Positions 1 to 64,000 are shown, numbered from the stretch's first letter. The stretch is DNA of 64,000 nucleotides from Desulfarculus baarsii DSM 2075 (GCF_000143965.1 NC_014365.1:1949501-2013500); one strand, 5' to 3'. Notes: generated by a model from the letters alone, not told the origin. Numbers and translations are program-made.

Positions 1-55
1 GGGCAAAACAATATCATCGGCCGCCGGGGTGGTCAAGCGGCCCTGGGCGCGGCGT

Positions 56-346
56 TCACTGGCGATAGATGGCCGGGCCCATTTCCTCGAAGGCGAAGTT
101 GTAAAACACGTTGTGGCCGTTGTAGTCCAGCACGCGCATGTCGTCGGCGCGCTTGAGCTCGTCGCTGATGGCCTCGAACTGTTTGCCGTAGCGGGCCTTG
201 ACCAGGGCCGGGTCCAACTCGTGAGCGATGAATTTCATCACCCCCTTGCGGGCCAACTTGGCGGCCAGGTTGGGGTCGCTGAGTGAAGCGTAGCTGGTCA
301 GGATCAGGATCGGGCCAGTGCCCGTGAACACAATGCCGGCCTTCAT
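56..346 (-). CDS. small hypothetical protein, 96 aa
   Basis: The protein begins MKAGIVFTGTGPILILTSYA and ends FEEMGPAIYRQ. The ATG at 346 was chosen because the reading frame upstream of it is the antisense shadow of the next gene. It has no signal peptide, membrane segment or metal motif. The N-terminal hydrophobic beta-like stretch (residues 4-18) followed by charged helices suggests a small soluble alpha/beta protein. I do not recognise the family. It lies 74 bases downstream of a secreted protein gene on the same strand and may be co-transcribed with it. Function unknown; that it is a real gene is fairly likely from its protein-like composition. Confidence 0.6.
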   Translation of the reverse strand: MKAGIVFTGTGPILILTSYASLSDPNLAAKLARKGVMKFIAHELDPALVKARYGKQFEAISDELKRADDMRVLDYNGHNVFYNFAFEEMGPAIYRQ

Positions 347-420
347 CGATAACAGCCCCCAAAAAAAGCAAGCGCCGCCTCTGGCCCGGGCCCGTGGCCC
401 GGCCGCGGTCATCGCCGAGG

Positions 421-1011
421 TTATTGGATGGCCTTTTGCAGGGCCTTGACGTCGATGGCTTTGGCGAAGTCCTGGGCCGTGGCTTCGGCGTCGTCGGAGT
501 TGGTCACCGAAATCTTGAGGATGTGCTCGGCGCTGATGGAGATGGTCAACTCGGCCCCGGTTTCGCCTTTGGCGGCCAACGCGCCCTTCATGCCGCCCAC
601 CAGCACCGGCTTGCCGCCGCCCACCTTTTGCAGCATCATCGGGTTGAGCATGGCCCCCAGGCCCTGGCCCAGCTTGACGATTTCGATGCTGGCCTTGGCC
701 TTGCCGCCGGTCTGCCTGTAGACGCGGGTGGCCATGGCGCCGGCCCCCATGAATTCCTGGGCGCTGGCCTTGGCCTTTTCGGCCTTCCAGCCATCGGGGG
801 CCTCGGGCAAGATCGCGGCGACGGCCTCGGACTGCTTTTGGCGCATCTGGCTCAGGGCGAAATCCAGTTCGGTGAGGGCCTGGCCGATGTTGCCGTTTTC
901 GTATTGCTCCAGGCCGCGTTTGATCTGGTCGCCGATCTCGTCGGCAGTGGCCGCGGCCGCGCCGCTCAAGCACGCAAGCGCCGTAGCCACGGCGATGAAA
1001 AGCTTTTTCAT
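421..1011 (-). CDS. secreted hypothetical protein, 196 aa
   Basis: A classical Sec signal peptide is visible: MKK, a hydrophobic core and an AAAATADE cleavage region near residue 24. The mature part starts with a helical segment (IGDQIKRGLEQYENGNIGQALTEL, TPR-like spacing) followed by a glycine-rich alpha/beta portion. The GGAG about 9 bases before the ATG at 1011 supports the start. The product is probably periplasmic; there is no lipobox. I do not recognise a named family. The pattern of a helical hairpin plus a compact domain resembles small periplasmic proteins that bind a partner, but this is only inference. It lies downstream of the HD-GYP gene on the same strand. Confidence 0.7.
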   Translation of the reverse strand: MKKLFIAVATALACLSGAAAATADEIGDQIKRGLEQYENGNIGQALTELDFALSQMRQKQSEAVAAILPEAPDGWKAEKAKASAQEFMGAGAMATRVYRQTGGKAKASIEIVKLGQGLGAMLNPMMLQKVGGGKPVLVGGMKGALAAKGETGAELTISISAEHILKISVTNSDDAEATAQDFAKAIDVKALQKAIQ

Positions 1012-1056
1012 TGTGATGCTCCAGGTTGGGTAATTATGTAATACGCCGACATAATA

Positions 1057-2037
1057 TCAAACTTTGCCCAGGAAACGGATAAATTCGGCGACCAGGCGCT
1101 GGTCCATGCCGTGGGCGTATTCCGTCTGCATGGCGCGCAGGGCCAAGAACGGGGCCAAGGCCTTGCCTTCGGCGCTGGACGTGTGCAACTCGTAATAGTC
1201 GATGATGCGGGCGATGCGTGCGGCCACGCTCAGTTGGTTGGCCGACGTTTTGCGCGGGTAGCCCGTGCCGTCCAGGTTTTCGTGGTGATTCTGCACGGTG
1301 TCGAGCACCTGTGGCGACAGCTCGGGCAGGATGCTCAGGTAGTCCCGGGAGCGGATCGGGTGGAATTGGTCGCTGTTTTCGCGGTTGAGGTCGAAATTGA
1401 TGTCTTCGTGTTGCTCGCCGTGATCCAGGTTGTCGACCAGGGCCAAGTCGTGGAAAAACAGGGCCACGGCCAGTTGCTCGGCCTGCTCCTGGCTCCAGCC
1501 CAGATGATGGGCGAAACTGGCGCCCAACAGGCAGCAGTTCAGGGAATGGACAAAGATATTGCGGTCGCTGGTCATGACTTTGAGCAGGCTTTTGCGGGCC
1601 TCGTCGCAATCCCAGACGCAATCGAGCAGGCGGCGCACGGTGCGCACGCCCACGGCCAAACGGCGGCCGTTGCGCGGCTCCATCATGGCCGACTTGATCG
1701 AGCACAGGGCGCTTTCGTACAAAAGCTCCTGGCGTTGCTCCATGGAGAGGTTGTCCAGCTCGATCCTGGATTTGTTGAACAGATATTCCTGAAGCGCCTC
1801 CAGGTCTTCCTGCTTGGCGTAGGAGTGGGTCAGGCCCTGCTCCAACAGGTCGTCGAGCCATTGCCCATTGATGGGCTGGCCCTTTTTCAACGCCGGGATC
1901 AACCGCGTGCGGCCAAGGCGTTCGATGAAGGCTTCGAAATAGACGTCGCAGGGCAGGAGCGTCTCGGGGATGAGCGTCCTCAGCGAAAAATAGACAAATC
2001 CGGGGTATAGTTTGGGCTGCGCGCCTTGCTCGGCCAT
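1057..2037 (-). CDS. HD-GYP domain phosphodiesterase
   Basis: This is a probable cyclic di-GMP phosphodiesterase of the HD-GYP family, 326 aa, cytosolic. The C-terminal domain has the metal-binding His-Asp at residues 196-197 (FFHDLALVD), an intervening conserved His (QFHPIRS), and the HHENLDGTGYP signature at 251-261, so the catalytic set looks complete. The N-terminal ~130 residues (LIPETLLPCDVYFEAFI...) match the PilZ-like or unknown N-domains that precede HD-GYP in proteobacteria and contain no receiver domain. No membrane segment is present. The ATG at 2037 has only a weak ribosome site. Activity on c-di-GMP rather than another cyclic nucleotide is inferred from the family. Confidence 0.85.
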   Translation of the reverse strand: MAEQGAQPKLYPGFVYFSLRTLIPETLLPCDVYFEAFIERLGRTRLIPALKKGQPINGQWLDDLLEQGLTHSYAKQEDLEALQEYLFNKSRIELDNLSMEQRQELLYESALCSIKSAMMEPRNGRRLAVGVRTVRRLLDCVWDCDEARKSLLKVMTSDRNIFVHSLNCCLLGASFAHHLGWSQEQAEQLAVALFFHDLALVDNLDHGEQHEDINFDLNRENSDQFHPIRSRDYLSILPELSPQVLDTVQNHHENLDGTGYPRKTSANQLSVAARIARIIDYYELHTSSAEGKALAPFLALRAMQTEYAHGMDQRLVAEFIRFLGKV

Positions 2038-2116
2038 ATTGTCGTCATCCGCGGTGTTGCGCTGAATAACACGCCGTTGCCGGCTATCCGGCCGCCCCCT
2101 CGTCGTGACCCGGTGG

Positions 2117-2263
2117 TTATCTGTTGGGGCTGAACCCTGGTTCCAGCTTAACCGGCGCGCGGCAGTATGGGCAATAGGCCACGGCCAGCAGACTCGTTTT
2201 AAAGGTGCGCTTGCACTTTTGGCACTGCACTTCGCGCTGGCGCGGCGGTTTTATTCTGCTCAT
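2117..2263 (-). CDS. 48-residue zinc-ribbon protein
   Basis: A short gene encodes MSRIKPPRQREVQCQKCKRT... with two Cys pairs, CQKC (residues 14-17) and CPYC (31-34), separated by 13 residues, the spacing of a single zinc ribbon. The basic N-terminus suggests nucleic-acid or protein contact. A strong GGAGG lies 6 bases before the ATG at 2263, and the frame ends at a TAA at 2117-2119. It is transcribed toward the HD-GYP gene, whose ATG is 80 bases further on. The family could be a small FmdB-like or HypA-like ribbon; the exact name is not recognisable. That it is a real coding gene is well supported by the motif plus ribosome site. Confidence 0.75.
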   Translation of the reverse strand: MSRIKPPRQREVQCQKCKRTFKTSLLAVAYCPYCRAPVKLEPGFSPNR

Positions 2264-2363
2264 GTCGCCTCCATGTTGGCCGCATGGTCTGGATCAGTGG
2301 CCGAGGTTGTGGCTTAGGAGTATAAAAACAGCCAGAAGCGCTGTCAATTGGGGTTGTTGGCCG

Positions 2364-3128
2364 GTGACTATTTTATTTGACAATCAAGGGGCCGCTCCCG
2401 GCGAAACGATCGGCTGGCGGCTGGCGGCGTCCAGCCGGGTTTTGGCTGAGATATACGCCACCTGGGACGCCGAGGCGGCTGGCGAGGCCCTGGCCTGTCG
2501 GGCTGGCTGCGGGGCCTGCTGCACCGATCGCGTGGCTTTGGGCTGGGCCGAGGCGCGGGTGCTTCGTGACGGCCTGCGGGCCATGGGGCGCCATGATCTG
2601 ATCGAGGCTATCGTCGAGCGCCAGCCGCCGCCCCAGGCCCGGCCGCGCGCCACCACCAACCAGGTGGCGGCTCTGTGCCTCGCTGGTCAGGAGCCGCCCG
2701 ACGACCCCGCGCCGGCCGAGCCGGCCGGTCGTTGCCCGCTGTTGGGCCCAGACGAGCGCTGCCTGGCCTATGTCCAGCGCCCCCTGGCCTGTCGGATCAT
2801 GGCCTCGCGTCGACGCTGCCGGGCCGGCGGCGAGGCCGTGCTCGGCGATTGGCTGATCACCCTGGGCTTGTGCCTGTCGCAGTTGGCCGAGCAGTGTTCG
2901 GCCGGAGAGCCCTATGGCCTGCTGTCGGACGTGCTGGCCCGGCAAACCGGCCAGACCGGGCGACCGCTTTTGTGCTGCCAAGACCTGCCCGGCCTGCCCG
3001 CGCCGCCCGAGCACCTGGAACGCCTGGAGCGGGTCGTGGGCGCGCTGATGGCCAGGCCGTGCCTGAACGGTCTGCCGGTGGGTCATTGGTTGGGCCGCCT
3101 GCGCGTCGGCGCTCCGCGCCAGGCGTGA
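2364..3128 (+). CDS. YkgJ-family zinc/iron-cluster binding protein
   Basis: The protein carries the hallmark CRAGCGACC motif (Cys-x3-Cys-x2-Cys-Cys) near residue 45 and a second Cys set (CPLLGPDERC then LACR), the pattern of the YkgJ/putative zinc- or iron-chelating cluster family. About 254 aa from the GTG at 2364, which is the first plausible in-frame start; the frame upstream is antisense to the zinc-ribbon gene and not protein-like. Extra cysteines near the C-terminus (SRRRC, GLCLSQLAEQC, LLCC) could add a second metal site. Cytosolic, no membrane segment. Biochemical role of the family is poorly defined. The gene diverges from the zinc-ribbon gene. Confidence 0.75.
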   Translation: MTILFDNQGAAPGETIGWRLAASSRVLAEIYATWDAEAAGEALACRAGCGACCTDRVALGWAEARVLRDGLRAMGRHDLIEAIVERQPPPQARPRATTNQVAALCLAGQEPPDDPAPAEPAGRCPLLGPDERCLAYVQRPLACRIMASRRRCRAGGEAVLGDWLITLGLCLSQLAEQCSAGEPYGLLSDVLARQTGQTGRPLLCCQDLPGLPAPPEHLERLERVVGALMARPCLNGLPVGHWLGRLRVGAPRQA

Positions 3129-3144
3129 AGCGGCCCTTATTGTG

Positions 3145-3172
3145 TTTGCCTCAACCTGAAACGTGCTATGAT
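3145..3172 (+). promoter_or_regulatory. promoter of rseC (TTTGCC-N16-TATGAT)
   Basis: TTTGCC at 3145-3150 and TATGAT at 3167-3172 with a 16-base spacer. The ATG at 3179 starts 6 bases after the -10 box, so transcription would begin on or next to the start codon. No Shine-Dalgarno sequence precedes the ATG. The same layout is seen before the genes at 18077 and 28857. Confidence 0.5.
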
Positions 3173-3178
3173 TGAATC

Positions 3179-3682
3179 ATGAAAAACGACACTGCATCAC
3201 AGATGACGGAACAAGGCTATGTCCGCGCGGTGCGGGGGGGCATGGCCATGGTGGAAACGATTCAGACCGAGGCCTGCTCCCAGTGCTCCTCGCGGGGCGC
3301 CTGCCAAATGATGGGCGGGGAACGCATGCGCGTGGTGCCGGCCATCAACGAGGCGGGGGCCAAGGAAGGCCAGCGCGTGATCATCGCCGCCAGGCGCAGC
3401 ACGGTCATGGGCGCGGGATTTCTGGTTTACATGGTCCCGGTTATGGCCCTGATCGGCGGGGCGGTGGTGGGCAAGGCCTATGGGCCTGATTATGGCTTCG
3501 AGCCACAGAGCGCGGCGGTATTGCTGGGCGTGGGCTTGCTGGCCGCCTGTTGGCTGGCGATCAGTCGGTTTTCCAAACGGATGGCTGGCAACAAAAACCT
3601 GGCTGTCAGGGTGATCAGGATCGTCAAAGACACGCAAGATGGAGGGGCCGATGCTGTGGACCAGTGTTCTGCTGGCGTATGA
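3179..3682 (+). CDS. rseC: RseC/MucC family redox-linked membrane protein
   Basis: 167 aa. The N-terminal domain has the cysteine motif of the RseC family, CSQCSSRGAC (residues ~33-42), followed by a beta-rich stretch. Two adjacent transmembrane helices follow (GAGFLVYMVPVMALIGGAVVG and SAAVLLGVGLLAACWLAI), then a basic cytoplasmic tail. In Enterobacteria RseC, with Rsx/Rnf, helps reduce SoxR and influences sigma-E; many anaerobes keep it near rnf genes, and here the rnf-apbE cluster lies just downstream on the opposite strand. A link to Rnf is therefore plausible but inferred. It overlaps the start of the next gene by 32 bases. The ATG at 3179 has no ribosome site but sits at the predicted transcript start. 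Confidence 0.8.
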   Translation: MKNDTASQMTEQGYVRAVRGGMAMVETIQTEACSQCSSRGACQMMGGERMRVVPAINEAGAKEGQRVIIAARRSTVMGAGFLVYMVPVMALIGGAVVGKAYGPDYGFEPQSAAVLLGVGLLAACWLAISRFSKRMAGNKNLAVRVIRIVKDTQDGGADAVDQCSAGV

Positions 3683-4109
3683 CAATTCTCCCACGGCCTT
3701 GCGGGCGGTGGAGTATGTTGGGCAGATGTTCTCCAAGGTCGAGGGCGTCAAGGTGACGGTGTTCACCGTCTACGAAAAGATCCCCGAGTACGATATGGTC
3801 GAGACGCCCTTCACCAACAAGGTCCGTTCCAACATCGAGGCCCTGCGGCGCGACAAGGCCGAGGTTACCGCCGGCCTGGAGGAAGTCAAGAAGCACCTCT
3901 GTCGCATGGGCTTTGAAGACAGCCAGGTGACCATCCAGACCATGGAGCGCAAAAAGAGCGTGGCCAAGGACATCGTCGAGATGGTGCGGGCCGGCGGCTT
4001 CGGCACGGTGGTGCTGGGTAGTCACGGCCAAAAGGGCAGCATTTTCGGTTCGATAGCCAATGATGTCCTCAAGTCGCTCAAGGATGTCAGCGTGGTGGCC
4101 GTGGCCTGA
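3651..4109 (+). CDS. universal stress protein (UspA family)
   Basis: 152 aa with the single-domain Usp fold: N-terminal SVLLAYDNSPTALRAVEYV (nucleotide-binding first strand and Asp) and the C-terminal GSHGQKGSIFGSIANDV loop. ATP-binding Usp proteins normally have G-x2-G-x9-G-S/T; here only six residues separate the second Gly from the final Gly-Ser, so ATP binding is uncertain. The ATG at 3651 is preferred over the one at 3639 because GGAGGGG lies 3-4 bases before it. The gene overlaps rseC by 32 bases and is probably translated from the same transcript. A stem-loop terminator follows at 4133. Confidence 0.85.
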   Translation: MLWTSVLLAYDNSPTALRAVEYVGQMFSKVEGVKVTVFTVYEKIPEYDMVETPFTNKVRSNIEALRRDKAEVTAGLEEVKKHLCRMGFEDSQVTIQTMERKKSVAKDIVEMVRAGGFGTVVLGSHGQKGSIFGSIANDVLKSLKDVSVVAVA

Positions 4110-4132
4110 TTGTTCGCCCGCGCACCCGCGCC

Positions 4133-4170
4133 AAAGCCCGCGACCGCCCAGGCGACCGCGGGCTTTGCCT
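4133..4170 (+). terminator. terminator after the usp gene
   Basis: A 10-bp perfect stem (AAAGCCCGCG / CGCGGGCTTT) encloses a 14-base loop that can itself pair, followed by a T-rich stretch (TTTGCCTTT). It lies 24 bases after the usp stop codon. Confidence 0.7.
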
Positions 4171-4184
4171 TTGCCGGCCATCGG

Positions 4185-4221
4185 CAAAACGGCCCCGCCC
4201 TCGTTGGGAGGACGGGGCCGT
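4185..4221 (-). terminator. terminator of the rnf-apbE operon
   Basis: The 9-bp stem ACGGCCCCG/CGGGGCCGT (4189-4197 with 4213-4221) is followed on the minus strand by a TTTT run at 4185-4188. It lies 22 bases beyond the apbE stop codon, and its position between two convergent transcripts suits termination in both directions. Confidence 0.7.
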
Positions 4222-4243
4222 GGTTTCTTTTCTGGGGCGCGTC

Positions 4244-5263
4244 TTAGCCGACAAAGCCTTCGGTCATGAAGCGCTGGCCCTGACGGGTCAGGATCAGGCC
4301 GTCGAGCCCCACGCCCTGGGCCAGGAAGGCCCGGGCCGCCTTGGGCTCCATGACGAAGCAGGCGGTGGACAGGGCGTCGGCCATGGCCGCCGAGCCGGCC
4401 CGGACGCTGACGCTGGCGTCGCTGCGCGGGCAAGCGCCGTTGGCCGGGTTGACGATGTGGTGATAGAGCTTTTCGCTATCGAAGTACACTTCGTAGTTGC
4501 CGCTGGTGGCCACCGCGCCCTGGGTCATGTTGATGACCATCTTGGGCGTGGTGGGGTTGTCGGGGTCGGAGATGGCCACGCGCCAAGGTTGGCCGTTGCC
4601 CCGATCGCCCAGCACGCCGATGTCGCCGCCGGCGTTGATCAACACGTGCTTGGCCCCGGCCTTGGCCGCGGCGGCCAGGCCCTGGTCGACCATGAAGCCT
4701 TTGGCCACGCCGTCAAGGGTGACGCCGGCGCCCTGGCGGGTGAGGCTCATGCCGCTGGCGCTGAATTGCACGCCGCCCATGGCGTCGAGGGCACGCTGGA
4801 TCACTTCGTCGCTGGGCGCGCGGCCGGTGGCGGCGAAGCTGTTTTTGTAGGCGTCGACCACGGGGGCCACGCTGATGTCGAAAGCGCCGTTGCTGGCCCG
4901 CTGCACGCTCTGGCACAGGGTCAGCACCTGGCGCAGGGCCGGGGGCATTTCGCCGATGCGGCCGCTGGCGTTGAGGGTGGCCACCAGGCCGCCGCTGTTG
5001 TGACGATCGAAGATGGGGCTCAGGCCGTCGATGCTGGCGAAGGCCTGGAGCATGGCGTCCTGGGCCAGGGCGGGCGAGGCGTCGACCACGGTGATCGAGA
5101 CCAAGGTGCCCATCATCATCCTGGTTTGCTGGGCCACGTGTTGCTTGCGGCCCAGGCCGGCCAGGCCGATGGCCGGCGAGGCCAGGGGCAGGGCGGCGGC
5201 CGCGCCGGCGACGCCGGCCAGCTTCAGGAACGAACGGCGGTTGATTTTCGGGGTGGATTTCAT
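4244..5263 (-). CDS. apbE: FAD:protein FMN transferase ApbE
   Basis: 339 aa, exported flavin transferase that covalently attaches FMN to threonine in Rnf subunits D and G. The N-terminus KSTPKINRRSFLKLAGVAGA is a twin-arginine signal (RRSFLK) with an Ala-rich core. Family landmarks follow: MGTLVSITVVD, the DISVAPVVDAY region, LDGVAKGFMVDQ, INAGGDIGVLG, and a C-terminal HHIVNPANG and MADALSTACFVM. The start at ATG 5263 has GGAGGAGG 5 bases upstream; the longer frame to 5344 is within rnfB. It is the last gene of the rnf operon, 14 bases after rnfB, which fits its job as Rnf maturase. The Tat signal suggests it could be exported folded with FAD, Mg bound. Confidence 0.95.
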   Translation of the reverse strand: MKSTPKINRRSFLKLAGVAGAAAALPLASPAIGLAGLGRKQHVAQQTRMMMGTLVSITVVDASPALAQDAMLQAFASIDGLSPIFDRHNSGGLVATLNASGRIGEMPPALRQVLTLCQSVQRASNGAFDISVAPVVDAYKNSFAATGRAPSDEVIQRALDAMGGVQFSASGMSLTRQGAGVTLDGVAKGFMVDQGLAAAAKAGAKHVLINAGGDIGVLGDRGNGQPWRVAISDPDNPTTPKMVINMTQGAVATSGNYEVYFDSEKLYHHIVNPANGACPRSDASVSVRAGSAAMADALSTACFVMEPKAARAFLAQGVGLDGLILTRQGQRFMTEGFVG

Positions 5264-5277
5264 GATCCTCCTCCGGC

Positions 5278-7365
5278 TCACTTTCCGGCGCAGGCGGCGC
5301 AAGATGCGCTGTCGCCGGCCTTTTTGTAGCAGATCAGGCCGCACTGCAAGCAGCGTTGGGCTTCGCGGCGGGCGTCTTCCTCAAGTAGGCCCAGTTCGAC
5401 CTCGACAAAGGAGTTAGCCCGCTCGCTGACCGTCAGCTCGCGCATTTTGGCCCTGGTTCCAGGCTCGGGAGCGCCGACGATCTGGGTGATGCGGCGGTTG
5501 ACGTCCGAGGGTTTTTTGTACCAGCGCTCCGGGTCGCCCTGGGCCTTGCCGCCCAGGTAGAGATGGATCGAACGGGCGGCCTTGCGCGCCCCGCCGATGG
5601 CCGCCACCACCGTGGCCGCGCCGCTGACGGCGTCGCCGGCGGCGAAGATGCCGGGCACGCTGGTCTGGCCCAGGGTTTCATCGGCGTCGATGGTGTTCCA
5701 GCGGGTGACTTTCAGGCCGCTGTCGCCTTCGAGGAAGGCCAGATCGGGGAACTGGCCGATGGCGGCGATGACGTTATCAACCTCGATGATGGTCTCGGAG
5801 CCTTTCTTGGGCACCGGCCGGCGACGGCCCGAGGCGTCGGGTTCGCCAAGCTCCATGGTGATGTATTCCAGGGCCTTGAGCTTGCCGTTTTCGCCGATGA
5901 GGCGGGTGGGCGCGGCCAGGAACTTGTAGTTGAGCCCCTCGTGGGCGCCTTCCTCGACCTCGATGTCGTTGGCCGGCATTTCCTTGCGCGAGCGGCGATA
6001 GAGCACGGTGACTTCCTTGGCCCCCAGACGCCAGCAGGTGCGGGCGCAGTCCAGGGCGGTGTTGCCGCCGCCGATGATGACGACCTTTTCGCCCACCGGG
6101 GTCGGTTTTTCCAGGCCACGGTCGATGAGCATGTCGGTGCCGGGCAGGACGCCTTGCAGGTCTTCGCCCTCAAGCTGCATGTTGCGCGAGGCCCAGCAGC
6201 CAGGCCCCACGAAGATGGCTTCGAAGCCTTCGTCTTTCAGGCTTTGCAGGGTGAAGTCGTGGCCCATTTTCTGGTTGACGCGGGCCTCGACGCCCAACTC
6301 CAGGATGCCCTGGATCTCCCAGTCGAGGATCTTTTTGGGCAGGCGATACTCGGGAATGCCGTAACGCAGCATGCCGCCCAACTTGGGCTGTTGCTCGAAG
6401 ATGGTGGGGACGTAGCCCAGGCGCACCAGGTAGTAGGCCACGGTCAGGCCGGCCGGGCCGCCGCCGATGATCGCCACCTTGCGGCCGTTGGAGGGCAACA
6501 GCAAGGGTTTGATGCGCTTGCCCGAATTGAGCTCGTAGTCGGCGGCGAAGCGTTTGATGTGGTTGATGTTGACCGGCTCGCCATCCAGCCCGCGGCGGCA
6601 GGCGTCCTCGCAGGGATGGGGGCAGACGCGGCCGCAGACCAGGGGCAGGGGATTGTGCTCCTTGATGATCAGCACGGCGTCTTCGTAGCGGCCCTCGGCC
6701 ACGGCCTTGATGTAGCCGGGGATGTTGATCTGGGCCGGGCAGGTGGCCTGACAAGGGGCCACGCAGTTTTCCAGGGCGTTGAACTGGAGGATGCGGTCGG
6801 TGGACGAAGACAGATGGATGATGTTTTTGGGGCAGACCCGCTCGCAGGTTCCGCAGCCGGTGCACAGGCTGGGATCGATGTGGGGCAGGTTGTCGGCGCC
6901 GATGGTGATGGCCCCGAAGGGGCAGGCCTTGGCGCAGGTGCCCAAGCCCAGGCAGCCGATCTCGCAGACTTTGGCCCCGCCGGCCAAGAGCACCGCCGCC
7001 CGGCAATCCCGCACGCCGTCGTAGTTGAACTTGAGCTCGGCCTTATCGGTGCCGTAGGTGCAGTCGGGCAGGGCGATCTGGGGTTCGCGGAAGGAGACCT
7101 CCACGCCCAGGATTTTGGCGATGGTCGCGCCAATTTCCGGGCCGCCGCCCACGCAGACGTTGGCCGGAGCCTTGCCAGAGGCGATGGCCACCGCCGCCGA
7201 GGCGCATCCGGCAAAGCCGCAACCGCCGCAGTTGGCGCCGGGCAGGGCCTCTTCGATTTCCTGGACAAGTGGGTCGACTTCAACGGCGAAGATGCGGGCG
7301 GCCACTCCCAGGCCCAAGGCCGAGGCCAGTCCCAATCCGCCGATGGCCAATGCTTCGATAAGCAT
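5278..7365 (-). CDS. rnfB: RnfB fused to a GltD-like NAD(P)H flavoprotein
   Basis: 695 aa, far longer than usual RnfB (~190-330 aa). Residues 1-28 are an N-terminal membrane anchor; Cys 46, 49, 54 and 71 form the RnfB-type 4Fe-4S site; two ferredoxin clusters follow (CEIGCLGLGTCAKACP and CTGCGTCERVCP). From about residue 200 the protein continues as a glutamate-synthase small-subunit/dihydropyrimidine-dehydrogenase-like module: CVAPCQATCP and CGRVCPHPCEDACRRG clusters, an FAD Rossmann motif IGGGPAGLTVAYYL, an NAD(P) motif IGGGNTALDCAR, and the terminal GIFAAGDAVSG flavin motif. A final Cys-rich tail (CLQCGLIC...CAAC) may bind another cluster. The gene is in order with rnfCDGEA and apbE. It probably couples ferredoxin to NAD(P)H; which nucleotide is used cannot be read from the sequence. 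Confidence 0.93.
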   Translation of the reverse strand: MLIEALAIGGLGLASALGLGVAARIFAVEVDPLVQEIEEALPGANCGGCGFAGCASAAVAIASGKAPANVCVGGGPEIGATIAKILGVEVSFREPQIALPDCTYGTDKAELKFNYDGVRDCRAAVLLAGGAKVCEIGCLGLGTCAKACPFGAITIGADNLPHIDPSLCTGCGTCERVCPKNIIHLSSSTDRILQFNALENCVAPCQATCPAQINIPGYIKAVAEGRYEDAVLIIKEHNPLPLVCGRVCPHPCEDACRRGLDGEPVNINHIKRFAADYELNSGKRIKPLLLPSNGRKVAIIGGGPAGLTVAYYLVRLGYVPTIFEQQPKLGGMLRYGIPEYRLPKKILDWEIQGILELGVEARVNQKMGHDFTLQSLKDEGFEAIFVGPGCWASRNMQLEGEDLQGVLPGTDMLIDRGLEKPTPVGEKVVIIGGGNTALDCARTCWRLGAKEVTVLYRRSRKEMPANDIEVEEGAHEGLNYKFLAAPTRLIGENGKLKALEYITMELGEPDASGRRRPVPKKGSETIIEVDNVIAAIGQFPDLAFLEGDSGLKVTRWNTIDADETLGQTSVPGIFAAGDAVSGAATVVAAIGGARKAARSIHLYLGGKAQGDPERWYKKPSDVNRRITQIVGAPEPGTRAKMRELTVSERANSFVEVELGLLEEDARREAQRCLQCGLICYKKAGDSASCAACAGK

Positions 7366-7379
7366 TATCTATTCTCCAT

Positions 7380-7397
7380 GGCCCCCGCGCGGGGGCC
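7380..7397. repeat. 18-bp perfect palindrome between rnfA and rnfB
   Basis: GGCCCCCGCGCGGGGGCC lies in the 59-base gap between the rnfA stop and the rnfB ATG, just before the GGAG ribosome site of rnfB. With no following T-run on the minus strand it is not a standard terminator. A strong mRNA hairpin here could tune rnfB translation or transcript stability. Confidence 0.6.
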
Positions 7398-7424
7398 TCG
7401 TGCAAACCGGTTAGCGCGTCATCC

Positions 7425-8012
7425 TCAGTGGCCCACCAGGCCGCCGAAGCCCGAAAACGCCAGCGCCAGGAATCCGGCGGTGACCAGGCCGATGGCCGTC
7501 CCCTCGAAGACCTTGGGAATGGGGGCCATGGCGAAACGCTCGCGGATGCCGGCGAAGAGGATCAGGGCCAGGCTGTAGCCCACCGCCGAGGAGAACGAGA
7601 ACACCAGGGTGTCCACGAAGTCGTACTCCTCGCCGATGTTGATGATGGCCACGCCCAGCACGGCGCAGTTGGTGGTGATCAGCGGCAGGAAGATGCCCAG
7701 GGCGCGGTAGAGCGCGGGCATGGTCTTCTGCATGATGATCTCGACCAACTGGACCAGGGCGGCGATGACCAGAATGAAGGCGATGGTCTGGAGGTATTCG
7801 ATCTCCAGCGGAACCAGCATGTAGTACTGCACCACCCAGGTGATCATGCCGGCCAGGGTGGTCACGAAGATGACGGCCATGGACATGCCGGTGGCCGTGT
7901 CCATGCGTTTGCTGACGCCGAGGAACGGGCAGTTGCCCAGGAACTTGGCCAACAGGATGTTGTTGACCAGGATGGCGCCGACGATGAACAGCAAGTAATC
8001 GCCGAAACTCAT
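7425..8012 (-). CDS. rnfA: Rnf complex subunit A
   Basis: 195 aa polytopic membrane protein with the RnfA/NqrE-type features: NNILLAKFLGNCPFLGVSKRM near the N-terminus and, in the second half, PLITTNCAVLGVAI. The two Cys (in GNCPF and TTNCA) are the conserved pair thought to hold a 2Fe-2S cluster in the membrane between RnfA and RnfE. Six membrane segments are visible by hydrophobicity. It overlaps rnfE by four bases (ATGA at 8009-8012), so it is translationally coupled, and precedes rnfB. It forms part of the ion-translocating ferredoxin:NAD oxidoreductase. Confidence 0.95.
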   Translation of the reverse strand: MSFGDYLLFIVGAILVNNILLAKFLGNCPFLGVSKRMDTATGMSMAVIFVTTLAGMITWVVQYYMLVPLEIEYLQTIAFILVIAALVQLVEIIMQKTMPALYRALGIFLPLITTNCAVLGVAIINIGEEYDFVDTLVFSFSSAVGYSLALILFAGIRERFAMAPIPKVFEGTAIGLVTAGFLALAFSGFGGLVGH

Positions 8013-8647
8013 GACAAGGCCCTCCTCTTGCGGGCTTCATTCTTGACGCTGATGTAGTTGATCAGGCCAAGCATGAGGCCCAGGCCGACAAAAGCGCCGG
8101 GCGCGCGGACCATGAAGGTGAACGGCTCGTAACCTTCGCCCATGATGTTGAAGACCAGGCCGGCTTTGGCCACCAGGGTCAGCGTGCCCGAACCCAGGAT
8201 CTCGCGGAACGCGCCCAGGGCGAACAGGCTGATGGTGTAGCCCAGGCCGATGCCCAGGCCGTCGAGCATGCTGGCCACGGGTCCGTTTTTGGCCGCGAAG
8301 GCCTCGGCCCGGCCCAGGATGATGCAGTTGACCACGATCAGCGGGATGAATATGCCCAATTGCTGATACAATCCGAATACATAGGCCTGCATCAGCAGCT
8401 CGACGATGACCACGAAGCTGGCGATGACCACGATGAAGGCGGCGATGCGCACTTTGCTGGGGATGATCTTGCGCAACAGCGACACGATCAGGTTGGAGCC
8501 GAACAACACGAAGGTCGTGGCCAGGCCCATGCCATAGCCGTTTTCGGCGGAAGTGGTCACGGCCAGGGTGGGGCACAGGCCCAGCACCAGGCGGAAGGGC
8601 GGGAGGACTTCCCAAAAGCCCTTGGTGAACTCCTTCATTAAAGCCAT
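8009..8647 (-). CDS. rnfE: Rnf complex subunit E
   Basis: 212 aa integral membrane protein, paralogous to RnfA with inverted topology. Conserved features are EVLPPFRLVLGLCPTLAVT with its Cys and LIVVNCIILGRAEAFA with the second Cys, which pair with those of RnfA to bind the intramembrane iron-sulfur cluster. The ATG at 8647 follows GGGAGGGAG by 7 bases. Normal length for the family; the short Arg-rich C-terminus (ARKRRALS) is cytoplasmic. It follows rnfG and overlaps rnfA. Confidence 0.95.
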   Translation of the reverse strand: MALMKEFTKGFWEVLPPFRLVLGLCPTLAVTTSAENGYGMGLATTFVLFGSNLIVSLLRKIIPSKVRIAAFIVVIASFVVIVELLMQAYVFGLYQQLGIFIPLIVVNCIILGRAEAFAAKNGPVASMLDGLGIGLGYTISLFALGAFREILGSGTLTLVAKAGLVFNIMGEGYEPFTFMVRAPGAFVGLGLMLGLINYISVKNEARKRRALS

Positions 8648-8660
8648 GTTGACTCCCTCC

Positions 8661-9236
8661 CTACTGCAACATCTGGTCGCGGTGCTGTTCGAAAAGCGTC
8701 CGCGCGTTGTTGACGGCGGCGACCACGCCGTTGGTGGACAGGGTCGCGCCGCTGAGGGCGTTGATATCGTCTTTGGTCAGCTCGTTTTCCAGCGATTTGC
8801 CCTGGAACGACTCGGTGAAGTCGGTCTCGGTGATTCTGGCGCCCAGGCCCGGCGTTTCGCTGTGGCTGACGATGGACACGCCGGTCACTTCGTTCTTTTC
8901 CGCGTCAACGCCGACCATCACGCCGATGTCGCCGTGATAGCCCTTGGCCGCCGTTTCAAAGGCCATGGCAAAGGTCTTGCCGCCTTTTTTGGCCGGGAAG
9001 ACCATCAAGAAGGCGTCCTTGCCCTTTTTATCCTTGCCGATGGGGATCTTGACCAGATCCTTGATCGGGTCGTTGTCGAAACCGCTGATCACGGCCATCA
9101 CGGCCGGCTCCTTGACGTTTTTGAGCATGGCGTACTCGATGGGCTCTTTGGTCACGTCGTGCACCAGGGCCAAGGTCAGGCCACTGAGCGCACAGATGAC
9201 GGTGAGCACCACAGCCATTTTGATGATATCACGCAC
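8661..9236 (-). CDS. rnfG: Rnf complex subunit G (covalent FMN)
   Basis: 191 aa, one N-terminal membrane helix (IIKMAVVLTVICALSGLTLALV) and a periplasmic FMN-binding domain. The ApbE target motif is intact: DINALSGATLST, where the threonine of SGAT would carry FMN by a phosphoester bond. The GTG at 9236 is chosen as start because it follows GGGGAAGG by about nine bases and overlaps the rnfD stop by 8 bases; an in-frame TTG at 9278 would add 14 unlikely residues. Located between rnfD and rnfE as in the standard order. Confidence 0.93.
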   Translation of the reverse strand: MRDIIKMAVVLTVICALSGLTLALVHDVTKEPIEYAMLKNVKEPAVMAVISGFDNDPIKDLVKIPIGKDKKGKDAFLMVFPAKKGGKTFAMAFETAAKGYHGDIGVMVGVDAEKNEVTGVSIVSHSETPGLGARITETDFTESFQGKSLENELTKDDINALSGATLSTNGVVAAVNNARTLFEQHRDQMLQ

Positions 9237-10257
9237 TGCTACCAACCTTCCCCAGGACCCTCGGCCTGATGCGGTCAAACAGCGGAGTGGCCGCGTTCAT
9301 GATCAACACGCCGTAGAACGCGCCGTCGATGGGCGCGCCCCAATGCCGGACCAAAACGGTCATCACGCCGATGCCCACGCCGAAAAGCAGCATGCCCCAC
9401 GGCGTCATCGGGCTGGAGACCGGCTCGGGCGCCAGGAAGAACGCCGTGATCATCAGGCCGCCCGTGGCCATGTGGAACAGGGCCACGTTCCAGTGATCGT
9501 TGAACGTTTCAAGCTCCATCTCGACGATGCGGCTGTCAGTGTAGGTGGCCAGCAGGGCCATGCCGATCAACCCGGCCAGCACGCCCAGCGGGATCTGCCA
9601 GGGCACGATGCGCCGGATGATCAGGTACACGCCGCCCAACAGCAGGGCCCAGGAACCACCCGCGCCCACCGCCGAGGGATACATGCCGCTCCAGAGGTTG
9701 GCCATCTCGTAGGAAAGCATGTTGCCGATATCGTTTTTGAACTCCACCAGGGGAGCGGTGGAGACCACCCACTCGGGGTCTTCCGTGCCCCAGGGCATGG
9801 GATCAAGGAAGGCCATGGTGTGCTCGGGCCAGGACAAGGCCAGCGCCGCCCAGGCGATCAGCACCGGGTTCATGGGATAGGCCCCGATGCCGCCGAACAG
9901 AACCTTGCCCAGGCCAACGGCCAAAGCGCCGCCCACCACCGGGATCCACCAGGGGCAGGCGTCCTCGAGGCCCGCCACCACCGGCGGCAGGATCAGGCCC
10001 AGCAAAAGGCCCATTACCACCGCGTGGAGGTCGTCGAGCTTGGTCGGCTGCTTGGCCAGCTTGGTCAGGGCCAGTTCGCAGACCACCGCCGAGCCTGTCG
10101 CCAACAACACCGTCAGCAACGCCGGCCAGCCGAAGTAATAGACGCCCGTGGCCAGGGCCGGGATCAGGGCGATGATGTATTCGACGTGCATGGAGCGCAC
10201 GCTCATGCCGCCGAGCATGTGCGGCGAGGTGGATACGGTCAGAAGCTGTTTGCTCAT
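9229..10257 (-). CDS. rnfD: Rnf complex subunit D
   Basis: 342 aa membrane protein with the RnfD/NqrB fold: HVEYIIALIPALATGVYYFG, a long Ala/Leu-rich helical core, and GGIGAYPMNPVLIAWA. The usual covalent-FMN motif SGATP is not present; at the expected place the sequence reads EWVVSTAPLVEFK (9751-9768), which lacks the Thr before Pro. The start is the ATG at 10257 that overlaps the rnfC stop (TGATG) with AGGAGG upstream. It lies second in the operon after rnfC. Function as the flavin-carrying membrane subunit is expected, but the altered motif raises doubt about covalent flavin here. Confidence 0.92.
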   Translation of the reverse strand: MSKQLLTVSTSPHMLGGMSVRSMHVEYIIALIPALATGVYYFGWPALLTVLLATGSAVVCELALTKLAKQPTKLDDLHAVVMGLLLGLILPPVVAGLEDACPWWIPVVGGALAVGLGKVLFGGIGAYPMNPVLIAWAALALSWPEHTMAFLDPMPWGTEDPEWVVSTAPLVEFKNDIGNMLSYEMANLWSGMYPSAVGAGGSWALLLGGVYLIIRRIVPWQIPLGVLAGLIGMALLATYTDSRIVEMELETFNDHWNVALFHMATGGLMITAFFLAPEPVSSPMTPWGMLLFGVGIGVMTVLVRHWGAPIDGAFYGVLIMNAATPLFDRIRPRVLGKVGSSA

Positions 10258-11621
10258 CACTCAGCCCTCCTGGCCAGAACCTCGGTCTTGCCGAGGCGCA
10301 GCAAATGGACCATGGGCCGCTTGGCCGGACAGACATAGGCGCAGCAACCGCACTCGATGCAGTGCATCAAGTCCTTGTCCGCGGCTTCTTCGTAGTGGCC
10401 GTACTGGCACATCTTGCCCAGTTCGGCCGGGATCAGATTCACCGGGCAGACCTGGACGCAGCGGCCGCAGTGGATGCAGGGCTCGCCCGAGAAAGTTTGC
10501 ACTTTCGCAAGCGAAATCACGAAAAGGCCGTCGCTCTCCTTGGTCACCGGCGTATTCAGATCGAAGTGGGCCATGCCCATCATCGGCCCGCCGATGATCA
10601 CCTTGCCCGGCTGACCCGAAGCGCCGCCGGCGGCCTTGATCATCTCGGCCATGGGCGTGCCCAGGCGGGCGCGGAAGGTCTGGGGTTTGGCCACGTCGCC
10701 GGCCACGGTGAAGAGGCGGTCGATGACCGGCCGGCCCGTTCGCAGCACGCGGCCCACGTCCAGAATGGTGGCCAGGGGCTCGATGAGCACGCCCACGTCG
10801 CGGGGCTCGCCGTAGGGCGTGGGAACCTCGCGGCCGGTGAGGGCGTTGATGATCATCGAATCCAGGCCGAAGGGATAATGACACCCGTTGACCTGACTGA
10901 TGCTCCACTCGCGGGCCGCGGCGATCTGAGGCAGTTGGCCCAGGTCGGCGCCCTTGGCCGCGGCGATGATCACCTTTTGCGCGCCGCAGATGCGGGCCAC
11001 GGCGGCGATGCCGATTTCCAACTCGGCCCCGAAGCCGGCCAGGCCGGCCTGGTTGGGGATGATCGGCTGGTCGGCGTCGACGGCCTTGACGATGAGGGTG
11101 TCGATGGTCCTGACCACCGGGATGCCGGTCATGAACAGGTAGCTGCGCGGGGCCATGGGCGGCGAGAGCTCGGCCTGCATGGGCAGACCGTGGGCCGCCG
11201 CCCGCACCAGGCCGGCCTTGCGGATGGCCTTGAGCAGATGGCTGGGTTTGGTTTGCAAGACCTGGTCGGCGTTGTCGATGATCAGGGCGTCGGCGTCGGG
11301 GGCGGCCCAGGCGTCCTTGCCGTCGTTTTGGATGACGACGGTGGGCGTCGGATGACCTTCCGCATCGCTGATGTCGATGATCTGTTCGACCTTGCCGCTG
11401 ACCGTGGCGTGCACCAAGGCCGCTTCGATGCTTTCGGACGATCCGATGATCTGACCGAGAGCGACCTGGTCGCCGGGCTGAACCTGAGGCTCACAAACGT
11501 CACCGCGGTGCTGCCTTAGGGGCAGATACACCCTCTCGGGCGCGGGCGCCTCCGAGGGCGAGGCCGCGGGTGCCGGCGGGCGACGCAGGCTGATGCCTTT
11601 GAACCACTGTGCGACACTCAT
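10257..11621 (-). CDS. rnfC: Rnf complex subunit C (NADH-binding, 2x4Fe-4S)
   Basis: 454 aa cytoplasmic subunit, first gene of the operon. An N-terminal barrel-sandwich (LPLRQHRGDVCEPQVQPGDQVALGQIIG) precedes an NqrF/NuoF-like NADH/FMN domain (AVDADQPIIPNQAGLAGFGAELEIGIAAV, GPMMGMAHFDL). Two C-terminal ferredoxin motifs, CIHCGRCVQVCPVNL and CIECGCCAYVCPAKRP, bind two 4Fe-4S clusters. The ATG at 11621 has GGAG 9 bases upstream. A 187-base gap separates it from the sensor kinase gene, and a 16-bp palindrome in that gap may be regulatory. Family order rnfCDGEAB is conserved in proteobacteria and clostridia. Confidence 0.95.
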   Translation of the reverse strand: MSVAQWFKGISLRRPPAPAASPSEAPAPERVYLPLRQHRGDVCEPQVQPGDQVALGQIIGSSESIEAALVHATVSGKVEQIIDISDAEGHPTPTVVIQNDGKDAWAAPDADALIIDNADQVLQTKPSHLLKAIRKAGLVRAAAHGLPMQAELSPPMAPRSYLFMTGIPVVRTIDTLIVKAVDADQPIIPNQAGLAGFGAELEIGIAAVARICGAQKVIIAAAKGADLGQLPQIAAAREWSISQVNGCHYPFGLDSMIINALTGREVPTPYGEPRDVGVLIEPLATILDVGRVLRTGRPVIDRLFTVAGDVAKPQTFRARLGTPMAEMIKAAGGASGQPGKVIIGGPMMGMAHFDLNTPVTKESDGLFVISLAKVQTFSGEPCIHCGRCVQVCPVNLIPAELGKMCQYGHYEEAADKDLMHCIECGCCAYVCPAKRPMVHLLRLGKTEVLARRAE

Positions 11622-11647
11622 GCGGGATCACTCCATGCCGGCGGAAG

Positions 11648-11663
11648 GGCCTTCGTGAAGGCC
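11648..11663. promoter_or_regulatory. 16-bp palindrome upstream of rnfC
   Basis: GGCCTTCGTGAAGGCC is a palindrome centred 34 bases before the rnfC ATG in the only long gap before the operon. It could be an operator or a 5'-leader hairpin. I could not identify a convincing -35/-10 pair in this gap. Confidence 0.4.
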
Positions 11664-11808
11664 TGGGCTCGACGCGACCGGCCTGGCCGATCATCGCCGT
11701 CCGTTTGTCTGTCCGCCACTTTCGCTATGGTTTATATATCGTTCGCCGACCGCGAAACCTATTCCGCGCTCGGCAGTGACCTCGAAGTTCGTCCGCGCCG
11801 CCCCCTCG

Positions 11809-12912
11809 TCAGCGGGGCAGCGATATAATAAACGTCGTGCCTTCGTCGGCCTTGGTGCGCACGGCGATCTCACCGCCGTGGGCCTTGACCACCCGCCGGG
11901 CGATGGCCAGGCCCAGGCCCGTGCCCGGCTTGGCCCGCAACTCGGGTTTGCGCGAGCGAAAAAAATCGTCGAACAAATAAGGCAACTCGACCTCGGGGAT
12001 GCCCGGCCCCTGGTCGCTTATCTCCACGTCGACCTGATAGTCGTCGGCCCGCCAGACTATCCTCACCTCACCGCCGACCCGGTTGTATTTGACCGCGTTG
12101 CTGGCGATGTTGTAGAGGGCGTCCATCAGGCTGGCCAAATCGGCCTCGATCGTGGCCGCGCCGCCGCCCTCTGGGTGCTCCACCCGCAGATATTGACCGG
12201 CCGCCATCGCTTCGATCTCCACGCGCTTGGTCAGCAGATCGATAAATGGCTTGACCTCGGCCTTCTCCATGCGTTCGGCCACGCCCTTGGCCTCGATCTG
12301 GCTCATGTTGAGCCAGGCGCCGATGCTCTGCAACAGCTCGTCCATGCGCCGGGCCGCCCGGCTGACGATGTCGTGATAATCAGCCGGCAGAGGCCCCAGG
12401 GCCTCGGTGGCCGCCACTTCCATCAACTGCCGCACGGCCGCCAGGGGCGAGCGCATCTGGTGCGAGACCATGGTGATGAAATTGGCCTCCATGCGGTCTT
12501 TTTCCTCGCGCAGGGACTTGGTCTCCAGGGCCAGAAAACGCCGCTCCAGCGCCCGGTCCACGGCCCGTTTCAACTCGTCGGGCGAAAAGGGCTTGGCCAA
12601 AAAGTCGTACGCGCCTTCCTGCAACGCGTCGATGGCCGAACGCAACGTGGCGAAACCAGTGACCATAACGCACTGGATATCGGCGTCGATGCCCTTGACC
12701 GCCCGCAAGACATCCAGCCCCGAAATACCGGGCATCTGCAAATCCACCAGGCACAAATCGGGCGGATCGCGGCGGACAACATCCAGGCCCGCTTCGCCGC
12801 ATTCGGCCACGCTGACCCGATTGCCCCAACGCCCCAATAAAATAGTGGCCGCCTCGCGAGCCGATTCGTCGTCGTCAACGACCAAAACGTGCGGTTGCGC
12901 GCGCAAAACCAT
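11809..12912 (-). CDS. receiver-histidine kinase hybrid
   Basis: 367 aa cytosolic protein. Residues ~8-120 are a response-regulator receiver (VLVVDDDES, phospho-Asp in CLVDLQMPG, Lys in LAKPFS). A short coiled linker leads to a HisKA domain with the phospho-His in MVSHQMRSPLAAV, then an HATPase domain with N box (NIASNAVKYN), G1 (DQGPGIP), F (LFDDFF) and G2 (GTGLGLAIA). No input or membrane domain: it is probably controlled by phosphorylation of its own receiver. The next gene is a stand-alone receiver that could be its target. Lies upstream of, and transcribed in the same direction as, rnfC; a regulatory link to rnf or iorAB is inference only. Confidence 0.9.
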   Translation of the reverse strand: MVLRAQPHVLVVDDDESAREAATILLGRWGNRVSVAECGEAGLDVVRRDPPDLCLVDLQMPGISGLDVLRAVKGIDADIQCVMVTGFATLRSAIDALQEGAYDFLAKPFSPDELKRAVDRALERRFLALETKSLREEKDRMEANFITMVSHQMRSPLAAVRQLMEVAATEALGPLPADYHDIVSRAARRMDELLQSIGAWLNMSQIEAKGVAERMEKAEVKPFIDLLTKRVEIEAMAAGQYLRVEHPEGGGAATIEADLASLMDALYNIASNAVKYNRVGGEVRIVWRADDYQVDVEISDQGPGIPEVELPYLFDDFFRSRKPELRAKPGTGLGLAIARRVVKAHGGEIAVRTKADEGTTFIISLPR

Positions 12913-12927
12913 ACCGCGGCGGACCGA

Positions 12928-13320
12928 TCACTTACCCAGCAGCTTGTTCACCTTGCCCAGCAGTTGCTCGGCGGTGAATGGTTTGTCCAGATAATCGTCG
13001 CCCTTGGCCAGATCGGCCTCCTTGGGCATGTGGAATCGTTCGCCGGTCATCTTTTTGACCCCCGAACACATCAACACCGGAATCTGGCGATAGTCCATGT
13101 ACTCCGGCGTGCCGCGCAGGGTGGTCGTCACCGAAAAGCCCTCGAAGATGGAGTCCATCATGATGTCCAGGATGATAAGGTCGGGCTCTTCGTCCTTGAC
13201 CATGTCCAGACCGACCTTGCCCGATGGCGCGGCCACGACCTGATGGCCGGCCGCGGTCAGGATCGCCTTGGTGGCGAGGGTGAAGTCTGGATCGTCGTCG
13301 ATTATCAGTATCTTCGCCAT
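12928..13320 (-). CDS. single-domain response regulator
   Basis: 130 aa, only a receiver domain: acidic pair in ILIIDDDPDF, phospho-acceptor Asp in LIILDIMMDS, Thr/Ser in LMCSGV, Lys in YLDKPFTAEQL. The start at ATG 13320 has AGGTGG 6 bases before; the frame upstream to 13383 is not protein-like. There is an insertion (MDSIFEGFSVTTTLRGTPEYMDYRQ) around alpha-3 typical of a group of deltaproteobacterial receivers found beside receiver-kinases. No output domain, so it acts by protein contact. The gene lies 15 bases before the hybrid kinase and is co-transcribed. Confidence 0.9.
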   Translation of the reverse strand: MAKILIIDDDPDFTLATKAILTAAGHQVVAAPSGKVGLDMVKDEEPDLIILDIMMDSIFEGFSVTTTLRGTPEYMDYRQIPVLMCSGVKKMTGERFHMPKEADLAKGDDYLDKPFTAEQLLGKVNKLLGK

Positions 13321-13445
13321 ATTTTCCACCTGGCCGGAAAAAGTGAAGACGTTAACAAACCGGAAGAACAATAAACCACGCAAAATTCATTGTCAACTTG
13401 AAGGGGCATGGCCCCAACGATTTTCGTGGCTCGCCTCCGGCGCCC

Positions 13446-14021
13446 CTAGTAACTGTACAATAGCTCGCGGTTGCCGCTCACGGCCAACCGCTTGATCATT
13501 ATTATAACGTCGTACGGCTGGCCCGAGCGATCTACACGATAGTCCTCCAAAATGGCTTTTATCTGAAAACCCAGCCGTTTGTACGCCGTGACCAGGTCGC
13601 GGCGCTCGGCGGGCAGATCCACCTTCAAGAACATCAGCCCCTGGCCCTCGGCGTATTCGGCCATGAACCTGAGCAGGGCGCTGCCCAGGCCCAGATCGCG
13701 ATAATCCGGATGGATGAACGCCTCCACCTCGCCGATGTGCGCCGAACTTTTCTGCCCTTTTTGCAAGTAAATGTAGCCGGCCGTGCGGCCGCCGGCCTGG
13801 CTGTCCAGGGCGGCCAGCACCGAAAGCCCGCCTTGCCCCAGGCCTTCCAGCCAGTGCTCCAGGGCGGCTCGGTCGGTCAGATCCTGACGATGACGGCCCA
13901 ACGTCCTGGAGTCGACCCGACCGGCCAACTCCAGCAGGGGCGCGGTGTTCTGCCGGTCCAGCCACAGGCAGTCGACCTGGTCGCCGTTGTTGAGCATCAA
14001 CTTGACCGCTTGCCCAGCCAT
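13446..14021 (-). CDS. GNAT-family N-acetyltransferase
   Basis: 191 aa. The acetyl-CoA pyrophosphate-binding motif A is clear: VEAFIHPDYRDLGLGSALLRFM (R-x2-G-x-G/A type), followed by a motif-B-like LPAERRDLVTAYKRLGFQIKAI, the usual C-terminal end of the GNAT core. The substrate cannot be read from the sequence; the protein has an N-terminal ~60-residue extension before the core. GGAGGG lies 6 bases before the ATG at 14021. It diverges from the iorAB promoter region and precedes the response-regulator gene on the same strand with a 125-base gap. Confidence 0.8.
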   Translation of the reverse strand: MAGQAVKLMLNNGDQVDCLWLDRQNTAPLLELAGRVDSRTLGRHRQDLTDRAALEHWLEGLGQGGLSVLAALDSQAGGRTAGYIYLQKGQKSSAHIGEVEAFIHPDYRDLGLGSALLRFMAEYAEGQGLMFLKVDLPAERRDLVTAYKRLGFQIKAILEDYRVDRSGQPYDVIIMIKRLAVSGNRELLYSY

Positions 14022-14063
14022 GCAGGCCCTCCGCCTCGTCCGCCGTCAGCCCGGCCTTTGCCC

Positions 14064-14092
14064 TTGACAGGCCATGGCCCCCAGGCTAATTT
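14064..14092 (+). promoter_or_regulatory. sigma70-type promoter of iorAB
   Basis: TTGACA at 14064-14069 and TAATTT at 14087-14092 are separated by exactly 17 bases. The transcript would have a ~200-base leader before the iorA ATG at 14296. Confidence 0.6.
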
Positions 14093-14176
14093 CAAAGACT
14101 ATCCCTTGGCGCGTTCGTCGGTGGCAATGGGGCGTTTTCAGGCAAAACAGCCGCTTCCCGACGCCAGCGCCTAAGA

Positions 14177-14194
14177 CCATATTACCCAATATGG
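14177..14194 (+). promoter_or_regulatory. inverted repeat in the iorAB leader
   Basis: CCATATT-ACCC-AATATGG is a perfect 7-bp inverted repeat in an otherwise GC-rich leader, about 85 bases after the -10 box. It could be an operator or a leader hairpin; no known riboswitch consensus was recognised around it. Confidence 0.45.
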
Positions 14195-14295
14195 CCGCCA
14201 GCGGGCAGCCAATGTGCGGCGGGGGCCGCCTTTTGCCTGGCGAAAGACGCCCCGCGCGTGGGCCGACTGGCCGACCAAAGCCGGAGAAGCAAACC

Positions 14296-16194
14296 ATGGA
14301 CGATCTGCTTTCGCCAAAAGGCGGGGCCCAAAAACTGTTGCTGGGCAACGAGGCCATCGTGCGCGGCGCCCTGGAGGCCGGGTTGGCTTTCGCCACCTGT
14401 TATCCCGGCACGCCATCGTCGGAGGTGCCCGACACCCTGCATCGCCTGATGCGGCAAAGCCCCGAACAGGTCAAATACCACTTCGAATATTCCACCAACG
14501 AAAAAGTCGCCCTGGAGACGGCATCGGGCGCGGCGGCGGCCGGCCTGCGCACCCTGTGCACCATGAAGCACGTGGGCCTCAACGTGGCCGCCGATCCGCT
14601 GATGACCCTGGCCTACAGCGGCGTGCGCGCCGGCATGGTCATCCTCACCGCCGACGACCCGTCGCTTTTTTCCAGCCAGAACGAGCAGGACAACCGTTAC
14701 TACGCCCGCCAGAGCGGCCTGCCCATGCTCGAACCGGCCGATCCGGCCCAGGCCAAGGCCATGACCAAATACGCCATGGAGCTGAGCGAACAGCTGGAGA
14801 CGCCGGTGCTATTGCGCACTACCACCCGCGTCAACCACACCCGCGGCGCGGTGGGCCTGGACGATCTGCCCGAGGTCAAGACCAAGGCCCATTTCGTCAA
14901 GGAGCCCACCCGTTTCGTTGGCGTGCCCGCGGTCAGCCGCAACCTGCACCTGCGCCTTTTGCGCATTTACGAAAAGGCCCAGGCCCTCTCCGAGGCCTCG
15001 CCCTTCAATAGCGTCAAGGGCAAGGGCCGCCTGGGCGTGGTCGCCTGCGGCGTGTGCGTGGCCTACGTGGCCGACGCCGTCAAGGATCTGGACGCGGCGG
15101 GCCAGATCAAAATCTTCAACCTGGGCTTCAGTTGGCCCTTGCCCGAGAAAAAACTGGCCCGCTTCCTCAAAAGCGTCGACCAGGTGCTGGTGGTCGAGGA
15201 ACTGGAGCCCCTGGTCGAAAACGCCCTGCGGGCCATCGCCCAGGAAAAGGGCATAGCCGTCAAGATCAGCGGCAAGACGCCCGGGGCCATCCCGGCCGTT
15301 TCGGTGGACGTGCGCGCGCCCGAGGTCTTTACCAGGGCCTATGAATACAACCCCCGCCTGGTGCGCCAAACTATCGCCAAGGCCTTCAAACTAAAAGATA
15401 ATTCTCCGCCAGTGCTCGACCTGTCCGACAGGCCGGCGCTGCCGGGCCGGCCGCCAAACCTCTGCGCCGGCTGCCCCCACCGGGCCACCTACTTCGCCGT
15501 CAAGCAGGCCGTGGGGCCCGAGGCCGTCTTCACCACCGACATCGGCTGTTACACCCTGGGCATGCTGCCGCCCATCAGCATGGCCGATTACCTCATCTGC
15601 ATGGGCAGCTCCGTCAGCAGCGCCGGCGGCATCGCTCGCGCCACCGACCAAAAGGTCGTGGCCTTCATAGGCGACAGCACATTTTTCCACTCGGGCATCA
15701 CCGGCCTGGTCAACGCCGTGCACAACCGCCACAATTTCACCCTGGTCATTTTGGACAACGGCACCACGGCCATGACCGGCCACCAGCCCCACCCCGGCGT
15801 CAGCCAGGGCTTGGCCGACGACAAAACCCACGTCGACATCGAAAAGCTGGTGCGCGGCCTGGGCGTCGAGCACGTGACCACGGTCAAACCCTTCAAGGTG
15901 GCCGCCTCGGTCAAGGCCATCAAGGAGGCCGCCGACTACCCCGGCGTCAGCGTGGTCATCAGCCGCGAGATCTGTCCGCTCTACGGTCGCCGGGTGGCCC
16001 CGCGCGGCCGCAAGCCCTTCCGCGTCGATCCGGGCAAGTGCAAAAATCATCGCGACTGCATCAACACCGTGGCTTGTCCGGCCTTTTACATCGCCGGCGA
16101 TCAGCCGGCCATCAATGCGTCCCAGTGCATCGGCTGCGCCCTCTGCGCCCAGATTTGCCCGGAAAACGCCATCACGCCGGTCAAGGAGGCCTGA
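14296..16194 (+). CDS. iorA: indolepyruvate ferredoxin oxidoreductase, alpha subunit
   Basis: 632 aa. Catalyses CoA- and ferredoxin-dependent oxidative decarboxylation of aryl pyruvates, or in reverse their synthesis; in several anaerobes IorAB also activates aryl acids. The pyrimidine domain starts LLGNEAIVRGALEAG and carries YPGTPSSEV; the thiamine-pyrophosphate domain has CAGCPHRATYFAVKQ and IGDSTFFHSGITGLVNAVHN. Two C-terminal 4Fe-4S motifs are CKNHRDCINTVACPAF (the variant spacing typical for IorA) and CIGCALCAQICPENA. ATG 14296 has GGAG 9 bases upstream; the frame upstream is leader sequence. Followed by iorB after 2 bases. Ferredoxin reduced here can feed the neighbouring Rnf complex. 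Confidence 0.95.
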   Translation: MDDLLSPKGGAQKLLLGNEAIVRGALEAGLAFATCYPGTPSSEVPDTLHRLMRQSPEQVKYHFEYSTNEKVALETASGAAAAGLRTLCTMKHVGLNVAADPLMTLAYSGVRAGMVILTADDPSLFSSQNEQDNRYYARQSGLPMLEPADPAQAKAMTKYAMELSEQLETPVLLRTTTRVNHTRGAVGLDDLPEVKTKAHFVKEPTRFVGVPAVSRNLHLRLLRIYEKAQALSEASPFNSVKGKGRLGVVACGVCVAYVADAVKDLDAAGQIKIFNLGFSWPLPEKKLARFLKSVDQVLVVEELEPLVENALRAIAQEKGIAVKISGKTPGAIPAVSVDVRAPEVFTRAYEYNPRLVRQTIAKAFKLKDNSPPVLDLSDRPALPGRPPNLCAGCPHRATYFAVKQAVGPEAVFTTDIGCYTLGMLPPISMADYLICMGSSVSSAGGIARATDQKVVAFIGDSTFFHSGITGLVNAVHNRHNFTLVILDNGTTAMTGHQPHPGVSQGLADDKTHVDIEKLVRGLGVEHVTTVKPFKVAASVKAIKEAADYPGVSVVISREICPLYGRRVAPRGRKPFRVDPGKCKNHRDCINTVACPAFYIAGDQPAINASQCIGCALCAQICPENAITPVKEA

Positions 16195-16196
16195 AT

Positions 16197-16790
16197 ATGA
16201 AAACGTTTCGTATTGTCTTCGTGGGCGTGGGTGGCCAGGGCAATCTTCTGGCCAGCAACCTGTTGGGCCAGGCCGCGTTGGATTCGGGCGTGCCGGCGGT
16301 GGTCAGCGAGATTCACGGCATGGCCCAGCGCGGCGGTGTGGTCGAATCGGCGGTGCTGCTGGGCGGGGCGCGCAGCCCCATCGTCAGCACGGGCGAGGCC
16401 GACGCGCTGGTGGCCTTCGAACCGGCCGAGGCCCTGCGCCTGTTGGACAAGGCCGGGCCCAAGTCGCTGGTCATCACCAGCCTGCGGCCCGTGCCGCCCT
16501 TCACCGTGACCACCGGCCAGGGCAAGTATCCCGACCCGGCGGCGGCGGTGGATTATCTGCGCGGCAAGGTGGCAAGGGTCATCGCCTTTGACGGCCAGGA
16601 GCTGGCCGAGCGGGCCATGAACCCGCTGAGCCTGAACATGGTCATGCTGGGGGCGCTGTTTGCCGGGGCCAAGTTGCGCGTGCCGGTGGAGGCCATGAAA
16701 AAGATCATCCGCGCCCAGACCAAGCAGCGTTTTGTCGAGGCCAACCTGCTGGCCTTTGATTTGGGCTATCAGGCGGCGGCCGCCGCCTAG
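16197..16790 (+). CDS. iorB: indolepyruvate ferredoxin oxidoreductase, beta subunit
   Basis: 197 aa gamma-type domain of 2-oxoacid:ferredoxin oxidoreductases. It begins FRIVFVGVGGQGNLLASNLLGQAA (the GVGGQG signature) and continues with SEIHGMAQRGG(VVES) and NPLSLNMVMLGALF. It forms the heterodimer with IorA. The start at ATG 16197 is two bases after the iorA stop and preceded by AAGGAGG, giving tight coupling. A terminator follows at 16811. Confidence 0.95.
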   Translation: MKTFRIVFVGVGGQGNLLASNLLGQAALDSGVPAVVSEIHGMAQRGGVVESAVLLGGARSPIVSTGEADALVAFEPAEALRLLDKAGPKSLVITSLRPVPPFTVTTGQGKYPDPAAAVDYLRGKVARVIAFDGQELAERAMNPLSLNMVMLGALFAGAKLRVPVEAMKKIIRAQTKQRFVEANLLAFDLGYQAAAAA

Positions 16791-16810
16791 CGCCGCGCGC
16801 GGCGACGACA

Positions 16811-16845
16811 AGGCCCTCGACGTGGCGACGTCGGGGGCCTTTTTC
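16811..16845 (+). terminator. terminator of iorAB
   Basis: A 13-bp stem with one G-T pair (AGGCCCTCGACGT / ACGTCGGGGGCCT), 4-base loop, followed by TTTT. It lies 20 bases after the iorB stop. Confidence 0.8.
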
Positions 16846-16886
16846 ATGGCGCGCAAAATATTAATGTTTATTATTGAATAAACGCT

Positions 16887-17513
16887 CTAAAGACCGCCAA
16901 TCGCTCGTCCATCTCGGCGGATGCGCCAGAAATGATACAGCGCCAGCCCCAGGCACAACAGCGGCAGCGCCAGGCAGTGCAGCACGTAAAAGCGCAGCAG
17001 CGCGGCCGGGCCCAACTCCGGCCCGCCCAGCAGCACGCCGCGCAACATCTCGCCCACCAGCGGGATTTCGGCCAGCAACCCGGCCACCACCGCCGCCGCC
17101 GCGCGGGTGGCCCCGTCCCAACGCAGCACGTAGCCGCTCAGGTCCATGGCCAGCGTCAGGGCCAAAAGCCCCAGGCCCACAAGCCAGTTGGCCGCCCGCG
17201 GCGGCAGATGGGCCCCCGTGGCCAAGACCCTGGCCATGTGCAGCAGCACCGCCAGGACCATGCCCTGGCCGGCCAGATAATGCACCCGCCGGAAAAACCA
17301 GGCGAACGGTAGGTCGCCGGCTTCCTGGGCAAAGAAGTCGGCCGCGCCCGTTGGCGTGGGCGTGTAATGGAACATCAACAGCAATCCGCTGCCGGCCAAG
17401 GCCAGAAAAAGCAAAAACGCCACCCCGCCCAGGCAAAACGTGTGGCCAACGCGGATGCGTCCCTCGGGCAGGCGCGGCGGATGCAGGTGCTCCAGAAAAC
17501 CGGGGCCGGCCAT
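16887..17513 (-). CDS. cytochrome b (N-terminal four-helix part) of a bc-type complex
   Basis: 208 aa. The protein has four hydrophobic helices with the spacing of the cytochrome b/b6 N-terminal half. Haem-ligand histidines are visible in helix II (RRVHYLAGQGMVLAVLLHMARV, 14-residue spacing) and helix IV (YVLHCLALPLLCLGLALYHFWRIRRDG). The quinone-side loop carries the usual GYVLRWDGAT. The protein ends after helix IV like cytochrome b6, so the remaining C-terminal helices must come from a separate subunit, probably the product at 18077. Three bases downstream of the Rieske gene on the same strand, hence co-transcribed. Predicted role: quinol oxidation at the membrane, electrons passing to multihaem cytochromes encoded nearby. 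Confidence 0.88.
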   Translation of the reverse strand: MAGPGFLEHLHPPRLPEGRIRVGHTFCLGGVAFLLFLALAGSGLLLMFHYTPTPTGAADFFAQEAGDLPFAWFFRRVHYLAGQGMVLAVLLHMARVLATGAHLPPRAANWLVGLGLLALTLAMDLSGYVLRWDGATRAAAAVVAGLLAEIPLVGEMLRGVLLGGPELGPAALLRFYVLHCLALPLLCLGLALYHFWRIRRDGRAIGGL

Positions 17514-17516
17514 GGC

Positions 17517-17996
17517 TCAGGCCTTCAGGCGCTGGCCGGGCCGGGCGGGCCGGGCCGGATCGACGATCAAAGCGCCACTGGCGGCGCGGCGCACGTCCAG
17601 GATATCCAGGCCGCGCTGGGCCGGGCCGGCCAGCAACGCGCCATCGGCGGCAAAGCTGGAGCCGTGGCACGGGCAGACAAAGCGCCCCAGATCGGCCCGC
17701 CAGGTCGGCTGGCAGCCCAGGTGGGGGCATTTCAGGCGCAGGGCGAAAAAACCAGCCTCGTCGCGGGCCAAGGCCACCCCGCCCCGCGCGCGCGCCTGGC
17801 CCACGGCCGGCCAATCAGCGGCGTCGAAGCTCACCGGCGCGGGCGGACGCGCCTGGCCCTGACCGCCGCCAACCAGGCGCAGAGCCATGGCCAGGCCCAA
17901 GCCGGCGGCCGTGGCCAGCATGGCCCAGGTCGCGCCCACGGCCCAGGCCAACCAGCGCCGGCGCGGCGGATTATCCACGGATTGGCTTTGCTTCAT
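17517..17996 (-). CDS. Rieske 2Fe-2S protein
   Basis: 159 aa from the ATG at 17996 (a TTG two codons earlier is less likely). A single N-terminal membrane helix (WLAWAVGATWAMLATAAGLGLAMAL) follows RRR, resembling a Tat-type anchor. The cluster-binding motifs are complete: CPHLGC and CPCHGSSF, with the disulfide-forming extra Cys in place. The soluble domain would face the periplasm. The gene precedes the cytochrome b gene by three bases and lies divergent to the subunit-IV-like gene, 80 bases away. Confidence 0.93.
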   Translation of the reverse strand: MKQSQSVDNPPRRRWLAWAVGATWAMLATAAGLGLAMALRLVGGGQGQARPPAPVSFDAADWPAVGQARARGGVALARDEAGFFALRLKCPHLGCQPTWRADLGRFVCPCHGSSFAADGALLAGPAQRGLDILDVRRAASGALIVDPARPARPGQRLKA

Positions 17997-18040
17997 GATC
18001 AAACAATCTAACCCCGCGCGCCGGCCCGCGCAACAGAGGC

Positions 18041-18069
18041 TTTGCCAGGGCGGCCGGCCTTGCTATGAT
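18041..18069 (+). promoter_or_regulatory. promoter of the subunit-IV-like gene (TTTGCC-N17-TATGAT)
   Basis: TTTGCC at 18041-18046, 17-base spacer, TATGAT at 18064-18069. The ATG at 18077 follows after 7 bases with no Shine-Dalgarno, as at rseC and pgpA. Confidence 0.5.
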
Positions 18070-18076
18070 TGAGCCC

Positions 18077-18448
18077 ATGAAAGCGCCCATGTCCACCCGT
18101 GAGACCCTGGCGGCCAAGGAAGGCCTGGCCGCGTTGCTCTGCCTGGCCCTGCTGACGGCCCTGGCCGTGGTCTATCCGCTGGAGTCGGTGGTCGAGGCCG
18201 CCGAAGGCCAGGCCAAGGCCCCGTGGATTTTCGTGGGCCTGCAACAGCTTTTGCGGCCGTTGCCGCCGCTGTGGGGTGGCCTGCTTTTGCCAGGCGCGGC
18301 TTTTTGTTTTCTGGCCTGGCTGCCCTGGCTGAGCCGTCGGCCACCCCACGCCGTCCCCGCCCTTGGCCGGCCCGGCTTTGCCGAACTGGCGGCCTGGGCC
18401 ATCCTGGCCGGCTGGGCGCTGCTGACGGCCTACGGCTTTTTTGTCTGA
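18077..18448 (+). CDS. cytochrome b C-terminal (subunit IV)-like membrane protein
   Basis: 123 aa with three membrane helices (EGLAALLCLALLTALAVVYPL; LWGGLLLPGAAFCFLAWLPWL; FAELAAWAILAGWALLTAYGFFV). The segment between helices 1 and 2, KAPWIFVGLQQLLRPLPPLWGG, aligns by eye with the PEWYF...ILRxxPNKLGG region of PetD/cytochrome b C-terminal halves. It would complete the cytochrome b encoded at 16887-17513. The gene is on the opposite strand from the cytochrome b and Rieske genes and its 3' end overlaps the convergent multihaem cytochrome gene by 19 bases. The canonical PEWY is degenerate (APWI). The ATG at 18077 is preferred because it fits the promoter; an upstream ATG exists at 18065. Confidence 0.7.
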   Translation: MKAPMSTRETLAAKEGLAALLCLALLTALAVVYPLESVVEAAEGQAKAPWIFVGLQQLLRPLPPLWGGLLLPGAAFCFLAWLPWLSRRPPHAVPALGRPGFAELAAWAILAGWALLTAYGFFV

Positions 18449-20223
18449 GCCTCGGCCGCGCGGGCGTCCAGGTCGCGCAGCAGCCATTTTATATATTGCT
18501 TGCCGGGCCTTAGCAGCTTGCGCAGCAGCTCGCGCGCAAAGGGCCGCGCCCCTTCGACGAGCATGACCTGTTGAGGCCGTCCCGCCAGATCGACGATCTT
18601 GGTCCAGCCGCCGTCCATGGCCAGGCCCTCGGCCCGGGGCAACCACAGCTCCGGGGCCAGGGCGGGCGGCTGATTTGGTTGGCCATCGCGCAAAAAAGTC
18701 AGCCCAAGGCCCAAGGCCATGGCGTTGCCGTGGCAATCGGCGCAGCCCACCGTGGGCCGGCGGGTGTTGTGCGGTCGCCAGGGGGCCAGGCCCAGGCCCG
18801 GCGAGGGGATTTGGCCGGCAACGCTGGGTCGGCCGTTTTCATCCAGAATCGTCACCACGTATTGAAAACGCGGCCGCAGCAAAAACGTGCGGCCGTCGGG
18901 GCCCTGGCCGTGGACGCGCCACTCGCGCCTCCGGAAAAACGGCGACAAGACCCACACGCCGTCGCGCGGGCGGCCGCTTAGCAGATCCAGCGCCTTGGGC
19001 GCTTGGGCCTGATCGGCCGCCCAGGCCATGGCCCAGAGCTGATGATCGCCCTGGGCGGCGATATCGCGCCAGCGGGCCGGACCGGGCCTGGTGTCCAACA
19101 AAACCTGCAAGCCCCAGACCGCCGGATTGGCCGCGCCGTGGCAGGCGTGGCAGGCCAGGCGCTGGTGGCCCGGGGCCAGGTGGGCCGCCGGCGCATCGGG
19201 GCCGTTGGCCAGGCTGGGCGCGACGAGCGTTTTGCCGCTTAGCTTGCCGCGCACCAGCGCCGCGCCGTTTTTGATGCTGACGTTGGTCATGGCTTGGTCG
19301 TGGCTGGTGCGCGCCTGGCGCGGCGGCTGGCCGGGCCGGCCGTGGCAGGACTGGCAACGCAGGCCCACGTGCAAAAGCGCCGCCTGGCGGATCTGACCAT
19401 CGCCCATGACCTCGGCCCGCACGTGGCAGTCGATGCAGGCCAGGCCGGCCTGGTGATGCAGATCGGGCCGGGTTTCGCGCCAGACGCGGCCGTTGAAGAG
19501 CTTGGGCCGCGCCGGGTCGATTTGCGCGAAATGGGCCGTGAAGTGTTCGTCGGCCGGCGTCAGGCCCACGTATTCGGCCCCGGCCCCGCAATCGCTGGCG
19601 TGGCAACGCAGACACTGCGCCACGGGCGGGCTCTTGCTCAGGCGGTGGCCGTGGATTTTACGGCCCTGGTCGTCGGTGGGCGCGTGGCAGGCCGCGCAAC
19701 CGGCCGAACGCCTGGCCCCGTCCATGTCCGCGCCGGGGCTCCACAGATGACAGCGCAGGCAGCGCCGCCGCAGCAGGTCGTCCACGGCCTGGCCGCCGGC
19801 AACGTCGGGCTGGGGCAGTTGCGCCAATGGCCCGACCTTTCGCGTGGCCCACAGCGGGGCCGGGCTGGGCTGGGCCCCCCACAGATAGCGCGTCTGGTTG
19901 ATCAAGCCGGCGTTGGTGGCCATGGGCGAGCGCCGCACCTTTTCCGGCCAGCCGGGATGACAGCGGCCGCAGGTTTGGTCGGCCGCGTCCAGGGTCGAGG
20001 GGTTGGCGCGCAGGCCTTGGTGGGCCTGGGGCAGGGCCTTGGCCGTGGCGTCGCCGCCGTGGCAAAAAAGGCAATCCGGGACTTTGCCTTGGGCCGGGCT
20101 TGGCGGCATGGGCGAGACAAAGCCCTGGTGGCAGCCCAGGCAACCGTTGGCCGTGGCCGGTCCGGCCCAGCAGATGGCCAGGGCGATCAGGGCCGTCAGG
20201 ATGACTGTCTTCGCGGCGCTCAT
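18430..20223 (-). CDS. secreted decahaem c-type cytochrome
   Basis: 597 aa. An N-terminal signal peptide (TVILTALIALAICWAGPATAN) precedes ten CxxCH haem-binding motifs: CLGCH, CLFCH, CGRCH, CLRCH, CAACH, CLRCH, CIDCH, CQSCH, CHACH, CADCH. The first six are in the N-terminal half; a ~150-residue stretch rich in beta residues (RRREWRVHGQGPDGRTFLL...) separates the last haem. The start at ATG 20223 overlaps the stop of the preceding 11-haem gene (ATGA). It is clearly a paralogue of that protein: the segment around CIDCH...EVMGDGQI...RCQSCHGRPGQPP matches it closely. Predicted periplasmic or membrane-associated electron carrier working with the adjacent Rieske/cytochrome b subunits. Confidence 0.88.
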   Translation of the reverse strand: MSAAKTVILTALIALAICWAGPATANGCLGCHQGFVSPMPPSPAQGKVPDCLFCHGGDATAKALPQAHQGLRANPSTLDAADQTCGRCHPGWPEKVRRSPMATNAGLINQTRYLWGAQPSPAPLWATRKVGPLAQLPQPDVAGGQAVDDLLRRRCLRCHLWSPGADMDGARRSAGCAACHAPTDDQGRKIHGHRLSKSPPVAQCLRCHASDCGAGAEYVGLTPADEHFTAHFAQIDPARPKLFNGRVWRETRPDLHHQAGLACIDCHVRAEVMGDGQIRQAALLHVGLRCQSCHGRPGQPPRQARTSHDQAMTNVSIKNGAALVRGKLSGKTLVAPSLANGPDAPAAHLAPGHQRLACHACHGAANPAVWGLQVLLDTRPGPARWRDIAAQGDHQLWAMAWAADQAQAPKALDLLSGRPRDGVWVLSPFFRRREWRVHGQGPDGRTFLLRPRFQYVVTILDENGRPSVAGQIPSPGLGLAPWRPHNTRRPTVGCADCHGNAMALGLGLTFLRDGQPNQPPALAPELWLPRAEGLAMDGGWTKIVDLAGRPQQVMLVEGARPFARELLRKLLRPGKQYIKWLLRDLDARAAEAQTKKP

Positions 20224-22388
20224 CGCAGGGCCTTTTCCTCGGCCAGGCGGTGCTTCGCGGCCAGATCGCCGCCGGGGCCGATGCGTTGGCGGGCCTTGGC
20301 CGGGTCTTGCAACACCGGGTCGTGGGGCTTGAAGTGGCAAGGCAGGCAGCGGCCAAAGGCCAGGGTTCGGCCAATCTCGGCGGCGTTGAGCGGCCGCGCG
20401 CCTTGATGGGTTTGATCCTGCAAGGGCCGGCCGTCCACGGTGGTCAGGGCGGCCCAACCGTGGTTCAGGCCGCTTTGCGCGGGGGCGTCCAGCGACTCTG
20501 GCCCCGCGCCGTCCAGGGGCATGGGGCCGTCGCCCAGGCCCAGGGCGCGGGGGTTTTGATGGCAGGCCTGGCAGGGCCGCACCTCCAGCCTGGTGGTGTG
20601 GGGGGCGAGGGGCGTGCTGACCACGGTCCCGCCGGCTGGCCCGCCCTTTTGGCGGGTCATCCATTGGCCGGGCAGGGGCTGGCCGTTTTGGTCCAATACG
20701 CTCAGGCTCACCTGGCAGCCGGGCGTGAAGGGCGTGATCTGGCCCCGCGAATCCACGCCCAGGATCGGCGCCAAAAAACGATAGACGTCGCGGCGTTCGG
20801 ACCAGACGCCCGGCCGGGGGCCGTCGGCGGCAAAGTCCCACATCTGGCCGCCTTGGCCGCGCAGATCGTGGCAGCCAAAGCATTGTGGCGTCCAGCGGCT
20901 GTGGCAGGCCTGGCAGCTCAGGCGCTGATGGCCGGGCAGATTGTGCCTGGGGTCGGCGGCGATAATCGCGGCTTGGTGGGTCTGGCCGGGGTTGGTCTTG
21001 GAGCGCAGCAGCACCTTATCGCCGATCAGGCGGGCGTTGCTCAGGGGCCGGCCCTTGACGCCGAGCACGAAATCGTCGCCGGTCGGCGTGGGCGCGTCTT
21101 TCAGCGGGCCGTGGCGCAGTTCGAAGGCCGCGGCGCCATCGGCCGGACCGGTTTGGGGCGGCCGGCCCGGCCCGCCGTGGCAAGTCTGGCAGCGGATTTC
21201 GGTCTGAAAACGCATGCGTTGATAAATGCGGCCATCGCCCATGATCTCGCGGGAGGTGTGGCAGTCGATGCAGCCCAGGCCTTTTTCGGCGTGGATGTCG
21301 GGCAAGAGGCTGCGCAGGGCGCGGCCGCCGCTGAGGTGTTGGCGCGGCTGGCCGTCGGGCCAGGGGACGCGGCCGCTTTCGTCTTCCATCCAGCCGCGAT
21401 AGTTCAGGCCGATGCGGCCGGAGCGGTTGTGACAGCGGCGGCAGTTTTCCTCGGGCGGGGTGGGCAGGAGGCGGTGATAGGCCGCATGACCCGGTTCGTC
21501 GTCGGCGATGGCCGCGTCGGCCCCCAGATAGCGCCCGGATGCATGGCGCATGCCGTGGCAGGCGGCGCAACCCGCGCCGTGGACGCTGTGGCCGTCGGGC
21601 CGGCTGGCCCGCAGGTGGCAGCGGGCGCAGAACTTGCGCCAGTGGTCGTTGGCTAGGCCGGCGAAATCCAGGCTGGCCGGATCGGCGGCGTCGATCTTGC
21701 GCAGGACGGCCACGGTCTGGCCGTCGCTTTGGGCCGGGGCCTCGGGGTCGCTGACGGCGGCGGTGGCCAGGCTGGCGGTGAAATCGCCCTGGGCCCCCCA
21801 CGAGACGCGCAGGCTGGTCAGCACGCCGGTCATGGTGCTCATGATCGTGCGTTCGACCCTGGTCACGGCGTTGGCCGCCGGCTCTTGCCGGCCCTCGTGA
21901 CAGGCCGCGCCGGCCATGGTCTGGCCGCAAGAGGCCCTGGCCTGGCCCAAGTCGCTGGGATTGCGGCCGCGCAGGCCCTGATGGGCGCTTTGCTTGGTCA
22001 GGCCCAGGCCGTTGCCGCCGTGACAGGCCACGCAGCCCACGGCCTCGACGGGGTGGGACGGGCTGATCTGCTCGATGCCCCGGTGGCAGCTCAGGCAGCG
22101 CTCGGGCCGGCCGCTGACGTGGGGTCGCGTCTCGATGACTCGAGGCGGCTCGTCGGCCAGGGCCTGGCCCCGTTGCCGGGCCAGCGTTGGCGGCGCGCCC
22201 ATGGCCAGCAGGCGGCGCTCCAGGCGTTGGCCGCGCCGGGCGTTGATGGCGGCGATTTGCTCTTGCCAGGGGCGGTCGTTTTCTCGTAGCCAGGCCAGGG
22301 CCACGGCGGCCAGCAGCAGGGCCGCGGCCAGGGCGTAGGCCAGGGCCCAGATGGCGCGCGAAGTTGGTTTTGACTCGACCGCGGCCAT
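20220..22388 (-). CDS. membrane-anchored multihaem c-type cytochrome (11 CxxCH)
   Basis: 722 aa. An uncleaved N-terminal helix (LAYALAAALLLAAVALAWLRE) anchors a large periplasmic domain with eleven CxxCH motifs: CLSCH, CVACH, CARCH, CAACH, CRRCH, CIDCH, CQTCH, CQACH, CFGCH, CQACH, CLPCH. A twelfth candidate site is altered: where the downstream paralogue has CGRCH, this protein has CGQTMAGAACH (21897-21929), a CX8CH arrangement. The gene heads a two-cistron operon, ending in a four-base overlap with the decahaem gene. Likely electron exit route of a bc-type quinol oxidoreductase; partner and acceptor are unknown. Its start lies 48 bases from the divergent gene at 22437. Confidence 0.88.
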   Translation of the reverse strand: MAAVESKPTSRAIWALAYALAAALLLAAVALAWLRENDRPWQEQIAAINARRGQRLERRLLAMGAPPTLARQRGQALADEPPRVIETRPHVSGRPERCLSCHRGIEQISPSHPVEAVGCVACHGGNGLGLTKQSAHQGLRGRNPSDLGQARASCGQTMAGAACHEGRQEPAANAVTRVERTIMSTMTGVLTSLRVSWGAQGDFTASLATAAVSDPEAPAQSDGQTVAVLRKIDAADPASLDFAGLANDHWRKFCARCHLRASRPDGHSVHGAGCAACHGMRHASGRYLGADAAIADDEPGHAAYHRLLPTPPEENCRRCHNRSGRIGLNYRGWMEDESGRVPWPDGQPRQHLSGGRALRSLLPDIHAEKGLGCIDCHTSREIMGDGRIYQRMRFQTEIRCQTCHGGPGRPPQTGPADGAAAFELRHGPLKDAPTPTGDDFVLGVKGRPLSNARLIGDKVLLRSKTNPGQTHQAAIIAADPRHNLPGHQRLSCQACHSRWTPQCFGCHDLRGQGGQMWDFAADGPRPGVWSERRDVYRFLAPILGVDSRGQITPFTPGCQVSLSVLDQNGQPLPGQWMTRQKGGPAGGTVVSTPLAPHTTRLEVRPCQACHQNPRALGLGDGPMPLDGAGPESLDAPAQSGLNHGWAALTTVDGRPLQDQTHQGARPLNAAEIGRTLAFGRCLPCHFKPHDPVLQDPAKARQRIGPGGDLAAKHRLAEEKALR

Positions 22389-22436
22389 GGGTTAGCCTGT
22401 GCTGGCGTCAAGAGAATCGGCCAAGGAGTTGTCGCC

Positions 22437-22835
22437 ATGAACGAGCAGTTGAAATCGCTGGCCCAGGCCATGCGCGCCGAACTGGAGCGCATCCCCAGGG
22501 AGATGCTCCAGGAGGACGTGGCCCGCCGGGCGTTGATCCGCGCCCTGGCCGGGGCGGTGGAGGCCATGGGGCTGTTGCCGCTGATGGGCTGGAAGCCGCC
22601 GCGCTCGACCCGCGAGGCCATCGACCTGGTGGGCGTGGACGCGGCCAGCGCCCCGCCCCGGGTGGAGATGGCCTTCGTGGTCGACCCGCTGGTGGAGCTG
22701 CCCCGGCTCAAGACCCTGGAGTGGCTGGACTGCCCCCACAAGGTGGTGGTCAGTTTCTCCAGCCGCGCCGACAAGGTGGCCCAGACCAGCTTTTTTTTGG
22801 GGCCGCAGCACATCCACCTCAAGCTTTACGACTGA
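22437..22835 (+). CDS. hypothetical protein, 132 aa
   Basis: A strong AAGGAG lies 8 bases before the ATG at 22437. The protein has an amphipathic helical N-half (NEQLKSLAQAMRAELERIPREMLQEDVARRALIRALAGAV) and a beta-rich C-half ending HIHLKLYD. No signal peptide or membrane helix; probably cytosolic. I do not recognise the family. It diverges from the multihaem cytochrome operon and shares its 48-base promoter gap, but nothing in the protein suggests a redox role. Confidence 0.7.
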   Translation: MNEQLKSLAQAMRAELERIPREMLQEDVARRALIRALAGAVEAMGLLPLMGWKPPRSTREAIDLVGVDAASAPPRVEMAFVVDPLVELPRLKTLEWLDCPHKVVVSFSSRADKVAQTSFFLGPQHIHLKLYD

Positions 22836-22842
22836 TCATGCG

Positions 22843-22872
22843 CAAAACAAGGGCCGGCCGCATGGCCGGCCC
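22843..22872 (-). terminator. terminator after tusA-like gene
   Basis: A perfect 9-bp stem (GGGCCGGCC/GGCCGGCCC) with a 4-base loop is followed on the minus strand by TTGTTTTG. It lies 24 bases past the stop of the gene at 22896 and just after the convergent gene ending at 22835. Confidence 0.7.
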
Positions 22873-22895
22873 CATCGCTGGCGCACGGCCGTTGG

Positions 22896-23132
22896 CTAGC
22901 CCTTCTTGACGAAGAAGCTGATGTAGCCGTCGCGGGCTTCCTCGCCCAGATACTCGTCGCCCGAGCGGCTGGTGAAGGCGGGCAGGTCGTTGCGCGTGCC
23001 GGGGTCGGTGCCCTGGATCTCCAGGATCTGGCCGGCCTTCATGTTTTTCAGCAGTTTTTTGGTCTTGAGGATCGGCATGGGGCAAGTCAGCCCGCGAGCG
23101 TCCAACACCTCGTCAGCGGTGTAATCTGCCAT
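22896..23132 (-). CDS. tusA: TusA-family sulfur-carrier protein
   Basis: 78 aa, complete SirA/TusA/YeeD fold. The active-site motif is [19 protein letters not shown], with the persulfide-forming Cys in CPMP. It transfers sulfane sulfur between proteins in the cytosol. The neighbour upstream on the same strand is a YeeE/YedE-type transporter, and YedE-TusA pairs are associated with uptake of thiosulfate or other sulfur compounds. AAGGAGA precedes the ATG at 23132. Which acceptor it serves (tRNA thiolation, molybdopterin, or dissimilatory sulfur metabolism) cannot be told. Confidence 0.9.
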
Positions 23133-23185
23133 GTCTGGTCTCCTTGTCTGGCGTTTGCGTCAAAATCAAGCGAACGCGCGCCGTG

Positions 23186-24373
23186 TTAGGTCAGGGTCAG
23201 CTTGTCGGTTTCCTCGTTCCAGGCCATGATCGCCCACCACGCCAGCATTACCGCCGCGCTGATGATGATGGCCCAGAAATAGCCGCCGACCAGGTTGGGC
23301 AGGAACAGGAAGCCCTTGCCCCACGCCTCGGCGACCTCGTTGGTGAAGACGTATTGCTTGAACAGGCTGTTGCTCAGGGCGAAGCAGATCACCACGATGA
23401 TCAGTTTGACATGGCCCTCGCCGGCCCGCCACAACGAGCCCGAGCCGCAGCCGCCCGAAAGCAGCATGCCCATGCCGAAGATCACGCCGCCCACCAAGCC
23501 GCCGATCCAGTGATGATAAGTGTAGATCATCTCCAGGTCGGAGTTGTACCACTTGACGAGCATGAAGCCGATCACCGAGATGATCACGCTCAGCGCCACC
23601 GCCCGCGTGGCCTCGGCCTCGCCGGTCATGAAGGGGTCGCGGAAGGCGCGCACGAAACAGAAGCGGCAACGCTGGATCACCAGGCCGATGCCCATGGCCA
23701 GCATCATCAAGATGGCCTGGTCGGTGTAGGCCCGCAGGCTCAGACAATAGGCGTAGCCGATCAAAAACAGGAAAAACGCGCCGCCCAGCCAGGGTTGAAC
23801 CTTGTCCCAGTCCACGCCGCCTTGGCCGGAGGAGGCCTGCTTTTGCTTGGGCGGCTTGGTGGTGATGTGCTCGATCTCCCACAGCAGGTATTTCAGGCCG
23901 ATCATCGCGCCGACGATCAGGCCGATCATCATGGCGAAGCCGCTGACGCTGCCGGCGGCCAGGGCCGTGTAGAAGCCGCCCACATTGCAGCCGCCAGCCA
24001 TCACCGAACCCACGCCCATCAGCACGCCGCCGACCACGCCCTTGCCCAACTCCAGGCCCGGGGCCATGCGCAAGGCGAACTGCCGCGACAACAGCGCCGA
24101 ACCGAACGCGCCAAAGAGCAGGCCCCAGGTCAGGATGGCCGAGTCGCTAAGGAACAGGGCGTGACGGGGCGCTTGGTCGTAAAGGCCCACGCCGTAGAAA
24201 AGCCAATCGGCCCAGACCCGCAAGCCGCCGACCACGCCCCACGGCCTGGTGGCGACCATGCACAGCGTGCCCAGCAGGGCCAGCAGAATGCCGCCGACCC
24301 ACAGGGGCCAGTTCTTTTCGAACAGGGCGGCGTAGCCTTCCTTGAATTTCTCGACCATAACGCTTTCGGACAT
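23186..24373 (-). CDS. YeeE/YedE-family sulfur-compound transporter
   Basis: 395 aa, about ten membrane helices in two homologous halves. Each half carries the conserved glycine/cysteine motif of the family: SVMAGGCNVGGFYTA and LLSGGCGSGSLWRAGEG, the cysteines that pass thiosulfate through the pore in characterised TsuA proteins. A further Cys pair (QRCRFCFVRAF) lies between. Start ATG 24373 has GGAGGAG 5 bases upstream; frame upstream is not coding. It precedes the tusA-like gene by 53 bases and is probably in one operon with it. A promoter (TTGAAT-N17-CATAAT) lies about 100 bases upstream. Confidence 0.9.
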   Translation of the reverse strand: MSESVMVEKFKEGYAALFEKNWPLWVGGILLALLGTLCMVATRPWGVVGGLRVWADWLFYGVGLYDQAPRHALFLSDSAILTWGLLFGAFGSALLSRQFALRMAPGLELGKGVVGGVLMGVGSVMAGGCNVGGFYTALAAGSVSGFAMMIGLIVGAMIGLKYLLWEIEHITTKPPKQKQASSGQGGVDWDKVQPWLGGAFFLFLIGYAYCLSLRAYTDQAILMMLAMGIGLVIQRCRFCFVRAFRDPFMTGEAEATRAVALSVIISVIGFMLVKWYNSDLEMIYTYHHWIGGLVGGVIFGMGMLLSGGCGSGSLWRAGEGHVKLIIVVICFALSNSLFKQYVFTNEVAEAWGKGFLFLPNLVGGYFWAIIISAAVMLAWWAIMAWNEETDKLTLT

Positions 24374-24472
24374 TATCTCCTCCGGGGTTGCCGCGGTTTG
24401 CTTTTCGTGGGATCGGGCGACGCCGTTGGCGCGGCGCGTGGCCGGACGCGTCCGCTTGATGTCGCTTATCGG

Positions 24473-24501
24473 ATTATGCCTTGCGCCAAGCGATGATTCA
24501 A
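24473..24501 (-). promoter_or_regulatory. promoter of yedE-tusA (minus strand)
   Basis: On the minus strand TTGAAT (24501-24496) and CATAAT (24478-24473) are 17 bases apart. They lie in the 220-base divergent gap and point at the transporter gene. Confidence 0.5.
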
Positions 24502-24527
24502 CCCGCAAAAAACACTTAAGCGCGCGG

Positions 24528-24557
24528 TTGACACGGGCGGTGGCCACGGTTTATCAA
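24528..24557 (+). promoter_or_regulatory. promoter of the TPR protein gene
   Basis: TTGACA at 24528-24533 and TATCAA at 24552-24557 with an 18-base spacer, 37 bases before the ATG at 24594. Confidence 0.5.
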
Positions 24558-24593
24558 CGCATAGGCCCTTCGTACAACAATGGAGAAAACCAA

Positions 24594-25997
24594 ATGACCA
24601 AGCTTCTGCTGCGCCTTGCCTGTCTGATAGCAGCGCTGGCCGCCATCGCCGCGGCCCAGCCGGCCCACGCCAACGACGAGGAAGTGGACCTGGGCATCAT
24701 CACGCTGAAAACGCGCGGCGAGGCCGAAAGCGTTCGTGGCAAACTGAACTCCGGCGCCAACTTCGAGGCGTTGGCCAAACAGGTCTCCGAGGGGCCGGCC
24801 GTCTCCAGGGGCGGTAGGGTGGGGCGGCAGAAAGTCAAGGGCCTGCGCGCCGAATACCGCGCCGCCCTGGCCGGCCTGGCGCCCATGAAGCCCAGCAAGG
24901 TCGTGCCCATCGAGGATGGCTACGCCGTTTTGATGCGCTTCAATCAGCCCCGGGCCGAGCCCACCGCGCCGCCGCCCAGCCTGGCCCTGGAGCCCAAGAC
25001 TTATTACCAGCCCAGCGTGGCCCCCGCCAGGCCGGTTTCGCCCGCCGAGGTCGAGGACGCGCCGGTTTTCATGCGCGGCCGCCGCGCGTTGATGGCCGCC
25101 CTGGAAAATCTGGTGGTGGGCGACTTCGAAAGCGCTGAAAAGAACATCACCGAAGCCAGGGGCTACAACCCCCATGACGAGGCCACCATGTTCATGCAAA
25201 GCATCGTCGACGGCGTCAACTCTGGCGGGCTGCGCAAAGAGGCGGCGGTGACCTTTGGCGATGGTTTCCTGGCCATGCTGGAAGGCGACGTGGCCCAGGC
25301 CGAGAAGCTCTTCGGCAAGGCCGCCGCCGATGACCCGCGCCTGTGGCAGGCCAGGCTGTTCGAGGCCAACATGATGGCCGGCCAGGGCCGGGGCGATCAG
25401 GCTCGCGCCCTGCTGGAGGCCTTGGTGGCTCAAAAGCCCGACGTGGCCGAGGCGCATTTGAGCTTGGCCATGATGAGCATGGGCGAGGGCAAGATGGGCC
25501 AGGGCAAGCAAGAGTTGGAGCGAGCCCTCAAAGCCAACCCCAACATGGCCCAGGCCCTCTACCAGATGGGCCAGGTGGCTGTTTACGAGGGCGACGCCGG
25601 CCGGGCCGAGGGCTACTTCAAGGCGGCCATTGCCGCCGACCCCTATTACGAAGAGGCCTACAACGACCTGGGCCTGATCTACGCCCACTTGGGCCGCGTG
25701 GCCGACGCCGAGGCCAGCTTCAACAAAGCCTTGGAGTTCAACCCCACGTTTTTCCCGGCGCACATCGGCCTGGGCAACCTCTACGGCCGCGAACGCCAGT
25801 TCAACAAGGCCGTGGATGAATTCAACAAGGCCCTGACCATCGACCCGACCTTCGCGCCGGCCTACTACAACGCCGCCTTGGCTTATGTCGCCATGGACAT
25901 GTGGGCCGACGCCATCCGCTACGCCGACAAGGCGGCCAGCCTGGGCATGGACATCCCGCCGGACATGGCCAAGGATTTGAACGCCCACCGCCGCTAA
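24594..25997 (+). CDS. exported parvulin-like/TPR protein
   Basis: 467 aa. A cleavable signal peptide (LLLRLACLIAALAAIAAAQPAHA) is followed by a short PpiC/parvulin-like domain (residues ~35-120: ITLKTRGEAESVRGKLNSG...NFEALAKQVSEGPAVSRGG..VGRQKVKGL) and, after a proline-rich linker, at least six TPR units (for example ALYQMGQVAVYEGDAGRAEGYFKAAIAADP and AYNDLGLIYAHLGRVADAEASFNKALEFNP). The domain order suggests a periplasmic scaffold or folding helper. TGGAG lies 8 bases before ATG 24594. Overlaps the convergent next gene by four bases. Peptidyl-prolyl isomerase activity is uncertain because the domain is shortened. Confidence 0.8.
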   Translation: MTKLLLRLACLIAALAAIAAAQPAHANDEEVDLGIITLKTRGEAESVRGKLNSGANFEALAKQVSEGPAVSRGGRVGRQKVKGLRAEYRAALAGLAPMKPSKVVPIEDGYAVLMRFNQPRAEPTAPPPSLALEPKTYYQPSVAPARPVSPAEVEDAPVFMRGRRALMAALENLVVGDFESAEKNITEARGYNPHDEATMFMQSIVDGVNSGGLRKEAAVTFGDGFLAMLEGDVAQAEKLFGKAAADDPRLWQARLFEANMMAGQGRGDQARALLEALVAQKPDVAEAHLSLAMMSMGEGKMGQGKQELERALKANPNMAQALYQMGQVAVYEGDAGRAEGYFKAAIAADPYYEEAYNDLGLIYAHLGRVADAEASFNKALEFNPTFFPAHIGLGNLYGRERQFNKAVDEFNKALTIDPTFAPAYYNAALAYVAMDMWADAIRYADKAASLGMDIPPDMAKDLNAHRR

Positions 25998-26713
25998 TCG
26001 ACGACGGGCAGGGCCAAGCAGCGCCAGACGTCCTCGGCCCGGCGGCGCAGCTCTGGATCCTCCGCGCCGCTTGGGCCGATCAAGGTCAGGACGACCTGGG
26101 CCAGGGTTTGGCCCTGGTCGTCCTCCACGCCGATGGTCAGATCCTCCGGGCCTTGGTGGCGGCGTTTGCGCGCGCCGCCGGCCCGCTCCAGCCTGGCCAG
26201 GGCGGCCAGGGCCCGGCAATCGGGCGCGGGTAGGGCGGCCATGGCCGCCAGGGCCCTGACGATGCGCCCGCGCTCCAGGCCCAGGGCGCGGGCCAGGGCC
26301 TCGACCACCTCGGGCCGGGCGCTGGCGTAGGGCCTACCGGCGGCCAAGGCGGCGGCCTCGCGGGCCAGATAATCTTCAAGCATACTATTCAAAAAATGCA
26401 TATCATCTGGCGATAACTGCTCATTTATTGAGGCGAGAAACGTCGTCAATCGTTGCAGATTGGCCAACGCCCGCTCCAGGCCACGAAAAAGGCCCTGACC
26501 CACGCTGGCGTAATCCAGGTCGCGGACGATCAATTTCAAATAGGCCCTGGCCGTGGCCGCCCGCAGGGCGCGCAGCTGGTCGGGCGGGAGCGCGCCCAGG
26601 TGATGCAGGCTCTCGGCCAGGGCCACTTCGGGCATTTCGCCGGCGGTCTCGATCATCAAGGCCTCATCCTCCAGATGATCGGGCGGCGGGGCTTGCAAAA
26701 AGACGTTGGCCAT
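25994..26713 (-). CDS. hypothetical protein, 239 aa
   Basis: The protein is almost entirely alpha-helical, with leucine- and alanine-rich segments (PEVALAESLHHLGALPPDQLRALRAATARAYLKLIVRDLDY) and no signal or membrane helix. A polyacidic/basic C-terminal region (ARLERAGGARKRRHQGPEDLTIGVEDDQGQ) follows. I do not recognise it. It is convergent with the TPR gene (four-base overlap) and diverges from the gene at 26879. A segment around 26380-26440, encoding DDMHFLNSMLEDYLA and its surroundings, is AT-richer than the rest, but the frame remains open. Confidence 0.65.
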   Translation of the reverse strand: MANVFLQAPPPDHLEDEALMIETAGEMPEVALAESLHHLGALPPDQLRALRAATARAYLKLIVRDLDYASVGQGLFRGLERALANLQRLTTFLASINEQLSPDDMHFLNSMLEDYLAREAAALAAGRPYASARPEVVEALARALGLERGRIVRALAAMAALPAPDCRALAALARLERAGGARKRRHQGPEDLTIGVEDDQGQTLAQVVLTLIGPSGAEDPELRRRAEDVWRCLALPVVD

Positions 26714-26740
26714 TTTTCCGTTTGCGGGGTCAAGTAGTTA

Positions 26741-26769
26741 TTGCCAATGATGCACTCAGGTGCTAGAAA
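26741..26769 (+). promoter_or_regulatory. candidate promoter for the gene at 26879
   Basis: TTGCCA (26741-26746), 17-base spacer, TAGAAA (26764-26769). The 5' leader would be about 100 bases. Confidence 0.4.
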
Positions 26770-26878
26770 AGCCTAACGGCGCTGGGCTCTGATTTTACCC
26801 CAGGCCAACCGACGGCGCATTGGCAAAGCCCTGGCAAGGGCGTTCGCGCCGCTCGCCTGCCAGATGGGAAGGAATGCT

Positions 26879-27298
26879 ATGGGTGGCAATTTCAGCACCA
26901 ACTATCGCGAGAGCAACCTGATCTCGCGCCTGGAAAGCTCTCGCCAATCGGCCTGGAGCCGGCAATTGTCCATGCTGGGCGATCTTGGCGACGACGTGGC
27001 CCGCAAATTGGCGCTCAAATTGGTCCACGCCGGCCTGATCGAAGTGACCAACATGCGCGACCTCGAGGAACAACTCATCGTCTGTGTCAATGATTTGCTC
27101 CACGCCGAGGACTTCGAGATTCAATACGCCATTTCGCCCATCCGCGATCTGGTCGACAAGCCCAACCGCATCAGCCTGTTCGTCACCGCCTTCATCATCG
27201 AGAAGCTCATCAATCACCGGGCCGTGGTCGATGTCTTTGGCACCGACGAAGAAATCTACAACGTGGTCAACGACGAAATCATGCGCATGCTTAAATAG
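26879..27298 (+). CDS. conserved-looking hypothetical protein, 139 aa
   Basis: The start is the ATG at 26879, with GGGAAGGA 5 bases upstream, rather than the ATG at 26864. The protein is soluble, mixed alpha-helical, with well-spaced charged and hydrophobic residues: SRLESSRQSAWSRQLSMLGDLGDDVARKLALKLVHAGLIEVTN, then FEIQYAISPIRDLVDKPNRISLFVTAF. No motif known to me. It stands alone between a promoter and a terminator (27337), so it is a monocistronic unit. Confidence 0.7.
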   Translation: MGGNFSTNYRESNLISRLESSRQSAWSRQLSMLGDLGDDVARKLALKLVHAGLIEVTNMRDLEEQLIVCVNDLLHAEDFEIQYAISPIRDLVDKPNRISLFVTAFIIEKLINHRAVVDVFGTDEEIYNVVNDEIMRMLK

Positions 27299-27336
27299 CG
27301 TCGGCCGTTGCGGGCCGTCAACCGCTTGATGTCCGG

Positions 27337-27366
27337 CCGTGGGCGTTTGCCGCCCGCGGTTTTTTT
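27337..27366 (+). terminator. terminator after the gene at 26879
   Basis: A 9-bp stem with one G-T pair (CCGTGGGCG / CGCCCGCGG), 5-base loop, followed by a seven-T run. Confidence 0.85.
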
Positions 27367-27378
27367 GTGAGGAGAGTC

Positions 27379-27774
27379 ATGGAGATGGAAATCGCTTTGA
27401 CCGGCGGCAAAAAGATCGAAGTGCGTTGGGATGACTTTGTGGTCGAGGCCGATCAATCCAAGGCGGCCGGCGGCGAAGGCGACGCGCCCGAGCCGTTCAT
27501 GCTCTTTTTGGCCAGCCTGGGCGCTTGCAGCGGGATGTACGCGTTGTCGTTCTGCCAGGCCCGCGACATCCCCACCGCCGGCCTCAAGCTGCGCCAAAAG
27601 CTCGTCTCCGACGCCGAGGGCAAGCGCCTGAAGCAGGTGCGCATCGAGATCGTCCTGCCGCCCGAGTTCCCGGCCAAGTACGAAAAGGCCATTGTCCGCG
27701 TGGCCGACCAATGCGCCGTGAAAAAAGCCATCCAAAATCCGCCGTTGATCGAAACCGTGGCCGTGCGCGCCTAA
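27379..27774 (+). CDS. OsmC-family protein
   Basis: 131 aa. The OsmC/Ohr fold is shown by the two conserved cysteines in context: FLASLGACSGMYALSFCQAR (first Cys) and VRVADQCAVKKAIQNPP (second Cys). These form the peroxide-reducing pair in Ohr/OsmC enzymes, but many related YhfA-like members have unknown function. GAGGAGAG precedes the ATG at 27379. Its 3' end overlaps the convergent cbiB gene by four bases. Confidence 0.88.
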   Translation: MEMEIALTGGKKIEVRWDDFVVEADQSKAAGGEGDAPEPFMLFLASLGACSGMYALSFCQARDIPTAGLKLRQKLVSDAEGKRLKQVRIEIVLPPEFPAKYEKAIVRVADQCAVKKAIQNPPLIETVAVRA

Positions 27775-28736
27775 AACCAGCCCCACGGCAGAAGCCAGGC
27801 CGCGCCGGCGGCCAGCAGACCGCCCAGCAGCGAGGCCGTCGCCAGCAGCCGCCGGGCCGCCGCCACATCGGCGGCGAGGGGGTCGCGGCCATGGGGGTTG
27901 ATCCAGGGCTTTTCGACCAGCCGGCCGCCGTAGACGTTTGGGCCGCCCATGCGCAGATCCAGGGCCCCGGCGGCTGCTGCTTCGGGCCAGCCGGAGTTGG
28001 GGCTGGCGTGATCGGCGTGGCAATCCCTGGCCGCGCGCCAGGCCCCGGCGGCCTCCAGGCCGCAGAGACGGGCCGCCGCCACGATCACAAGCGCGCTCAG
28101 CCGAGCCGGCGCGAAACCGGCCACGTCGTCGAGCCTGGCGGCGAACCGGCCGAAGTATCCGTACTTTTCGTTCTTGTAGCCAATCATCGAATCAAGGGTG
28201 TTGACCGCCTTGTAGGCCACGGCCAGGGCCGGGCCACCCAGGGCCAGGTAAAGCAGCGGCGCGGCCACGCCGTCGTTGAAGTTTTCGGCCACGGTCTCGA
28301 TGACCGCCCGGCGGATGCCGGCGGCGTCGAGGTTTCGCGTTTCGCGGCCCACGATCATCGAAAGACGCTGGCGGGCCAAGGCCAGATCGCCCCTGGCCAA
28401 GGGCGTCTCCACCCGGCCGGCCTCGCGCCAGAGCTGGCCGGCGGCCAGGCACTGAAAGGCCAGGACCAGCCCCACCGCCCAGCCCAGCGGCGGCCAGAGC
28501 CAGGCGGCCCCGGCCATGATCAGCCAGGATAGCGCGCCAAAGCCCAGCACCACGCACCATGTCAACGCCGCCCCGGCCCAAAGGGCCGCTGCCGGCCGCC
28601 CCGCGCGGGGGAGCAGTCTTCGCTCCAGGCGCTGGATGGAAAAACCCACCAGACGCACGAAGTGGGGCCAGCGCGGCGGGTCGCCGATGGCCCAGTCCAG
28701 GGCGCAGGCCAAAAGCACAAGCAATGGTTCGATCAT
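27771..28736 (-). CDS. cbiB: cobalamin biosynthesis protein CbiB/CobD
   Basis: 321 aa membrane enzyme that attaches the aminopropanol (or its phosphate) arm to adenosylcobyric acid, giving adenosylcobinamide. Signature segments are DWAIGDPPRWPHFVRLVG near the N-terminus, FNDGVAAPLLYLALGGPALAVAYKAVNTLDSMIGYKNEKYGYFG, and SPNSGWPEAAAAGALDLRMGG. Four to five membrane helices. Start ATG 28736. No other cobalamin gene is next to it in this window. It diverges from pgpA. Confidence 0.93.
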   Translation of the reverse strand: MIEPLLVLLACALDWAIGDPPRWPHFVRLVGFSIQRLERRLLPRAGRPAAALWAGAALTWCVVLGFGALSWLIMAGAAWLWPPLGWAVGLVLAFQCLAAGQLWREAGRVETPLARGDLALARQRLSMIVGRETRNLDAAGIRRAVIETVAENFNDGVAAPLLYLALGGPALAVAYKAVNTLDSMIGYKNEKYGYFGRFAARLDDVAGFAPARLSALVIVAAARLCGLEAAGAWRAARDCHADHASPNSGWPEAAAAGALDLRMGGPNVYGGRLVEKPWINPHGRDPLAADVAAARRLLATASLLGGLLAAGAAWLLPWGWF

Positions 28737-28821
28737 TGGCGGACTCCGCAAGGTGTGGGCCAAAGATACCAAAGGCGGCGGTCATGCACAAATCAAGGCG
28801 CGCCGCCGGGGCCGCTTTGGC

Positions 28822-28850
28822 TTTGCCGGGGCGGCCGTTTTTGCTAGATT
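28822..28850 (+). promoter_or_regulatory. promoter of pgpA (TTTGCC-N17-TAGATT)
   Basis: TTTGCC at 28822-28827, 17-base spacer, TAGATT at 28845-28850; the ATG at 28857 begins 6 bases after. Same layout as at 3145 and 18041. Confidence 0.5.
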
Positions 28851-28856
28851 GGGGCC

Positions 28857-29342
28857 ATGAGCGCCAAAACCGACACCGCCATCAAATTGACCGCCTCGTT
28901 GGGCGTGGGGCTTTTGCCTGGCGCGCCAGGCACCTACGGCTCGTTGGCCACGTTGGGCCTGGCCGCGGCTTGGCTGGCCCTGGGCGGCGGGGCCTTCGTT
29001 GGTCTGGGCTATTGGCTGGGCGTGCTGGGGCTGAGCGCGCTGGCCGTGGCCGTCAGCCGCGCCGCGTTGGCGCGCGGCGTCTTCGGCCCATCCGCCGATC
29101 CCTCGGCCATCGTCATCGACGAGGCCGCCGGCATGCTCCTGGCCCTGGCCTGGAGCGACCGCCTGGGCTGGCCGCTGCTGATGGCCTTTGCCGCCTTCAG
29201 GCTATTTGACATCGCCAAACCGTGGCCGGTCGGCTGGTCGCAGAGCCTGCCAGGGGCCTGGGGCGTGGTCGTCGACGACCTGTTGGCCGGCCTCTACGCC
29301 TTGGCCGTCACCCGCCTGGCGGTGGGCTGGCTGGGCGGCTAG
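28857..29342 (+). CDS. pgpA: phosphatidylglycerophosphatase A
   Basis: 161 aa membrane enzyme that dephosphorylates phosphatidylglycerol phosphate in phospholipid synthesis. Conserved motifs are GLLPGAPGTYGSLATL near the N-terminus, VIDEAAGMLLAL with the metal-binding Asp-Glu, and FRLFDIAKPWPV...GAWGVVVDDLLAGLYA at the C-terminus. Four membrane helices. The predicted transcript starts next to the ATG, so it may be read leaderless. It ends two bases before the convergent deacetylase gene. Confidence 0.93.
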   Translation: MSAKTDTAIKLTASLGVGLLPGAPGTYGSLATLGLAAAWLALGGGAFVGLGYWLGVLGLSALAVAVSRAALARGVFGPSADPSAIVIDEAAGMLLALAWSDRLGWPLLMAFAAFRLFDIAKPWPVGWSQSLPGAWGVVVDDLLAGLYALAVTRLAVGWLGG

Positions 29343-29344
29343 GG

Positions 29345-30625
29345 TCAATCCAACAGTTCGGAGACCGGGCGCAGGCGCACTTCTTGGCGCAAGCGCTCCT
29401 GATAATGGCGCAGGGCCTTGATCGTGGCCTGGTGGGGATGGCCGATGGCGATGACCGGGTGGCCGCCCCTGGCCAGGTGGATCAACCCCTCGATCTGGCG
29501 ACGAATGGCCTGTTCATCCACTTCATGATCCAAAAACATATCGCGGCGGGCGCGGCGCAGGCCCAACTGGCCGGCCACGTCGTAGGCCGCCGAGCGCGGT
29601 GAGGTGAGGCTGTCGACAAAAAACAGGCCGCGACGGCCGATCTGGGTCATCACCGGCCGCAACGCCGTGGCGTCCTCGGTGAACCTGGAGCCCATGTGGT
29701 TGTTGACGCCCACGGCTTCGGGCAAAAAGTCCAGGTCGGCGGCGGTCTGGCGGGCCAGGGCCTGCTCGTCGGCCTCGACCAACAGCGCGCCCGGCCCAGG
29801 GCTCAGCCTGGGGAATGACTTGGGCTCCATGGGCAGATGCAGCAGCACCTGGCGACCGCGCGCCTTGGCCATTCGCGCCACCTGGCGGCCGTGGGGCGAA
29901 AAGGGCAGGATGGAAAAGGTCAAATCCAGGTCCAGCTCCAGCAACTCCTTGGCCGGGCCCAGCAGGTAGCCCATGTCATCGATGACGATGGCCGCCAAGG
30001 CCTCGCGCCGATCGGGCGGCGGGGCCGGACCGTCGGGCGCGGCCTGGGCGGTGATGATCAGGCGGTGGCTGGGCCGGCCGGCGAGGCTCAGCTCCATGAT
30101 CCAGGCGCGGCCGCGCTGACGCCAACGCCTTGGCGCGCTCAGGCCGGCCAGGGCGCTTTCCACGGCGGAGCGGATTTTGCCCGCGTCCTCGCCGGGGGCC
30201 AACTCCACCTTCATCTGCGCCACCTGGCCCCAGGGTTCGCCGGCCATGCTCAGGCCGACGCGTGCCGGATCGAGCCCGCCACGGGCCAGGCCGGCCAGCA
30301 TGGCGTCGGTGAGGCGTTCGGCGGCCCGATCGCCGCCTTGACGACGCGGCGCCTCCTCGAAGGCGATGGACGCCTTGGGCGCGGCCCTTTGGGTGACCGC
30401 CTTGGCCGGGGCTGGCGGCGGCGCCATGGGCCAGTTCCAGGCCACCATCAAACCAGCCACGGCCAGGCAGCCGGCCGCCAGCCAAAGCAACCCGCCCAGC
30501 CAGCGATTGGTCCGCGAGGACTTGCGACGGGGGCTCTTTTTCTTTTTGGGGCTTGTTTTGGCGGCGCGTCCGCCCCGATTGCGGGGCGGACGGCCGGTGG
30601 ATTTGCTTGGCTTTTTGCCGGGCAC
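29345..30625 (-). CDS. divergent polysaccharide deacetylase (YibQ family)
   Basis: 426 aa. A very basic N-terminus (~40 residues of Lys/Arg/Ser/Pro) precedes one membrane helix (WLGGLLWLAAGCLAVAGLMVAW), a proline/alanine linker and a C-terminal divergent NodB-like barrel: AIVIDDMGYLLGPAKELL, LLHLPMEPKSF, VGVNNHMGSRFTED, FFVDSLTSP, and GHPVIAIGHPHQATIKAL. In E. coli yibQ lies next to envC, and here it is in the same operon as envC and ctpA, so a role at the septum or in peptidoglycan turnover is likely. The start is a GTG at 30625 immediately following the ctpA stop. Confidence 0.88.
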   Translation of the reverse strand: MPGKKPSKSTGRPPRNRGGRAAKTSPKKKKSPRRKSSRTNRWLGGLLWLAAGCLAVAGLMVAWNWPMAPPPAPAKAVTQRAAPKASIAFEEAPRRQGGDRAAERLTDAMLAGLARGGLDPARVGLSMAGEPWGQVAQMKVELAPGEDAGKIRSAVESALAGLSAPRRWRQRGRAWIMELSLAGRPSHRLIITAQAAPDGPAPPPDRREALAAIVIDDMGYLLGPAKELLELDLDLTFSILPFSPHGRQVARMAKARGRQVLLHLPMEPKSFPRLSPGPGALLVEADEQALARQTAADLDFLPEAVGVNNHMGSRFTEDATALRPVMTQIGRRGLFFVDSLTSPRSAAYDVAGQLGLRRARRDMFLDHEVDEQAIRRQIEGLIHLARGGHPVIAIGHPHQATIKALRHYQERLRQEVRLRPVSELLD

Positions 30626-31969
30626 TTAGTTGGCGGCGGTGTTCTTCGTGGACATCGGCGCGAAGACCTGCCAGGCCTTGAGCAGGTCCAGGGCGCGGCG
30701 CAACTGGTTGTCCTTATCCAGCTTGTCCTTGGCGTAATAGAGCTTGGAGTCGGACTTCTTGTCGGCCTTGGCCGCATCGCCCTCGGCGGCGATGGCCCCG
30801 GTCAGGTCTTTTTCGCGGATGGATTGGTCCTTGGCCGCCGGCTTATCCTTGGCTTCTTCCTCGGGCGGATCAAAGGGCACCACCAGATCGGGCTCGATGC
30901 CCTTGGCCTGGATCGACCGGCCGTTGGGCGTGTAATAGCGGGCGGTGGTCAGGCGCAGGGCCCCGTTGTCGCCCAGGGGGATGATCGTCTGCACCGAGCC
31001 CTTGCCGAACGACGGCGAGCCCACGACCATGGCTCGTTTGTGGTCTTGCAGCGCGCCGGCCAGAATCTCGCTGGCGCTGGCCGAGCCCTGGTTGATCAGG
31101 ACGATGATGGGGTAGTCGCCGGCGGTGACGGTGGGCGTGGCGTTGAAGACCATGTCCTGGTTCTTGTTGCGGCCCTTGGTGGAGACGATCACGCCGCCGC
31201 TGAGGAACTGATCGGCGGCGGTGACGGCCTCTTGCAGCAGTCCGCCGGGGTCGTTGCGCAGGTCGAGCACCAAACCGCGCAGAGGGGTCTTTTGGCTCTG
31301 CAATGTTTGCAGGGCTTCGATCAGGTCGCGGGTGGTGGTCTCTTGGAAATTGCTGATGCGGATGTAGCCGTAACCGTCCTCGAGCAGGTTGTAGCGCACG
31401 CTGTGCAGGGGGATCAGGTCGCGGGTGATGGCGATGTCGATGAGCTGGGGCGCATCATCGCGCATGACGGTCAGCACCACCTTGGAGCCCTGGGCCCCGC
31501 GGATGGACTTGACCGCGTCCATGGTCGTCATGCCCTTGGTCAGCTTGCCGTCGATCTTGATGATGCGGTCGCCGGCCTTGACGCCGGCCTTGTAGGCCGG
31601 GGTGTCCTCGATGGGCGAGACCACCGTGAGCACGCCGTCCTTGGAGGTGATCTCGATGCCCACGCCGTAGAAGCTGCCCTTGGTCTCGATCTGCAGGTCT
31701 TTGAACTCCTCGGGGCTCATGTACGAGGAGTGGGGGTCGAGGTTATCGACCATGCCCTTGATGGCCCGCTGGATCAGATCCTTGGAGGTTTTTTCCTCGA
31801 CGTACTTTTGCTTGATTTCCTCTAGCACCTCGGTTAGCAGGCGCATCTGCTGATATTCGTCGTCGCTGGCGGCGTTGCTTTGCGGGGTGGGGAGATAGGG
31901 CGCCAAAAGCATGGCCAAGCCAACTATCGCCGCAAGGATCATCGGAATCCGCATCTGGCCTCGACGCAT
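30626..31969 (-). CDS. ctpA: C-terminal processing serine peptidase CtpA/Prc (S41)
   Basis: 447 aa. A signal-anchor (IPMILAAIVGLAMLLAPYL) leads to an N-terminal helical domain, a PDZ domain (residues ~95-175: GVGIEITSKDGVLTVVSPIEDTPAYKAGVKAGDRIIKIDG) and the S41 protease domain with the catalytic Ser in NQGSASASEILAGAL and the general-base Lys in FGKGSVQT. A charged C-terminal tail rich in Lys/Asp (KDKPAAKDQ...) follows. Periplasmic. GGGAGG precedes ATG 31969. Members of this family cut peptidoglycan hydrolases or their regulators, which fits the adjacent envC. Confidence 0.93.
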   Translation of the reverse strand: MRRGQMRIPMILAAIVGLAMLLAPYLPTPQSNAASDDEYQQMRLLTEVLEEIKQKYVEEKTSKDLIQRAIKGMVDNLDPHSSYMSPEEFKDLQIETKGSFYGVGIEITSKDGVLTVVSPIEDTPAYKAGVKAGDRIIKIDGKLTKGMTTMDAVKSIRGAQGSKVVLTVMRDDAPQLIDIAITRDLIPLHSVRYNLLEDGYGYIRISNFQETTTRDLIEALQTLQSQKTPLRGLVLDLRNDPGGLLQEAVTAADQFLSGGVIVSTKGRNKNQDMVFNATPTVTAGDYPIIVLINQGSASASEILAGALQDHKRAMVVGSPSFGKGSVQTIIPLGDNGALRLTTARYYTPNGRSIQAKGIEPDLVVPFDPPEEEAKDKPAAKDQSIREKDLTGAIAAEGDAAKADKKSDSKLYYAKDKLDKDNQLRRALDLLKAWQVFAPMSTKNTAAN

Positions 31970-32031
31970 TTAAGCCTCCCAACCCATGAAGGAAAAGACA
32001 GCAATTAGCTTAACCCTTGAGGCAACCTCGG

Positions 32032-33114
32032 TCAAGGGGCCAGCCTCAGCCATTCTAGCGAATTTACGGGTTTAGAGTTTTTGCGCACCTCCAGGTAAAG
32101 CCTGCCGCCGGGGCCCACCGCCCCCACCACCTGGCTGGCCGCGACCCGTTGGCCTGGCTCCACCGACAGCGTTTCCAGATAGGCCAAAACAGTGTGCACC
32201 CGCTGGCCGTGGTCCAGGACGACCACTTTGCCCCAGCCGCTGATTTCGGCGGCGTAGGCCACCTCGCCATCCCAGGGTGCGCGAACCTGAGCCCCCCGCC
32301 GGGCGCTGAAGGTCACCCCCCGTGAACCCACGGCCTCGTGGGTCACGCCCTCCACCGGCTGGGCGGCGCGGCGCTGGGAAACGGCCTCGGGCGCTTGGTC
32401 CGGGTCGAAGCGCAGATCGAGGGCGAACGTGCGCACAAGGCGCGATTCGGCCTCACGCAAGGCCTCGATGACCTCGGCCAGGCGGCCTTGTTCCTGGCTC
32501 AGCCGGCCCATCAAGGCGCTGGCCTGGCTTTGATGGCTTTCCAGGCGCTCCAGGCTTTGTTCGAGCTGTAGGCAGGTGCGGGCGTGTTCGTCGCGCTGCC
32601 GCCGCAGTTGATCCTCCAGGCGCGCCAAGGCCGCGGCCTGGGCCGCCAGGGCGTCCAGGCGTCGCCGGTCGGCTTCGACCACCGCGGTCATGGCCCGCGA
32701 GCGCTCCAGGGCTTCGGCCAGGCTTTGCGACGAGGCCAGTAGATGCAGGCTGGCGTCGGCCCCGAAAAGATAGAGCGCCCGCAGGCGGCGGCCGTAAACC
32801 CGCCTGGCCTGGGTCAGGCGGGTTTGCATTTCGGCGGCCTGGGCCTTGATGGCCTCCAGGCGGGCGGCCTCCTCGCCGCGTTGCTGGCGCAGCCGAACCA
32901 GGAGCGCCGTCTCCTCGGTTTGGCGGCGGCGGGCCTCTTGCAACTGGCTGGCCAGGGCGCTGGCTTTTTCCTGCATGGCCTGGCGCTGGCCCAGCAAATC
33001 ATCCAGGCGCAGGCGCAACTCGTGACGGGCGTCGATCTCGTCGGCGGCGCGGGCCGTTGGCGGGCCGGCCGCCAGCACGGCCAACGCCGCCAGCATCGCG
33101 GCCAAAAGCTTCAA
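32032..33114 (-). CDS. envC: EnvC-like murein hydrolase activator
   Basis: 360 aa. A signal peptide (KLLAAMLAALAVLAAGPPTARA) is followed by ~200 residues of coiled coil (ELRLRLDDLLGQRQAMQEK..., QLRRQRDEHARTCLQLEQSLERLESH) and a C-terminal LytM/M23 domain. The M23 zinc ligands are missing: the HxH position reads LYLEVR, as in EnvC, so the protein is an activator of amidases, not an enzyme. The likely start is TTG 33114, which overlaps the ftsX stop (TTGA); an ATG start six codons later would remove the charged signal N-terminus. Works in the periplasm with FtsEX. Confidence 0.9.
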   Translation of the reverse strand: MKLLAAMLAALAVLAAGPPTARAADEIDARHELRLRLDDLLGQRQAMQEKASALASQLQEARRRQTEETALLVRLRQQRGEEAARLEAIKAQAAEMQTRLTQARRVYGRRLRALYLFGADASLHLLASSQSLAEALERSRAMTAVVEADRRRLDALAAQAAALARLEDQLRRQRDEHARTCLQLEQSLERLESHQSQASALMGRLSQEQGRLAEVIEALREAESRLVRTFALDLRFDPDQAPEAVSQRRAAQPVEGVTHEAVGSRGVTFSARRGAQVRAPWDGEVAYAAEISGWGKVVVLDHGQRVHTVLAYLETLSVEPGQRVAASQVVGAVGPGGRLYLEVRKNSKPVNSLEWLRLAP

Positions 33115-34003
33115 GGCCGGGTCACCCGCAGCGCGCGGCCCACGCCCAGCCAGGCGCCGATCAGCCCGGCCGCCGCGCCAACCCCGGCCAGCACGAGCGG
33201 CAACGCCGGCGGCAGGACGAACAACGCCGACAGATCCAGCCCCAGCGGCAGCGTGGCCGGCGCGGAAAGCACCACCATCAGCCAGGCCACCAGGCCATAG
33301 GCCGCCGCGCTGGCCGCCAGGGCCTGCAACAGGGCCTCGATGACGAAGGGCCGGCGGATGTAGCCCGGCGACGAGCCGATCAGGTCGAGGATCTCCAGTT
33401 CCGCGCGCCGCGAGTGATAGGCCAGCCGCACGGTGTTGCCGGCCAGCATGGTCACGGCCAAAAACAACAGCAGCCCCAAGGCCGCGGCCAGGTTGGTCAG
33501 CGCTCGGCGTGCGGTGTCGAGCCGTTGCAGCCAGGGTCGGGCGGTGAGCACCTCCCGCACGCCGTCTAGGGCCCCCAGCGCGGCGATCAGCTCGTCGCCG
33601 GGGTCGCGGCCGGGATTGAGGCGCACCTCCACGGCGTTGGGCAGGGGGTTGTGGTCCATGCCGGCCAAGACGTCTTTTTTGGGGCCGAGTTGCCGACTGA
33701 AGCGCTCCAGGGCCTCTTCGCGGGAGACGAAGCGGGCCTCGGCCACCTGGGTGAAATCCAGGGCTTGGGCGGCGATCCGCGCGCCGCGCTCCGGCGAGGC
33801 CCCGTCTTCCAGCACCACGGCTAACGTGGCCCCGGTGAAGACCTGTCGGGCCGCCTGGTGCAGGTTGAAAACCAGGGTGAAATAAACGCCGATAATGGCC
33901 AGGGCCACGGTCATGCTGGTGATGGCCACGCCCTGAAGCCAGGGGTTTTCGGCCATCTGGCGCAGGGCCCGCGACGGGGCCATGTCCCAGCGCGGCGGCC
34001 GCT

Positions 34004-34007
<4 letters not shown>
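33111..34007 (-). CDS. ftsX: cell division protein FtsX
   Basis: 298 aa. Four membrane helices in the FtsX arrangement: helix 1 (WLQGVAITSMTVALAIIGVYFTLVF), a periplasmic domain of ~100 residues, then three helices at the C-terminus (LAAALGLLLFLAVTMLAGNTV, LAASAAAYGLVAWLMVVLS, VLPPALPLVLAGVGAAAGLIGAWLG). FtsX with FtsE transmits ATP hydrolysis to EnvC. The start is TTG 34007, overlapping the ftsE stop (TTGA), with GGAG 8 bases upstream. Tightly coupled to ftsE and envC. Confidence 0.92.
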
Positions 34008-34669
<662 letters not shown>

Positions 34670-34686
34670 GCCAGCCGACCCCAGGC

Positions 34687-36099
34687 CTATGGCGTTACGC
34701 TGGCGGACTTGTCCGCGGCGCGTTTGGCCAGCTTTTCCGGGTCGAGGCCGGCGCCCATGGCCCGCAGCAGTTGGGCCTTGGCCGTGTTGAAGACGCCCAA
34801 CGAATTGAAGTAGTTGTTCTGAGCCTTGGTCAGGAGGGTCTGGGCGTCCAAAAGCTCGGTGTTGGTGGTCAGCTGCTCGCGGTAGCGCTCCATGGTGATG
34901 CGATAGTTTTCCTCGGCCTGTTTGACCGCCACCTGGGACGTCTGGATGTTCTTTTCCGACTCCTTCAAGTAGAGGTAGGCCTCCTTGACCTGCAGGTCGA
35001 CCTGGTCGCGCAGGCCCTTGAGGGCCATCTCGGCCCGGCGCACGTCGGCCCTGGCCTTGTTGACCTCGGCGGCGGTGGCCCCCCACTGAAAAACGTTGAG
35101 CGAGGCGCCGGCGGCCACGGTCCAGTTGCTCTGGTCGTAATATGGCGAATCGCCCAGGCCGGCCTCGTCGCTGGTCATGTCGTAGGAGCCCTTGACCGAC
35201 ACCTGGGGATAATACTCGCTCTTGGCCTTGGTGACGTTCCAGTTGGCCTGCTCGATGCCCAGCTTGATCGACTTCAGTTCCGGCCGGTTGGCGCGGGCCT
35301 GGTTGCGCGCGTCGTCATAATCGAGCTTCAACGGCTTGTAGGGCAGAATGTCCTCCACCTCCAACTGGCCATCAACAGGCAGGCCAAGCAGCGTGTTCAG
35401 CGAGGCCAGGGACAGGGCCACGTAATTGGCCGTCTTGACTTCCTCTTGTTGGGCGCTGGAAAGCTCGACCTCCACCTTCAACACGTCGTTGATGGGCAGG
35501 ATGCCCACCTCGTTGAAGTCGCGGGCCGTCTGCAGGTGGGATTGCAACTGGGTCACGGCCTGGACGGCCACTTCGTGGTTTTTCTGGGCGGTCAGATAGA
35601 GGATGTAGGCCTGCTTGACCGAAACGACCAGGTCGAGGATGTTGAGCTCCACGTCCAGCCGGGCCATGTCCACGCCCAGGTCGGCCATCTTGTAGCCGCT
35701 GGTGATGCGAAAGCCGGTGAACAGCGGCTGGGTCAGCGAGGTGGTCCAGACATAGGTGTTTTCGGACGAGGTGACGAACGAGCCCAGGGGCGTGTCGATG
35801 ACCGATGGGTTTTGGGTGCGCTGCCAGTTGTAGGCGGTGTCGAGCTTGGGCAGATAGCCGGTTTTGGCCTGCCACAGGGTCTGGTGGGCCTTTTGCAGAT
35901 CCTCGCGCGTCTGGGCCAGGGTCGGCGAATAATCCAGGGCCATGTCGATGGCCTGGTTCAGAGTCAACGGGCCGCTGGGCGCGGCGGTGGCTTTTTCCTC
36001 GGCCAGGGACGCGCCGCAAGAAGCGGCAACCAAAACCAGGGCCACCAGCGGCGCGACAATCACCTTCAAGGCCATCGGCCACATCGCTTTGCGTTGCAC
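34687..36099 (-). CDS. TolC-family outer-membrane channel protein
   Basis: 470 aa. The gene uses a GTG at 36099 with AGGAG 7 bases upstream, giving a signal peptide (WPMALKVIVAPLVALVLVAASCGASLA). Two outer-membrane efflux repeats are visible, starting at LTLNQAIDMALDYSPTLAQTREDLQKA and at the second half DYDDARNQARANRPELKSIKLGIEQANWNVTKAKSEYYPQVSVKGSYD. Typical for TolC. It precedes ftsE on the same transcript. It may supply an export channel for a transporter encoded elsewhere. Confidence 0.9.
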   Translation of the reverse strand: MQRKAMWPMALKVIVAPLVALVLVAASCGASLAEEKATAAPSGPLTLNQAIDMALDYSPTLAQTREDLQKAHQTLWQAKTGYLPKLDTAYNWQRTQNPSVIDTPLGSFVTSSENTYVWTTSLTQPLFTGFRITSGYKMADLGVDMARLDVELNILDLVVSVKQAYILYLTAQKNHEVAVQAVTQLQSHLQTARDFNEVGILPINDVLKVEVELSSAQQEEVKTANYVALSLASLNTLLGLPVDGQLEVEDILPYKPLKLDYDDARNQARANRPELKSIKLGIEQANWNVTKAKSEYYPQVSVKGSYDMTSDEAGLGDSPYYDQSNWTVAAGASLNVFQWGATAAEVNKARADVRRAEMALKGLRDQVDLQVKEAYLYLKESEKNIQTSQVAVKQAEENYRITMERYREQLTTNTELLDAQTLLTKAQNNYFNSLGVFNTAKAQLLRAMGAGLDPEKLAKRAADKSASVTP

Positions 36100-36174
36100 G
36101 GCAAAACTCCTGTCTCGCGAAAAAACTGGTTCGTTACAAGGCCGGCGCGGGGCGGCCATGCCCGTTTGGCGAGG

Positions 36175-37143
36175 TCAGCCCGCGCGTTTGGCCAAGTTTA
36201 TTTTGAGTAACGACTCAAATCCAGTCCTGACCATGCCCCAAGCCCAAAAAAAAGGCCGGACCAGACAAAATAGCAGCGATCTGTTTAGTAGTTCCGGCCT
36301 ATTTTCCGTAACGAATTTTAGAAACGGTCGTTCGAGGGGATAAAAAAGCAATAACCCCAGCGCCGCCCATAGCGCGCCGTCGGCCGGAAAGCGCGGCGCG
36401 AAGGCCACCAGCAGGCCAATCACGGCCAGGGCCAGCACCACTCGCCATGGCCAACCACGAGGCCACGGCCAGCCTACCTGGCCGTTGGCGCGCAGGGCCC
36501 GCACGGCCAGCGCCGCCCCCCGGCCAAAGCGGGCCTGCAAACTCAGCGCCCCGGCCAAGCCCGACGGCGGGGTTGCGCGCGCCTGGCATTGCGGCTCGAA
36601 AACCACGCCGCCGCCCATGGCGGCCACCCGGCAGGCCAGGGCGAACAGGTCGGTGGCCTGGCAAGGGCCTGGGCCTGGGCGGCCGACGGCGTCGCGCAGC
36701 CAGCGGGCCCGGAAGGCCGCGCAGGCCGGCAGGGGCGGCCAGGTCTGGCCAGCGGCCAAACCCTGGTCAAAAAATTCGTTGGCCAGGTCCAGCAGGTCGG
36801 CCCAAGGCTCGTCGGCGTCGTGGCGGGCGGCTGGCCCTAGAACGGCCTGGGCGTCGGGCTCGGCCATGCGCCTGATCAAGCCTGTGGCCAGGCCGGGTCG
36901 CGGTAGGGCGTCCGGGGCCATGACGGCGACGATTTCGCCGCGGCAGGCGGCCAGGGCCGCGGCGAAGTCGGGCGCGAAATCCAGCGTCGGCGCGGCGTGG
37001 CCTGACGGCTGTCGGCAGACCAGCACGCGGCCAAAGTCGCCGGAGGCGGCCAGGGCGGCGCATGCGCGCGAAAAGGCGGCGTCGTCAGCCAGGCGCGGCC
37101 CAGGCTGGATGATCAGGTCGATCTGCGGCGGCTGGTGATCCAT
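36175..37143 (-). CDS. glycosyltransferase-2-like protein with C-terminal membrane helices
   Basis: 322 aa. An N-terminal GT-A-like region (IDLIIQPGPRLADDAAF...) with a short acidic stretch GEIVAVMAPDALPRPGLA in place of the DxD motif, a middle segment LFALACRVAAMGGGVVFEPQCQARATPPSGLAGALSLQARFGRG (resembling the acceptor-binding part of GT2), and two C-terminal hydrophobic segments (WRVVLALAVIGLLVAFAP; ADGALWAALGLLLFYPLE). The normal DxD and catalytic Asp are weak, so activity is uncertain. The neighbouring genes at 37694 and 38437 encode a canonical GT2 and a flippase-like protein; these could act in one envelope polysaccharide or lipid pathway. Confidence 0.65.
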   Translation of the reverse strand: MDHQPPQIDLIIQPGPRLADDAAFSRACAALAASGDFGRVLVCRQPSGHAAPTLDFAPDFAAALAACRGEIVAVMAPDALPRPGLATGLIRRMAEPDAQAVLGPAARHDADEPWADLLDLANEFFDQGLAAGQTWPPLPACAAFRARWLRDAVGRPGPGPCQATDLFALACRVAAMGGGVVFEPQCQARATPPSGLAGALSLQARFGRGAALAVRALRANGQVGWPWPRGWPWRVVLALAVIGLLVAFAPRFPADGALWAALGLLLFYPLERPFLKFVTENRPELLNRSLLFCLVRPFFWAWGMVRTGFESLLKINLAKRAG

Positions 37144-37192
37144 AATGCGAAGAACATCCCCCCGTGACGGCCGCGCGGGCCGGCGGCCGGGG

Positions 37193-37612
37193 TCAGAGGC
37201 TGGTCAGCGCGTCCTGGAAGGCCCGGTAGTGCTGGCGGGCCAATTGATCCTGGCCCATGGCCTCGTAGGCCCGCGAAAGGGCCAGGTGGATGCTGCGGGC
37301 CTGGAGGTGGTCCGGCGAGCCGGCCAGGGCTTGACGCAGGCGCTCCACGGCCTCGCCGTGGCGTTTCTGGGCCACGAGCACCTTGGACAGATCCAGCAAC
37401 AGACCAGGCTCGTCACGACCAAGGGCGATGGCCTGGCAAAACAGCCGGGCGGCCTGGTCCAGGTCGCCTTCCAGATGCGACAAATGGGCCTGGGATATGA
37501 GCCGGTCGGCCTCGCTCTGGGGTTGGCCGCCGGAAAACAGGCTGGCCAGGTCGTCGGGCTGGCTTTTGTCGCTCACGAGCGTCTCCATTTGAAATTTTGT
37601 TCGCGCGGTCAT
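37193..37612 (-). CDS. small TPR protein
   Basis: 139 aa from ATG 37612 (a TTG at 37633 and an ATG at 37588 are alternatives; no clear ribosome site). Three helix pairs with TPR spacing are visible: ADRLISQAHLSHLEGDLDQAARLFCQAIALGRDEP, GLLLDLSKVLVAQKRHGEAVERLRQALAGSPDH and ARSIHLALSRAYEAMGQDQLARQHYRAFQDAL. Cytosolic; likely a protein-interaction module. It lies upstream of the GT-like gene on the same strand and diverges from the GT2 gene. Confidence 0.75.
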   Translation of the reverse strand: MTARTKFQMETLVSDKSQPDDLASLFSGGQPQSEADRLISQAHLSHLEGDLDQAARLFCQAIALGRDEPGLLLDLSKVLVAQKRHGEAVERLRQALAGSPDHLQARSIHLALSRAYEAMGQDQLARQHYRAFQDALTSL

Positions 37613-37693
37613 GTTAGCAACATGGGCTCCCAAAATTCAAGGCGATGATGTAATCTGCCGTGAAATAGCCCCGCCGGGTCGGAGGTCGCGTCA

Positions 37694-38422
37694 ATGCTTC
37701 TGAGCATCGTCATGCCCGTTTACAACGAAAAGCCCTATCTGCGCCGGATCGTCGACCGCGTTCAGGCCATCGACCTGACCGGCTGGGAGCGCCAACTCAT
37801 CATCGTCGACGACGGCTCGGACGACGGCGGCGAGGCGATCATGGATCAATTGGCCGGCGGCCACGGCCTGGAAGGGGCGGGCAAGCCCTTCGAGCGACCC
37901 GTGACGCTGATCCGTCACCGGCGAAACAAAGGCAAAGGCGCGGCCCTGCGCAGTGGCTTGGCCGCCGCCGTTGGCGACGCGGTGCTGATCCAGGACGCCG
38001 ACCTGGAGTACGACCCGGCCGATTATCCGGCGTTGCTAGAGCCCATCGCCCAGGGTCGGGCCATGGTTGTCTACGGTTCGCGGTTCCTGCACGGCCGGGC
38101 CGGCGCGCCGCCGCACCAGTGGCTGGCCAACCGTTTGTTGAGCCTGTGCGCCAGCGCCTTGTTCGGCCAACGCCTGAGCGACATGGAGACCTGCTACAAG
38201 GCCTTCGACCGCCGGGCCCTGGCCGGCTTGGAGCTGACGGCCAACGGCTTCGAGGTGGAGCCGGAGTTGACGGCCAAGGTGTTGCGGCGGGGCTTGCGCA
38301 TCCACGAGACGCCGATAAGCTATCAAGGCCGCCGCGCGCGGCACGGCAAAAAGATTCGTTGGACCGACGCCTTCAAGGCGTTGGCCATGCTGCTGCGTTG
38401 CAGATTTAATATAAAAGTTTAA
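37694..38422 (+). CDS. family 2 glycosyltransferase (polyprenyl-phosphate type)
   Basis: 242 aa. It has the GT2 fold with VMPVYNEKPYLRRIVDRV, the nucleotide-binding VDDGSDDG and the metal-binding QDADLEYDP, followed by MVVYGSRFLHG and MLSDMETCYKAF-type motifs (here RLSDMETCYKAFDRRAL) typical of dolichyl/polyprenyl-phosphate mannosyl- or glucosyltransferases. No C-terminal membrane helix. GGAGG lies 9 bases before ATG 37694. The downstream flippase-like gene begins 15 bases after its stop. The sugar donor is not known. Confidence 0.9.
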   Translation: MLLSIVMPVYNEKPYLRRIVDRVQAIDLTGWERQLIIVDDGSDDGGEAIMDQLAGGHGLEGAGKPFERPVTLIRHRRNKGKGAALRSGLAAAVGDAVLIQDADLEYDPADYPALLEPIAQGRAMVVYGSRFLHGRAGAPPHQWLANRLLSLCASALFGQRLSDMETCYKAFDRRALAGLELTANGFEVEPELTAKVLRRGLRIHETPISYQGRRARHGKKIRWTDAFKALAMLLRCRFNIKV

Positions 38423-38436
38423 GGAAATTGCCTAAC

Positions 38437-39417
38437 GTGTGGAAAAATTATCTTATCGGCTTGGTGATCAGCGTGGCCACGCTGGTGATTTTTTTTCGTC
38501 AGGCCTCGCCGGGGCAGATCTGGCAGGCCTTTGGTCAGGTGGATTTGTGGTTGTTGGGGCCGGTGACGATGACCTATCTGGCCAGCTTTGTTTTGCGGGC
38601 CCTGCGCTGGCGCTATCTGATGCGGCCGGTGGCCGAGGTGGGCTTTGGGCCGCTTTTGTCGGCGCTGATGATCGGTTTTTTGGGCAACAACATTTTGCCG
38701 GCCCATCTGGGCGAACTGGTGCGGGCGGTGGTGCTGGGACGCCAGGCCCAGGTCAGCGCCTCGGCGGTGATGGCCACGGTGGTCATGGAGCGGGTCTGGG
38801 ATGGCCTGACGATCCTGCTTTTGCTGGGCGTGGTGCTGATGTTCATGGACGCGCCGCCGTGGGTGCGCATGGGCGGCTGGGCTGGGCTGGCCTTTTTCGG
38901 CGGGACGATGTTTTTTTTGCAGATGTTCCGCTGGCAGCGTCAGCGCTGCATGAAACTGCTGGGCTTTTGCCTGCGGCCGTTGCCGGCGCGCTGGTCGTCG
39001 GGCCTTCTGGGCATGGCCCAGTCGTTCGCCGATGGCCTGGCCGTGGCCAGGGCCGCCGACCTGGCCTTTATCGCCGGCTATTCGCTGGTGCTATGGCTGA
39101 CGCTTTCGGTGTGCGCCTGGCTATTGATGATCGCCTTCGGCTTCGACCTGGGTTTGATGTCCGCCATTTTCCTGGAGGTGCTGGTGGCCTTGGCCTTGAT
39201 CATCCCGGCCGCGCCGGGGTTTGTCGGCACGTTCCACATGGGCGCGCAGGTGGCGCTGGTGATGTTTGGCGTCGCCGCGGCGGAGGCTGGCAGTTACGCC
39301 ATGCTGCTGTGGCTGATCCACTTTGTGCCGACCACGATCATAGGTTTGTATTTCCTGAAAAAAAGCGGCCTTGGTTGGGCCGGCCTGACCGGTTCGAGCA
39401 AAAATTCGGTGGCGTGA
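38437..39417 (+). CDS. flippase-like/lysylphosphatidylglycerol synthase transmembrane family protein
   Basis: 326 aa, about eight membrane helices. It belongs to the UPF0104/AglD-like group (LPG synthase transmembrane region): FVLRALRWRYLMRPVAEVGFGPLLSALMIGFLGNNILPAHLGELVRAVVLGRQ contains the conserved RxxRWR and LPAxxGExxRxxxL motif, followed by VVMERVWDGLTILLLLG and PAAPGFVGTFHMGAQ. It probably flips or exports a lipid-linked sugar made by the upstream glycosyltransferase. The GTG at 38437 is preferred (AAGGA 11 bases upstream); a TTG at 38428 also exists. Confidence 0.85.
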   Translation: MWKNYLIGLVISVATLVIFFRQASPGQIWQAFGQVDLWLLGPVTMTYLASFVLRALRWRYLMRPVAEVGFGPLLSALMIGFLGNNILPAHLGELVRAVVLGRQAQVSASAVMATVVMERVWDGLTILLLLGVVLMFMDAPPWVRMGGWAGLAFFGGTMFFLQMFRWQRQRCMKLLGFCLRPLPARWSSGLLGMAQSFADGLAVARAADLAFIAGYSLVLWLTLSVCAWLLMIAFGFDLGLMSAIFLEVLVALALIIPAAPGFVGTFHMGAQVALVMFGVAAAEAGSYAMLLWLIHFVPTTIIGLYFLKKSGLGWAGLTGSSKNSVA

Positions 39418-39524
39418 GCGCCAAGTGGTGGGCCGCGCGCGGAGGCGGTTGCGCCCTTGGGCCGATGCATGTAAGCTAGCTTGTAGCCCCTGTGAAAATT
39501 TATCTTCGTCAGGAGCTTTCTCTT

Positions 39525-39785
39525 ATGGAAAAATGCCGACTCGCCGCTGAGTTTTTTCAGAAACTGGGAGAGGGGTCTGCAGAGTTCATCACCACGATGA
39601 TCGAAGACGAAATGAACGCCGAGCTGGTGGAGATCTTCAACAAATTCGGTGAGAAGATCGACATGGGTGACATGGACCCCGGCCGTTTCCAGACCAGCCT
39701 GCTGATCATCGGCTATCTGCTGCGGGCCCATGAGCAGACTCGGCTGGACCTGAAAAGCCCGTCCTGCTCGACTGCGCTTCACTGA
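39525..39785 (+). CDS. hypothetical protein, 86 aa
   Basis: AGGAG lies 9 bases before the ATG at 39525, which is preferred to the GTG at 39492. The protein MEKCRLAAEFFQKLGEGSAE... is mostly helical, acidic, with two Met-Asp pairs (KIDMGDMDPGRF) and no membrane helix. The family is not recognised. It lies in line between the flippase-like gene and a hydrolase gene. Confidence 0.6.
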   Translation: MEKCRLAAEFFQKLGEGSAEFITTMIEDEMNAELVEIFNKFGEKIDMGDMDPGRFQTSLLIIGYLLRAHEQTRLDLKSPSCSTALH

Positions 39786-39788
39786 GCC

Positions 39789-40508
39789 ATGCGGCCTGGA
39801 GCGCGCGTGTCGACCAACGCATTCATGTTCCAGGGGCCTGGCCAAGGGCAATTGGCCGGGCGCCTTTTTTTACCCCAGGGCCCGCCCAGGGCCAAGGTGG
39901 TCATCGCCCACGGGCTGCAATCGTCCATGGCCAGCCAAAAGCTGACCAACCTGGCGCTGTTTTTGGCCGAGCGTGGCATGATCGCCATGCAGTTCGACCA
40001 CTCGGGCTGCGGTGAATCACCGGGCGAGATGCGCCTGACCACGCTCAGCGGCCGGCGCGACGAACTGGTTGCCGCCGCGCGGGCCCTGCCGGAGGATGAC
40101 GCGCCGCTGGTGTTGGTGGGTTCGTCCATGGGCGGCACGGCGGCCTTGCTGGCGGCCGAGGCGCTGGCCCCGGCCTGTCTGGCGGTCTGGTCCGCCCCCT
40201 GGGATTATCTGGAGCTGATGGCGCGGCTGGCCACCCAAGACCCGCCGCCCGATCTGCCGCTGATGCCCCGCGATATCATGAGCCTGGACCTGGAGGCCGC
40301 CTTGGCCCGCAGGGCTGGCGTGCTGTTCGTCCACGGCCAGGACGACGAGGTCGTGCCCGTGGCCCAGGCCAGGCGCGGCCACGATCTGGCCCGCCAGCCC
40401 AAGGATCTGCTGATCATCGCCGGGGCCGACCACCGCCTCTCGCGCCTGGCCGACCAAAAACTGGCCATGGCGCGCACTCTGGCCTGGATCGAACGTTTCA
40501 TCGCCTGA
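39789..40508 (+). CDS. alpha/beta hydrolase
   Basis: 239 aa. Alpha/beta-hydrolase core with oxyanion HG (VVIAHGLQSS), nucleophile elbow VLVGSSMGGTAAL, acid in FVHGQDDEVVPV and catalytic His in IAGADHRLSRLAD. Resembles small serine esterases and acyl-peptide-type hydrolases of the YheT/alpha-beta superfamily; substrate unknown. The ATG at 39789 lacks a ribosome site, whereas a GTG at 39807 has GGAG 5 bases before it and may be the real start (233 aa). Starts three bases after the stop of the previous gene. Confidence 0.85.
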   Translation: MRPGARVSTNAFMFQGPGQGQLAGRLFLPQGPPRAKVVIAHGLQSSMASQKLTNLALFLAERGMIAMQFDHSGCGESPGEMRLTTLSGRRDELVAAARALPEDDAPLVLVGSSMGGTAALLAAEALAPACLAVWSAPWDYLELMARLATQDPPPDLPLMPRDIMSLDLEAALARRAGVLFVHGQDDEVVPVAQARRGHDLARQPKDLLIIAGADHRLSRLADQKLAMARTLAWIERFIA

Positions 40509-40822
40509 GCTTTTCCGCCTCTCCGCCAAAACCTTTCGTCGCCATCGGCAGCCGATCAAAGATCGGCCGTTACTTGATTGATCGGCCCATCCACGCACCG
40601 GCTGGCGAGGAGTTTTGCCCAGAACCGCCGCATGTGAACAAATGCAAGCCAAGGACAATTATTCCAGGCCAATAATCATGGCTTCTATGTTTTTTCAGCC
40701 ATAATCCGATTGACATTAATTCATTGCCTGTAGTTAGCTATGCTCGGCAATGGTTTTGCCCGATAAATCAAAACATAACTTTTTTGATTGTAATAGTTGT
40801 GAGCGCTCAACAGGGGAGAGTC
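40509..40822 (+). other. 314-base gene-free interval with palindromes
   Basis: No protein-like frame. It is AT-richer than its surroundings. It holds GCCGATC-AAA-GATCGGC (40551-40567), with a further GATCGGC 13 bases later; a TTGACA at 40710 whose -10 partner is poor; and TTGTGAGCGCTCAACA (40797-40812), which contains the 10-bp palindrome TGAGCGCTCA. These probably control the acyl-CoA synthetase gene downstream, but promoter and operator calls are tentative. Confidence 0.4.
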
Positions 40823-42469
40823 ATGGAAAAATTGTGGCTGAAAAACTGGCCGGCCGACACGCCCACCGAACCGCGATACGATTTTGGCCAGACGCCGGTT
40901 CATGAATATCTGCGCCAGCGGGCCAAACAAAACCCCGATAAGATCGCCATGGTTTTTTATGGCCGCGAAATCAGCTACCGTGAGCTGGACCAGGCCAGCG
41001 ACCGTTTCGCCAGCCACCTGCACAAAAACGGCGTCAAAAAGGGCGACCGAGTGGGCATTTTCATGGTCAACTGCCCGCAATACGCCATTGCCCACTTTGG
41101 CGTGCAAAAACTCGGGGCCATTGTCTGCCCCTGCTCGCCGCTGTTCAAGGAAATGGAGCTGGAGTACGAGATCAACGACGCCGGCATCGAGATTCTGGTC
41201 TGCCTGGACATCCTGCTGCCGGTGGTTCAGAAAGTCATGGGCGGCGTCAAGCTGCGCCAAGTCATCGTCGGCAACTTGAACGACTATCTGCCCGAAAATC
41301 CGACTATCCCCCTGGTCGACATGATGGCTTACAAAAAGCAGGCTATCCCAGGCGTGGTCGACTTCATGGACGTGGTCAACGCCGAAGGCGACGCGCCGCC
41401 CCGTGTCGACATCGACCTGGACCAGGACATCGCCTTGTTCCAATACACCGGCGGCACCACCGGCATGCCCAAGGGCTGCATGCTCTCCCACAAGGCCGCC
41501 TTGTTCAAGACGGCCTGCGTCTGCCTGGCCACGGGCATGGACACCCAGACCGTCAACCTGGTCAACATGCCCATTTTTCATATCGCCGGCATGGTCGCGG
41601 GCATGAACAGCACTCTGTTCGCCGGCGGAACCCAGGTGCTGATGACCATGTTCGACCCCAAGGCCACCATGGAGGCCATCAGCCGCTACAAGGTCAATTT
41701 CTGGTATAGCGCCGTGCCCATGAACGTGGCGGTGATGAAGCACCCCGAGGTGGCCGCTTATGATCTTGGCAGCCTGAAACTGTGCCTGACCTCGTCGTTT
41801 GGCATCCAGCTCACCGAGGAAATCTCGGCCCAGTGGCGGGCGGCCAGCAAGGGCGGCCTGTTGTTGGAAGGCGCTTATGGCCTCAGCGAGACACACACCG
41901 CCGACACCTTCATGCCCCGGCAAAAGGTCAAGTACGGCACCTGCGGCATTCCCGGGCCCCAGCAGGAGTTCAAGATCGTCGACCTGACCGACCCCGACAA
42001 AGAGCTGCCCGTGGGCGAGCAGGGCGAGATCGTCCTGCGCAATCCGGCCTGCTTCAAGGGCTATTGGAACCGGCCCGAGGAGACCGCCGGCACCCTGCGC
42101 GACGGCTGGGTCTACACCGGCGACATCGGCAAGTTCGACGACGACGGCTATCTATATCTGTTGGGCCGCAAAAAAGAGATGATCAAGGTCTCGGGCTTCT
42201 CGGTTTTCCCCGAGGAAGTGGAGCTGCTGCTCAACCGCTACCCCGGCGTGGCCCAGACCGCCGTCATCGGCGTGCCCGACGACCAAAAAGGCGAAGTGGT
42301 CAAGGCCTTTGTCGTCATGCAGCCCGACAAGTCGGCCACCGAGCAAGAAATCATCGCCTGGGCCAAGGAAAAGATGTCGACCTACAAGGTGCCAAAATAC
42401 GTGGAGTTTCGCGCATCTTTGCCCACCTTGGGCACGGGCAAGCTCCTGCGCCGGGCCCTGAAGGAATAA
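40823..42469 (+). CDS. AMP-dependent acyl-CoA synthetase
   Basis: 548 aa. Adenylate-forming enzyme that activates a carboxylic acid to the acyl-AMP and then the CoA thioester. Motifs in order: P-loop YTGGTTGMPKGCMLSH, NMPIFHIAGM, YGLSETHTAD, YTGDIGKFDDDGYLYLLGRKKEMIKVSGFSVFP, and the C-terminal catalytic Lys in GKLLRRAL. Closest in layout to medium/long-chain or aryl acyl-CoA ligases; the substrate is not known. AGGGGAGAG lies 5 bases before ATG 40823; upstream is palindrome-rich regulatory DNA. A bidirectional terminator follows. Confidence 0.92.
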   Translation: MEKLWLKNWPADTPTEPRYDFGQTPVHEYLRQRAKQNPDKIAMVFYGREISYRELDQASDRFASHLHKNGVKKGDRVGIFMVNCPQYAIAHFGVQKLGAIVCPCSPLFKEMELEYEINDAGIEILVCLDILLPVVQKVMGGVKLRQVIVGNLNDYLPENPTIPLVDMMAYKKQAIPGVVDFMDVVNAEGDAPPRVDIDLDQDIALFQYTGGTTGMPKGCMLSHKAALFKTACVCLATGMDTQTVNLVNMPIFHIAGMVAGMNSTLFAGGTQVLMTMFDPKATMEAISRYKVNFWYSAVPMNVAVMKHPEVAAYDLGSLKLCLTSSFGIQLTEEISAQWRAASKGGLLLEGAYGLSETHTADTFMPRQKVKYGTCGIPGPQQEFKIVDLTDPDKELPVGEQGEIVLRNPACFKGYWNRPEETAGTLRDGWVYTGDIGKFDDDGYLYLLGRKKEMIKVSGFSVFPEEVELLLNRYPGVAQTAVIGVPDDQKGEVVKAFVVMQPDKSATEQEIIAWAKEKMSTYKVPKYVEFRASLPTLGTGKLLRRALKE

Positions 42470-42491
42470 GGCGCGCCGCGCCTTGAGCGCC

Positions 42492-42533
42492 AAAAAAGCC
42501 GCCTCGCCGATTGGCGCGAGGCGGCTTTTTTTT
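42492..42533. terminator. bidirectional terminator
   Basis: An 11-bp perfect stem (AGCCGCCTCGC / GCGAGGCGGCT) with an 8-base loop is flanked by A6 on one side and T8 on the other, so it can stop both the acyl-CoA synthetase transcript and the convergent gene. Confidence 0.9.
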
Positions 42534-42552
42534 AAGGCGCGGCGGGGCGCGT

Positions 42553-43161
42553 TCAGCGGGCGGCCGGTAGCCAGTCGCTGAGCTGGCCGATGGGGTTATC
42601 ATCCATCCAGCGCCGCAGTTGGGCCATGTCGCGCACGCCGCCATCGACGACGGCGCGGTAGAGGTCGATGGACAGGCAGCTCACGGCGTCGCTGGCGCGC
42701 AGCTCTTGCTTGAGGGCCAGGATGGCCGCGCGCAACTCGTCGGTCATGACGCCGGCCAGCGGCGCGATCAGATGCTCGCCACGGGGCAGGGCGTAGTCGT
42801 CGGGGGCCGACCACATGTCGACCTTCCACTCCACGTCCTGATCGTCGCGGTATTTTATCTGCCAATACAAGGCCTTGTCCGCGTCGTGCAGATGGTTTTC
42901 AAAATAGACCGCGCTCACCCGCCGCGAGCCGGCCGCGCATTGGGCCAACACCTCGAAGCCGTGCGCGATGTTCAGCTTTGGGCAATATATTTCCATGTCG
43001 ATGTCTGGCGCGCAGACCAGGCCGTGGGCCACCGCGCCCACGATGACCGGCCGGCCGAAACGGCCCCAGCGCTCCAGCAGGCCCAATTCGGCAGCGATTG
43101 CCAGCGCTTGCTGGCGTCTTTGGGCCGCCTGGGCCAAAATTTCTCGTTGATCAACGCTCAT
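42553..43161 (-). CDS. nucleotidyltransferase-superfamily-like protein
   Basis: 202 aa from ATG 43161 (GGGAG upstream). An N-terminal helix is followed by a beta strand and Gly-Ala-x-Ala-His (GAVAHGLVCAPDIDMEIYCP), the position and DxD-like DID of polymerase-beta-type nucleotidyltransferases, where GS..D-x-D is expected; here GS is replaced by GA. DVEWKVDMW later may supply the third acidic residue. Soluble. The substrate is unknown and the assignment is by motif only. The gene ends just before a shared terminator. Confidence 0.55.
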   Translation of the reverse strand: MSVDQREILAQAAQRRQQALAIAAELGLLERWGRFGRPVIVGAVAHGLVCAPDIDMEIYCPKLNIAHGFEVLAQCAAGSRRVSAVYFENHLHDADKALYWQIKYRDDQDVEWKVDMWSAPDDYALPRGEHLIAPLAGVMTDELRAAILALKQELRASDAVSCLSIDLYRAVVDGGVRDMAQLRRWMDDNPIGQLSDWLPAAR

Positions 43162-43293
43162 AATGACAAACTCCCGCGTAAAAAAAGCCGGCGTGGCGGC
43201 CGGCGTGAAACGGCGAAGGCGGCGGCAATGATACATGCGGGATGGGGAGTTTTGTAGGGGCGACCGCTGAAAATCGTCTGGACGGACACGTAA

Positions 43294-43929
43294 TTAGGGG
43301 CGGGCGCTTTCATCGGGATCGAGGATGTGGCCCACGACCTTGCGCAGCAACTTGGTCATTGCCTCACGGTCCAGGTCTGGGTTCATCACCGCGCAACACA
43401 TCAGGCCGTTGAACAGCGCCGAGAACAAGTCGGTGATGGCGTTCAGGTCGCGTTCTTCCAGTTGCCCGACGCCTTTTTTGCTGGTGCGCAACAGGGCCTT
43501 GACGTAGCCACTGATGACCATGTCCGACTGACGCACCATCTGGGCCACCTTGGGATTACGGATGGCCTCGGCCAAGACCTCCAGCATCAGGGCCGAGTTG
43601 TCCAAATCCATGGCGCGATCGACCCCACGCCACAACTGGGAGACCATGGTGTCGACGAAGTCTTCGTCGCTGTTGTGCAATTCGTTGATTATTTTCAGCG
43701 TTTCGGCAAGGTCTTCCTTGACGATGGCCTCGATGATCTCTTCCTTGCAGGTGAAAAAGTTGTAGATGTGCCCCGCGCTCATCTTGGCCGACTTGCAGAT
43801 CTGGGCCATGCTGGCCGAGTGAAAACCGTGCATGCGGAAACACTCGCTGGCCGCGTCGAGCACCTGCCGCCGCCGGGCCTCGGCTTTGGTCTGGCGTGAA
43901 ACATTGCCATCGCTGGTTGTCATGCTCAT
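43294..43929 (-). CDS. TetR-family transcriptional regulator
   Basis: 211 aa. An N-terminal TetR helix-turn-helix (RRRQVLDAASECFRMHGFHSASMAQICKSAKMSAGHIYNFFTCKEEII) is followed by an all-helical ligand domain (LEVLAEAIRNPKVAQMVRQSD...). It lies at the end of the RND efflux operon, 78 bases from the outer-membrane subunit, on the same strand, a common place for the local repressor. The target promoter upstream of acrA has been lost (see the IS481 junction), so its present targets are unclear. Confidence 0.9.
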   Translation of the reverse strand: MSMTTSDGNVSRQTKAEARRRQVLDAASECFRMHGFHSASMAQICKSAKMSAGHIYNFFTCKEEIIEAIVKEDLAETLKIINELHNSDEDFVDTMVSQLWRGVDRAMDLDNSALMLEVLAEAIRNPKVAQMVRQSDMVISGYVKALLRTSKKGVGQLEERDLNAITDLFSALFNGLMCCAVMNPDLDREAMTKLLRKVVGHILDPDESARP

Positions 43930-44007
43930 GTCATCGGTCCAAAACCGGCGTTTTCGGCCAACGCCGTCAGCATCCGGCCGGCGGGGGGCATCCGCCGGCC
44001 AGATCGG

Positions 44008-45465
44008 TCATCGGGAAGCGTCCTCGCGAGGCGCGGCCGCCTTGACGGTCTTTTCGCTCCAGCCGCCGCCCAACACCTTATAAAGCGTGACTGTGTTGGT
44101 CAGCCGCGACAGGCGCACGTTGATCAGCCCTTGCTGGGCGCCGTAGGACGAACGCTGGGAGTCCAGCACCGACATGTAGCTATCGACCCCGCGCCGAAAA
44201 CGGGCGTCCGAGAGGCGGTAGGCGTCGCTGGTGGCCTCCACCAAGGATTGTTGGGCCGCCAGGCGCTCATCGATCGTGCCGCGCTGGGCCAGGGCGTCGG
44301 CCACCTCGCGGAAGGCGGTCTGGATGGTTTTTTCGTATTGGGCCACGGCGATTTCGCGTTGAACCTTGGTCGCCTCCAGGTTGGCCAGGTTGCGCCCGGT
44401 GTCGAAGATGGGCAGATTCACCGTGGGCACGAAGGACCAATAACCCGTGGTCGCGCGGAAAAGATGGTCCAACTGATTGCTGGCGGTGCCGCCGCCGGCG
44501 GTCAGGCTGATGCTGGGGAAGAACCGCGCCCGCGCCGCGCCGATGTTGGCGTTGTCGGCCTTGAGCTGGTGTTCGGCCTGCAAGATGTCTGGCCGTTGGA
44601 TCAGCACCTGGGAGGGCAGGCCCACGGGCAGCTCCTTGACGGCCGAGGCGGCGGCGGGCATGCCATCGGGCAGCAGCTCCGGCGGCGCTTGGCCGCCGAT
44701 GAGCAGGTTGAGGGCGTTGATGTCCTGGGCCGCGCGGGTGGTGTAGATGGCCACGTCGCCGCGGGCGGTGTCTACGCTGGTCTGAGCCTGGCGCAGGTCC
44801 AGGGCCGAGGCCACGCCGATTTCGTGGCTGCGCTTGGTCAGATGATAAGAGGCGCGCTGGCTGGTCAGGGTGTGCTTGGCCAGCCTGAGTTGCTCTTGAT
44901 CGGCGGCCAGGGTCAAGTAGGCCCCGGCCACTTCGGCCACCAGGCTGATCTGGCTGGCCCGGGCGGCCTGTTCGGTGGCCAGGTAAAGCTCGAGGGCCTG
45001 GTCGTTGAGGCTGCGCACACGGCCGAAGAGGTCCAGTTCGTAGGAACTGAAACCAATGGTGGCGGTGTATTGCCGGGCGATCATATCACCGCCATTACTG
45101 GATAGTTCGGCTGGCAGGCGCTGGATGGAGCCGTTGGCGGTGGCGTTGACGGTGGGGAACAGGTCGGCCCGCTGAATCTGGTATTGGGCGCGGGCCTTTT
45201 CGATGTTGAGCATGGCCACGCGCAGGTCGCGGTTGTGGGCCAGGCTCAGCTCGATGAGCTTGACCAGCTTGGGATCGACGAAAAACTGTCGCCAGCCGAT
45301 CTCCGCCACCGGCTGGCCGGCAGCCTGGTTGGGGCCATAGGACGGCCCGCTGGGCCAAGCGGCCGGCGTGGGCGCGTCGGGGCGTTTGTAGTCTGGCGCC
45401 ATGCTCAGGCAGCCGGGCAGCAGGAGCAAGGCCGCCAGCAGCGGCAGGAATGCTTTGCGGGTCAT
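44008..45465 (-). CDS. RND efflux outer-membrane lipoprotein (NodT/OprM family)
   Basis: 485 aa. The lipobox LLPGC (Cys 19) and two outer-membrane-factor repeats ([65 protein letters not shown]) identify a NodT-type channel. It forms the outer-membrane exit for the RND pump encoded next to it. Starts three bases after the acrB-like stop, so it is co-transcribed. ATG 45465 without a strong ribosome site. Confidence 0.93.
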
Positions 45466-45468
45466 GGG

Positions 45469-48400
45469 TTAACGGTCCTCCAGCGGAGACGCCGGCTCGG
45501 CGGGCTGTTGGCCCTCGGACTGGTCGCCCGGAGATTTTTTGTCGCCAAAGAAGCGGCGCACGATGACGAAAAACAACGGCACCAAGATCACGCCCAACAC
45601 GGTGGCCGAGATCATGCCGCCCATCACGCCGGTGCCGATGGCGTTTTGGCTGCCCGCGCCGGCGCCCGTGGTGATGGCCAGGGGCAACACGCCCAGGATG
45701 AAGGCCATGGAGGTCATGATGATCGGCCGCAGGCGCAGGCGCAGCGCCTCAATGGTGGCCTTGACCAGATCCATGCCCTTTTCGTGCAGATCCTTGGCGA
45801 ACTCCACGATGAGGATGGCGTTTTTGGCCGACAGGCCGATGGTGGTCAGCAGGCCGACCTGAAAATAGACGTCGTTGGAAAGGCCGCGCAAACTGGTGGC
45901 CAAAAGCGCCCCGATCACGCCCAAAGGCACGGCCAGCAGCACCGCGAAGGGGATCGACCATGATTCGTACAACGCCGCCAGGCACAGGAAAACCACCAGC
46001 GTAGACAGCGCGTAGAGGGCCGGGGCCTGGGAGCCCGAGAGGCGCTCCTGATACGACAGGCCCGTCCATTGATAACCGATGCCGGCGGGCAGTTTGCTGG
46101 CCAGTTCTTCCATTGCGCGCATGGCCTCGCCCGAGCTGCGGCCCGGCGCGGATTGCCCCAGGATCTCCACCGAGGGCAGGCCGTTGTAGCGCTCCAGGCG
46201 CGGCGAACCGTAGTTCCAGCGGGCGGTGCTGAAGGCCGCGAAGTTGACCATCTCGCCCAACTGGTTGCGCACGTGCCATTTTTCCAGGTCGGCCGGCAGC
46301 ATGCGCGATGGGGCGTCGCCCTGGATGAAGACCTTCTTGACGCGGCCCTTGTCGATGAAGTCGTTGACGTAGGAGCCGCCCCAGGCGCTGGAGAGCGTGT
46401 CGTTGACGTCGGCCATGGACAGGCCCAGGGCGCCCGCCTTGGCCTGATCGACCAGCACCTGATACTCCGGCGTGTCGTCCTGGCCATTGGGCCGCACGGC
46501 CATCAGCGCCGGGTTTTCGGCAGCCATGCCCAACAATTGATTGCGGGCGTTAATCAGGGCCTCGTGGCCCAGGCCGGCCCGGTCCTGCAACTGGAAGTCA
46601 AAGCCCTGGGCGTTGCCCAACTCCGTCACCGCCGGCGGGGCAAAGGCGAAGACCATGGCGTCGCGGATGCCCGAGAAGGCCTGCATGGCCCGGCCGGCCA
46701 CGGCGTCGGCCCGCAGTTCGGGCGAATTGCGCTCGGACCAGTCCTTGAAGTCGATGAAGGCCATGCCCATGTTTTGCCCCTGTCCGGCAAAGCTGAAGCC
46801 GACAACCGTGAATATGCACTTGACGGTGTCTTTTTCGTCTTGCAGATAGTGGCGCTCGACTTCCTTCATGACCTCCAACGTGCGCTCCTGGGTGGCCCCC
46901 GGCGGTAGCTGGACCATGGTCATGATGAAGCCCTGGTCCTCGTCGGGCAAAAACGACGTGGGCAGGCGCAGGAACATCAGCGACATGCCGCCGATGAGCA
47001 GGACGTACAGCAACATATAACGGGGCCAGCGCCTGATGATCGAGCCCGAGACGGTCTGGCAGGCCTGGTTGCCTCTTTGGAACGAGCGGTTGAACCAGCC
47101 GAAAAAGCCGCGCTTGGCTTGGTGGTCGTGACCATCCAAGGGTTTGAGCATGGTGGCGCACAGCGCCGGCGTGAGGACCAACGCCACCACCACCGACAGC
47201 ACCATGGCCGAGACGATGGTGATGGAAAACTGCCGGTAGATCACGCCGGTGGAGCCGCCGAAAAAGGCCATCGGCACGAAGACCGCCGAAAGGACCATGG
47301 CGATGCCCACCAACGCGCCGGTGATCTGGTCCATGGACTTGCGCGTGGCCTCCTTGGGCGACAGGCCCTCGTCGCGCATCACGCGCTCGACGTTTTCGAC
47401 CACCACGATGGCGTCGTCGACCAGCAGGCCGATGGCCAAGACCATGGCGAACATCGTCAGGGTGTTGATGGAGTAGCCAAAGGCCGCCAGCACGCCAAAG
47501 GTGCCCAGCAAAACCACCGGCACGGCGATGGTGGGGATGAGCGTGGCCCGGAAGTTCTGCAGAAAGAGGAACATCACCAAGAACACCAGAACGATGGCCT
47601 CGGCCAGCGTCTTGACGACCTCCTCGATGGAGACTCGCACAAACGGCGTGGTGTCGTAGGGGTAAACCACCTTCATGCCCGCCGGGAAGAGCTTGGACAT
47701 CTCGGCCAACTCTTGGCGCACCGCCGTGGAGGTGTCCAGGGCGTTGGCGCCCGTGGTCAGCTTGATGGCCAGACCAGCCGATGGCTTACCATTGAAGCGC
47801 GGGATCGTTTCGTAGTTTTCGCTGCCCAACTCGATGCGCGCCACGTCACGCAGGAGCACCTTCGAGCCGTCGGTGTTGACGCGCAGCAAGATATCACCGA
47901 ACTGCTCGGGCGTCTGCAAGCGGCTCTGGGCCGCGATGGTGGCGTTTAGCTGTTGGCCCTCCACCGCTGGCGCGCCGCCCAACTGGCCCGCCGAGACCTG
48001 CACGTTCTGGGCCTGGATGGCCGCCTCGATATCAGAGGGCATCAGCTTATAGTTGTTGAGCTTATTAGGGTCCAGCCAGACGCGCATGGCGTATTGCGAG
48101 CCGAAAAGCGTCACGTCGCCCACGCCGTCGACGCGGCTGAGCACGTCCTGCACGTGGGCGGCCACGTAGTCGGAGAGGTCGATGGGGCTCATGCTGCCGT
48201 CTTCGGAGTAGAAACCCACGACCATCAAGAAGCTCGCCGAGGCCTTGGAGACGCGCACGCCTTGTTTTTGCACGTCTTGGGGCAACAGCGACATGGCCAG
48301 TTGCAGCTTGTTCTGCACCTGCACCTGGGCGATGTCCGGGTCGGTGCCGGCGTCGAAGGTGAGGATGATCGAGGCGCTGCCCGCCGAGTCGCTGGTGGAG

Positions 48401-48636
48401 GAGATGTAGGACAAATGGTCGATGCCCTTCATCTTTTGCTCGATAACCTGGGTGACGGTGTCTTCCAGGGTTTTGGCCGAGGCGCCAGGGTAGGTGGCGT
48501 CGATCTGCACCGCCGTGGGGGCGATGGCCGGATATTGCGCCACGGGCAGCGTGCCGATGGCCAGCAGGCCGGCCAGCATGATGACGATGGCGATGACCCA
48601 GGCAAAAATGGGCCTATCTATGAAAAAGCGCGCCAT
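45469..48636 (-). CDS. RND multidrug efflux pump, HAE1 family (AcrB-like)
   Basis: 1055 aa inner-membrane proton/drug antiporter. The N-terminus [36 protein letters not shown] is the HAE1 signature. The proton-relay Asp pair is in [18 protein letters not shown]; the second half has [14 protein letters not shown] and the [15 protein letters not shown] motif. Twelve membrane helices and two large periplasmic loops. Length is typical. Exports hydrophobic toxins in the family; the substrate is unknown. Thirteen bases separate it from the acrA-like gene upstream. Confidence 0.95.
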
Positions 48637-48649
48637 GAAGTTTTGTTCC

Positions 48650-49705
48650 TCAGCGTTTGTCGTCGGCGGCGGAGGCGGCTGGTTGGAAGGCCACGGCCTT
48701 GGCGATGGCCCCCGGGGCGACCTTTTGCGAGCCTTCCATGATCACCCGTTCGCCGGCCCGCAGGCCGGAATTGACCAGCCAATCGGCGCCAACCGCCCGC
48801 CCCAGGCCGAGCGTGCGCGTTTGGACGCGGTTTTGCTCGTCGAGCACCAGGACGGTGGCCTCGCCCTTGTTGTTGCGGGCGACGGCGCGCTGGGGCACCA
48901 GGATGGCCCGGTCGTTGACGCCGGTCTCCAAGATGGCCCGCACGTACATGCCGGGCAGCAACTCCTGCTCCGGGTTGGGGAAAACGGCCCGCAAGGTCAC
49001 CGCGCCGGTGGTCTGATCGACGGTAACGTCGGAAAACTGCAGCTCGCCCTCCAGGGGATAGGTCACGCCGTCTTCCAGGATCAGCCGGACCTTGGCCTTG
49101 TTGTGCTCGTCTCGCTTGAGCTGCCCGCTGGCCAATTGGCGTTTGAGGCGCAGCATTTCCGAGCTGGACTGGGTGACGTCGACGTAGATCGGGTCCAACT
49201 GCTGCACCGTGGCCAGACTGGCCTGCTGGCTGGCGGTGACCAGCGCCCCGGCGGTGACCGACGAGCGGCCGATGCGCCCGGAAATGGGTGAGGTCACCTT
49301 GGTGTATTCCAAGTTGATGCGCGCCGTCTCCAGGGCGGCCTTGCAGGCGGCCACATCGGCTTCGGCCTGTTTGAGGTCGGCGTAGGCGTCGTCATAATTC
49401 TGCTGACTCACCGCCTTGATGGCCACCAAGTCCTTGTAACGCTGAGACTTCAACTGGGCCGCGAAAAGGTTGGCCTCGGCCTTGGCCAGGGCGGCCCGGG
49501 CGCTGTCCATGGTGGCCTTGTAGGTGGCTGGGTCGATCTGATAGAGGGCCTGACCAGCTTTGACGTCCGAGCCCTCCTCGAACAGCCGTTTATTAATGAT
49601 GCCACCGACTTGCGGACGCACCTCGGCGATCAGGAAAGGCGTGGTGCGGCCGGTCAGTTCGCTGTCCAGGGCAACCTGCTGATGACTCAAGGTGATCACG
49701 CTCAC
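48650..49705 (-). CDS. RND membrane fusion protein (AcrA-like), 5' end lost
   Basis: The open frame has HlyD/AcrA domains in order: barrel-sandwich ([43 protein letters not shown]), coiled coil, lipoyl half ([20 protein letters not shown]), beta barrel and membrane-proximal domain. The first likely start is a GTG at 49705 ([15 protein letters not shown]). Upstream, the frame stays open to the IS481 terminus: it reads [22 protein letters not shown], the end of a normal N-terminal anchor and Pro-rich linker, and then breaks at 49771. The native signal sequence, start codon and promoter are therefore missing. Without a membrane anchor the pump is probably disabled or poorly expressed. Confidence 0.85.
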
Positions 49706-49770
49706 CTCGGGATCGGCAGCGGGCGGCGGGGCGCTTTCGGCCTGGGGTTGACCCTGAAGGAAAAACAGGG

Positions 49771-50447
49771 TGTACAGATATAGTATTTACCTGACACTGC
49801 CGCCCCTGGCGGGGTGATTTTTAGGCGGCCTTTTGGGACGCCTTTTCCTTGGGCTTCTTACGCCCGGGCAGGCCCTCCAGGAAAGCCTGACTCGGCGTCC
49901 TGCCGTTCATGTTCCGGCCCTGGTGCGCCCGCTCATGGTTGTAATGGCGCAGATACTCATCCAAGTCGGCCTGCATCTCATCCAAGGTTTCATACCATTT
50001 CTGACGGCCCTTGATCCGGAAATGCTCGTCCAAGAGCGTCCGGTGAAGCCGTTCCACGAAGCCATTGCTCTGAGGCCGACGCACCCTGGTGGTGCGGTGT
50101 TCGATCCCCTCAAGCTGCAGAAACAGCTCATACGGATGCTGGTCTGGCCGGCCGCAAAACTCTCGCCCATTGTCCGAAAGCACCGTCTCAATCACCGCGT
50201 CGTGGGCCTCAAAGCACGGCAGCACTTCCTCGTTGAGCACATGCACCGCCGTGACCGGAAGCTTGCTGGTGTACAGGCGACCCCAGGCGTGGCGGCTGTG
50301 GCAGTCGATGACCGATTGTAGATACACCTTGCCCACGCCCTTGAGCGCGCCAACGAAAAACGTGTCCACCGCCACCAGGGCCCCGGTGTGCCGGGCCTCG
50401 ATGTGGCGGTCGCGAAACTCCGGGCTGAAGCGCTCCAAAGCCCGAAA
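49771..50447 (-). mobile_element. truncated IS481-family element
   Basis: The terminus TGTACAGATATAGTATTTAC at 49771 abuts the acrA coding frame. The other end is lost: the transposase lacks its N-terminal ~100 residues and is joined at about 50447 to a tail-cluster gene. Because only one terminus is visible, no target duplication can be read. Confidence 0.7.
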
Positions 50448-50591
50448 TATGGCGGAGGCTGTCCCGGACCGAGGATCGCCAGACCATGAGCACGGCGTTG
50501 CCGATGGTCCAGCCGCAGCGAATGACACCGTCCGGCCCGATCTCCGCGACCTCCGGATTGCTGGATGCAAAGACCGGGGCGTCCACGTCAC
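49821..50591 (-). pseudogene. IS481-family transposase, N-terminally truncated
   Basis: The open frame of 256 aa is chimeric. From about residue 48 (50447) it is a DDE/rve integrase core of the IS481 family: VAVDTFFVGALKGVGKVYLQ (first Asp), ETVLSDNGREFCG (second Asp) and PQSNGFVERLHRTLLDEHF (Glu), then YNHERAHQGRNMNGRTP. The first ~48 residues come from an alternative frame of the adjacent tail gene and do not resemble a transposase. The normal N-terminal helix-turn-helix is absent, so it should be inactive. It sits between acrA and the tail cluster. Confidence 0.8.
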
Positions 50592-50694
50592 CGCGCAGGG
50601 AGAGCGGAACCCGTTGCTCGAACTCGCCAGCGGAGAGGCGGATGGAGCGAGGCTGAACCTCCCAGTGGCTGTAGTCTGGCGAGGTATCGGTCAT
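50448..50694 (-). pseudogene. truncated Ig-like-domain tail-cluster protein
   Basis: From ATG 50694 the frame encodes about 83 residues homologous to the complete neighbour at 50691-50999: YSHWEVQPRSIRLSAGEFEQ aligns with YWDVFPKLIRVSRSPFVQ, and APVFASSNPEVAEIGPDGVI with APVFESSNPDVASVDEDGNV. The similarity ends at SVRDSLRHIS, exactly where IS481 sequence begins; the frame then runs through the element to a stop at 50209. The C-terminus is thus lost. Confidence 0.75.
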
Positions 50695-50999
50695 GAAGGA
50701 ACCTCCACCGGTGCGGAGACGCCGCCGCCATAGACCTCGACCTGGACGTGACGCAGGCTGAGCCGCTCGGCGGAATCCCAGACCAAGATCATGGCCGCCC
50801 CGGGAACGAAGCCACACTCGACATTGCCGTCCTCATCGACACTGGCCACGTCGGGATTGGACGATTCGAACACCGGCGCTTCGGGTAGACCACGGATCGA
50901 GAGCGGAATGCGCTGGACGAATGGGGATCGCGAGACCCGGATCAGTTTCGGGAAAACATCCCAGTAGTGCGGTTCCTGCGGCTGTTCGAGATTGTTCAT
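50691..50999 (-). CDS. Ig-like (Big_2-type) domain protein of the tail cluster
   Basis: 102 aa. The FESSNPDVASVDEDGNVECGFVPGAAMILVWDS stretch is the familiar bacterial Ig-like Big_2 core (S-x-N-P-x-V-A-x-V-D-x-x-G). In phage tails such domains decorate tubes, spikes or fibres and bind surface sugars. A GAGGGGGA lies before ATG 50999. It overlaps the truncated paralogue by four bases (ATGA). No signal peptide. Last complete gene of the cluster before the IS junction. Confidence 0.7.
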   Translation of the reverse strand: MNNLEQPQEPHYWDVFPKLIRVSRSPFVQRIPLSIRGLPEAPVFESSNPDVASVDEDGNVECGFVPGAAMILVWDSAERLSLRHVQVEVYGGGVSAPVEVPS

Positions 51000-51009
51000 C
51001 GCGTCCCCC

Positions 51010-51273
51010 TCAGTTGTCGATGGTGTTGGGACTGCCGGTGACTATGATGGCTCCGCAGGCGGTGATGTCGCCGATGCGGGCGTTGGGCAATCCTTCGGTG
51101 ATGGTGTCGAAGCTGCCGGTCACGATGGGCGTCACGCCATGCCCCGGGATGGGACAGACGTGCAGGTCCCCCATGCGGGCCACTGGCATGCCGTTGTCCA
51201 GCGTCCGGCTCGCCCCGGTGATGATGACGCCGCCGTGGCTGCTGATGTCGCCGAGTCGCGCCTGGGAGCTCAT
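51010..51273 (-). CDS. PAAR-domain spike tip protein
   Basis: 87 aa. Three PAAR-type repeats with ARLGDISSHGGVIITGASRT, ARMGDLHVCPIPGHG and ARIGDITACGAIIVTGSPNT; the His and Cys residues are the zinc ligands at the cone tip. The protein caps the spike of contractile injection systems. Start ATG 51273 overlaps the preceding gene's stop (ATGA). Normal length for a minimal PAAR tip. Confidence 0.9.
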   Translation of the reverse strand: MSSQARLGDISSHGGVIITGASRTLDNGMPVARMGDLHVCPIPGHGVTPIVTGSFDTITEGLPNARIGDITACGAIIVTGSPNTIDN

Positions 51274-51644
51274 GGGTTCACCTTCAGCAGCAGATGGATC
51301 AGAAAGCCGACGAGTCCGCCGATGGTGCTGCCGATGGTCAGCACCAGGCCGACGATCTTCCACATGGTCTCGGTCCCCATCTTGGAGCCGATCCGGGCAT
51401 GCAGCCGGTCGATCTCCTCGGCGTGCCGGTGCAGATCGGAATAGATCGAGCGGACCAGCACCTCGACGTTTTCCTTGTCCGATTTCTTCTCGATTTCACG
51501 CTCGATCTTCTCGAGGCGGTCCTGGATTTCCCGGCGGTGGTTTTCGAGGATGCTGCGGAATTCTTCCCGCCAATGATCGAAGGTCCGGGCCAGCAATTCC
51601 TCGCTGGCCGAAAGCCCGGAGGGCGTTGTTGTTCTTTCTCCCAT
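51270..51644 (-). CDS. coiled-coil protein with C-terminal membrane segment
   Basis: 124 aa. A long coiled coil (residues ~20-85; HWREEFRSILENHRREIQDRLEKIEREIEKKSDKENVEVLVRSIYSD) is followed by one or two membrane spans (MWKIVGLVLTIGSTIGGLVGFLIHLLL). The layout suits a holin, spanin or membrane-anchoring accessory of the tail cluster; none is certain. GAAGGAAG precedes ATG 51644. Confidence 0.65.
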   Translation of the reverse strand: MGERTTTPSGLSASEELLARTFDHWREEFRSILENHRREIQDRLEKIEREIEKKSDKENVEVLVRSIYSDLHRHAEEIDRLHARIGSKMGTETMWKIVGLVLTIGSTIGGLVGFLIHLLLKVNP

Positions 51645-51656
51645 GAAATGCTTCCT

Positions 51657-52706
51657 TCAGGTGTTGATCAAGACGGTGTTCGTCGAGCGAATGATGATGT
51701 TTCCGGCCACCCCATCCATGAACACGAGGCTGCCGGACTTGTCGGTGGCGCTGATGCTCTCCTGGCCGGGCGCGGCGTTCATGCGCACTACCTGACCGGC
51801 CTTGTCGGTGAGCCGGATCTGTTCGGCGGCGGCGGTGGAATCGACGAGGATTTCCTGGGTGCCGTTGAGTCCCCAGATGTGAACCTTCTCCCGACCCTTA
51901 GTGGTATCGATGAGGATCTTCTGCCAGCGGGAGCGGCCCTTGTCGCACGAGAGGATGTGGACCTTCTCCTTGTCCTGCCAGGCTTCGAGGATCACCTGCT
52001 GGCGGGAGAGGTCGGTGAGCTGGATGCGGGCACGGGAGCCGACGATCTGCGAGGCGATGTCGATCTGGTCGCCTTTCTCGGCGTCCTTCGTGCCTCGGCG
52101 CAGGGCGTTGCCGCTCTGCATCTCCGGCTTCACCTTCCCTTCCATGGTGAGGATCTGTCCGGCGCGGTCTATGATCCGCAGCAGTTCGTCGCCGTCGCGG
52201 TCATCGGCCAGGATGGTGTGGCCGGTTTCGGTCTTGAGCAGGACCTTCAGGCGCGGACAGTAATACGGCGGATGGCCGTGGTACTTCTTGTGTTCGAGAT
52301 CGTCGTGCCGGTTGGCCTGATGCTCGACCTTGTCCTCGCAGTCATGGCAGAAGGCATTCGCGCAGGTGCGCTTCGATTCCTCGGGCTGCTCACCGGGATT
52401 GCTCTTGGCCAGCCAGACCCCGGTCCAGATCGGATGCTGGACGACGCCGCCCTCGAACTCGGCCCAGACCGAGGCTCCTTCCTCGGGGACCAGGAACATG
52501 CCGGTGTCGTCGTTGCCGCCGTAGGGAAAACAGGGCGCGGCCCATTCGGACCAGTTCTCACGCCCGCTGCCGAGCACGGCGGGGATTTCCAGGCGGACCC
52601 GGCCGAGGCGTTCGGGGTCGTTGTTGTCGCGCACGAAGGCCCGGTACTTGCCGTACCAGCGGTTGCGGTAGCGCTCCTCGGAGTGCCGGTCGCGGGTTTC
52701 AAGCAT
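51657..52706 (-). CDS. baseplate spike protein (gpV/gp5-VgrG type)
   Basis: 349 aa. The N-terminal OB fold begins NRWYGKYRAFVRDNNDPERLGRVRLEIPAVLG and contains WAAPCFPYGG and VPEEGASVWAEFEGGVVQHPIWTGVW, the gpV/gp5 OB signature. A Cys/His-rich insertion follows (CANAFCHDCEDKVEHQANRHDDLEHKKYHGHPPYYC), then a beta-helix region of repeating IQLTD, VHILS, VHIWG units. It is the spike that carries the PAAR tip. Start ATG 52706 with GGGAG upstream. The frame to 52754 overlaps the DUF1353 gene. Confidence 0.85.
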   Translation of the reverse strand: MLETRDRHSEERYRNRWYGKYRAFVRDNNDPERLGRVRLEIPAVLGSGRENWSEWAAPCFPYGGNDDTGMFLVPEEGASVWAEFEGGVVQHPIWTGVWLAKSNPGEQPEESKRTCANAFCHDCEDKVEHQANRHDDLEHKKYHGHPPYYCPRLKVLLKTETGHTILADDRDGDELLRIIDRAGQILTMEGKVKPEMQSGNALRRGTKDAEKGDQIDIASQIVGSRARIQLTDLSRQQVILEAWQDKEKVHILSCDKGRSRWQKILIDTTKGREKVHIWGLNGTQEILVDSTAAAEQIRLTDKAGQVVRMNAAPGQESISATDKSGSLVFMDGVAGNIIIRSTNTVLINT

Positions 52707-53118
52707 GCTCCGTCTCCCGTTTTCGACTGGCGTCCCAGGCCAGCCAGCCGCCAAGGCGAACCGCCCAATACATGACTTGGCGTTTCCACAGAGGCACGCC
52801 CAGGGCCGCCATCAGTTCGAGAAAGACGCGGTCGGCAGCAAGCCGCGAGACCTTGCCGGTGTGGTAGAGGTAGTCGTGAACGACGGCCGCCGGGGAATAT
52901 CTCCCCCAGGGCGGCACCACGCGCCAGAACAGGCGCGGCACCGAGGCGAAGTCGGTCTCGAACCCGGCGGGCACTTCGATGATGCGGCCAGCGCCGGTAC
53001 GGACACGGAACGGCTGAGTCAGCCTGGCGGTCATTCCATTGGGAAGTATCTCCACCCGAAGCGGCCCGGAGAGACCCAGCGCGGTGCCGGAAAACAGGGT
53101 CTTGGTTTCGGTGCTCAT
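52699..53118 (-). CDS. DUF1353 phage protein
   Basis: 139 aa. The DUF1353 hallmark is FETDFASVPRLFWRVVPPWGRYSPAAVVHDYLYH, with HDYLY near residue 85. This family is common in phage lysis and tail regions, often beside an M15 peptidase, as here (three bases of shared overlap at 53115-53118). The function is unknown. ATG 53118 with AGGTGG upstream. Soluble, no signal peptide. Confidence 0.85.
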   Translation of the reverse strand: MSTETKTLFSGTALGLSGPLRVEILPNGMTARLTQPFRVRTGAGRIIEVPAGFETDFASVPRLFWRVVPPWGRYSPAAVVHDYLYHTGKVSRLAADRVFLELMAALGVPLWKRQVMYWAVRLGGWLAWDASRKRETEHA

Positions 53119-53489
53119 GACCGCCACCTCGCCTTGCCCGACCGGCGCACGTCGAGATGAACCCAGGAGGCATAGACGCCGATGCCGCCCTCGCGGAAGA
53201 GCGGAATTTCCTCGGCGATGACCGCCAGTTGCTCGGGCGAAACACCTGCGGGACAGCTCACGTCGGCCGCCATGCCCAGCGTGTGGAAACTCTGCTCCGC
53301 GCCACCCACCGCCTTATTGTGCCGGTTGCAACGGAAGCCGCTGGTAATGGACAGCGGTTTGCCGATGCGGTCGCGCAACGCCTGCAGGGCGTCGACCAGG
53401 TCGGGATGGACCGCAGCCGAATGGCCGCAGCAGTTCTTGCCCTTGCAGGCGAATTCCGAACGGTTGAAATTCTTGCTGAGATCACCCAT
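53115..53489 (-). CDS. M15 peptidase (D-Ala-D-Ala/endolysin type)
   Basis: 124 aa. Zinc-peptidase core with SGFRCNRHNKAVGG, QSFHTLGMAADV (SxHxxGxAxD; His and Asp ligands) and WVHLDVR (second His). It cleaves the peptide stem of peptidoglycan; in phages such proteins are lysins or tail-tip hydrolases. N-terminal LSKNFNRSEFACKGKNCCG is a short Cys-containing lead typical of the M15A phage group. It overlaps the baseplate hub gene by 8 bases. Confidence 0.9.
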   Translation of the reverse strand: MGDLSKNFNRSEFACKGKNCCGHSAAVHPDLVDALQALRDRIGKPLSITSGFRCNRHNKAVGGAEQSFHTLGMAADVSCPAGVSPEQLAVIAEEIPLFREGGIGVYASWVHLDVRRSGKARWRS

Positions 53490-54765
53490 TGCCGCCTCCT
53501 TGTGTGACCGCGCCGGAATCCGCGTCGATGGTCACCATGGCTGGCGGCTCGTTTTGCGGCGTGGGCGGGGCCTCCTTGTCGTTGGGTTTGCCCTGGGACT
53601 CGGCGGACTTGTCGCCCGCTCCCTTGCCGAGGGCGTTCTTCTTGAGTTTGAGTTCGCAGAGATAGCCAGCGCCGCTGATGCTGTGGCGCACCGAGTGGCA
53701 GTAGTAGATGCCAGAAAACTTCCGGCCCACGCCCTTGATCTCGACGTTCTTCTTGGCGCGTAGCTGGGGAATGCCGATGGTGGCGGCGTCCGCCTCGACC
53801 TGGCGCAGCTCGGCCTCGCGGAATTTGCCTTCGGCGCTGTCCTGGGCGGGCTCCTGGCGCGGCTCTTCGTGAAAGCCTTCGGAACGGTCGAAGCTAGGCA
53901 CGATCTGCCCCGTCTCCTGTTCCTTGAAGCTGCCTTCGCCGGTGTTGCCGTCGACCAGATAGGTCTGCTTGCCCAGGGCCGTCCGCTCGGGCGTGGTGGC
54001 GTTGTTGGCCTTGTGCTCGACCACGTCCTTCTTGCGCGGGTCGACGCCGACCGTCTTGGTCTCGACACCCGCGCCCTTGGCTCCCTGGGATTGGGTGCTG
54101 GGGCGGAACGAGCGCAGCAGGCCCTTGGTGTCGGTGAAATATTCGAGGGTCAGTAGCGGCGTTTGGTCGAGCTCGCGGGGATGGAAATGGAGTTCGTCGT
54201 CCTGGATGTAGAAGACATAGCCGCTCACGCCGTCGCCATCGCGGTCGCGGGCCTTTTCCGCCAGCTCCTTGAGGAACTGGGCGTCCGAGATGTTGCTCTG
54301 GGTGACGCGGAGATGGGTCCCCTTGGTGGCCGTGACCACCGGGGTGAGGCTGTTGGCGGCGGCGACTTGTTCGGCGATTTCCGAATAGAGGATGCCGGGA
54401 GCGGGTTTCTGCCAGACCTTCTGGTTTTCTTTGCCCGCCAGTTTGAAGCCCTTGTCGTAGGCCTTGATGCGGATGGTCGGATCACCGTTTTCCGGGAAGT
54501 CGTAATCGATGTCCTTGATGACCGCCTTCTTGCGCGGAGAGAGGTTCCCCACGTAGCCGAAGCGGGCCACGATCTCGTTGCCTTCCTGGAACAGCGGATC
54601 GTCGACGAACTGCAGGTTGCGGTCGGTCACCGACAGTTCGAGGACATCCAGCTCCTCCTCGTTGTCGGTGAAGACGAACGAGGTGATCTCCTGGGTAATG
54701 TCCTTCGAGAGGTCTTGCCCCTCGATCTGAATCAGAAATGTCGGCTTGAAGGTATCCAGGTCCAT
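53482..54765 (-). CDS. baseplate hub protein (late control D/gp27-like)
   Basis: 427 aa. Resembles phage late control gene D/GPD proteins: beta-rich N-terminus (FKPTFLIQIEGQDLSKDITQEITSFVFTDNEEELDVLELSVTD), KAYDKGFKL, IAEQVAAANSLTPVVTAT, and VGVDPRKKDVVEHKANN. The C-terminal ~50 residues are low-complexity. It forms the trimeric hub between the tube and the spike. ATG 54765; the 43-bp repeat lies 26 bases upstream of it. Confidence 0.85.
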   Translation of the reverse strand: MDLDTFKPTFLIQIEGQDLSKDITQEITSFVFTDNEEELDVLELSVTDRNLQFVDDPLFQEGNEIVARFGYVGNLSPRKKAVIKDIDYDFPENGDPTIRIKAYDKGFKLAGKENQKVWQKPAPGILYSEIAEQVAAANSLTPVVTATKGTHLRVTQSNISDAQFLKELAEKARDRDGDGVSGYVFYIQDDELHFHPRELDQTPLLTLEYFTDTKGLLRSFRPSTQSQGAKGAGVETKTVGVDPRKKDVVEHKANNATTPERTALGKQTYLVDGNTGEGSFKEQETGQIVPSFDRSEGFHEEPRQEPAQDSAEGKFREAELRQVEADAATIGIPQLRAKKNVEIKGVGRKFSGIYYCHSVRHSISGAGYLCELKLKKNALGKGAGDKSAESQGKPNDKEAPPTPQNEPPAMVTIDADSGAVTQGGGNG

Positions 54766-54790
54766 GCGTATCTCCGGCGGTTCGCAGTTC

Positions 54791-54833
54791 CCTGCTTACT
54801 TACCGGAAGGCATGGCGAGGTGTCGGACGCTTC
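54791..54833 (-). repeat. 43-bp interspersed repeat, copy A
   Basis: Shares TTACTTACCGGAAG, TGGCGA and GTGTCGGA in the same spacing with the copy at 63232-63273. Both sit just upstream of minus-strand genes. Copy A overlaps the stop of the gene ending at 54832. Confidence 0.7.
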
Positions 54834-55122
54834 AGTCAAGCAGGCGCATCTGGACGTGTTCGCGGGAGGGAATGCGCAGTGCCAGGCCCGGATCGAGCGC
54901 CAACGGGAAAAAGAGATCGTTGTAGTCGCAGATGATCCACCAGAGCCGGGCGTCACCCAGATAGCGGTGCGCGAGCAGATCCAGACGGTCGCCCTCGACC
55001 ACGGTGTGCAGGCGGTCGTCGTGTCTGGGGGTGGTGTCGATGCGCTGGCGCATGCCGAGGGAGGTGCCGTCACTGTCCCGGTAGAGAACGCAGCGGGCGT
55101 ATCGGGAATCGCGGCCGATCAT
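54832..55122 (-). CDS. LysM-like tail protein (tail protein X type)
   Basis: 96 aa. The central RLHTVVEGDRLDLLAHRYLGDARLWWIICDYND is a LysM motif like that of tail protein X/gp53-type baseplate proteins (VxxGDRLDxLAxRYxGDxxxWxxIxxxN). It binds peptidoglycan or the hub. It overlaps the gene at 55119 by four bases (ATGA). Leading RDSRYARCVLYRDSDG segment carries a Cys. Confidence 0.85.
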   Translation of the reverse strand: MIGRDSRYARCVLYRDSDGTSLGMRQRIDTTPRHDDRLHTVVEGDRLDLLAHRYLGDARLWWIICDYNDLFFPLALDPGLALRIPSREHVQMRLLD

Positions 55123-55589
55123 GAACGTACCTCCGACCAGTTGATGGAACGGTCCACATATTCCTCGAGGACGATGTCCACCTCGGCCCGTTGCGGCAGC
55201 AGGTTGTCCCGGTCGAACAGGCCGAAGAACCGCGCCTTCACCTGCCGGACGATGCAGGTCACGCCGGGGTAGAGATCGCCGAAGATGAGCAGCACACGGT
55301 GCGGCGCGTTCTTGAGCATGGTTCCGGCGTGTTCCGGATATTGCAGCGAGCGGAGCCAGTCGACCTTCTGTTTGACCGGCCCCTTAAACAGCTCGACTTT
55401 GAAGGCGATCCGGCGCGGCTCCCCGGCGACGTACTGGTAGCGCGGGTGGCTCATGCCGGGGATTTTGATCGTCGCATAGTCGGTCGACTTCTCGTCGCTG
55501 ATGGAGTTGGGGTTGTACTGGAATTCGAGCCGCTCCCCCGTGTCGGCGTCCACCAGATATCCCTTGATGGGCTGTTGATCCCAGGCCAT
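55119..55589 (-). CDS. contractile injection system tube/baseplate protein (CIS-tube N-domain)
   Basis: 156 aa. Resembles the N-terminal CIS-tube domain that in other systems is fused to LysM: FQYNPNSISDEKSTDYATIKIPGMSHPRYQYVAGEPRRIAFKVEL. Here the LysM part is a separate gene overlapping by four bases. These proteins link the inner tube to the baseplate hub. ATG 55589. Confidence 0.8.
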   Translation of the reverse strand: MAWDQQPIKGYLVDADTGERLEFQYNPNSISDEKSTDYATIKIPGMSHPRYQYVAGEPRRIAFKVELFKGPVKQKVDWLRSLQYPEHAGTMLKNAPHRVLLIFGDLYPGVTCIVRQVKARFFGLFDRDNLLPQRAEVDIVLEEYVDRSINWSEVRS

Positions 55590-55592
55590 TGC

Positions 55593-55904
55593 TTACACCT
55601 CGGCGATCTCGATGATCGGCTTGCCCAGTTGTCCGGCCCGGTCGAGTTCCAGCCGCATGCCGCTGGAAATGCCGTTGCCGGTGAACGCCCACACCTCGTC
55701 GCAACATTCCATGTAGGCCAGGCCGCAGGCGATGCCAGTCTCCCGCTGCTCGGGAACGCTGTCATCGGTAAAGGTTGGATACAACAGGTGCGGCGCGAAC
55801 GGCGCGTGACCGTTTCTCATGACCCGTCGGCAAAGCGCCTCGGCGACCTTCACGTTTCGGGCTATGTCACCCGCGAACGGGCTGCATACAAAGATGCGTT
55901 TCAT
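55593..55904 (-). CDS. DUF4406/nucleoside deoxyribosyltransferase-like protein
   Basis: 103 aa from ATG 55904 (AGAGGACC before it). RIFVCSPFAGDIARNVKVAEALCRR and CDEVWAFTGNGISSGMRLELDRAGQLGKPI are the conserved parts of the nucleoside 2-deoxyribosyltransferase-like superfamily (DUF4406/DUF7768), which act on nucleosides or nucleotides. It has no structural role in a tail. It lies between the tape measure and the baseplate genes with 3-8-base gaps, so it is part of the transcript. A moron-type accessory gene is likely. Confidence 0.8.
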   Translation of the reverse strand: MKRIFVCSPFAGDIARNVKVAEALCRRVMRNGHAPFAPHLLYPTFTDDSVPEQRETGIACGLAYMECCDEVWAFTGNGISSGMRLELDRAGQLGKPIIEIAEV

Positions 55905-55912
55905 CGGTCCTC

Positions 55913-58900
55913 TCAAAGTGTTTCGTAGTTTCTGATCTTCCGCTCCCGAAGATCCTTGTAGACTGCCTCGGCCACCTTCCGGCCATCGATGTTGGTGGTC
56001 ACGCTCAGTTCCACCGGGCGGTCGGCCAGACCATCGAGGCGCGAGAGCAGCGATTCCAGCAGTTCGCGCAGCCCCTGACCGGCGTCCTCTCCGCGCAGGG
56101 GTGTCGCGGGAGCGGTTCGGGCCGAAGCGATCAAACGCTCGGAGGGCACCGTCTCGGCGAGTCCCGATTGCAGGGGCTTCGCTATCGGAGTCGGCGCGGC
56201 CGTCTTGGACCGTTCAATCCCGGCCGGAGCCAGAGAAGCACTTCCGATTTCCGGTGCCGGTTCCACCGCAAACGGCTGGATGTAGCTCTTACTTACCGGC
56301 TCGACGGCCGCCGCGACGGTCTGCACGGTGCCGTTCATCGGTTGTGGGGGTGGCGCGGCCGTGGCCATGACTGGCTGGAGCATCAGCATGGCGCTCAGGG
56401 CCTTGGGCACCAGGCGTTCGTCCAGACGCGGAACGAGACTGAGCACGCTTTCGATGATGCGTTGCCCAATCGATTCGGCGGGCTGCGCGGTCTTGAGCGG
56501 TTGTTTCTGCTCGGCCACCTGCGGGACCGGGGTCTGGACTCCCAGCATGGCGCGAGCGGAGGAGAGCAAACCGTTGGCAATCCCGGCGCTGCGATCCTTG
56601 ATCGCCTGAATGCCCGCGCTCGCGCCGCTGGAAAGCCTTTGCCAGATGGATTGCCCCTCGGTACCGGCACTGGCAAAGATTCGGCCCACAGCCCCGGGGA
56701 CGGCCGACAGCGTGGCAACGATCCGGTCGCGAACATTGACGGCTCCCGTGGCCAGCGCGTCCCAGGTATTGGCTTGGGGCGGTTTAATCGCCAGCTCGGG
56801 CGTGTCGCCAAACAGGGATTGTTTGAGACCTCCGAAAATGGTACCAGCCTTGGCCGCGACGGTTTGAGCGCCAGAGGTCAACCCATCCCAGAGTTTTTCA
56901 GCCATCCGGAAGGGAGCCGAGGCGGCGTCCATGAGGTTGCCGCCCGCCGTTTTGATCTGCTGCCACGCTCCCGCAGCGGCCGAAAGAATTCCGCGAGCGG
57001 CGAAGCCGAACACTTTCGCGGGCAGCGTCTGGGTAAGGCTCATGCCGTCGGCGAGGGTCTTGAGCAGCGCGGAACCGGAGGTGGTCAGGCTGGCAAGCGG
57101 TCCTTCGCGGGCGTCGGAGAACGGCAGCAGATTGCGCAGCTTGCCCAGGGCGTTCTTGAGCATGGTGAAGGGATAGGTCACCGCCGACCAAATCCCTTCA
57201 CCCAGGGTGATCAGTAGCTTCTTGCCTGCCTCGAAAAAGGTGGTGTCCCCGGCGAAGAAGGAGCGCACGGTGGCAAACAGATCTCGCAGGGTGCTGATGA
57301 TCGGCAGATTCAGAATCGCCTGGCCGATCTGCCCGGCGGCGTCGGCCACCAGGCGTCCGATGGAGGTGAAGATCCCGGAAATGAAATTCCAGACGCCGAC
57401 CACAACATCCCGCGCCCAGCGGAACGGGGTGGCAAGAAAATCGTAGACCGCGCCGCCAATGGCCTTGAGACCGGCCAGCAGGGAGATGTCGCCGGTCAGC
57501 ACCTGCCAGACCGCATAGACGATCTTCCCGGCGGCCACGAAGGCCTCGCCGATCATGCGCACGGGCAACAGGAACTTGTAGATGAACTTGGCCGCTCCGA
57601 CCAGGGACCCGACGATGATCTTGCCGACCCAGACCACGCTGCGCACCACCACCGCCAGGGCTCGGACGATGAGCGACAGGTTCCAGGCCACGATCTTCAG
57701 CGCGAATGCCAGCCCCTGCAGAAGCACACCGGCGACGGTGCCGATAACAGTGCCGAAGGTGCGCCAGGACGACCCATCGGTGGCGCTGGCGGCCACGCCG
57801 AAGATCTCCACCACCGAAAAGACCGCGCTGGCCAGCGCCGCATAGGCACTCATCAGGGTGCGGACGGTCGGTTCGAGGATGGCGCGGATGCGGCCAAAGG
57901 CATGGGAGAACGCGCCCCACAATCCGGCCATGGCCTGACGAACCCGGTAATAGGCCTTGAAGACGGTGACCACGAAGCCCAACAGCCCGGCGGACTCGAG
58001 CTTCTGGGCCAGTTCGGCCGACATCTGCCCGACGCCGCCGCTGAGAGAGCCCACCAGCTCTCTGATCCCCTGGAAGACCAGCGAGACCTTGTTCCAGGCC
58101 CCGGTGATGATCTCCTGAATGCCGCCGAAGTTGGTTTCCCAGGCGCGTTTGAGCAGATACACCGACAAGATCACGCCCGCGATGATCGCGGTGACGGGCA
58201 AGAAATAGGTCGCAACCGCCGAACCCACCCCGGCGAGCGCGGCGCTGATAGCCACGAACCCGGCCTTGATGGCTGGAAGCATGAGTCCCACCATGCCCAC
58301 TGCGGCGGTGACGGCTCCAGCCACGACCAGAATGGTGCCGAGGGCCATGGAGAGTCCCAGGACCACCCGGGTCACGCCCGGCATCGACTTGGCCATGCGT
58401 TGCAGGAACAGAATGAAACGGGAGACACCGTTGATCATCGGGGTGACCACCGGTAGCAGAGTGCGACCCAGGATTTCGCTGAGGTTGGCCACCTGCTGGC
58501 GCAGGAGCAGAAACCGGGCTCCGATGTCCTGGTTCATGGCGTCGGCCATCTGTTCGGTGACCGCCGTGCCGGTCTTCATGGCTCGGCCCACCGACTGGAT
58601 ATTGCCTTCGAGGCTCTCCATGCCCGCCGACATCTGCAGCAGGAACTTGACCGCCTCGTCGGAACCGAAGGCCTTCTTCAGCTTCACCTGGGCGGCGGCG
58701 TTGGAGAGATCGGGGAACTGGCGCTTGATCTCCTGCAGGATGGGAACCACGCCCTTGAGACGGCCACTGGTGTCGGTGAAGGACAGGCCAAGCTCGTCAC
58801 CGGCCTCGGCCGCCTTCATGATGAACGCCTTGTACAGCGTGCCCGCCTCGGAGCCGGGCATGGTGGTCTGGAGCTGGCCGAGCACGGCGAGCTGCTCGTT

Positions 58901-59548
58901 CAGGGGAATGTTGCTCGCGGCCGCCACCGCGCCGATGTTCTTGATGGCGTCGGCCATCTGGGTGCCGTTGGTCTTGAACGAGGCCACGGTCTGCGCCATG
59001 GCTCCGGAAAAGGCGGTCGCCCATTCCATGTCGTTCATGTCGGCCATGATGGGCTTGAAGATCCCGTAGGCCGTGGTGAAGGTGCCAACCATCTCCTGGG
59101 TGGTGGCCTTGGTCGCCTTGGCCGTCATGGCGGCCATGGAGGTGAAGACGCCCACCGCCTCGTCGCTGAGGTTGGACAGGGCCGATTTCACGTCGTAGGT
59201 GGCGGTGATGAAAGCGGCCTTGTCGGCACCGGACCACTGGTTGGTGAAGGATTCTGCGGCGTCCTCGATGGCCCGGAGGTCCTGCACGCCAAGGGACGCC
59301 AGCTCGCCCAGGGCTTTCTGGGTCGCGGCGGTGGAGGCGACCAGGGCGGCGGGCACCGCCATCAGGGCCAGTCCCGCCCCCAGCATCATGGTCCCTTGCT
59401 GGATGCGGTCTAGGTTGCGGGTCATCCGCTCGCTGGCATCCGCCACGGTGGAATCGAGGTCCATCATGGAACCACGGATGCGCTGCGCGTTCTGCGAGAA
59501 CGCATCCTTCATCGATACCACTATGCCCAGTCCGAGATCGCCGTTCAT
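55913..59548 (-). CDS. tail tape measure protein
   Basis: 1211 aa. The N-terminal TP901-type tape-measure core (FTNQWSGADKAAFITATYDVKSALSNL..., IPLNEQLAVLGQLQTTMPGSEAGTLYKAFI) is followed by several hydrophobic helices (VVLGLSMALGTILVVAGAVTAAVGMVGLML; VATYFLPVTAIIAGVILSVYLL) and a long helical part. The length sets tail length; by the usual ~1.5 Å per residue the tail would be near 180 nm (inference). ATG 59548 abuts the stop of the small gene before it. The last 12 bases of copy A of the interspersed repeat core (CCGGTAAGTAAG) recur at 56288-56299 inside this gene. Confidence 0.9.
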   Translation of the reverse strand: MNGDLGLGIVVSMKDAFSQNAQRIRGSMMDLDSTVADASERMTRNLDRIQQGTMMLGAGLALMAVPAALVASTAATQKALGELASLGVQDLRAIEDAAESFTNQWSGADKAAFITATYDVKSALSNLSDEAVGVFTSMAAMTAKATKATTQEMVGTFTTAYGIFKPIMADMNDMEWATAFSGAMAQTVASFKTNGTQMADAIKNIGAVAAASNIPLNEQLAVLGQLQTTMPGSEAGTLYKAFIMKAAEAGDELGLSFTDTSGRLKGVVPILQEIKRQFPDLSNAAAQVKLKKAFGSDEAVKFLLQMSAGMESLEGNIQSVGRAMKTGTAVTEQMADAMNQDIGARFLLLRQQVANLSEILGRTLLPVVTPMINGVSRFILFLQRMAKSMPGVTRVVLGLSMALGTILVVAGAVTAAVGMVGLMLPAIKAGFVAISAALAGVGSAVATYFLPVTAIIAGVILSVYLLKRAWETNFGGIQEIITGAWNKVSLVFQGIRELVGSLSGGVGQMSAELAQKLESAGLLGFVVTVFKAYYRVRQAMAGLWGAFSHAFGRIRAILEPTVRTLMSAYAALASAVFSVVEIFGVAASATDGSSWRTFGTVIGTVAGVLLQGLAFALKIVAWNLSLIVRALAVVVRSVVWVGKIIVGSLVGAAKFIYKFLLPVRMIGEAFVAAGKIVYAVWQVLTGDISLLAGLKAIGGAVYDFLATPFRWARDVVVGVWNFISGIFTSIGRLVADAAGQIGQAILNLPIISTLRDLFATVRSFFAGDTTFFEAGKKLLITLGEGIWSAVTYPFTMLKNALGKLRNLLPFSDAREGPLASLTTSGSALLKTLADGMSLTQTLPAKVFGFAARGILSAAAGAWQQIKTAGGNLMDAASAPFRMAEKLWDGLTSGAQTVAAKAGTIFGGLKQSLFGDTPELAIKPPQANTWDALATGAVNVRDRIVATLSAVPGAVGRIFASAGTEGQSIWQRLSSGASAGIQAIKDRSAGIANGLLSSARAMLGVQTPVPQVAEQKQPLKTAQPAESIGQRIIESVLSLVPRLDERLVPKALSAMLMLQPVMATAAPPPQPMNGTVQTVAAAVEPVSKSYIQPFAVEPAPEIGSASLAPAGIERSKTAAPTPIAKPLQSGLAETVPSERLIASARTAPATPLRGEDAGQGLRELLESLLSRLDGLADRPVELSVTTNIDGRKVAEAVYKDLRERKIRNYETL

Positions 59549-59770
59549 CTATCGCCGTTCCGTTTGCTCACGTTCAAAATCAAGCTGCCGCTCGAGGGCC
59601 TCGACGAACTGACGCCGGACCCTGAGCGGCAGCGAGCGGGTTTCCGACCAGCCCCAGTGCAGTCCGCCGTAAGCGAGAAAGAATGCGTCGCTTACAAGCG
59701 AACTCCGGGGAACAAAAAAGCCGGTTCTGCCTCCAGACGGGTGCGGATCTTGGTGCCGCAGCCATCGCAT
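59549..59770 (-). CDS. frame -1 extension of the tail assembly chaperone
   Basis: The frame has stop 59549 and protein-like sequence only in its second half (SDAFFLAYGGLHWGWSETRSLPLRVRRQFVEALERQ). In that half there is no usable start codon; the only ATG (59770) lies deep inside the overlapping chaperone gene. A slippery TTTTTTG at 59713-59719 in the chaperone frame would, by -1 slippage, join the two, adding 54 residues. This matches the G/GT type organisation before tape measure genes of long-tailed phages. Probably never translated on its own. Confidence 0.65.
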   Translation of the reverse strand: MRWLRHQDPHPSGGRTGFFVPRSSLVSDAFFLAYGGLHWGWSETRSLPLRVRRQFVEALERQLDFEREQTERR

Positions 59771-60369
59771 TCGGTTTCGACCGAGGTGTCGATTCCCGCG
59801 TCGACCCGCGACATCTCCTGTCGCAGCGCGTTGCGGTCACGCATCGACATTTCCGCCAGGCTCTTCTTGGAGGGAGCCTTGCCGTCGATGTCGAGGATAC
59901 GGATGAGCATGGCCGAGCTGATGTTGGGCTCGCGCAGGCTGGCCAAACGCTTTTCCTTGTGGCCGTCGAGATATCCGAAGCGCACGGTTTTTTTCGAGCC
60001 GGGCAGCATGAAAGCGAACTCGCGCTCCTCGCCGTAGGGGGTAACCTTGAGATCCTCGAGATTGACGGTCACGAAGTTGGTCATGCGGCAGGCGCTGTTC
60101 GGGCAGCTCAGCTCCAGTTCAACCTCGTCACCGAGGGAAATCTGGCGCAGGCGGACCAGGGCGAACAACCGGTCACCCGAGAGCAGGTTCATCACCTCGG
60201 AAAGATCGGGGTCGGTCTTCTCGCCCAGCCGGACGAAACAGTTGCGGAGCACCTGGTTGATCGCCTCTCCGGAACGGATCAGGCGCTGGTTGGTAAGCAG
60301 TTCTTCCTCGGCCCCGGTCATTTCCCGAAGCTCGAGTTCAGTGCCGCTTGGCAGTTCAAAGCTGTACAT
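59692..60369 (-). CDS. tail assembly chaperone-like protein (zinc-ribbon, T4 gp26-like)
   Basis: 225 aa. ELRE...EEELLTNQRLIRSGEAINQVLRNCFVRLGEKTDPD is the helical chaperone-like N-part; then CPNSAC and CDGC give four cysteines of a zinc site, and LPGSKKTVRFGYLDGHKEKRLASL lies between. The family appears in Mu-like and CIS tail clusters (T4 gp26-like baseplate/chaperone). It starts at ATG 60369 (GGAGG upstream), directly after the tube gene and before the tape measure, the usual chaperone position. Its last codons contain the slippery site. Confidence 0.75.
   Translation of the reverse strand: MYSFELPSGTELELREMTGAEEELLTNQRLIRSGEAINQVLRNCFVRLGEKTDPDLSEVMNLLSGDRLFALVRLRQISLGDEVELELSCPNSACRMTNFVTVNLEDLKVTPYGEEREFAFMLPGSKKTVRFGYLDGHKEKRLASLREPNISSAMLIRILDIDGKAPSKKSLAEMSMRDRNALRQEMSRVDAGIDTSVETECDGCGTKIRTRLEAEPAFLFPGVRL
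59713..59719 (-). other. candidate -1 programmed frameshift site (TTTTTTG)
   Basis: On the minus strand the bases T TTT TTG stand in the chaperone frame (GCT TTT TTG), fitting X-XXY-YYZ. A -1 slip gives TTT TTT GTT and enters the extension frame, which then runs to the stop at 59549. Confidence 0.6.
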
Positions 60370-60384
60370 GGTCGATCCTCCGGT

Positions 60385-60846
60385 TTAGGTCCAGTATTGG
60401 AAGCAGATGGTGAGCTTCTCGATGGTGTTCTCGGTGTTGCCGCCCTCAAGCTCGTCATATTCGAGCGCCTTCACCCAGGCCCCGTGCAGGGTCCAGCGGC
60501 GGGTCTCGTTGCCGGTGCGGTCGTAGCGGACAACGTCGATGTCGCGCATGTAGTCGGCGGGAAGGCCGCCGGTGACGGCGTTCACGTCCACCTGTTTCTT
60601 GATCCATTCGCGGGCCGCCTCGTCGGAGCCGTCCTGCAGTGCGCCTTTCTCGAGGGTGATGTCCTCGAACTTGACCCGTCCCGCCACCTTTTGGTCGAAC
60701 ATCGAACCGGCCGGGGCGAAGGCCACTTCCTCGAATTCGGTTTTGGGCTCCTGTCCCTTGTGGAACAGGGCCACGTCGAAGCCGTTTACCTCGATGGCGA
60801 ACTGCCAGTTCTGATAAAGGCTTTTGGGCATATTTCCGCTTCTCAT
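60385..60846 (-). CDS. contractile tail tube protein (gp19 family)
   Basis: 153 aa. Beta-rich single domain of the T4 gp19/tube type: NWQFAIEVNGFDVALFHKGQEPKTEFEEVAFAPAGSMFDQKVAGRVKFEDITLEKGALQDGSDEA, ending NTIEKLTICFQY. It lies just downstream of the sheath in the standard order. ATG 60846 with GGGAG upstream; a second ATG is at 60831. Forms the inner tube of the tail. Confidence 0.9.
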   Translation of the reverse strand: MRSGNMPKSLYQNWQFAIEVNGFDVALFHKGQEPKTEFEEVAFAPAGSMFDQKVAGRVKFEDITLEKGALQDGSDEAAREWIKKQVDVNAVTGGLPADYMRDIDVVRYDRTGNETRRWTLHGAWVKALEYDELEGGNTENTIEKLTICFQYWT

Positions 60847-60861
60847 AGCCGTGTTCTCCCG

Positions 60862-62391
60862 TTAGATGATTTCTTTGAAGTCCGCGCCGGTGCTGGTCAG
60901 GATGAAGTTCAGCTCGATGAACTCCGCCGTCTTGGTCGGCTTGACGAACACGCGGGCCACCATCTCGTTGCGGTCGATGACCGCCGGAGTGTTGGTCTCT
61001 TCGTCGCACTGGAAGGCGAAGTCATAGAGGCCGCCCTTGTCCTTGATGTCCTGCAGAAAGGGATTGATCAGGCGGCCGAGGGCACGCCAGGTCTGGGGAT
61101 GGTTCGGCTCGAACACCACGAAGCGGGAGGACTCCGAGATGGCTTCCTCCATGTACATCATCAGGCGGCGGACGTTGATGCGGTCCACGGCCGATGGCTG
61201 GCTCTGCAGTGTCTTCTGCCCCCAGATGTTGATGCCGGTGTCGGGGAACACGGCGATGACATTGACCCCTTCCGGATAGAGCACATCGCGCTCGCCACGG
61301 CTGGTCTTGTAGTCCAGGGAGAGCGTGTTGAAGATGCGGCCCCGGTCGATACCGGCGGGCGCGTTCCAGACGTTGGTCTTCTGGTCGCTGCGGGCGATGC
61401 AGCCCGCCACCGCGCCGCAGGGCGGCACCAGCTTCTTGCGCGAGTTGACCGGATCGCTGATCTCCAACCAGGGGTAATAGAGCGCCGCGTAGGAGGAGTT
61501 GAAGGCCGCGTGGCTGTACATCCCTTGTCCCTTGCGGAAATCGACCGCCTCGAGCGGCTCCAGGTGCATGGGCGTGTCGGCGATGAACAGCAGATCCTTG
61601 CGCCCCTCGGCATAGGCGATTCCGGCGTTGATCACCGGCACCGTGGTGACGCCGGGAACCATCAGCAGGTTCAGGGCGTCGATCTCGTCAAATCCATAGA
61701 GGCCGGTATGCTGCGAGGGATCGCCGATGAAATCGGCATCGGCCAGATCGGTCAGCCCGTTGTCGCCGCCGCTGAGCGTGAACACGCCCAATGCCGGACG
61801 GTCGCCGGGCGTTCCCATTGCTGCGGCCAGATCCTGGACCAGGATGAAATCCGAACGGTCGTTGATCGCCAGTTCCACATGGTTGGGCAGCGTCTCGTCC
61901 ATGCTCAGATCCTTGAACACCTCGACCACATCGCCTTTATGCCGGACCACCAGGTTGAAATGGTTGGCCGGATCAAGGGAGCCATCCTCGATGGAGACGG
62001 AGAGTCGGTCGCCCCAGACGCCTTCGTTCACGGCTTCGATCCGCAGGGCGTCGGCGGGCGTCGCCTCCCGGTTCTGCAGGACGACGGACGCCTTGAGCGC
62101 CGTCAGCGTGTCCCGGTCGGTGGGGTCGGTGAGATGGGCGATGCGGGTGACGTAGAGGACCGAGCCGCCGTTATCGAAAAACGCCCGGGCGGCGTAGGCC
62201 AGATAGCTCTCATTGATGTAAGAGCCGAAACGGTTGATGAACTGCTCCCAGCTCGTTACCAGCACGGGCTTGTTGATCGGGCCTTTCTCGGCCACCCCGA
62301 CCATGGCGGCCGACGAGGTCGAGATCTGCTTCACATAGAAACTGAAGTCCGTTTCCCGGGTGTAAATCCCGGGCGATAGATAGGTCGGCAT
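60862..62391 (-). CDS. contractile tail sheath protein
   Basis: 509 aa. The sheath signature is at the N-terminus (YLSPGIYTRETDFSFYVKQISTSSAAMVGVAEKGPINKPVLVTSWEQFINRFG) and in the C-terminal domain (VNVIAVFPDTGINIWGQKTL..., RRLMMYMEEAISESSRFVVFEPN and NPFLQDIKDKGGLYDFAFQCDEETN). Length matches phage sheath proteins (Mu, T4 types). ATG 62391 is preceded by GGAGG. It defines the cluster as myovirus-type or contractile injection system. Confidence 0.95.
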   Translation of the reverse strand: MPTYLSPGIYTRETDFSFYVKQISTSSAAMVGVAEKGPINKPVLVTSWEQFINRFGSYINESYLAYAARAFFDNGGSVLYVTRIAHLTDPTDRDTLTALKASVVLQNREATPADALRIEAVNEGVWGDRLSVSIEDGSLDPANHFNLVVRHKGDVVEVFKDLSMDETLPNHVELAINDRSDFILVQDLAAAMGTPGDRPALGVFTLSGGDNGLTDLADADFIGDPSQHTGLYGFDEIDALNLLMVPGVTTVPVINAGIAYAEGRKDLLFIADTPMHLEPLEAVDFRKGQGMYSHAAFNSSYAALYYPWLEISDPVNSRKKLVPPCGAVAGCIARSDQKTNVWNAPAGIDRGRIFNTLSLDYKTSRGERDVLYPEGVNVIAVFPDTGINIWGQKTLQSQPSAVDRINVRRLMMYMEEAISESSRFVVFEPNHPQTWRALGRLINPFLQDIKDKGGLYDFAFQCDEETNTPAVIDRNEMVARVFVKPTKTAEFIELNFILTSTGADFKEII

Positions 62392-62393
62392 GA

Positions 62394-62651
62394 TTATTTC
62401 CTCCGCTTGCTGGTGGTCTTGGCCTCATCGGTTCCGGCGTCCTCGGTCGCCGTGGGCTTTCCCGGCTCCGGTTCCGCGCCGCCGGTCAGGTCCGTGATGC
62501 GCACCAGGCCGCGTTTTCCGGCGGTCTTGATCTCGGCGGAGAGTTCCTTGCGGGCGATGCTCTTGCGTTCTCGCGGCCCGAGGTGGAGGGTTCCCTGGCC
62601 GGAGAGGTTGAACGTCAGGGGTTGGAACTGCAGGTTTCTGATCTCGATCAC
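62394..62651 (-). CDS. small tail-cluster protein, 85 aa
   Basis: The GTG at 62651 has AGGAG about 7 bases upstream. The first 55 residues (IEIRNLQFQPLTFNLSGQGTLHLGPRERKSIARKELSAEI) form a beta-rich domain resembling parts of baseplate or tail-attachment proteins, and the rest is a low-complexity acidic/basic tail. It is two bases from the sheath gene. Unknown function; its place directly before the sheath is typical of small head-tail completion proteins. Confidence 0.6.
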   Translation of the reverse strand: MIEIRNLQFQPLTFNLSGQGTLHLGPRERKSIARKELSAEIKTAGKRGLVRITDLTGGAEPEPGKPTATEDAGTDEAKTTSKRRK

Positions 62652-62663
62652 GGTTGTTCTCCT

Positions 62664-63212
62664 TTACGGTTGAATGGTTCGTTGCTCTGTCACGTCGCCG
62701 TGAAACTGGAAGGTCCGGTCCCGGATCAGCCGACCGTCGCGCAGGTCGCCGTCGTACACCGGGCAGGATTCGATGCGGATGCGTCCGGAGCTCTGCCGGA
62801 GGTTGGAGAGGTTCACCCGGGCCAGACCGCCCAGAGGAACCAGCTCGGTGAGGTTCAGGCTGCCCTGGTCGGTGATGGCGATCTCCGGGTGAAGCTGAAG
62901 GAACCGTGATACCGACTCGTGAAAACCGAGCAGTTCGGCCTCCCGATCCACGGTTACCACCAGGTCGAAATCGAGGTGATAGAGCCGGGGAAACCGGCAC
63001 TCCTCGAAACTCAGCTCCGCGACATTCTTCTCGAACAGGCGGCTCTGGCTGCGGCGGAAACGGTCTTCTGTCAGCTTCGGCCCCTGGAGGATGACGCTGG
63101 GGGTGCGCTGGACCTCGAACAGGTCATCCGGGAACACCAGCACGGTGTCCGGGTGGATGGCCTGCTTGGCCAGGCGGATCAGGGTTTCTGTGACGGTCTG
63201 TATCGTGCTCAA
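62664..63212 (-). CDS. putative tail terminator/completion protein, 182 aa
   Basis: The start is a TTG at 63212 with GGAGG 6 bases upstream. STIQTVTETLIRLAKQAIHPDTVLVFPDDLFEV and the central RFPRLYHLDFDLVVTVDREAELLGFHESVSRFLQLHPEI are alpha/beta, as in tail-terminator-type proteins that cap the sheath. No known motif was recognised, so the role is assigned by position (first gene, before the sheath). The interspersed repeat copy B lies 20 bases upstream. Confidence 0.6.
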   Translation of the reverse strand: MSTIQTVTETLIRLAKQAIHPDTVLVFPDDLFEVQRTPSVILQGPKLTEDRFRRSQSRLFEKNVAELSFEECRFPRLYHLDFDLVVTVDREAELLGFHESVSRFLQLHPEIAITDQGSLNLTELVPLGGLARVNLSNLRQSSGRIRIESCPVYDGDLRDGRLIRDRTFQFHGDVTEQRTIQP

Positions 63213-63231
63213 GGGACGCCTCCGTTTTCTG

Positions 63232-63273
63232 CCTGGTTACTTACCGGAAGCGCTGGCGATGTGTCGGAGGCTC
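63232..63273 (-). repeat. interspersed repeat, copy B
   Basis: 42 bases matching copy A (54791-54833) at about four in five positions, with the long identical core TTACTTACCGGAAG. It lies just upstream of the first tail gene, in the likely promoter position of the cluster. Confidence 0.7.
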
Positions 63274-63335
63274 AAAGCGGAGGGTACTGCAGAGGGGCTC
63301 TTTCTTCAGCATCAACAGTTTTTCAAAAAAACTGG

Positions 63336-63364
63336 TTGACAAATCCCGTACAAGGAATAAAGAT
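63336..63364 (+). promoter_or_regulatory. candidate promoter of the tetR gene at 63398
   Basis: TTGACA at 63336-63341, 17-base spacer, AAAGAT at 63359-63364; the -10 is weak, but the region is AT-rich. The palindrome at 63365 follows immediately. Confidence 0.45.
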
Positions 63365-63378
63365 AGTAATCAATTACT
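63365..63378. promoter_or_regulatory. TetR-type operator palindrome
   Basis: AGTAAT-CA-ATTACT is a perfect 14-bp inverted repeat between the -10 box and the GGAGG of a TetR gene, the standard place for autorepression. Confidence 0.6.
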
Positions 63379-63397
63379 CACTTTCATGGAGGCTTAT

Positions 63398-64000
63398 ATG
63401 AACTCATCAAACAAACATCTTCCGGCTGAGGAACGACGGGCAGTGACGGTAGAGGCGGTGGTCGAGTTGGCTGGTGAACAGAACCCGAGCGAGATTACCA
63501 CGGCTGCCATAGCCAAACGCATGGGACTGACCCAGGGTGCACTTTTTCGTCATTTCCCAAACAAGGATGCCATCTTACAAGCTGTTATGGAATGGGTGGC
63601 CGAACGATTAATGTCCCGCATTGAAAAAGCAGTTCATGCAGAGCCCTCTCCTCTTGCCGCACTCGAAAGCATGTTTATGGCGCATGTGGACTTTATAACA
63701 GAGCACCCTGGTATTCCCCGTATGTTGTTTGGTGAATTGCAACGATCTGAAGAAACCGCGCCCAAGCGGATGGCGCAAACGCTCATCCGCCGTTATGGGG
63801 AGCGCCTCAATCGTTTGTTTGAACAAGGAAAGACCTGCGGTGAGCTTGATGGAAAGCTTGATAACGAGGCTGCGGCCACTCTCTTCATCGGGACTATTCA
63901 AGGATTGGTCATGCAATCGTTGATAGCTGGAGATGTTAGCCATATGCGTCGCAATGCACCGAAAGTTTTTGCCATCTATCAACGGGGCATCAGGAGTGCA
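63398..64000 (+). CDS. TetR-family regulator, incomplete at the window edge
   Basis: At least 201 residues from ATG 63398, with GGAGG 5 bases upstream; no stop before the end of the window. The helix-turn-helix is clear: RRAVTVEAVVELAGEQNPSEITTAAIAKRMGLTQGALFRHFPNKDAILQAVMEWVAERLM. The C-terminal part has HPGIPRMLFGELQR, a motif seen in AcrR/TetR regulators of efflux. It is AT-richer than everything else in the window and uses AT-ending codons often, pointing to a different source. Probably regulates itself and genes beyond the window. Confidence 0.9.
   Translation, partial: MNSSNKHLPAEERRAVTVEAVVELAGEQNPSEITTAAIAKRMGLTQGALFRHFPNKDAILQAVMEWVAERLMSRIEKAVHAEPSPLAALESMFMAHVDFITEHPGIPRMLFGELQRSEETAPKRMAQTLIRRYGERLNRLFEQGKTCGELDGKLDNEAAATLFIGTIQGLVMQSLIAGDVSHMRRNAPKVFAIYQRGIRSA

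What the first reader, a model, noticed from the sequence alone, without database searches (positions are those of the whole stretch)
16887..22388. Split bc-type complex with two multihaem cytochromes in place of cytochrome c1
Cytochrome b (N-half), Rieske, subunit-IV-like protein and paralogous 10- and 11-haem cytochromes are packed together, but on both strands and with no cytochrome c1. The subunit-IV-like gene is divergent from its partners. The set could be a quinol-oxidising complex feeding extracytoplasmic acceptors through a haem wire.
Basis: partly seen in the sequence, partly recalled or inferred. Interest (0 to 1): 0.65.

Follow-up and report, generated by a model that had tools for sequence, protein, structure and literature searches.

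The report
Quinol-oxidising complex with multihaem partner cytochromes
A sulfate reducer carries a b6f-like respiratory complex in which the usual small cytochrome is replaced by two large multihaem cytochromes; it is a variant of a gene set known from Geobacter, and one cytochrome carries a conserved cysteine, replaced by selenocysteine in many relatives, that may be its active site.

Summary
Cytochrome b6-like protein, Rieske protein, inverted subunit-IV-like gene and two paralogous multihaem cytochromes lie at 16887-22388; no cytochrome c1 is detectable in the genome. The set is not new in kind: it is a divergent relative of the Geobacter extMNOPQ 'bc complex' (published 2010, 2018). The arrangement, with subunit IV inverted, is conserved through Desulfarculaceae and several other Desulfobacterota. 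Where relatives carry the ExtM-type cytochrome elsewhere, an orphan Rieske-cytb-subunit IV operon with no c-type cytochrome beside it was found in 10 of 10 genomes inspected, so the cytochrome is very likely the acceptor of the complex. What is new: the larger cytochrome (MHC2/ExtM) has one non-haem cysteine, C558 in PGCQ, kept throughout the full-length family and encoded by in-frame UGA, with a SECIS-like hairpin, in about 18 relatives. MHC2 is thus probably a catalytic redox enzyme, not just a wire; MHC1 lost that residue. MHC2 probably also has a twelfth haem site (CX8CH). Best model: a menaquinol-oxidising b6f-like core feeding a membrane-anchored Cys/Sec multihaem reductase for a sulfur, selenium or metalloid compound. 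The substrate is inferred; no contact between subunits was shown.

The parts
16887..17513 (-). cytochrome b6-type subunit (N-half of cytochrome b, 208 aa), ExtP-like; His78/92/179/194 and Cys27 align with b6 residues 86/100/187/202 and 35
17517..18002 (-). Rieske [2Fe-2S] subunit (ExtO equivalent); CPHLGC...CPCHGS boxes, Phe in place of the Rieske tyrosine
18003..18064 (.). short intergenic region between the divergent Rieske and subunit IV genes; promoter-like site on the + strand at 18042-18069
   Evidence: consensus match only
18065..18448 (+). subunit-IV-like protein (127 aa), APW[I/V/L]F in place of PEWY; its 3' end overlaps the MHC1 3' end
18430..20223 (-). MHC1: secreted 10-haem cytochrome (597 aa), paralogue of MHC2 without the PGCQ cysteine
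20220..22388 (-). MHC2: membrane-anchored ExtM-like cytochrome (722 aa), 11 CXXCH plus a conserved CX8CH (C154...C163-H164), and non-haem Cys558 in PGCQ
22437..22835 (+). conserved 132-aa protein of unknown family, divergent from MHC2 in Desulfarculaceae (neighbour)
23186..24547 (-). YedE/TsuA-like sulfur (selenium) transporter, conserved neighbour

Best explanation
The genes encode a b6f-like menaquinol-oxidising complex: b6-type cytochrome b (two haems b plus a likely haem ci), subunit IV and a Rieske protein. Its electron exit is not cytochrome c1/f but the membrane-anchored, probably 12-haem cytochrome MHC2, with the periplasmic 10-haem MHC1 as a second electron carrier. Quinol is oxidised at the Qo site, one electron goes by the Rieske cluster to the haems of MHC2/MHC1 and one recycles through the b haems. 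Electrons reach a site in the C-terminal half of MHC2 where Cys558 (Sec in many relatives) takes part in reducing a sulfur, selenium or metalloid species in the periplasm. Shown: gene set, cofactor ligands, co-inheritance, Cys/Sec exchange. Inferred: quinol oxidation, the physical complex, direction of electron flow, catalysis at Cys558, the substrate.
For: Cofactor ligands of cytochrome b6 and Rieske are all kept. MHC2 is an ExtM relative (E 6.7e-121). Co-inheritance in 40 relatives: 14 both, 1 MHC2 only, 0 cytochrome b only, 25 neither. In 10 of 10 inspected genomes in which ExtM-type cytochromes lie away from cytochrome b, there is a Rieske-cytb-subunit IV operon with no c-type cytochrome gene recognised beside it; in total 40 of 41 ExtM-bearing genomes tested have a bc-type cytochrome b. 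In Desulfosporosinus and some unnamed Desulfobacterota the order is Rieske-cytb-subIV-ExtM-like on one strand. PG[C/U]Q is kept in the full-length MHC2/ExtM family; about 18 distinct sequences have UGA there, the genomes searched have tRNA-Sec, and a SECIS-like hairpin follows UGA but not the Cys codon (mean z -2.5 against 0.1, p 2e-6). A YedE-type sulfur transporter is a conserved neighbour, and a rhodanese lies beside cytb in Desulfocarbo.
Against: No structure: the AlphaFold model of MHC2 is unusable (pLDDT 43), so neither the distance from Cys558 to a haem nor any subunit contact was tested. One genome (G321) has the cytochromes and no detectable cytochrome b; 16 further genomes were not tested with the sensitive model. 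MHC1 has no direct functional clue. The subunit-IV motif lacks the catalytic Glu of PEWY. The substrate rests on neighbours and on the extI phenotype in Geobacter only.
Confidence: 0.55

Rival explanations
1. A b6f-like complex whose multihaem cytochromes only pass electrons on to the periplasmic cytochrome pool or to extracellular acceptors; Cys558 is a haem ligand or structural residue.
For: Butler et al. 2010 (PMC2825233) proposed a quinol-oxidising bc complex with several cytochromes for the homologous Geobacter cluster; the many haems suit a wire; MHC1 lacks the cysteine and would be pure wire.
Against: A structural residue would not be expected to be replaced by Sec in about 18 relatives; no ExtI porin in the four Desulfarculaceae genomes searched, although other porin conduits were not searched for.
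Confidence: 0.27
2. The complex runs in the other direction: MHC2 oxidises a reduced sulfur compound at Cys558 and the Rieske/b core passes electrons uphill to menaquinone.
For: Cysteine-assisted sulfur oxidation by cytochromes is known in other families (own knowledge); YedE and rhodanese neighbours.
Against: Rieske/b complexes normally oxidise quinol; the Geobacter relative is linked to selenite/tellurite reduction through extI (PMC5877670).
Confidence: 0.1
3. The Rieske/b core and the cytochromes are separate systems that merely sit together.
For: In Desulfocarbo (G003) the cytochrome pair is 22 kb from the Rieske/b genes, and in several genomes they are wholly unlinked.
Against: Strong co-inheritance, linkage in many lineages in different orders, and Rieske/b operons without a c-type cytochrome beside them where unlinked.
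Confidence: 0.08

Closest known systems
Geobacter extHIJKLMNOPQS cluster (ExtM 12 haems, ExtN 10 haems, ExtO Rieske, ExtP cytochrome b, ExtQ), PMC2825233 and PMC5877670
   Same: Same set and order M-N-O-P; b6-type cytochrome b, 12-haem and 10-haem cytochromes, PGCQ motif, ExtKL selenoprotein present in the same genome
   Different: No ExtI porin in the genome, no ExtKL in the cluster, subunit-IV gene inverted between MHC1 and Rieske, ExtKL unlinked beside arsenic-type genes, MHC1 closer to ExtM than to ExtN, expanded third haem motif
Anammox (Kuenenia) Rieske/cytochrome b complexes with hexa- or octahaem cytochromes (PMC12954380)
   Same: b6-like four-helix cytochrome b, separate subunit IV, multihaem cytochrome in place of cytochrome f
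   Different: Those have NAD(P) oxidoreductase subunits, and one has an HAO-like octahaem protein; kinship of their cytochromes to ExtM was not tested here
Cytochrome b6f complex
   Same: Split cytochrome b plus subunit IV, haem ci cysteine, 15-residue step between the helix-D histidines, Rieske boxes
   Different: No cytochrome f/c1; PEWY replaced by APW[I/V/L]F
ExtKL and other multihaem selenoproteins in a 2026 catalogue (PMC13188914)
   Same: Multihaem c-type cytochromes with Sec
   Different: No ExtM-type entry was found in a text search of that catalogue; the window protein itself has Cys

Membership tests
Geobacter Ext system (ExtMNOPQ) | ExtM equivalog score (NCBIfam NF040943, cut-off 800 bits) | tested here: not met
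   MHC2 404.5 bits, MHC1 183 bits; true ExtM in L216 1084 bits
Geobacter Ext system (ExtMNOPQ) | linked genes for two multihaem cytochromes, Rieske and b6-type cytochrome b in the order M-N-O-P | tested here: met
   only Q differs in place and strand
Geobacter Ext system (ExtMNOPQ) | ExtI porin | tested here: not met
   none in G000, G002, G010, G003; found in G100 and G161
Geobacter Ext system (ExtMNOPQ) | ExtKL selenoprotein | tested here: met
   in the genome, unlinked, 414 bits with one in-frame UGA
Geobacter Ext system (ExtMNOPQ) | 12 haem sites and PGCQ in ExtM | tested here: inconclusive
   PGCQ at 556-559 and 11 CXXCH met; the twelfth site is a conserved CX8CH whose haem attachment is untested
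Rieske/cytochrome b (bc1/b6f) complexes | four haem-ligand histidines in cytochrome b | tested here: met
   H78, H92, H179, H194 invariant and aligned to b6
Rieske/cytochrome b (bc1/b6f) complexes | Rieske cluster ligands | tested here: met
   C92, H94, C110, H113 invariant
Rieske/cytochrome b (bc1/b6f) complexes | PEWY-type Qo motif in the C-half | tested here: not met
   APW[I/V/L]F in all ten aligned
Rieske/cytochrome b (bc1/b6f) complexes | cytochrome c1 or f | tested here: not met
   no PF02167 in the genome; cytochrome f not searched separately
Rieske/cytochrome b (bc1/b6f) complexes | quinol oxidation coupled to c-type cytochrome reduction | not testable with these tools
   needs biochemistry
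Sec-containing form of ExtM (proposed) | in-frame UGA with downstream SECIS-like hairpin | tested here: not met
   window MHC2 has Cys at this site; met in about 18 relatives

The most novel reading that the evidence does not exclude
The full-length ExtM/MHC2 family is a new class of Cys- or selenocysteine-dependent multihaem reductase that is built directly onto a b6f-like quinol-oxidising core, so that one complex oxidises menaquinol, conserves energy and reduces a terminal chalcogen or metalloid substrate; the Sec form is an undescribed selenoprotein family.
Probability: 0.35. Interest if true: 0.75.

Novelty: new variant of a known kind. Interest (0 to 1): 0.5.

Why it matters
The Geobacter cluster has been a candidate quinol oxidase since 2010 without a mechanism. 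The Cys/Sec residue gives a concrete, mutable candidate active site, and the Rieske/b operons with no c-type cytochrome beside them give independent support that ExtM-type cytochromes are the partner of these complexes. It would extend energy-conserving bc complexes with unusual partners to sulfate reducers and link them to sulfur, selenium or arsenic chemistry.

Tried and rejected
AlphaFold of MHC2 with 14 relatives gave pLDDT 43, so no fold search was run and the second structure job was not used. A profile search of MHC2 against PDB sequences found nothing. The NCBIfam model named ExtO (iron-sulfur subunit) matches the ExtN cytochrome, not the Rieske protein, and was not used as evidence; the ExtP cut-off is missed even by a bona fide Ext cluster. 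Promoter hits in the intergenic region are consensus matches only.

Full report
WHAT IS THERE. The window lies in a single-contig genome of 3,655,731 bases; its size and its kin (Desulfarculaceae) fit Desulfarculus baarsii, which is an inference from memory. The five genes of the finding are at the stated coordinates. Pfam gives Cytochrome_B (E 1.2e-32), Rieske (6.9e-10) and, weakly, Cytochrom_B_C for the subunit-IV gene (0.0022, just below the curated cut-off); the same protein aligns with the C-half of fused cytochromes b in Chloroflexota, Bacteroidota and others. MHC1 has 10 and MHC2 11 CXXCH motifs. The genome has one bc-type cytochrome b, no cytochrome c1 and one other, lone Rieske hit.

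THE CORE IS b6-LIKE. The best solved relative of the cytochrome b is cytochrome b6 (160 bits for 2zt9_A, against about 102 for cytochromes b of bc1 complexes). The invariant His78, His92, His179 and His194 and Cys27 align with b6 residues 86, 100, 187, 202 and 35. From established knowledge of b6f, these are the ligands of the two haems b and the covalent anchor of haem ci/cn. The Rieske ligands and the serine of box II are invariant; phenylalanine replaces the tyrosine in 9 of 10 sequences, which by general knowledge goes with a lower potential and suits menaquinol. Subunit IV has APW[I/V/L]F where PEWY is expected.

KINSHIP TO A KNOWN SYSTEM. NCBIfam places MHC2 with ExtM (404 bits; cut-off 800), MHC1 less closely with ExtM, and cytochrome b with ExtP. 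ExtM (12 haems), ExtN (10), ExtO (Rieske), ExtP (cytochrome b) and ExtQ are part of extHIJKLMNOPQS of Geobacter; loss of extI lowers selenite and tellurite reduction (PMC5877670). Butler et al. 2010 had already described this set as a putative inner-membrane bc complex with several multihaem cytochromes (PMC2825233). The window set keeps the order M-N-O-P but has its subunit-IV gene inverted between MHC1 and Rieske. It lacks ExtI in the genome, and its ExtKL, a selenoprotein gene with in-frame UGA, lies elsewhere beside genes that look like ArsR, Acr3, thioredoxin and CcdA (read from sequence; the thioredoxin-CcdA-ExtKL order is conserved in relatives). Among 22 related genomes ExtKL occurs in 8 of 10 that have the complex and in 0 of 12 that lack it; the genomes are related, so the p-value of 1e-4 is only descriptive.

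CONSERVATION OF THE ARRANGEMENT. MHC2-MHC1-(subIV inverted)-Rieske-cytb is found in about ten Desulfarculaceae loci (a few cut by contig ends), in two Syntrophobacteraceae records and in three further lineages (L043, L047, L056). The divergence of the subunit-IV gene is therefore an old arrangement, not an accident. In Desulfocarbo indianensis (G003, L038) the cytochrome pair is 22 kb away but the divergent subIV-Rieske-cytb block is intact. In Desulfosporosinus and in one Nitrospirae MAG the order is Rieske-cytb-subIV-cytochrome on one strand, with a 7-haem cytochrome related to the N-terminal part of MHC2 and lacking the PGCQ region. In several other unnamed Desulfobacterota genomes it is Rieske-cytb-subIV-ExtM on one strand.

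DO THE CYTOCHROMES BELONG TO THE COMPLEX? In the own genome and its relatives (40 in all), cytochrome b and MHC2 orthologues are both present in 14, MHC2 alone in 1 (a fragmented assembly), cytochrome b alone in 0, and both absent in 25. Across a sample of 297 Desulfobacterota, 57 have an ExtM-type cytochrome. Of 41 tested by one or another search, 40 have a bc-type cytochrome b; the exception is G321, and 16 were not tested with the more sensitive model. Ten genomes in which the ExtM-type cytochrome is not beside cytochrome b were inspected: all ten carry a Rieske-cytb-subIV operon elsewhere with no multihaem cytochrome recognised next to it (one contig has an unrelated five-motif ORF 4 kb away). 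These complexes need an electron acceptor, and the ExtM-type cytochrome is the common candidate. This is genomic evidence; contact was not tested.

A CONSERVED CYS/SEC SITE. MHC2 has 25 cysteines: 22 in CXXCH motifs, C154 and C163 in a conserved C-X(n)-C-H motif, and C558 in PGCQ. In the ExtM/MHC2 alignment the cysteine of PGCQ is kept in every full-length member, as PCQ in five genomes of two families. In about 18 different sequences from other Desulfobacterota the codon is UGA, reading on in frame through two further haem motifs. The genomes of that kind that were searched have tRNA-Sec, clearly so in all but one (G237). Hairpins follow the UGA (mean z -2.5, n 18) but not the Cys codon (mean z 0.1, n 27; Mann-Whitney p 2e-6; the sequences are related, and one of the 27 Cys entries is a spurious match). 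A 2026 catalogue of prokaryotic selenoproteins lists ExtKL and an octahaem family among cytochromes, but a text search for cytochrome, heme and multiheme found no ExtM-type entry (PMC13188914). By general knowledge Sec usually replaces catalytic, redox-active cysteines. MHC1 has lost the residue (compare) and its clade is separate from MHC2 in the tree (support 86/69 for the MHC1 clade), so MHC1 is best read as an electron carrier.

A TWELFTH HAEM SITE. Ext clusters have CX2CH, many others CX4CH, and Desulfarculaceae CX6 to CX9CH at the third haem site; both cysteines and the histidine are invariant in 15 sequences. In the window it is CX8CH. Haem attachment there is a prediction.

MECHANISM. 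Best-supported: menaquinol oxidation by a b6f-like core, with MHC2 (predicted N-terminal membrane helix) taking electrons from the Rieske protein, MHC1 sharing or passing them, and a reaction at Cys558 in the C-terminal half. That the C-terminal half is a separate catalytic module is consistent with its absence from the 7-haem partner of Desulfosporosinus. The substrate is inferred from conserved YedE-type sulfur/selenium transporters beside the set in Desulfarculaceae and beside related loci L042, L214 and L215, a rhodanese beside cytb in Desulfocarbo, and the Geobacter selenite/tellurite phenotype of extI.

LIMITS. The AlphaFold model of MHC2 is unusable. Genomes are related, so co-occurrence p-values are descriptive. 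Some MHC regions in the Python screens were read from stop to stop and may be longer than the genes.

Noticed in passing
L222, L221, L229, L233-L247: ExtM-type multihaem cytochromes with in-frame UGA at PGUQDF and a SECIS-like hairpin: an apparently unlisted selenoprotein family.
   Followed up: yes
window 20220-22388, codons 154-164 of MHC2: Third haem motif with variable spacing (CX2CH in Ext clusters, CX4CH, CX6 to CX9CH in Desulfarculaceae and others), all ligands invariant; may be a non-canonical haem attachment site.
   Followed up: partly
G000:C1:2944132-2945298 (L249 9109 onward): ExtKL selenoprotein gene beside ArsR, Acr3, thioredoxin and CcdA-like genes, a hint of metalloid chemistry; the order is conserved in relatives.
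   Followed up: partly
window 22437-22835: 132-aa protein without Pfam or NCBIfam match, conserved (54-64% identity) and divergent from MHC2 in Desulfarculaceae.
   Followed up: no
NCBIfam NF040968 and NF040969: The model named ExtO iron-sulfur subunit matches the ExtN cytochrome, not the Rieske protein; the ExtP cut-off is above the score of ExtP in a bona fide Ext cluster.
   Followed up: partly
L048-L055, L062, L068, L071, L073-L075, L078, L085: Desulfosporosinus, one Bacillota MAG and one Nitrospirae MAG have a 7-haem cytochrome related to the N-terminal part of MHC2 with a Rieske/cytb/subIV set.
   Followed up: partly
L255-L264: Rieske-cytb-subunit IV operons with no c-type cytochrome gene recognised beside them, in genomes that carry ExtM-type cytochromes elsewhere.
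   Followed up: yes
window 14074-16790: Two-gene set read as indolepyruvate ferredoxin oxidoreductase (from sequence, not searched), next to the cytochrome b gene on the other strand.
   Followed up: no
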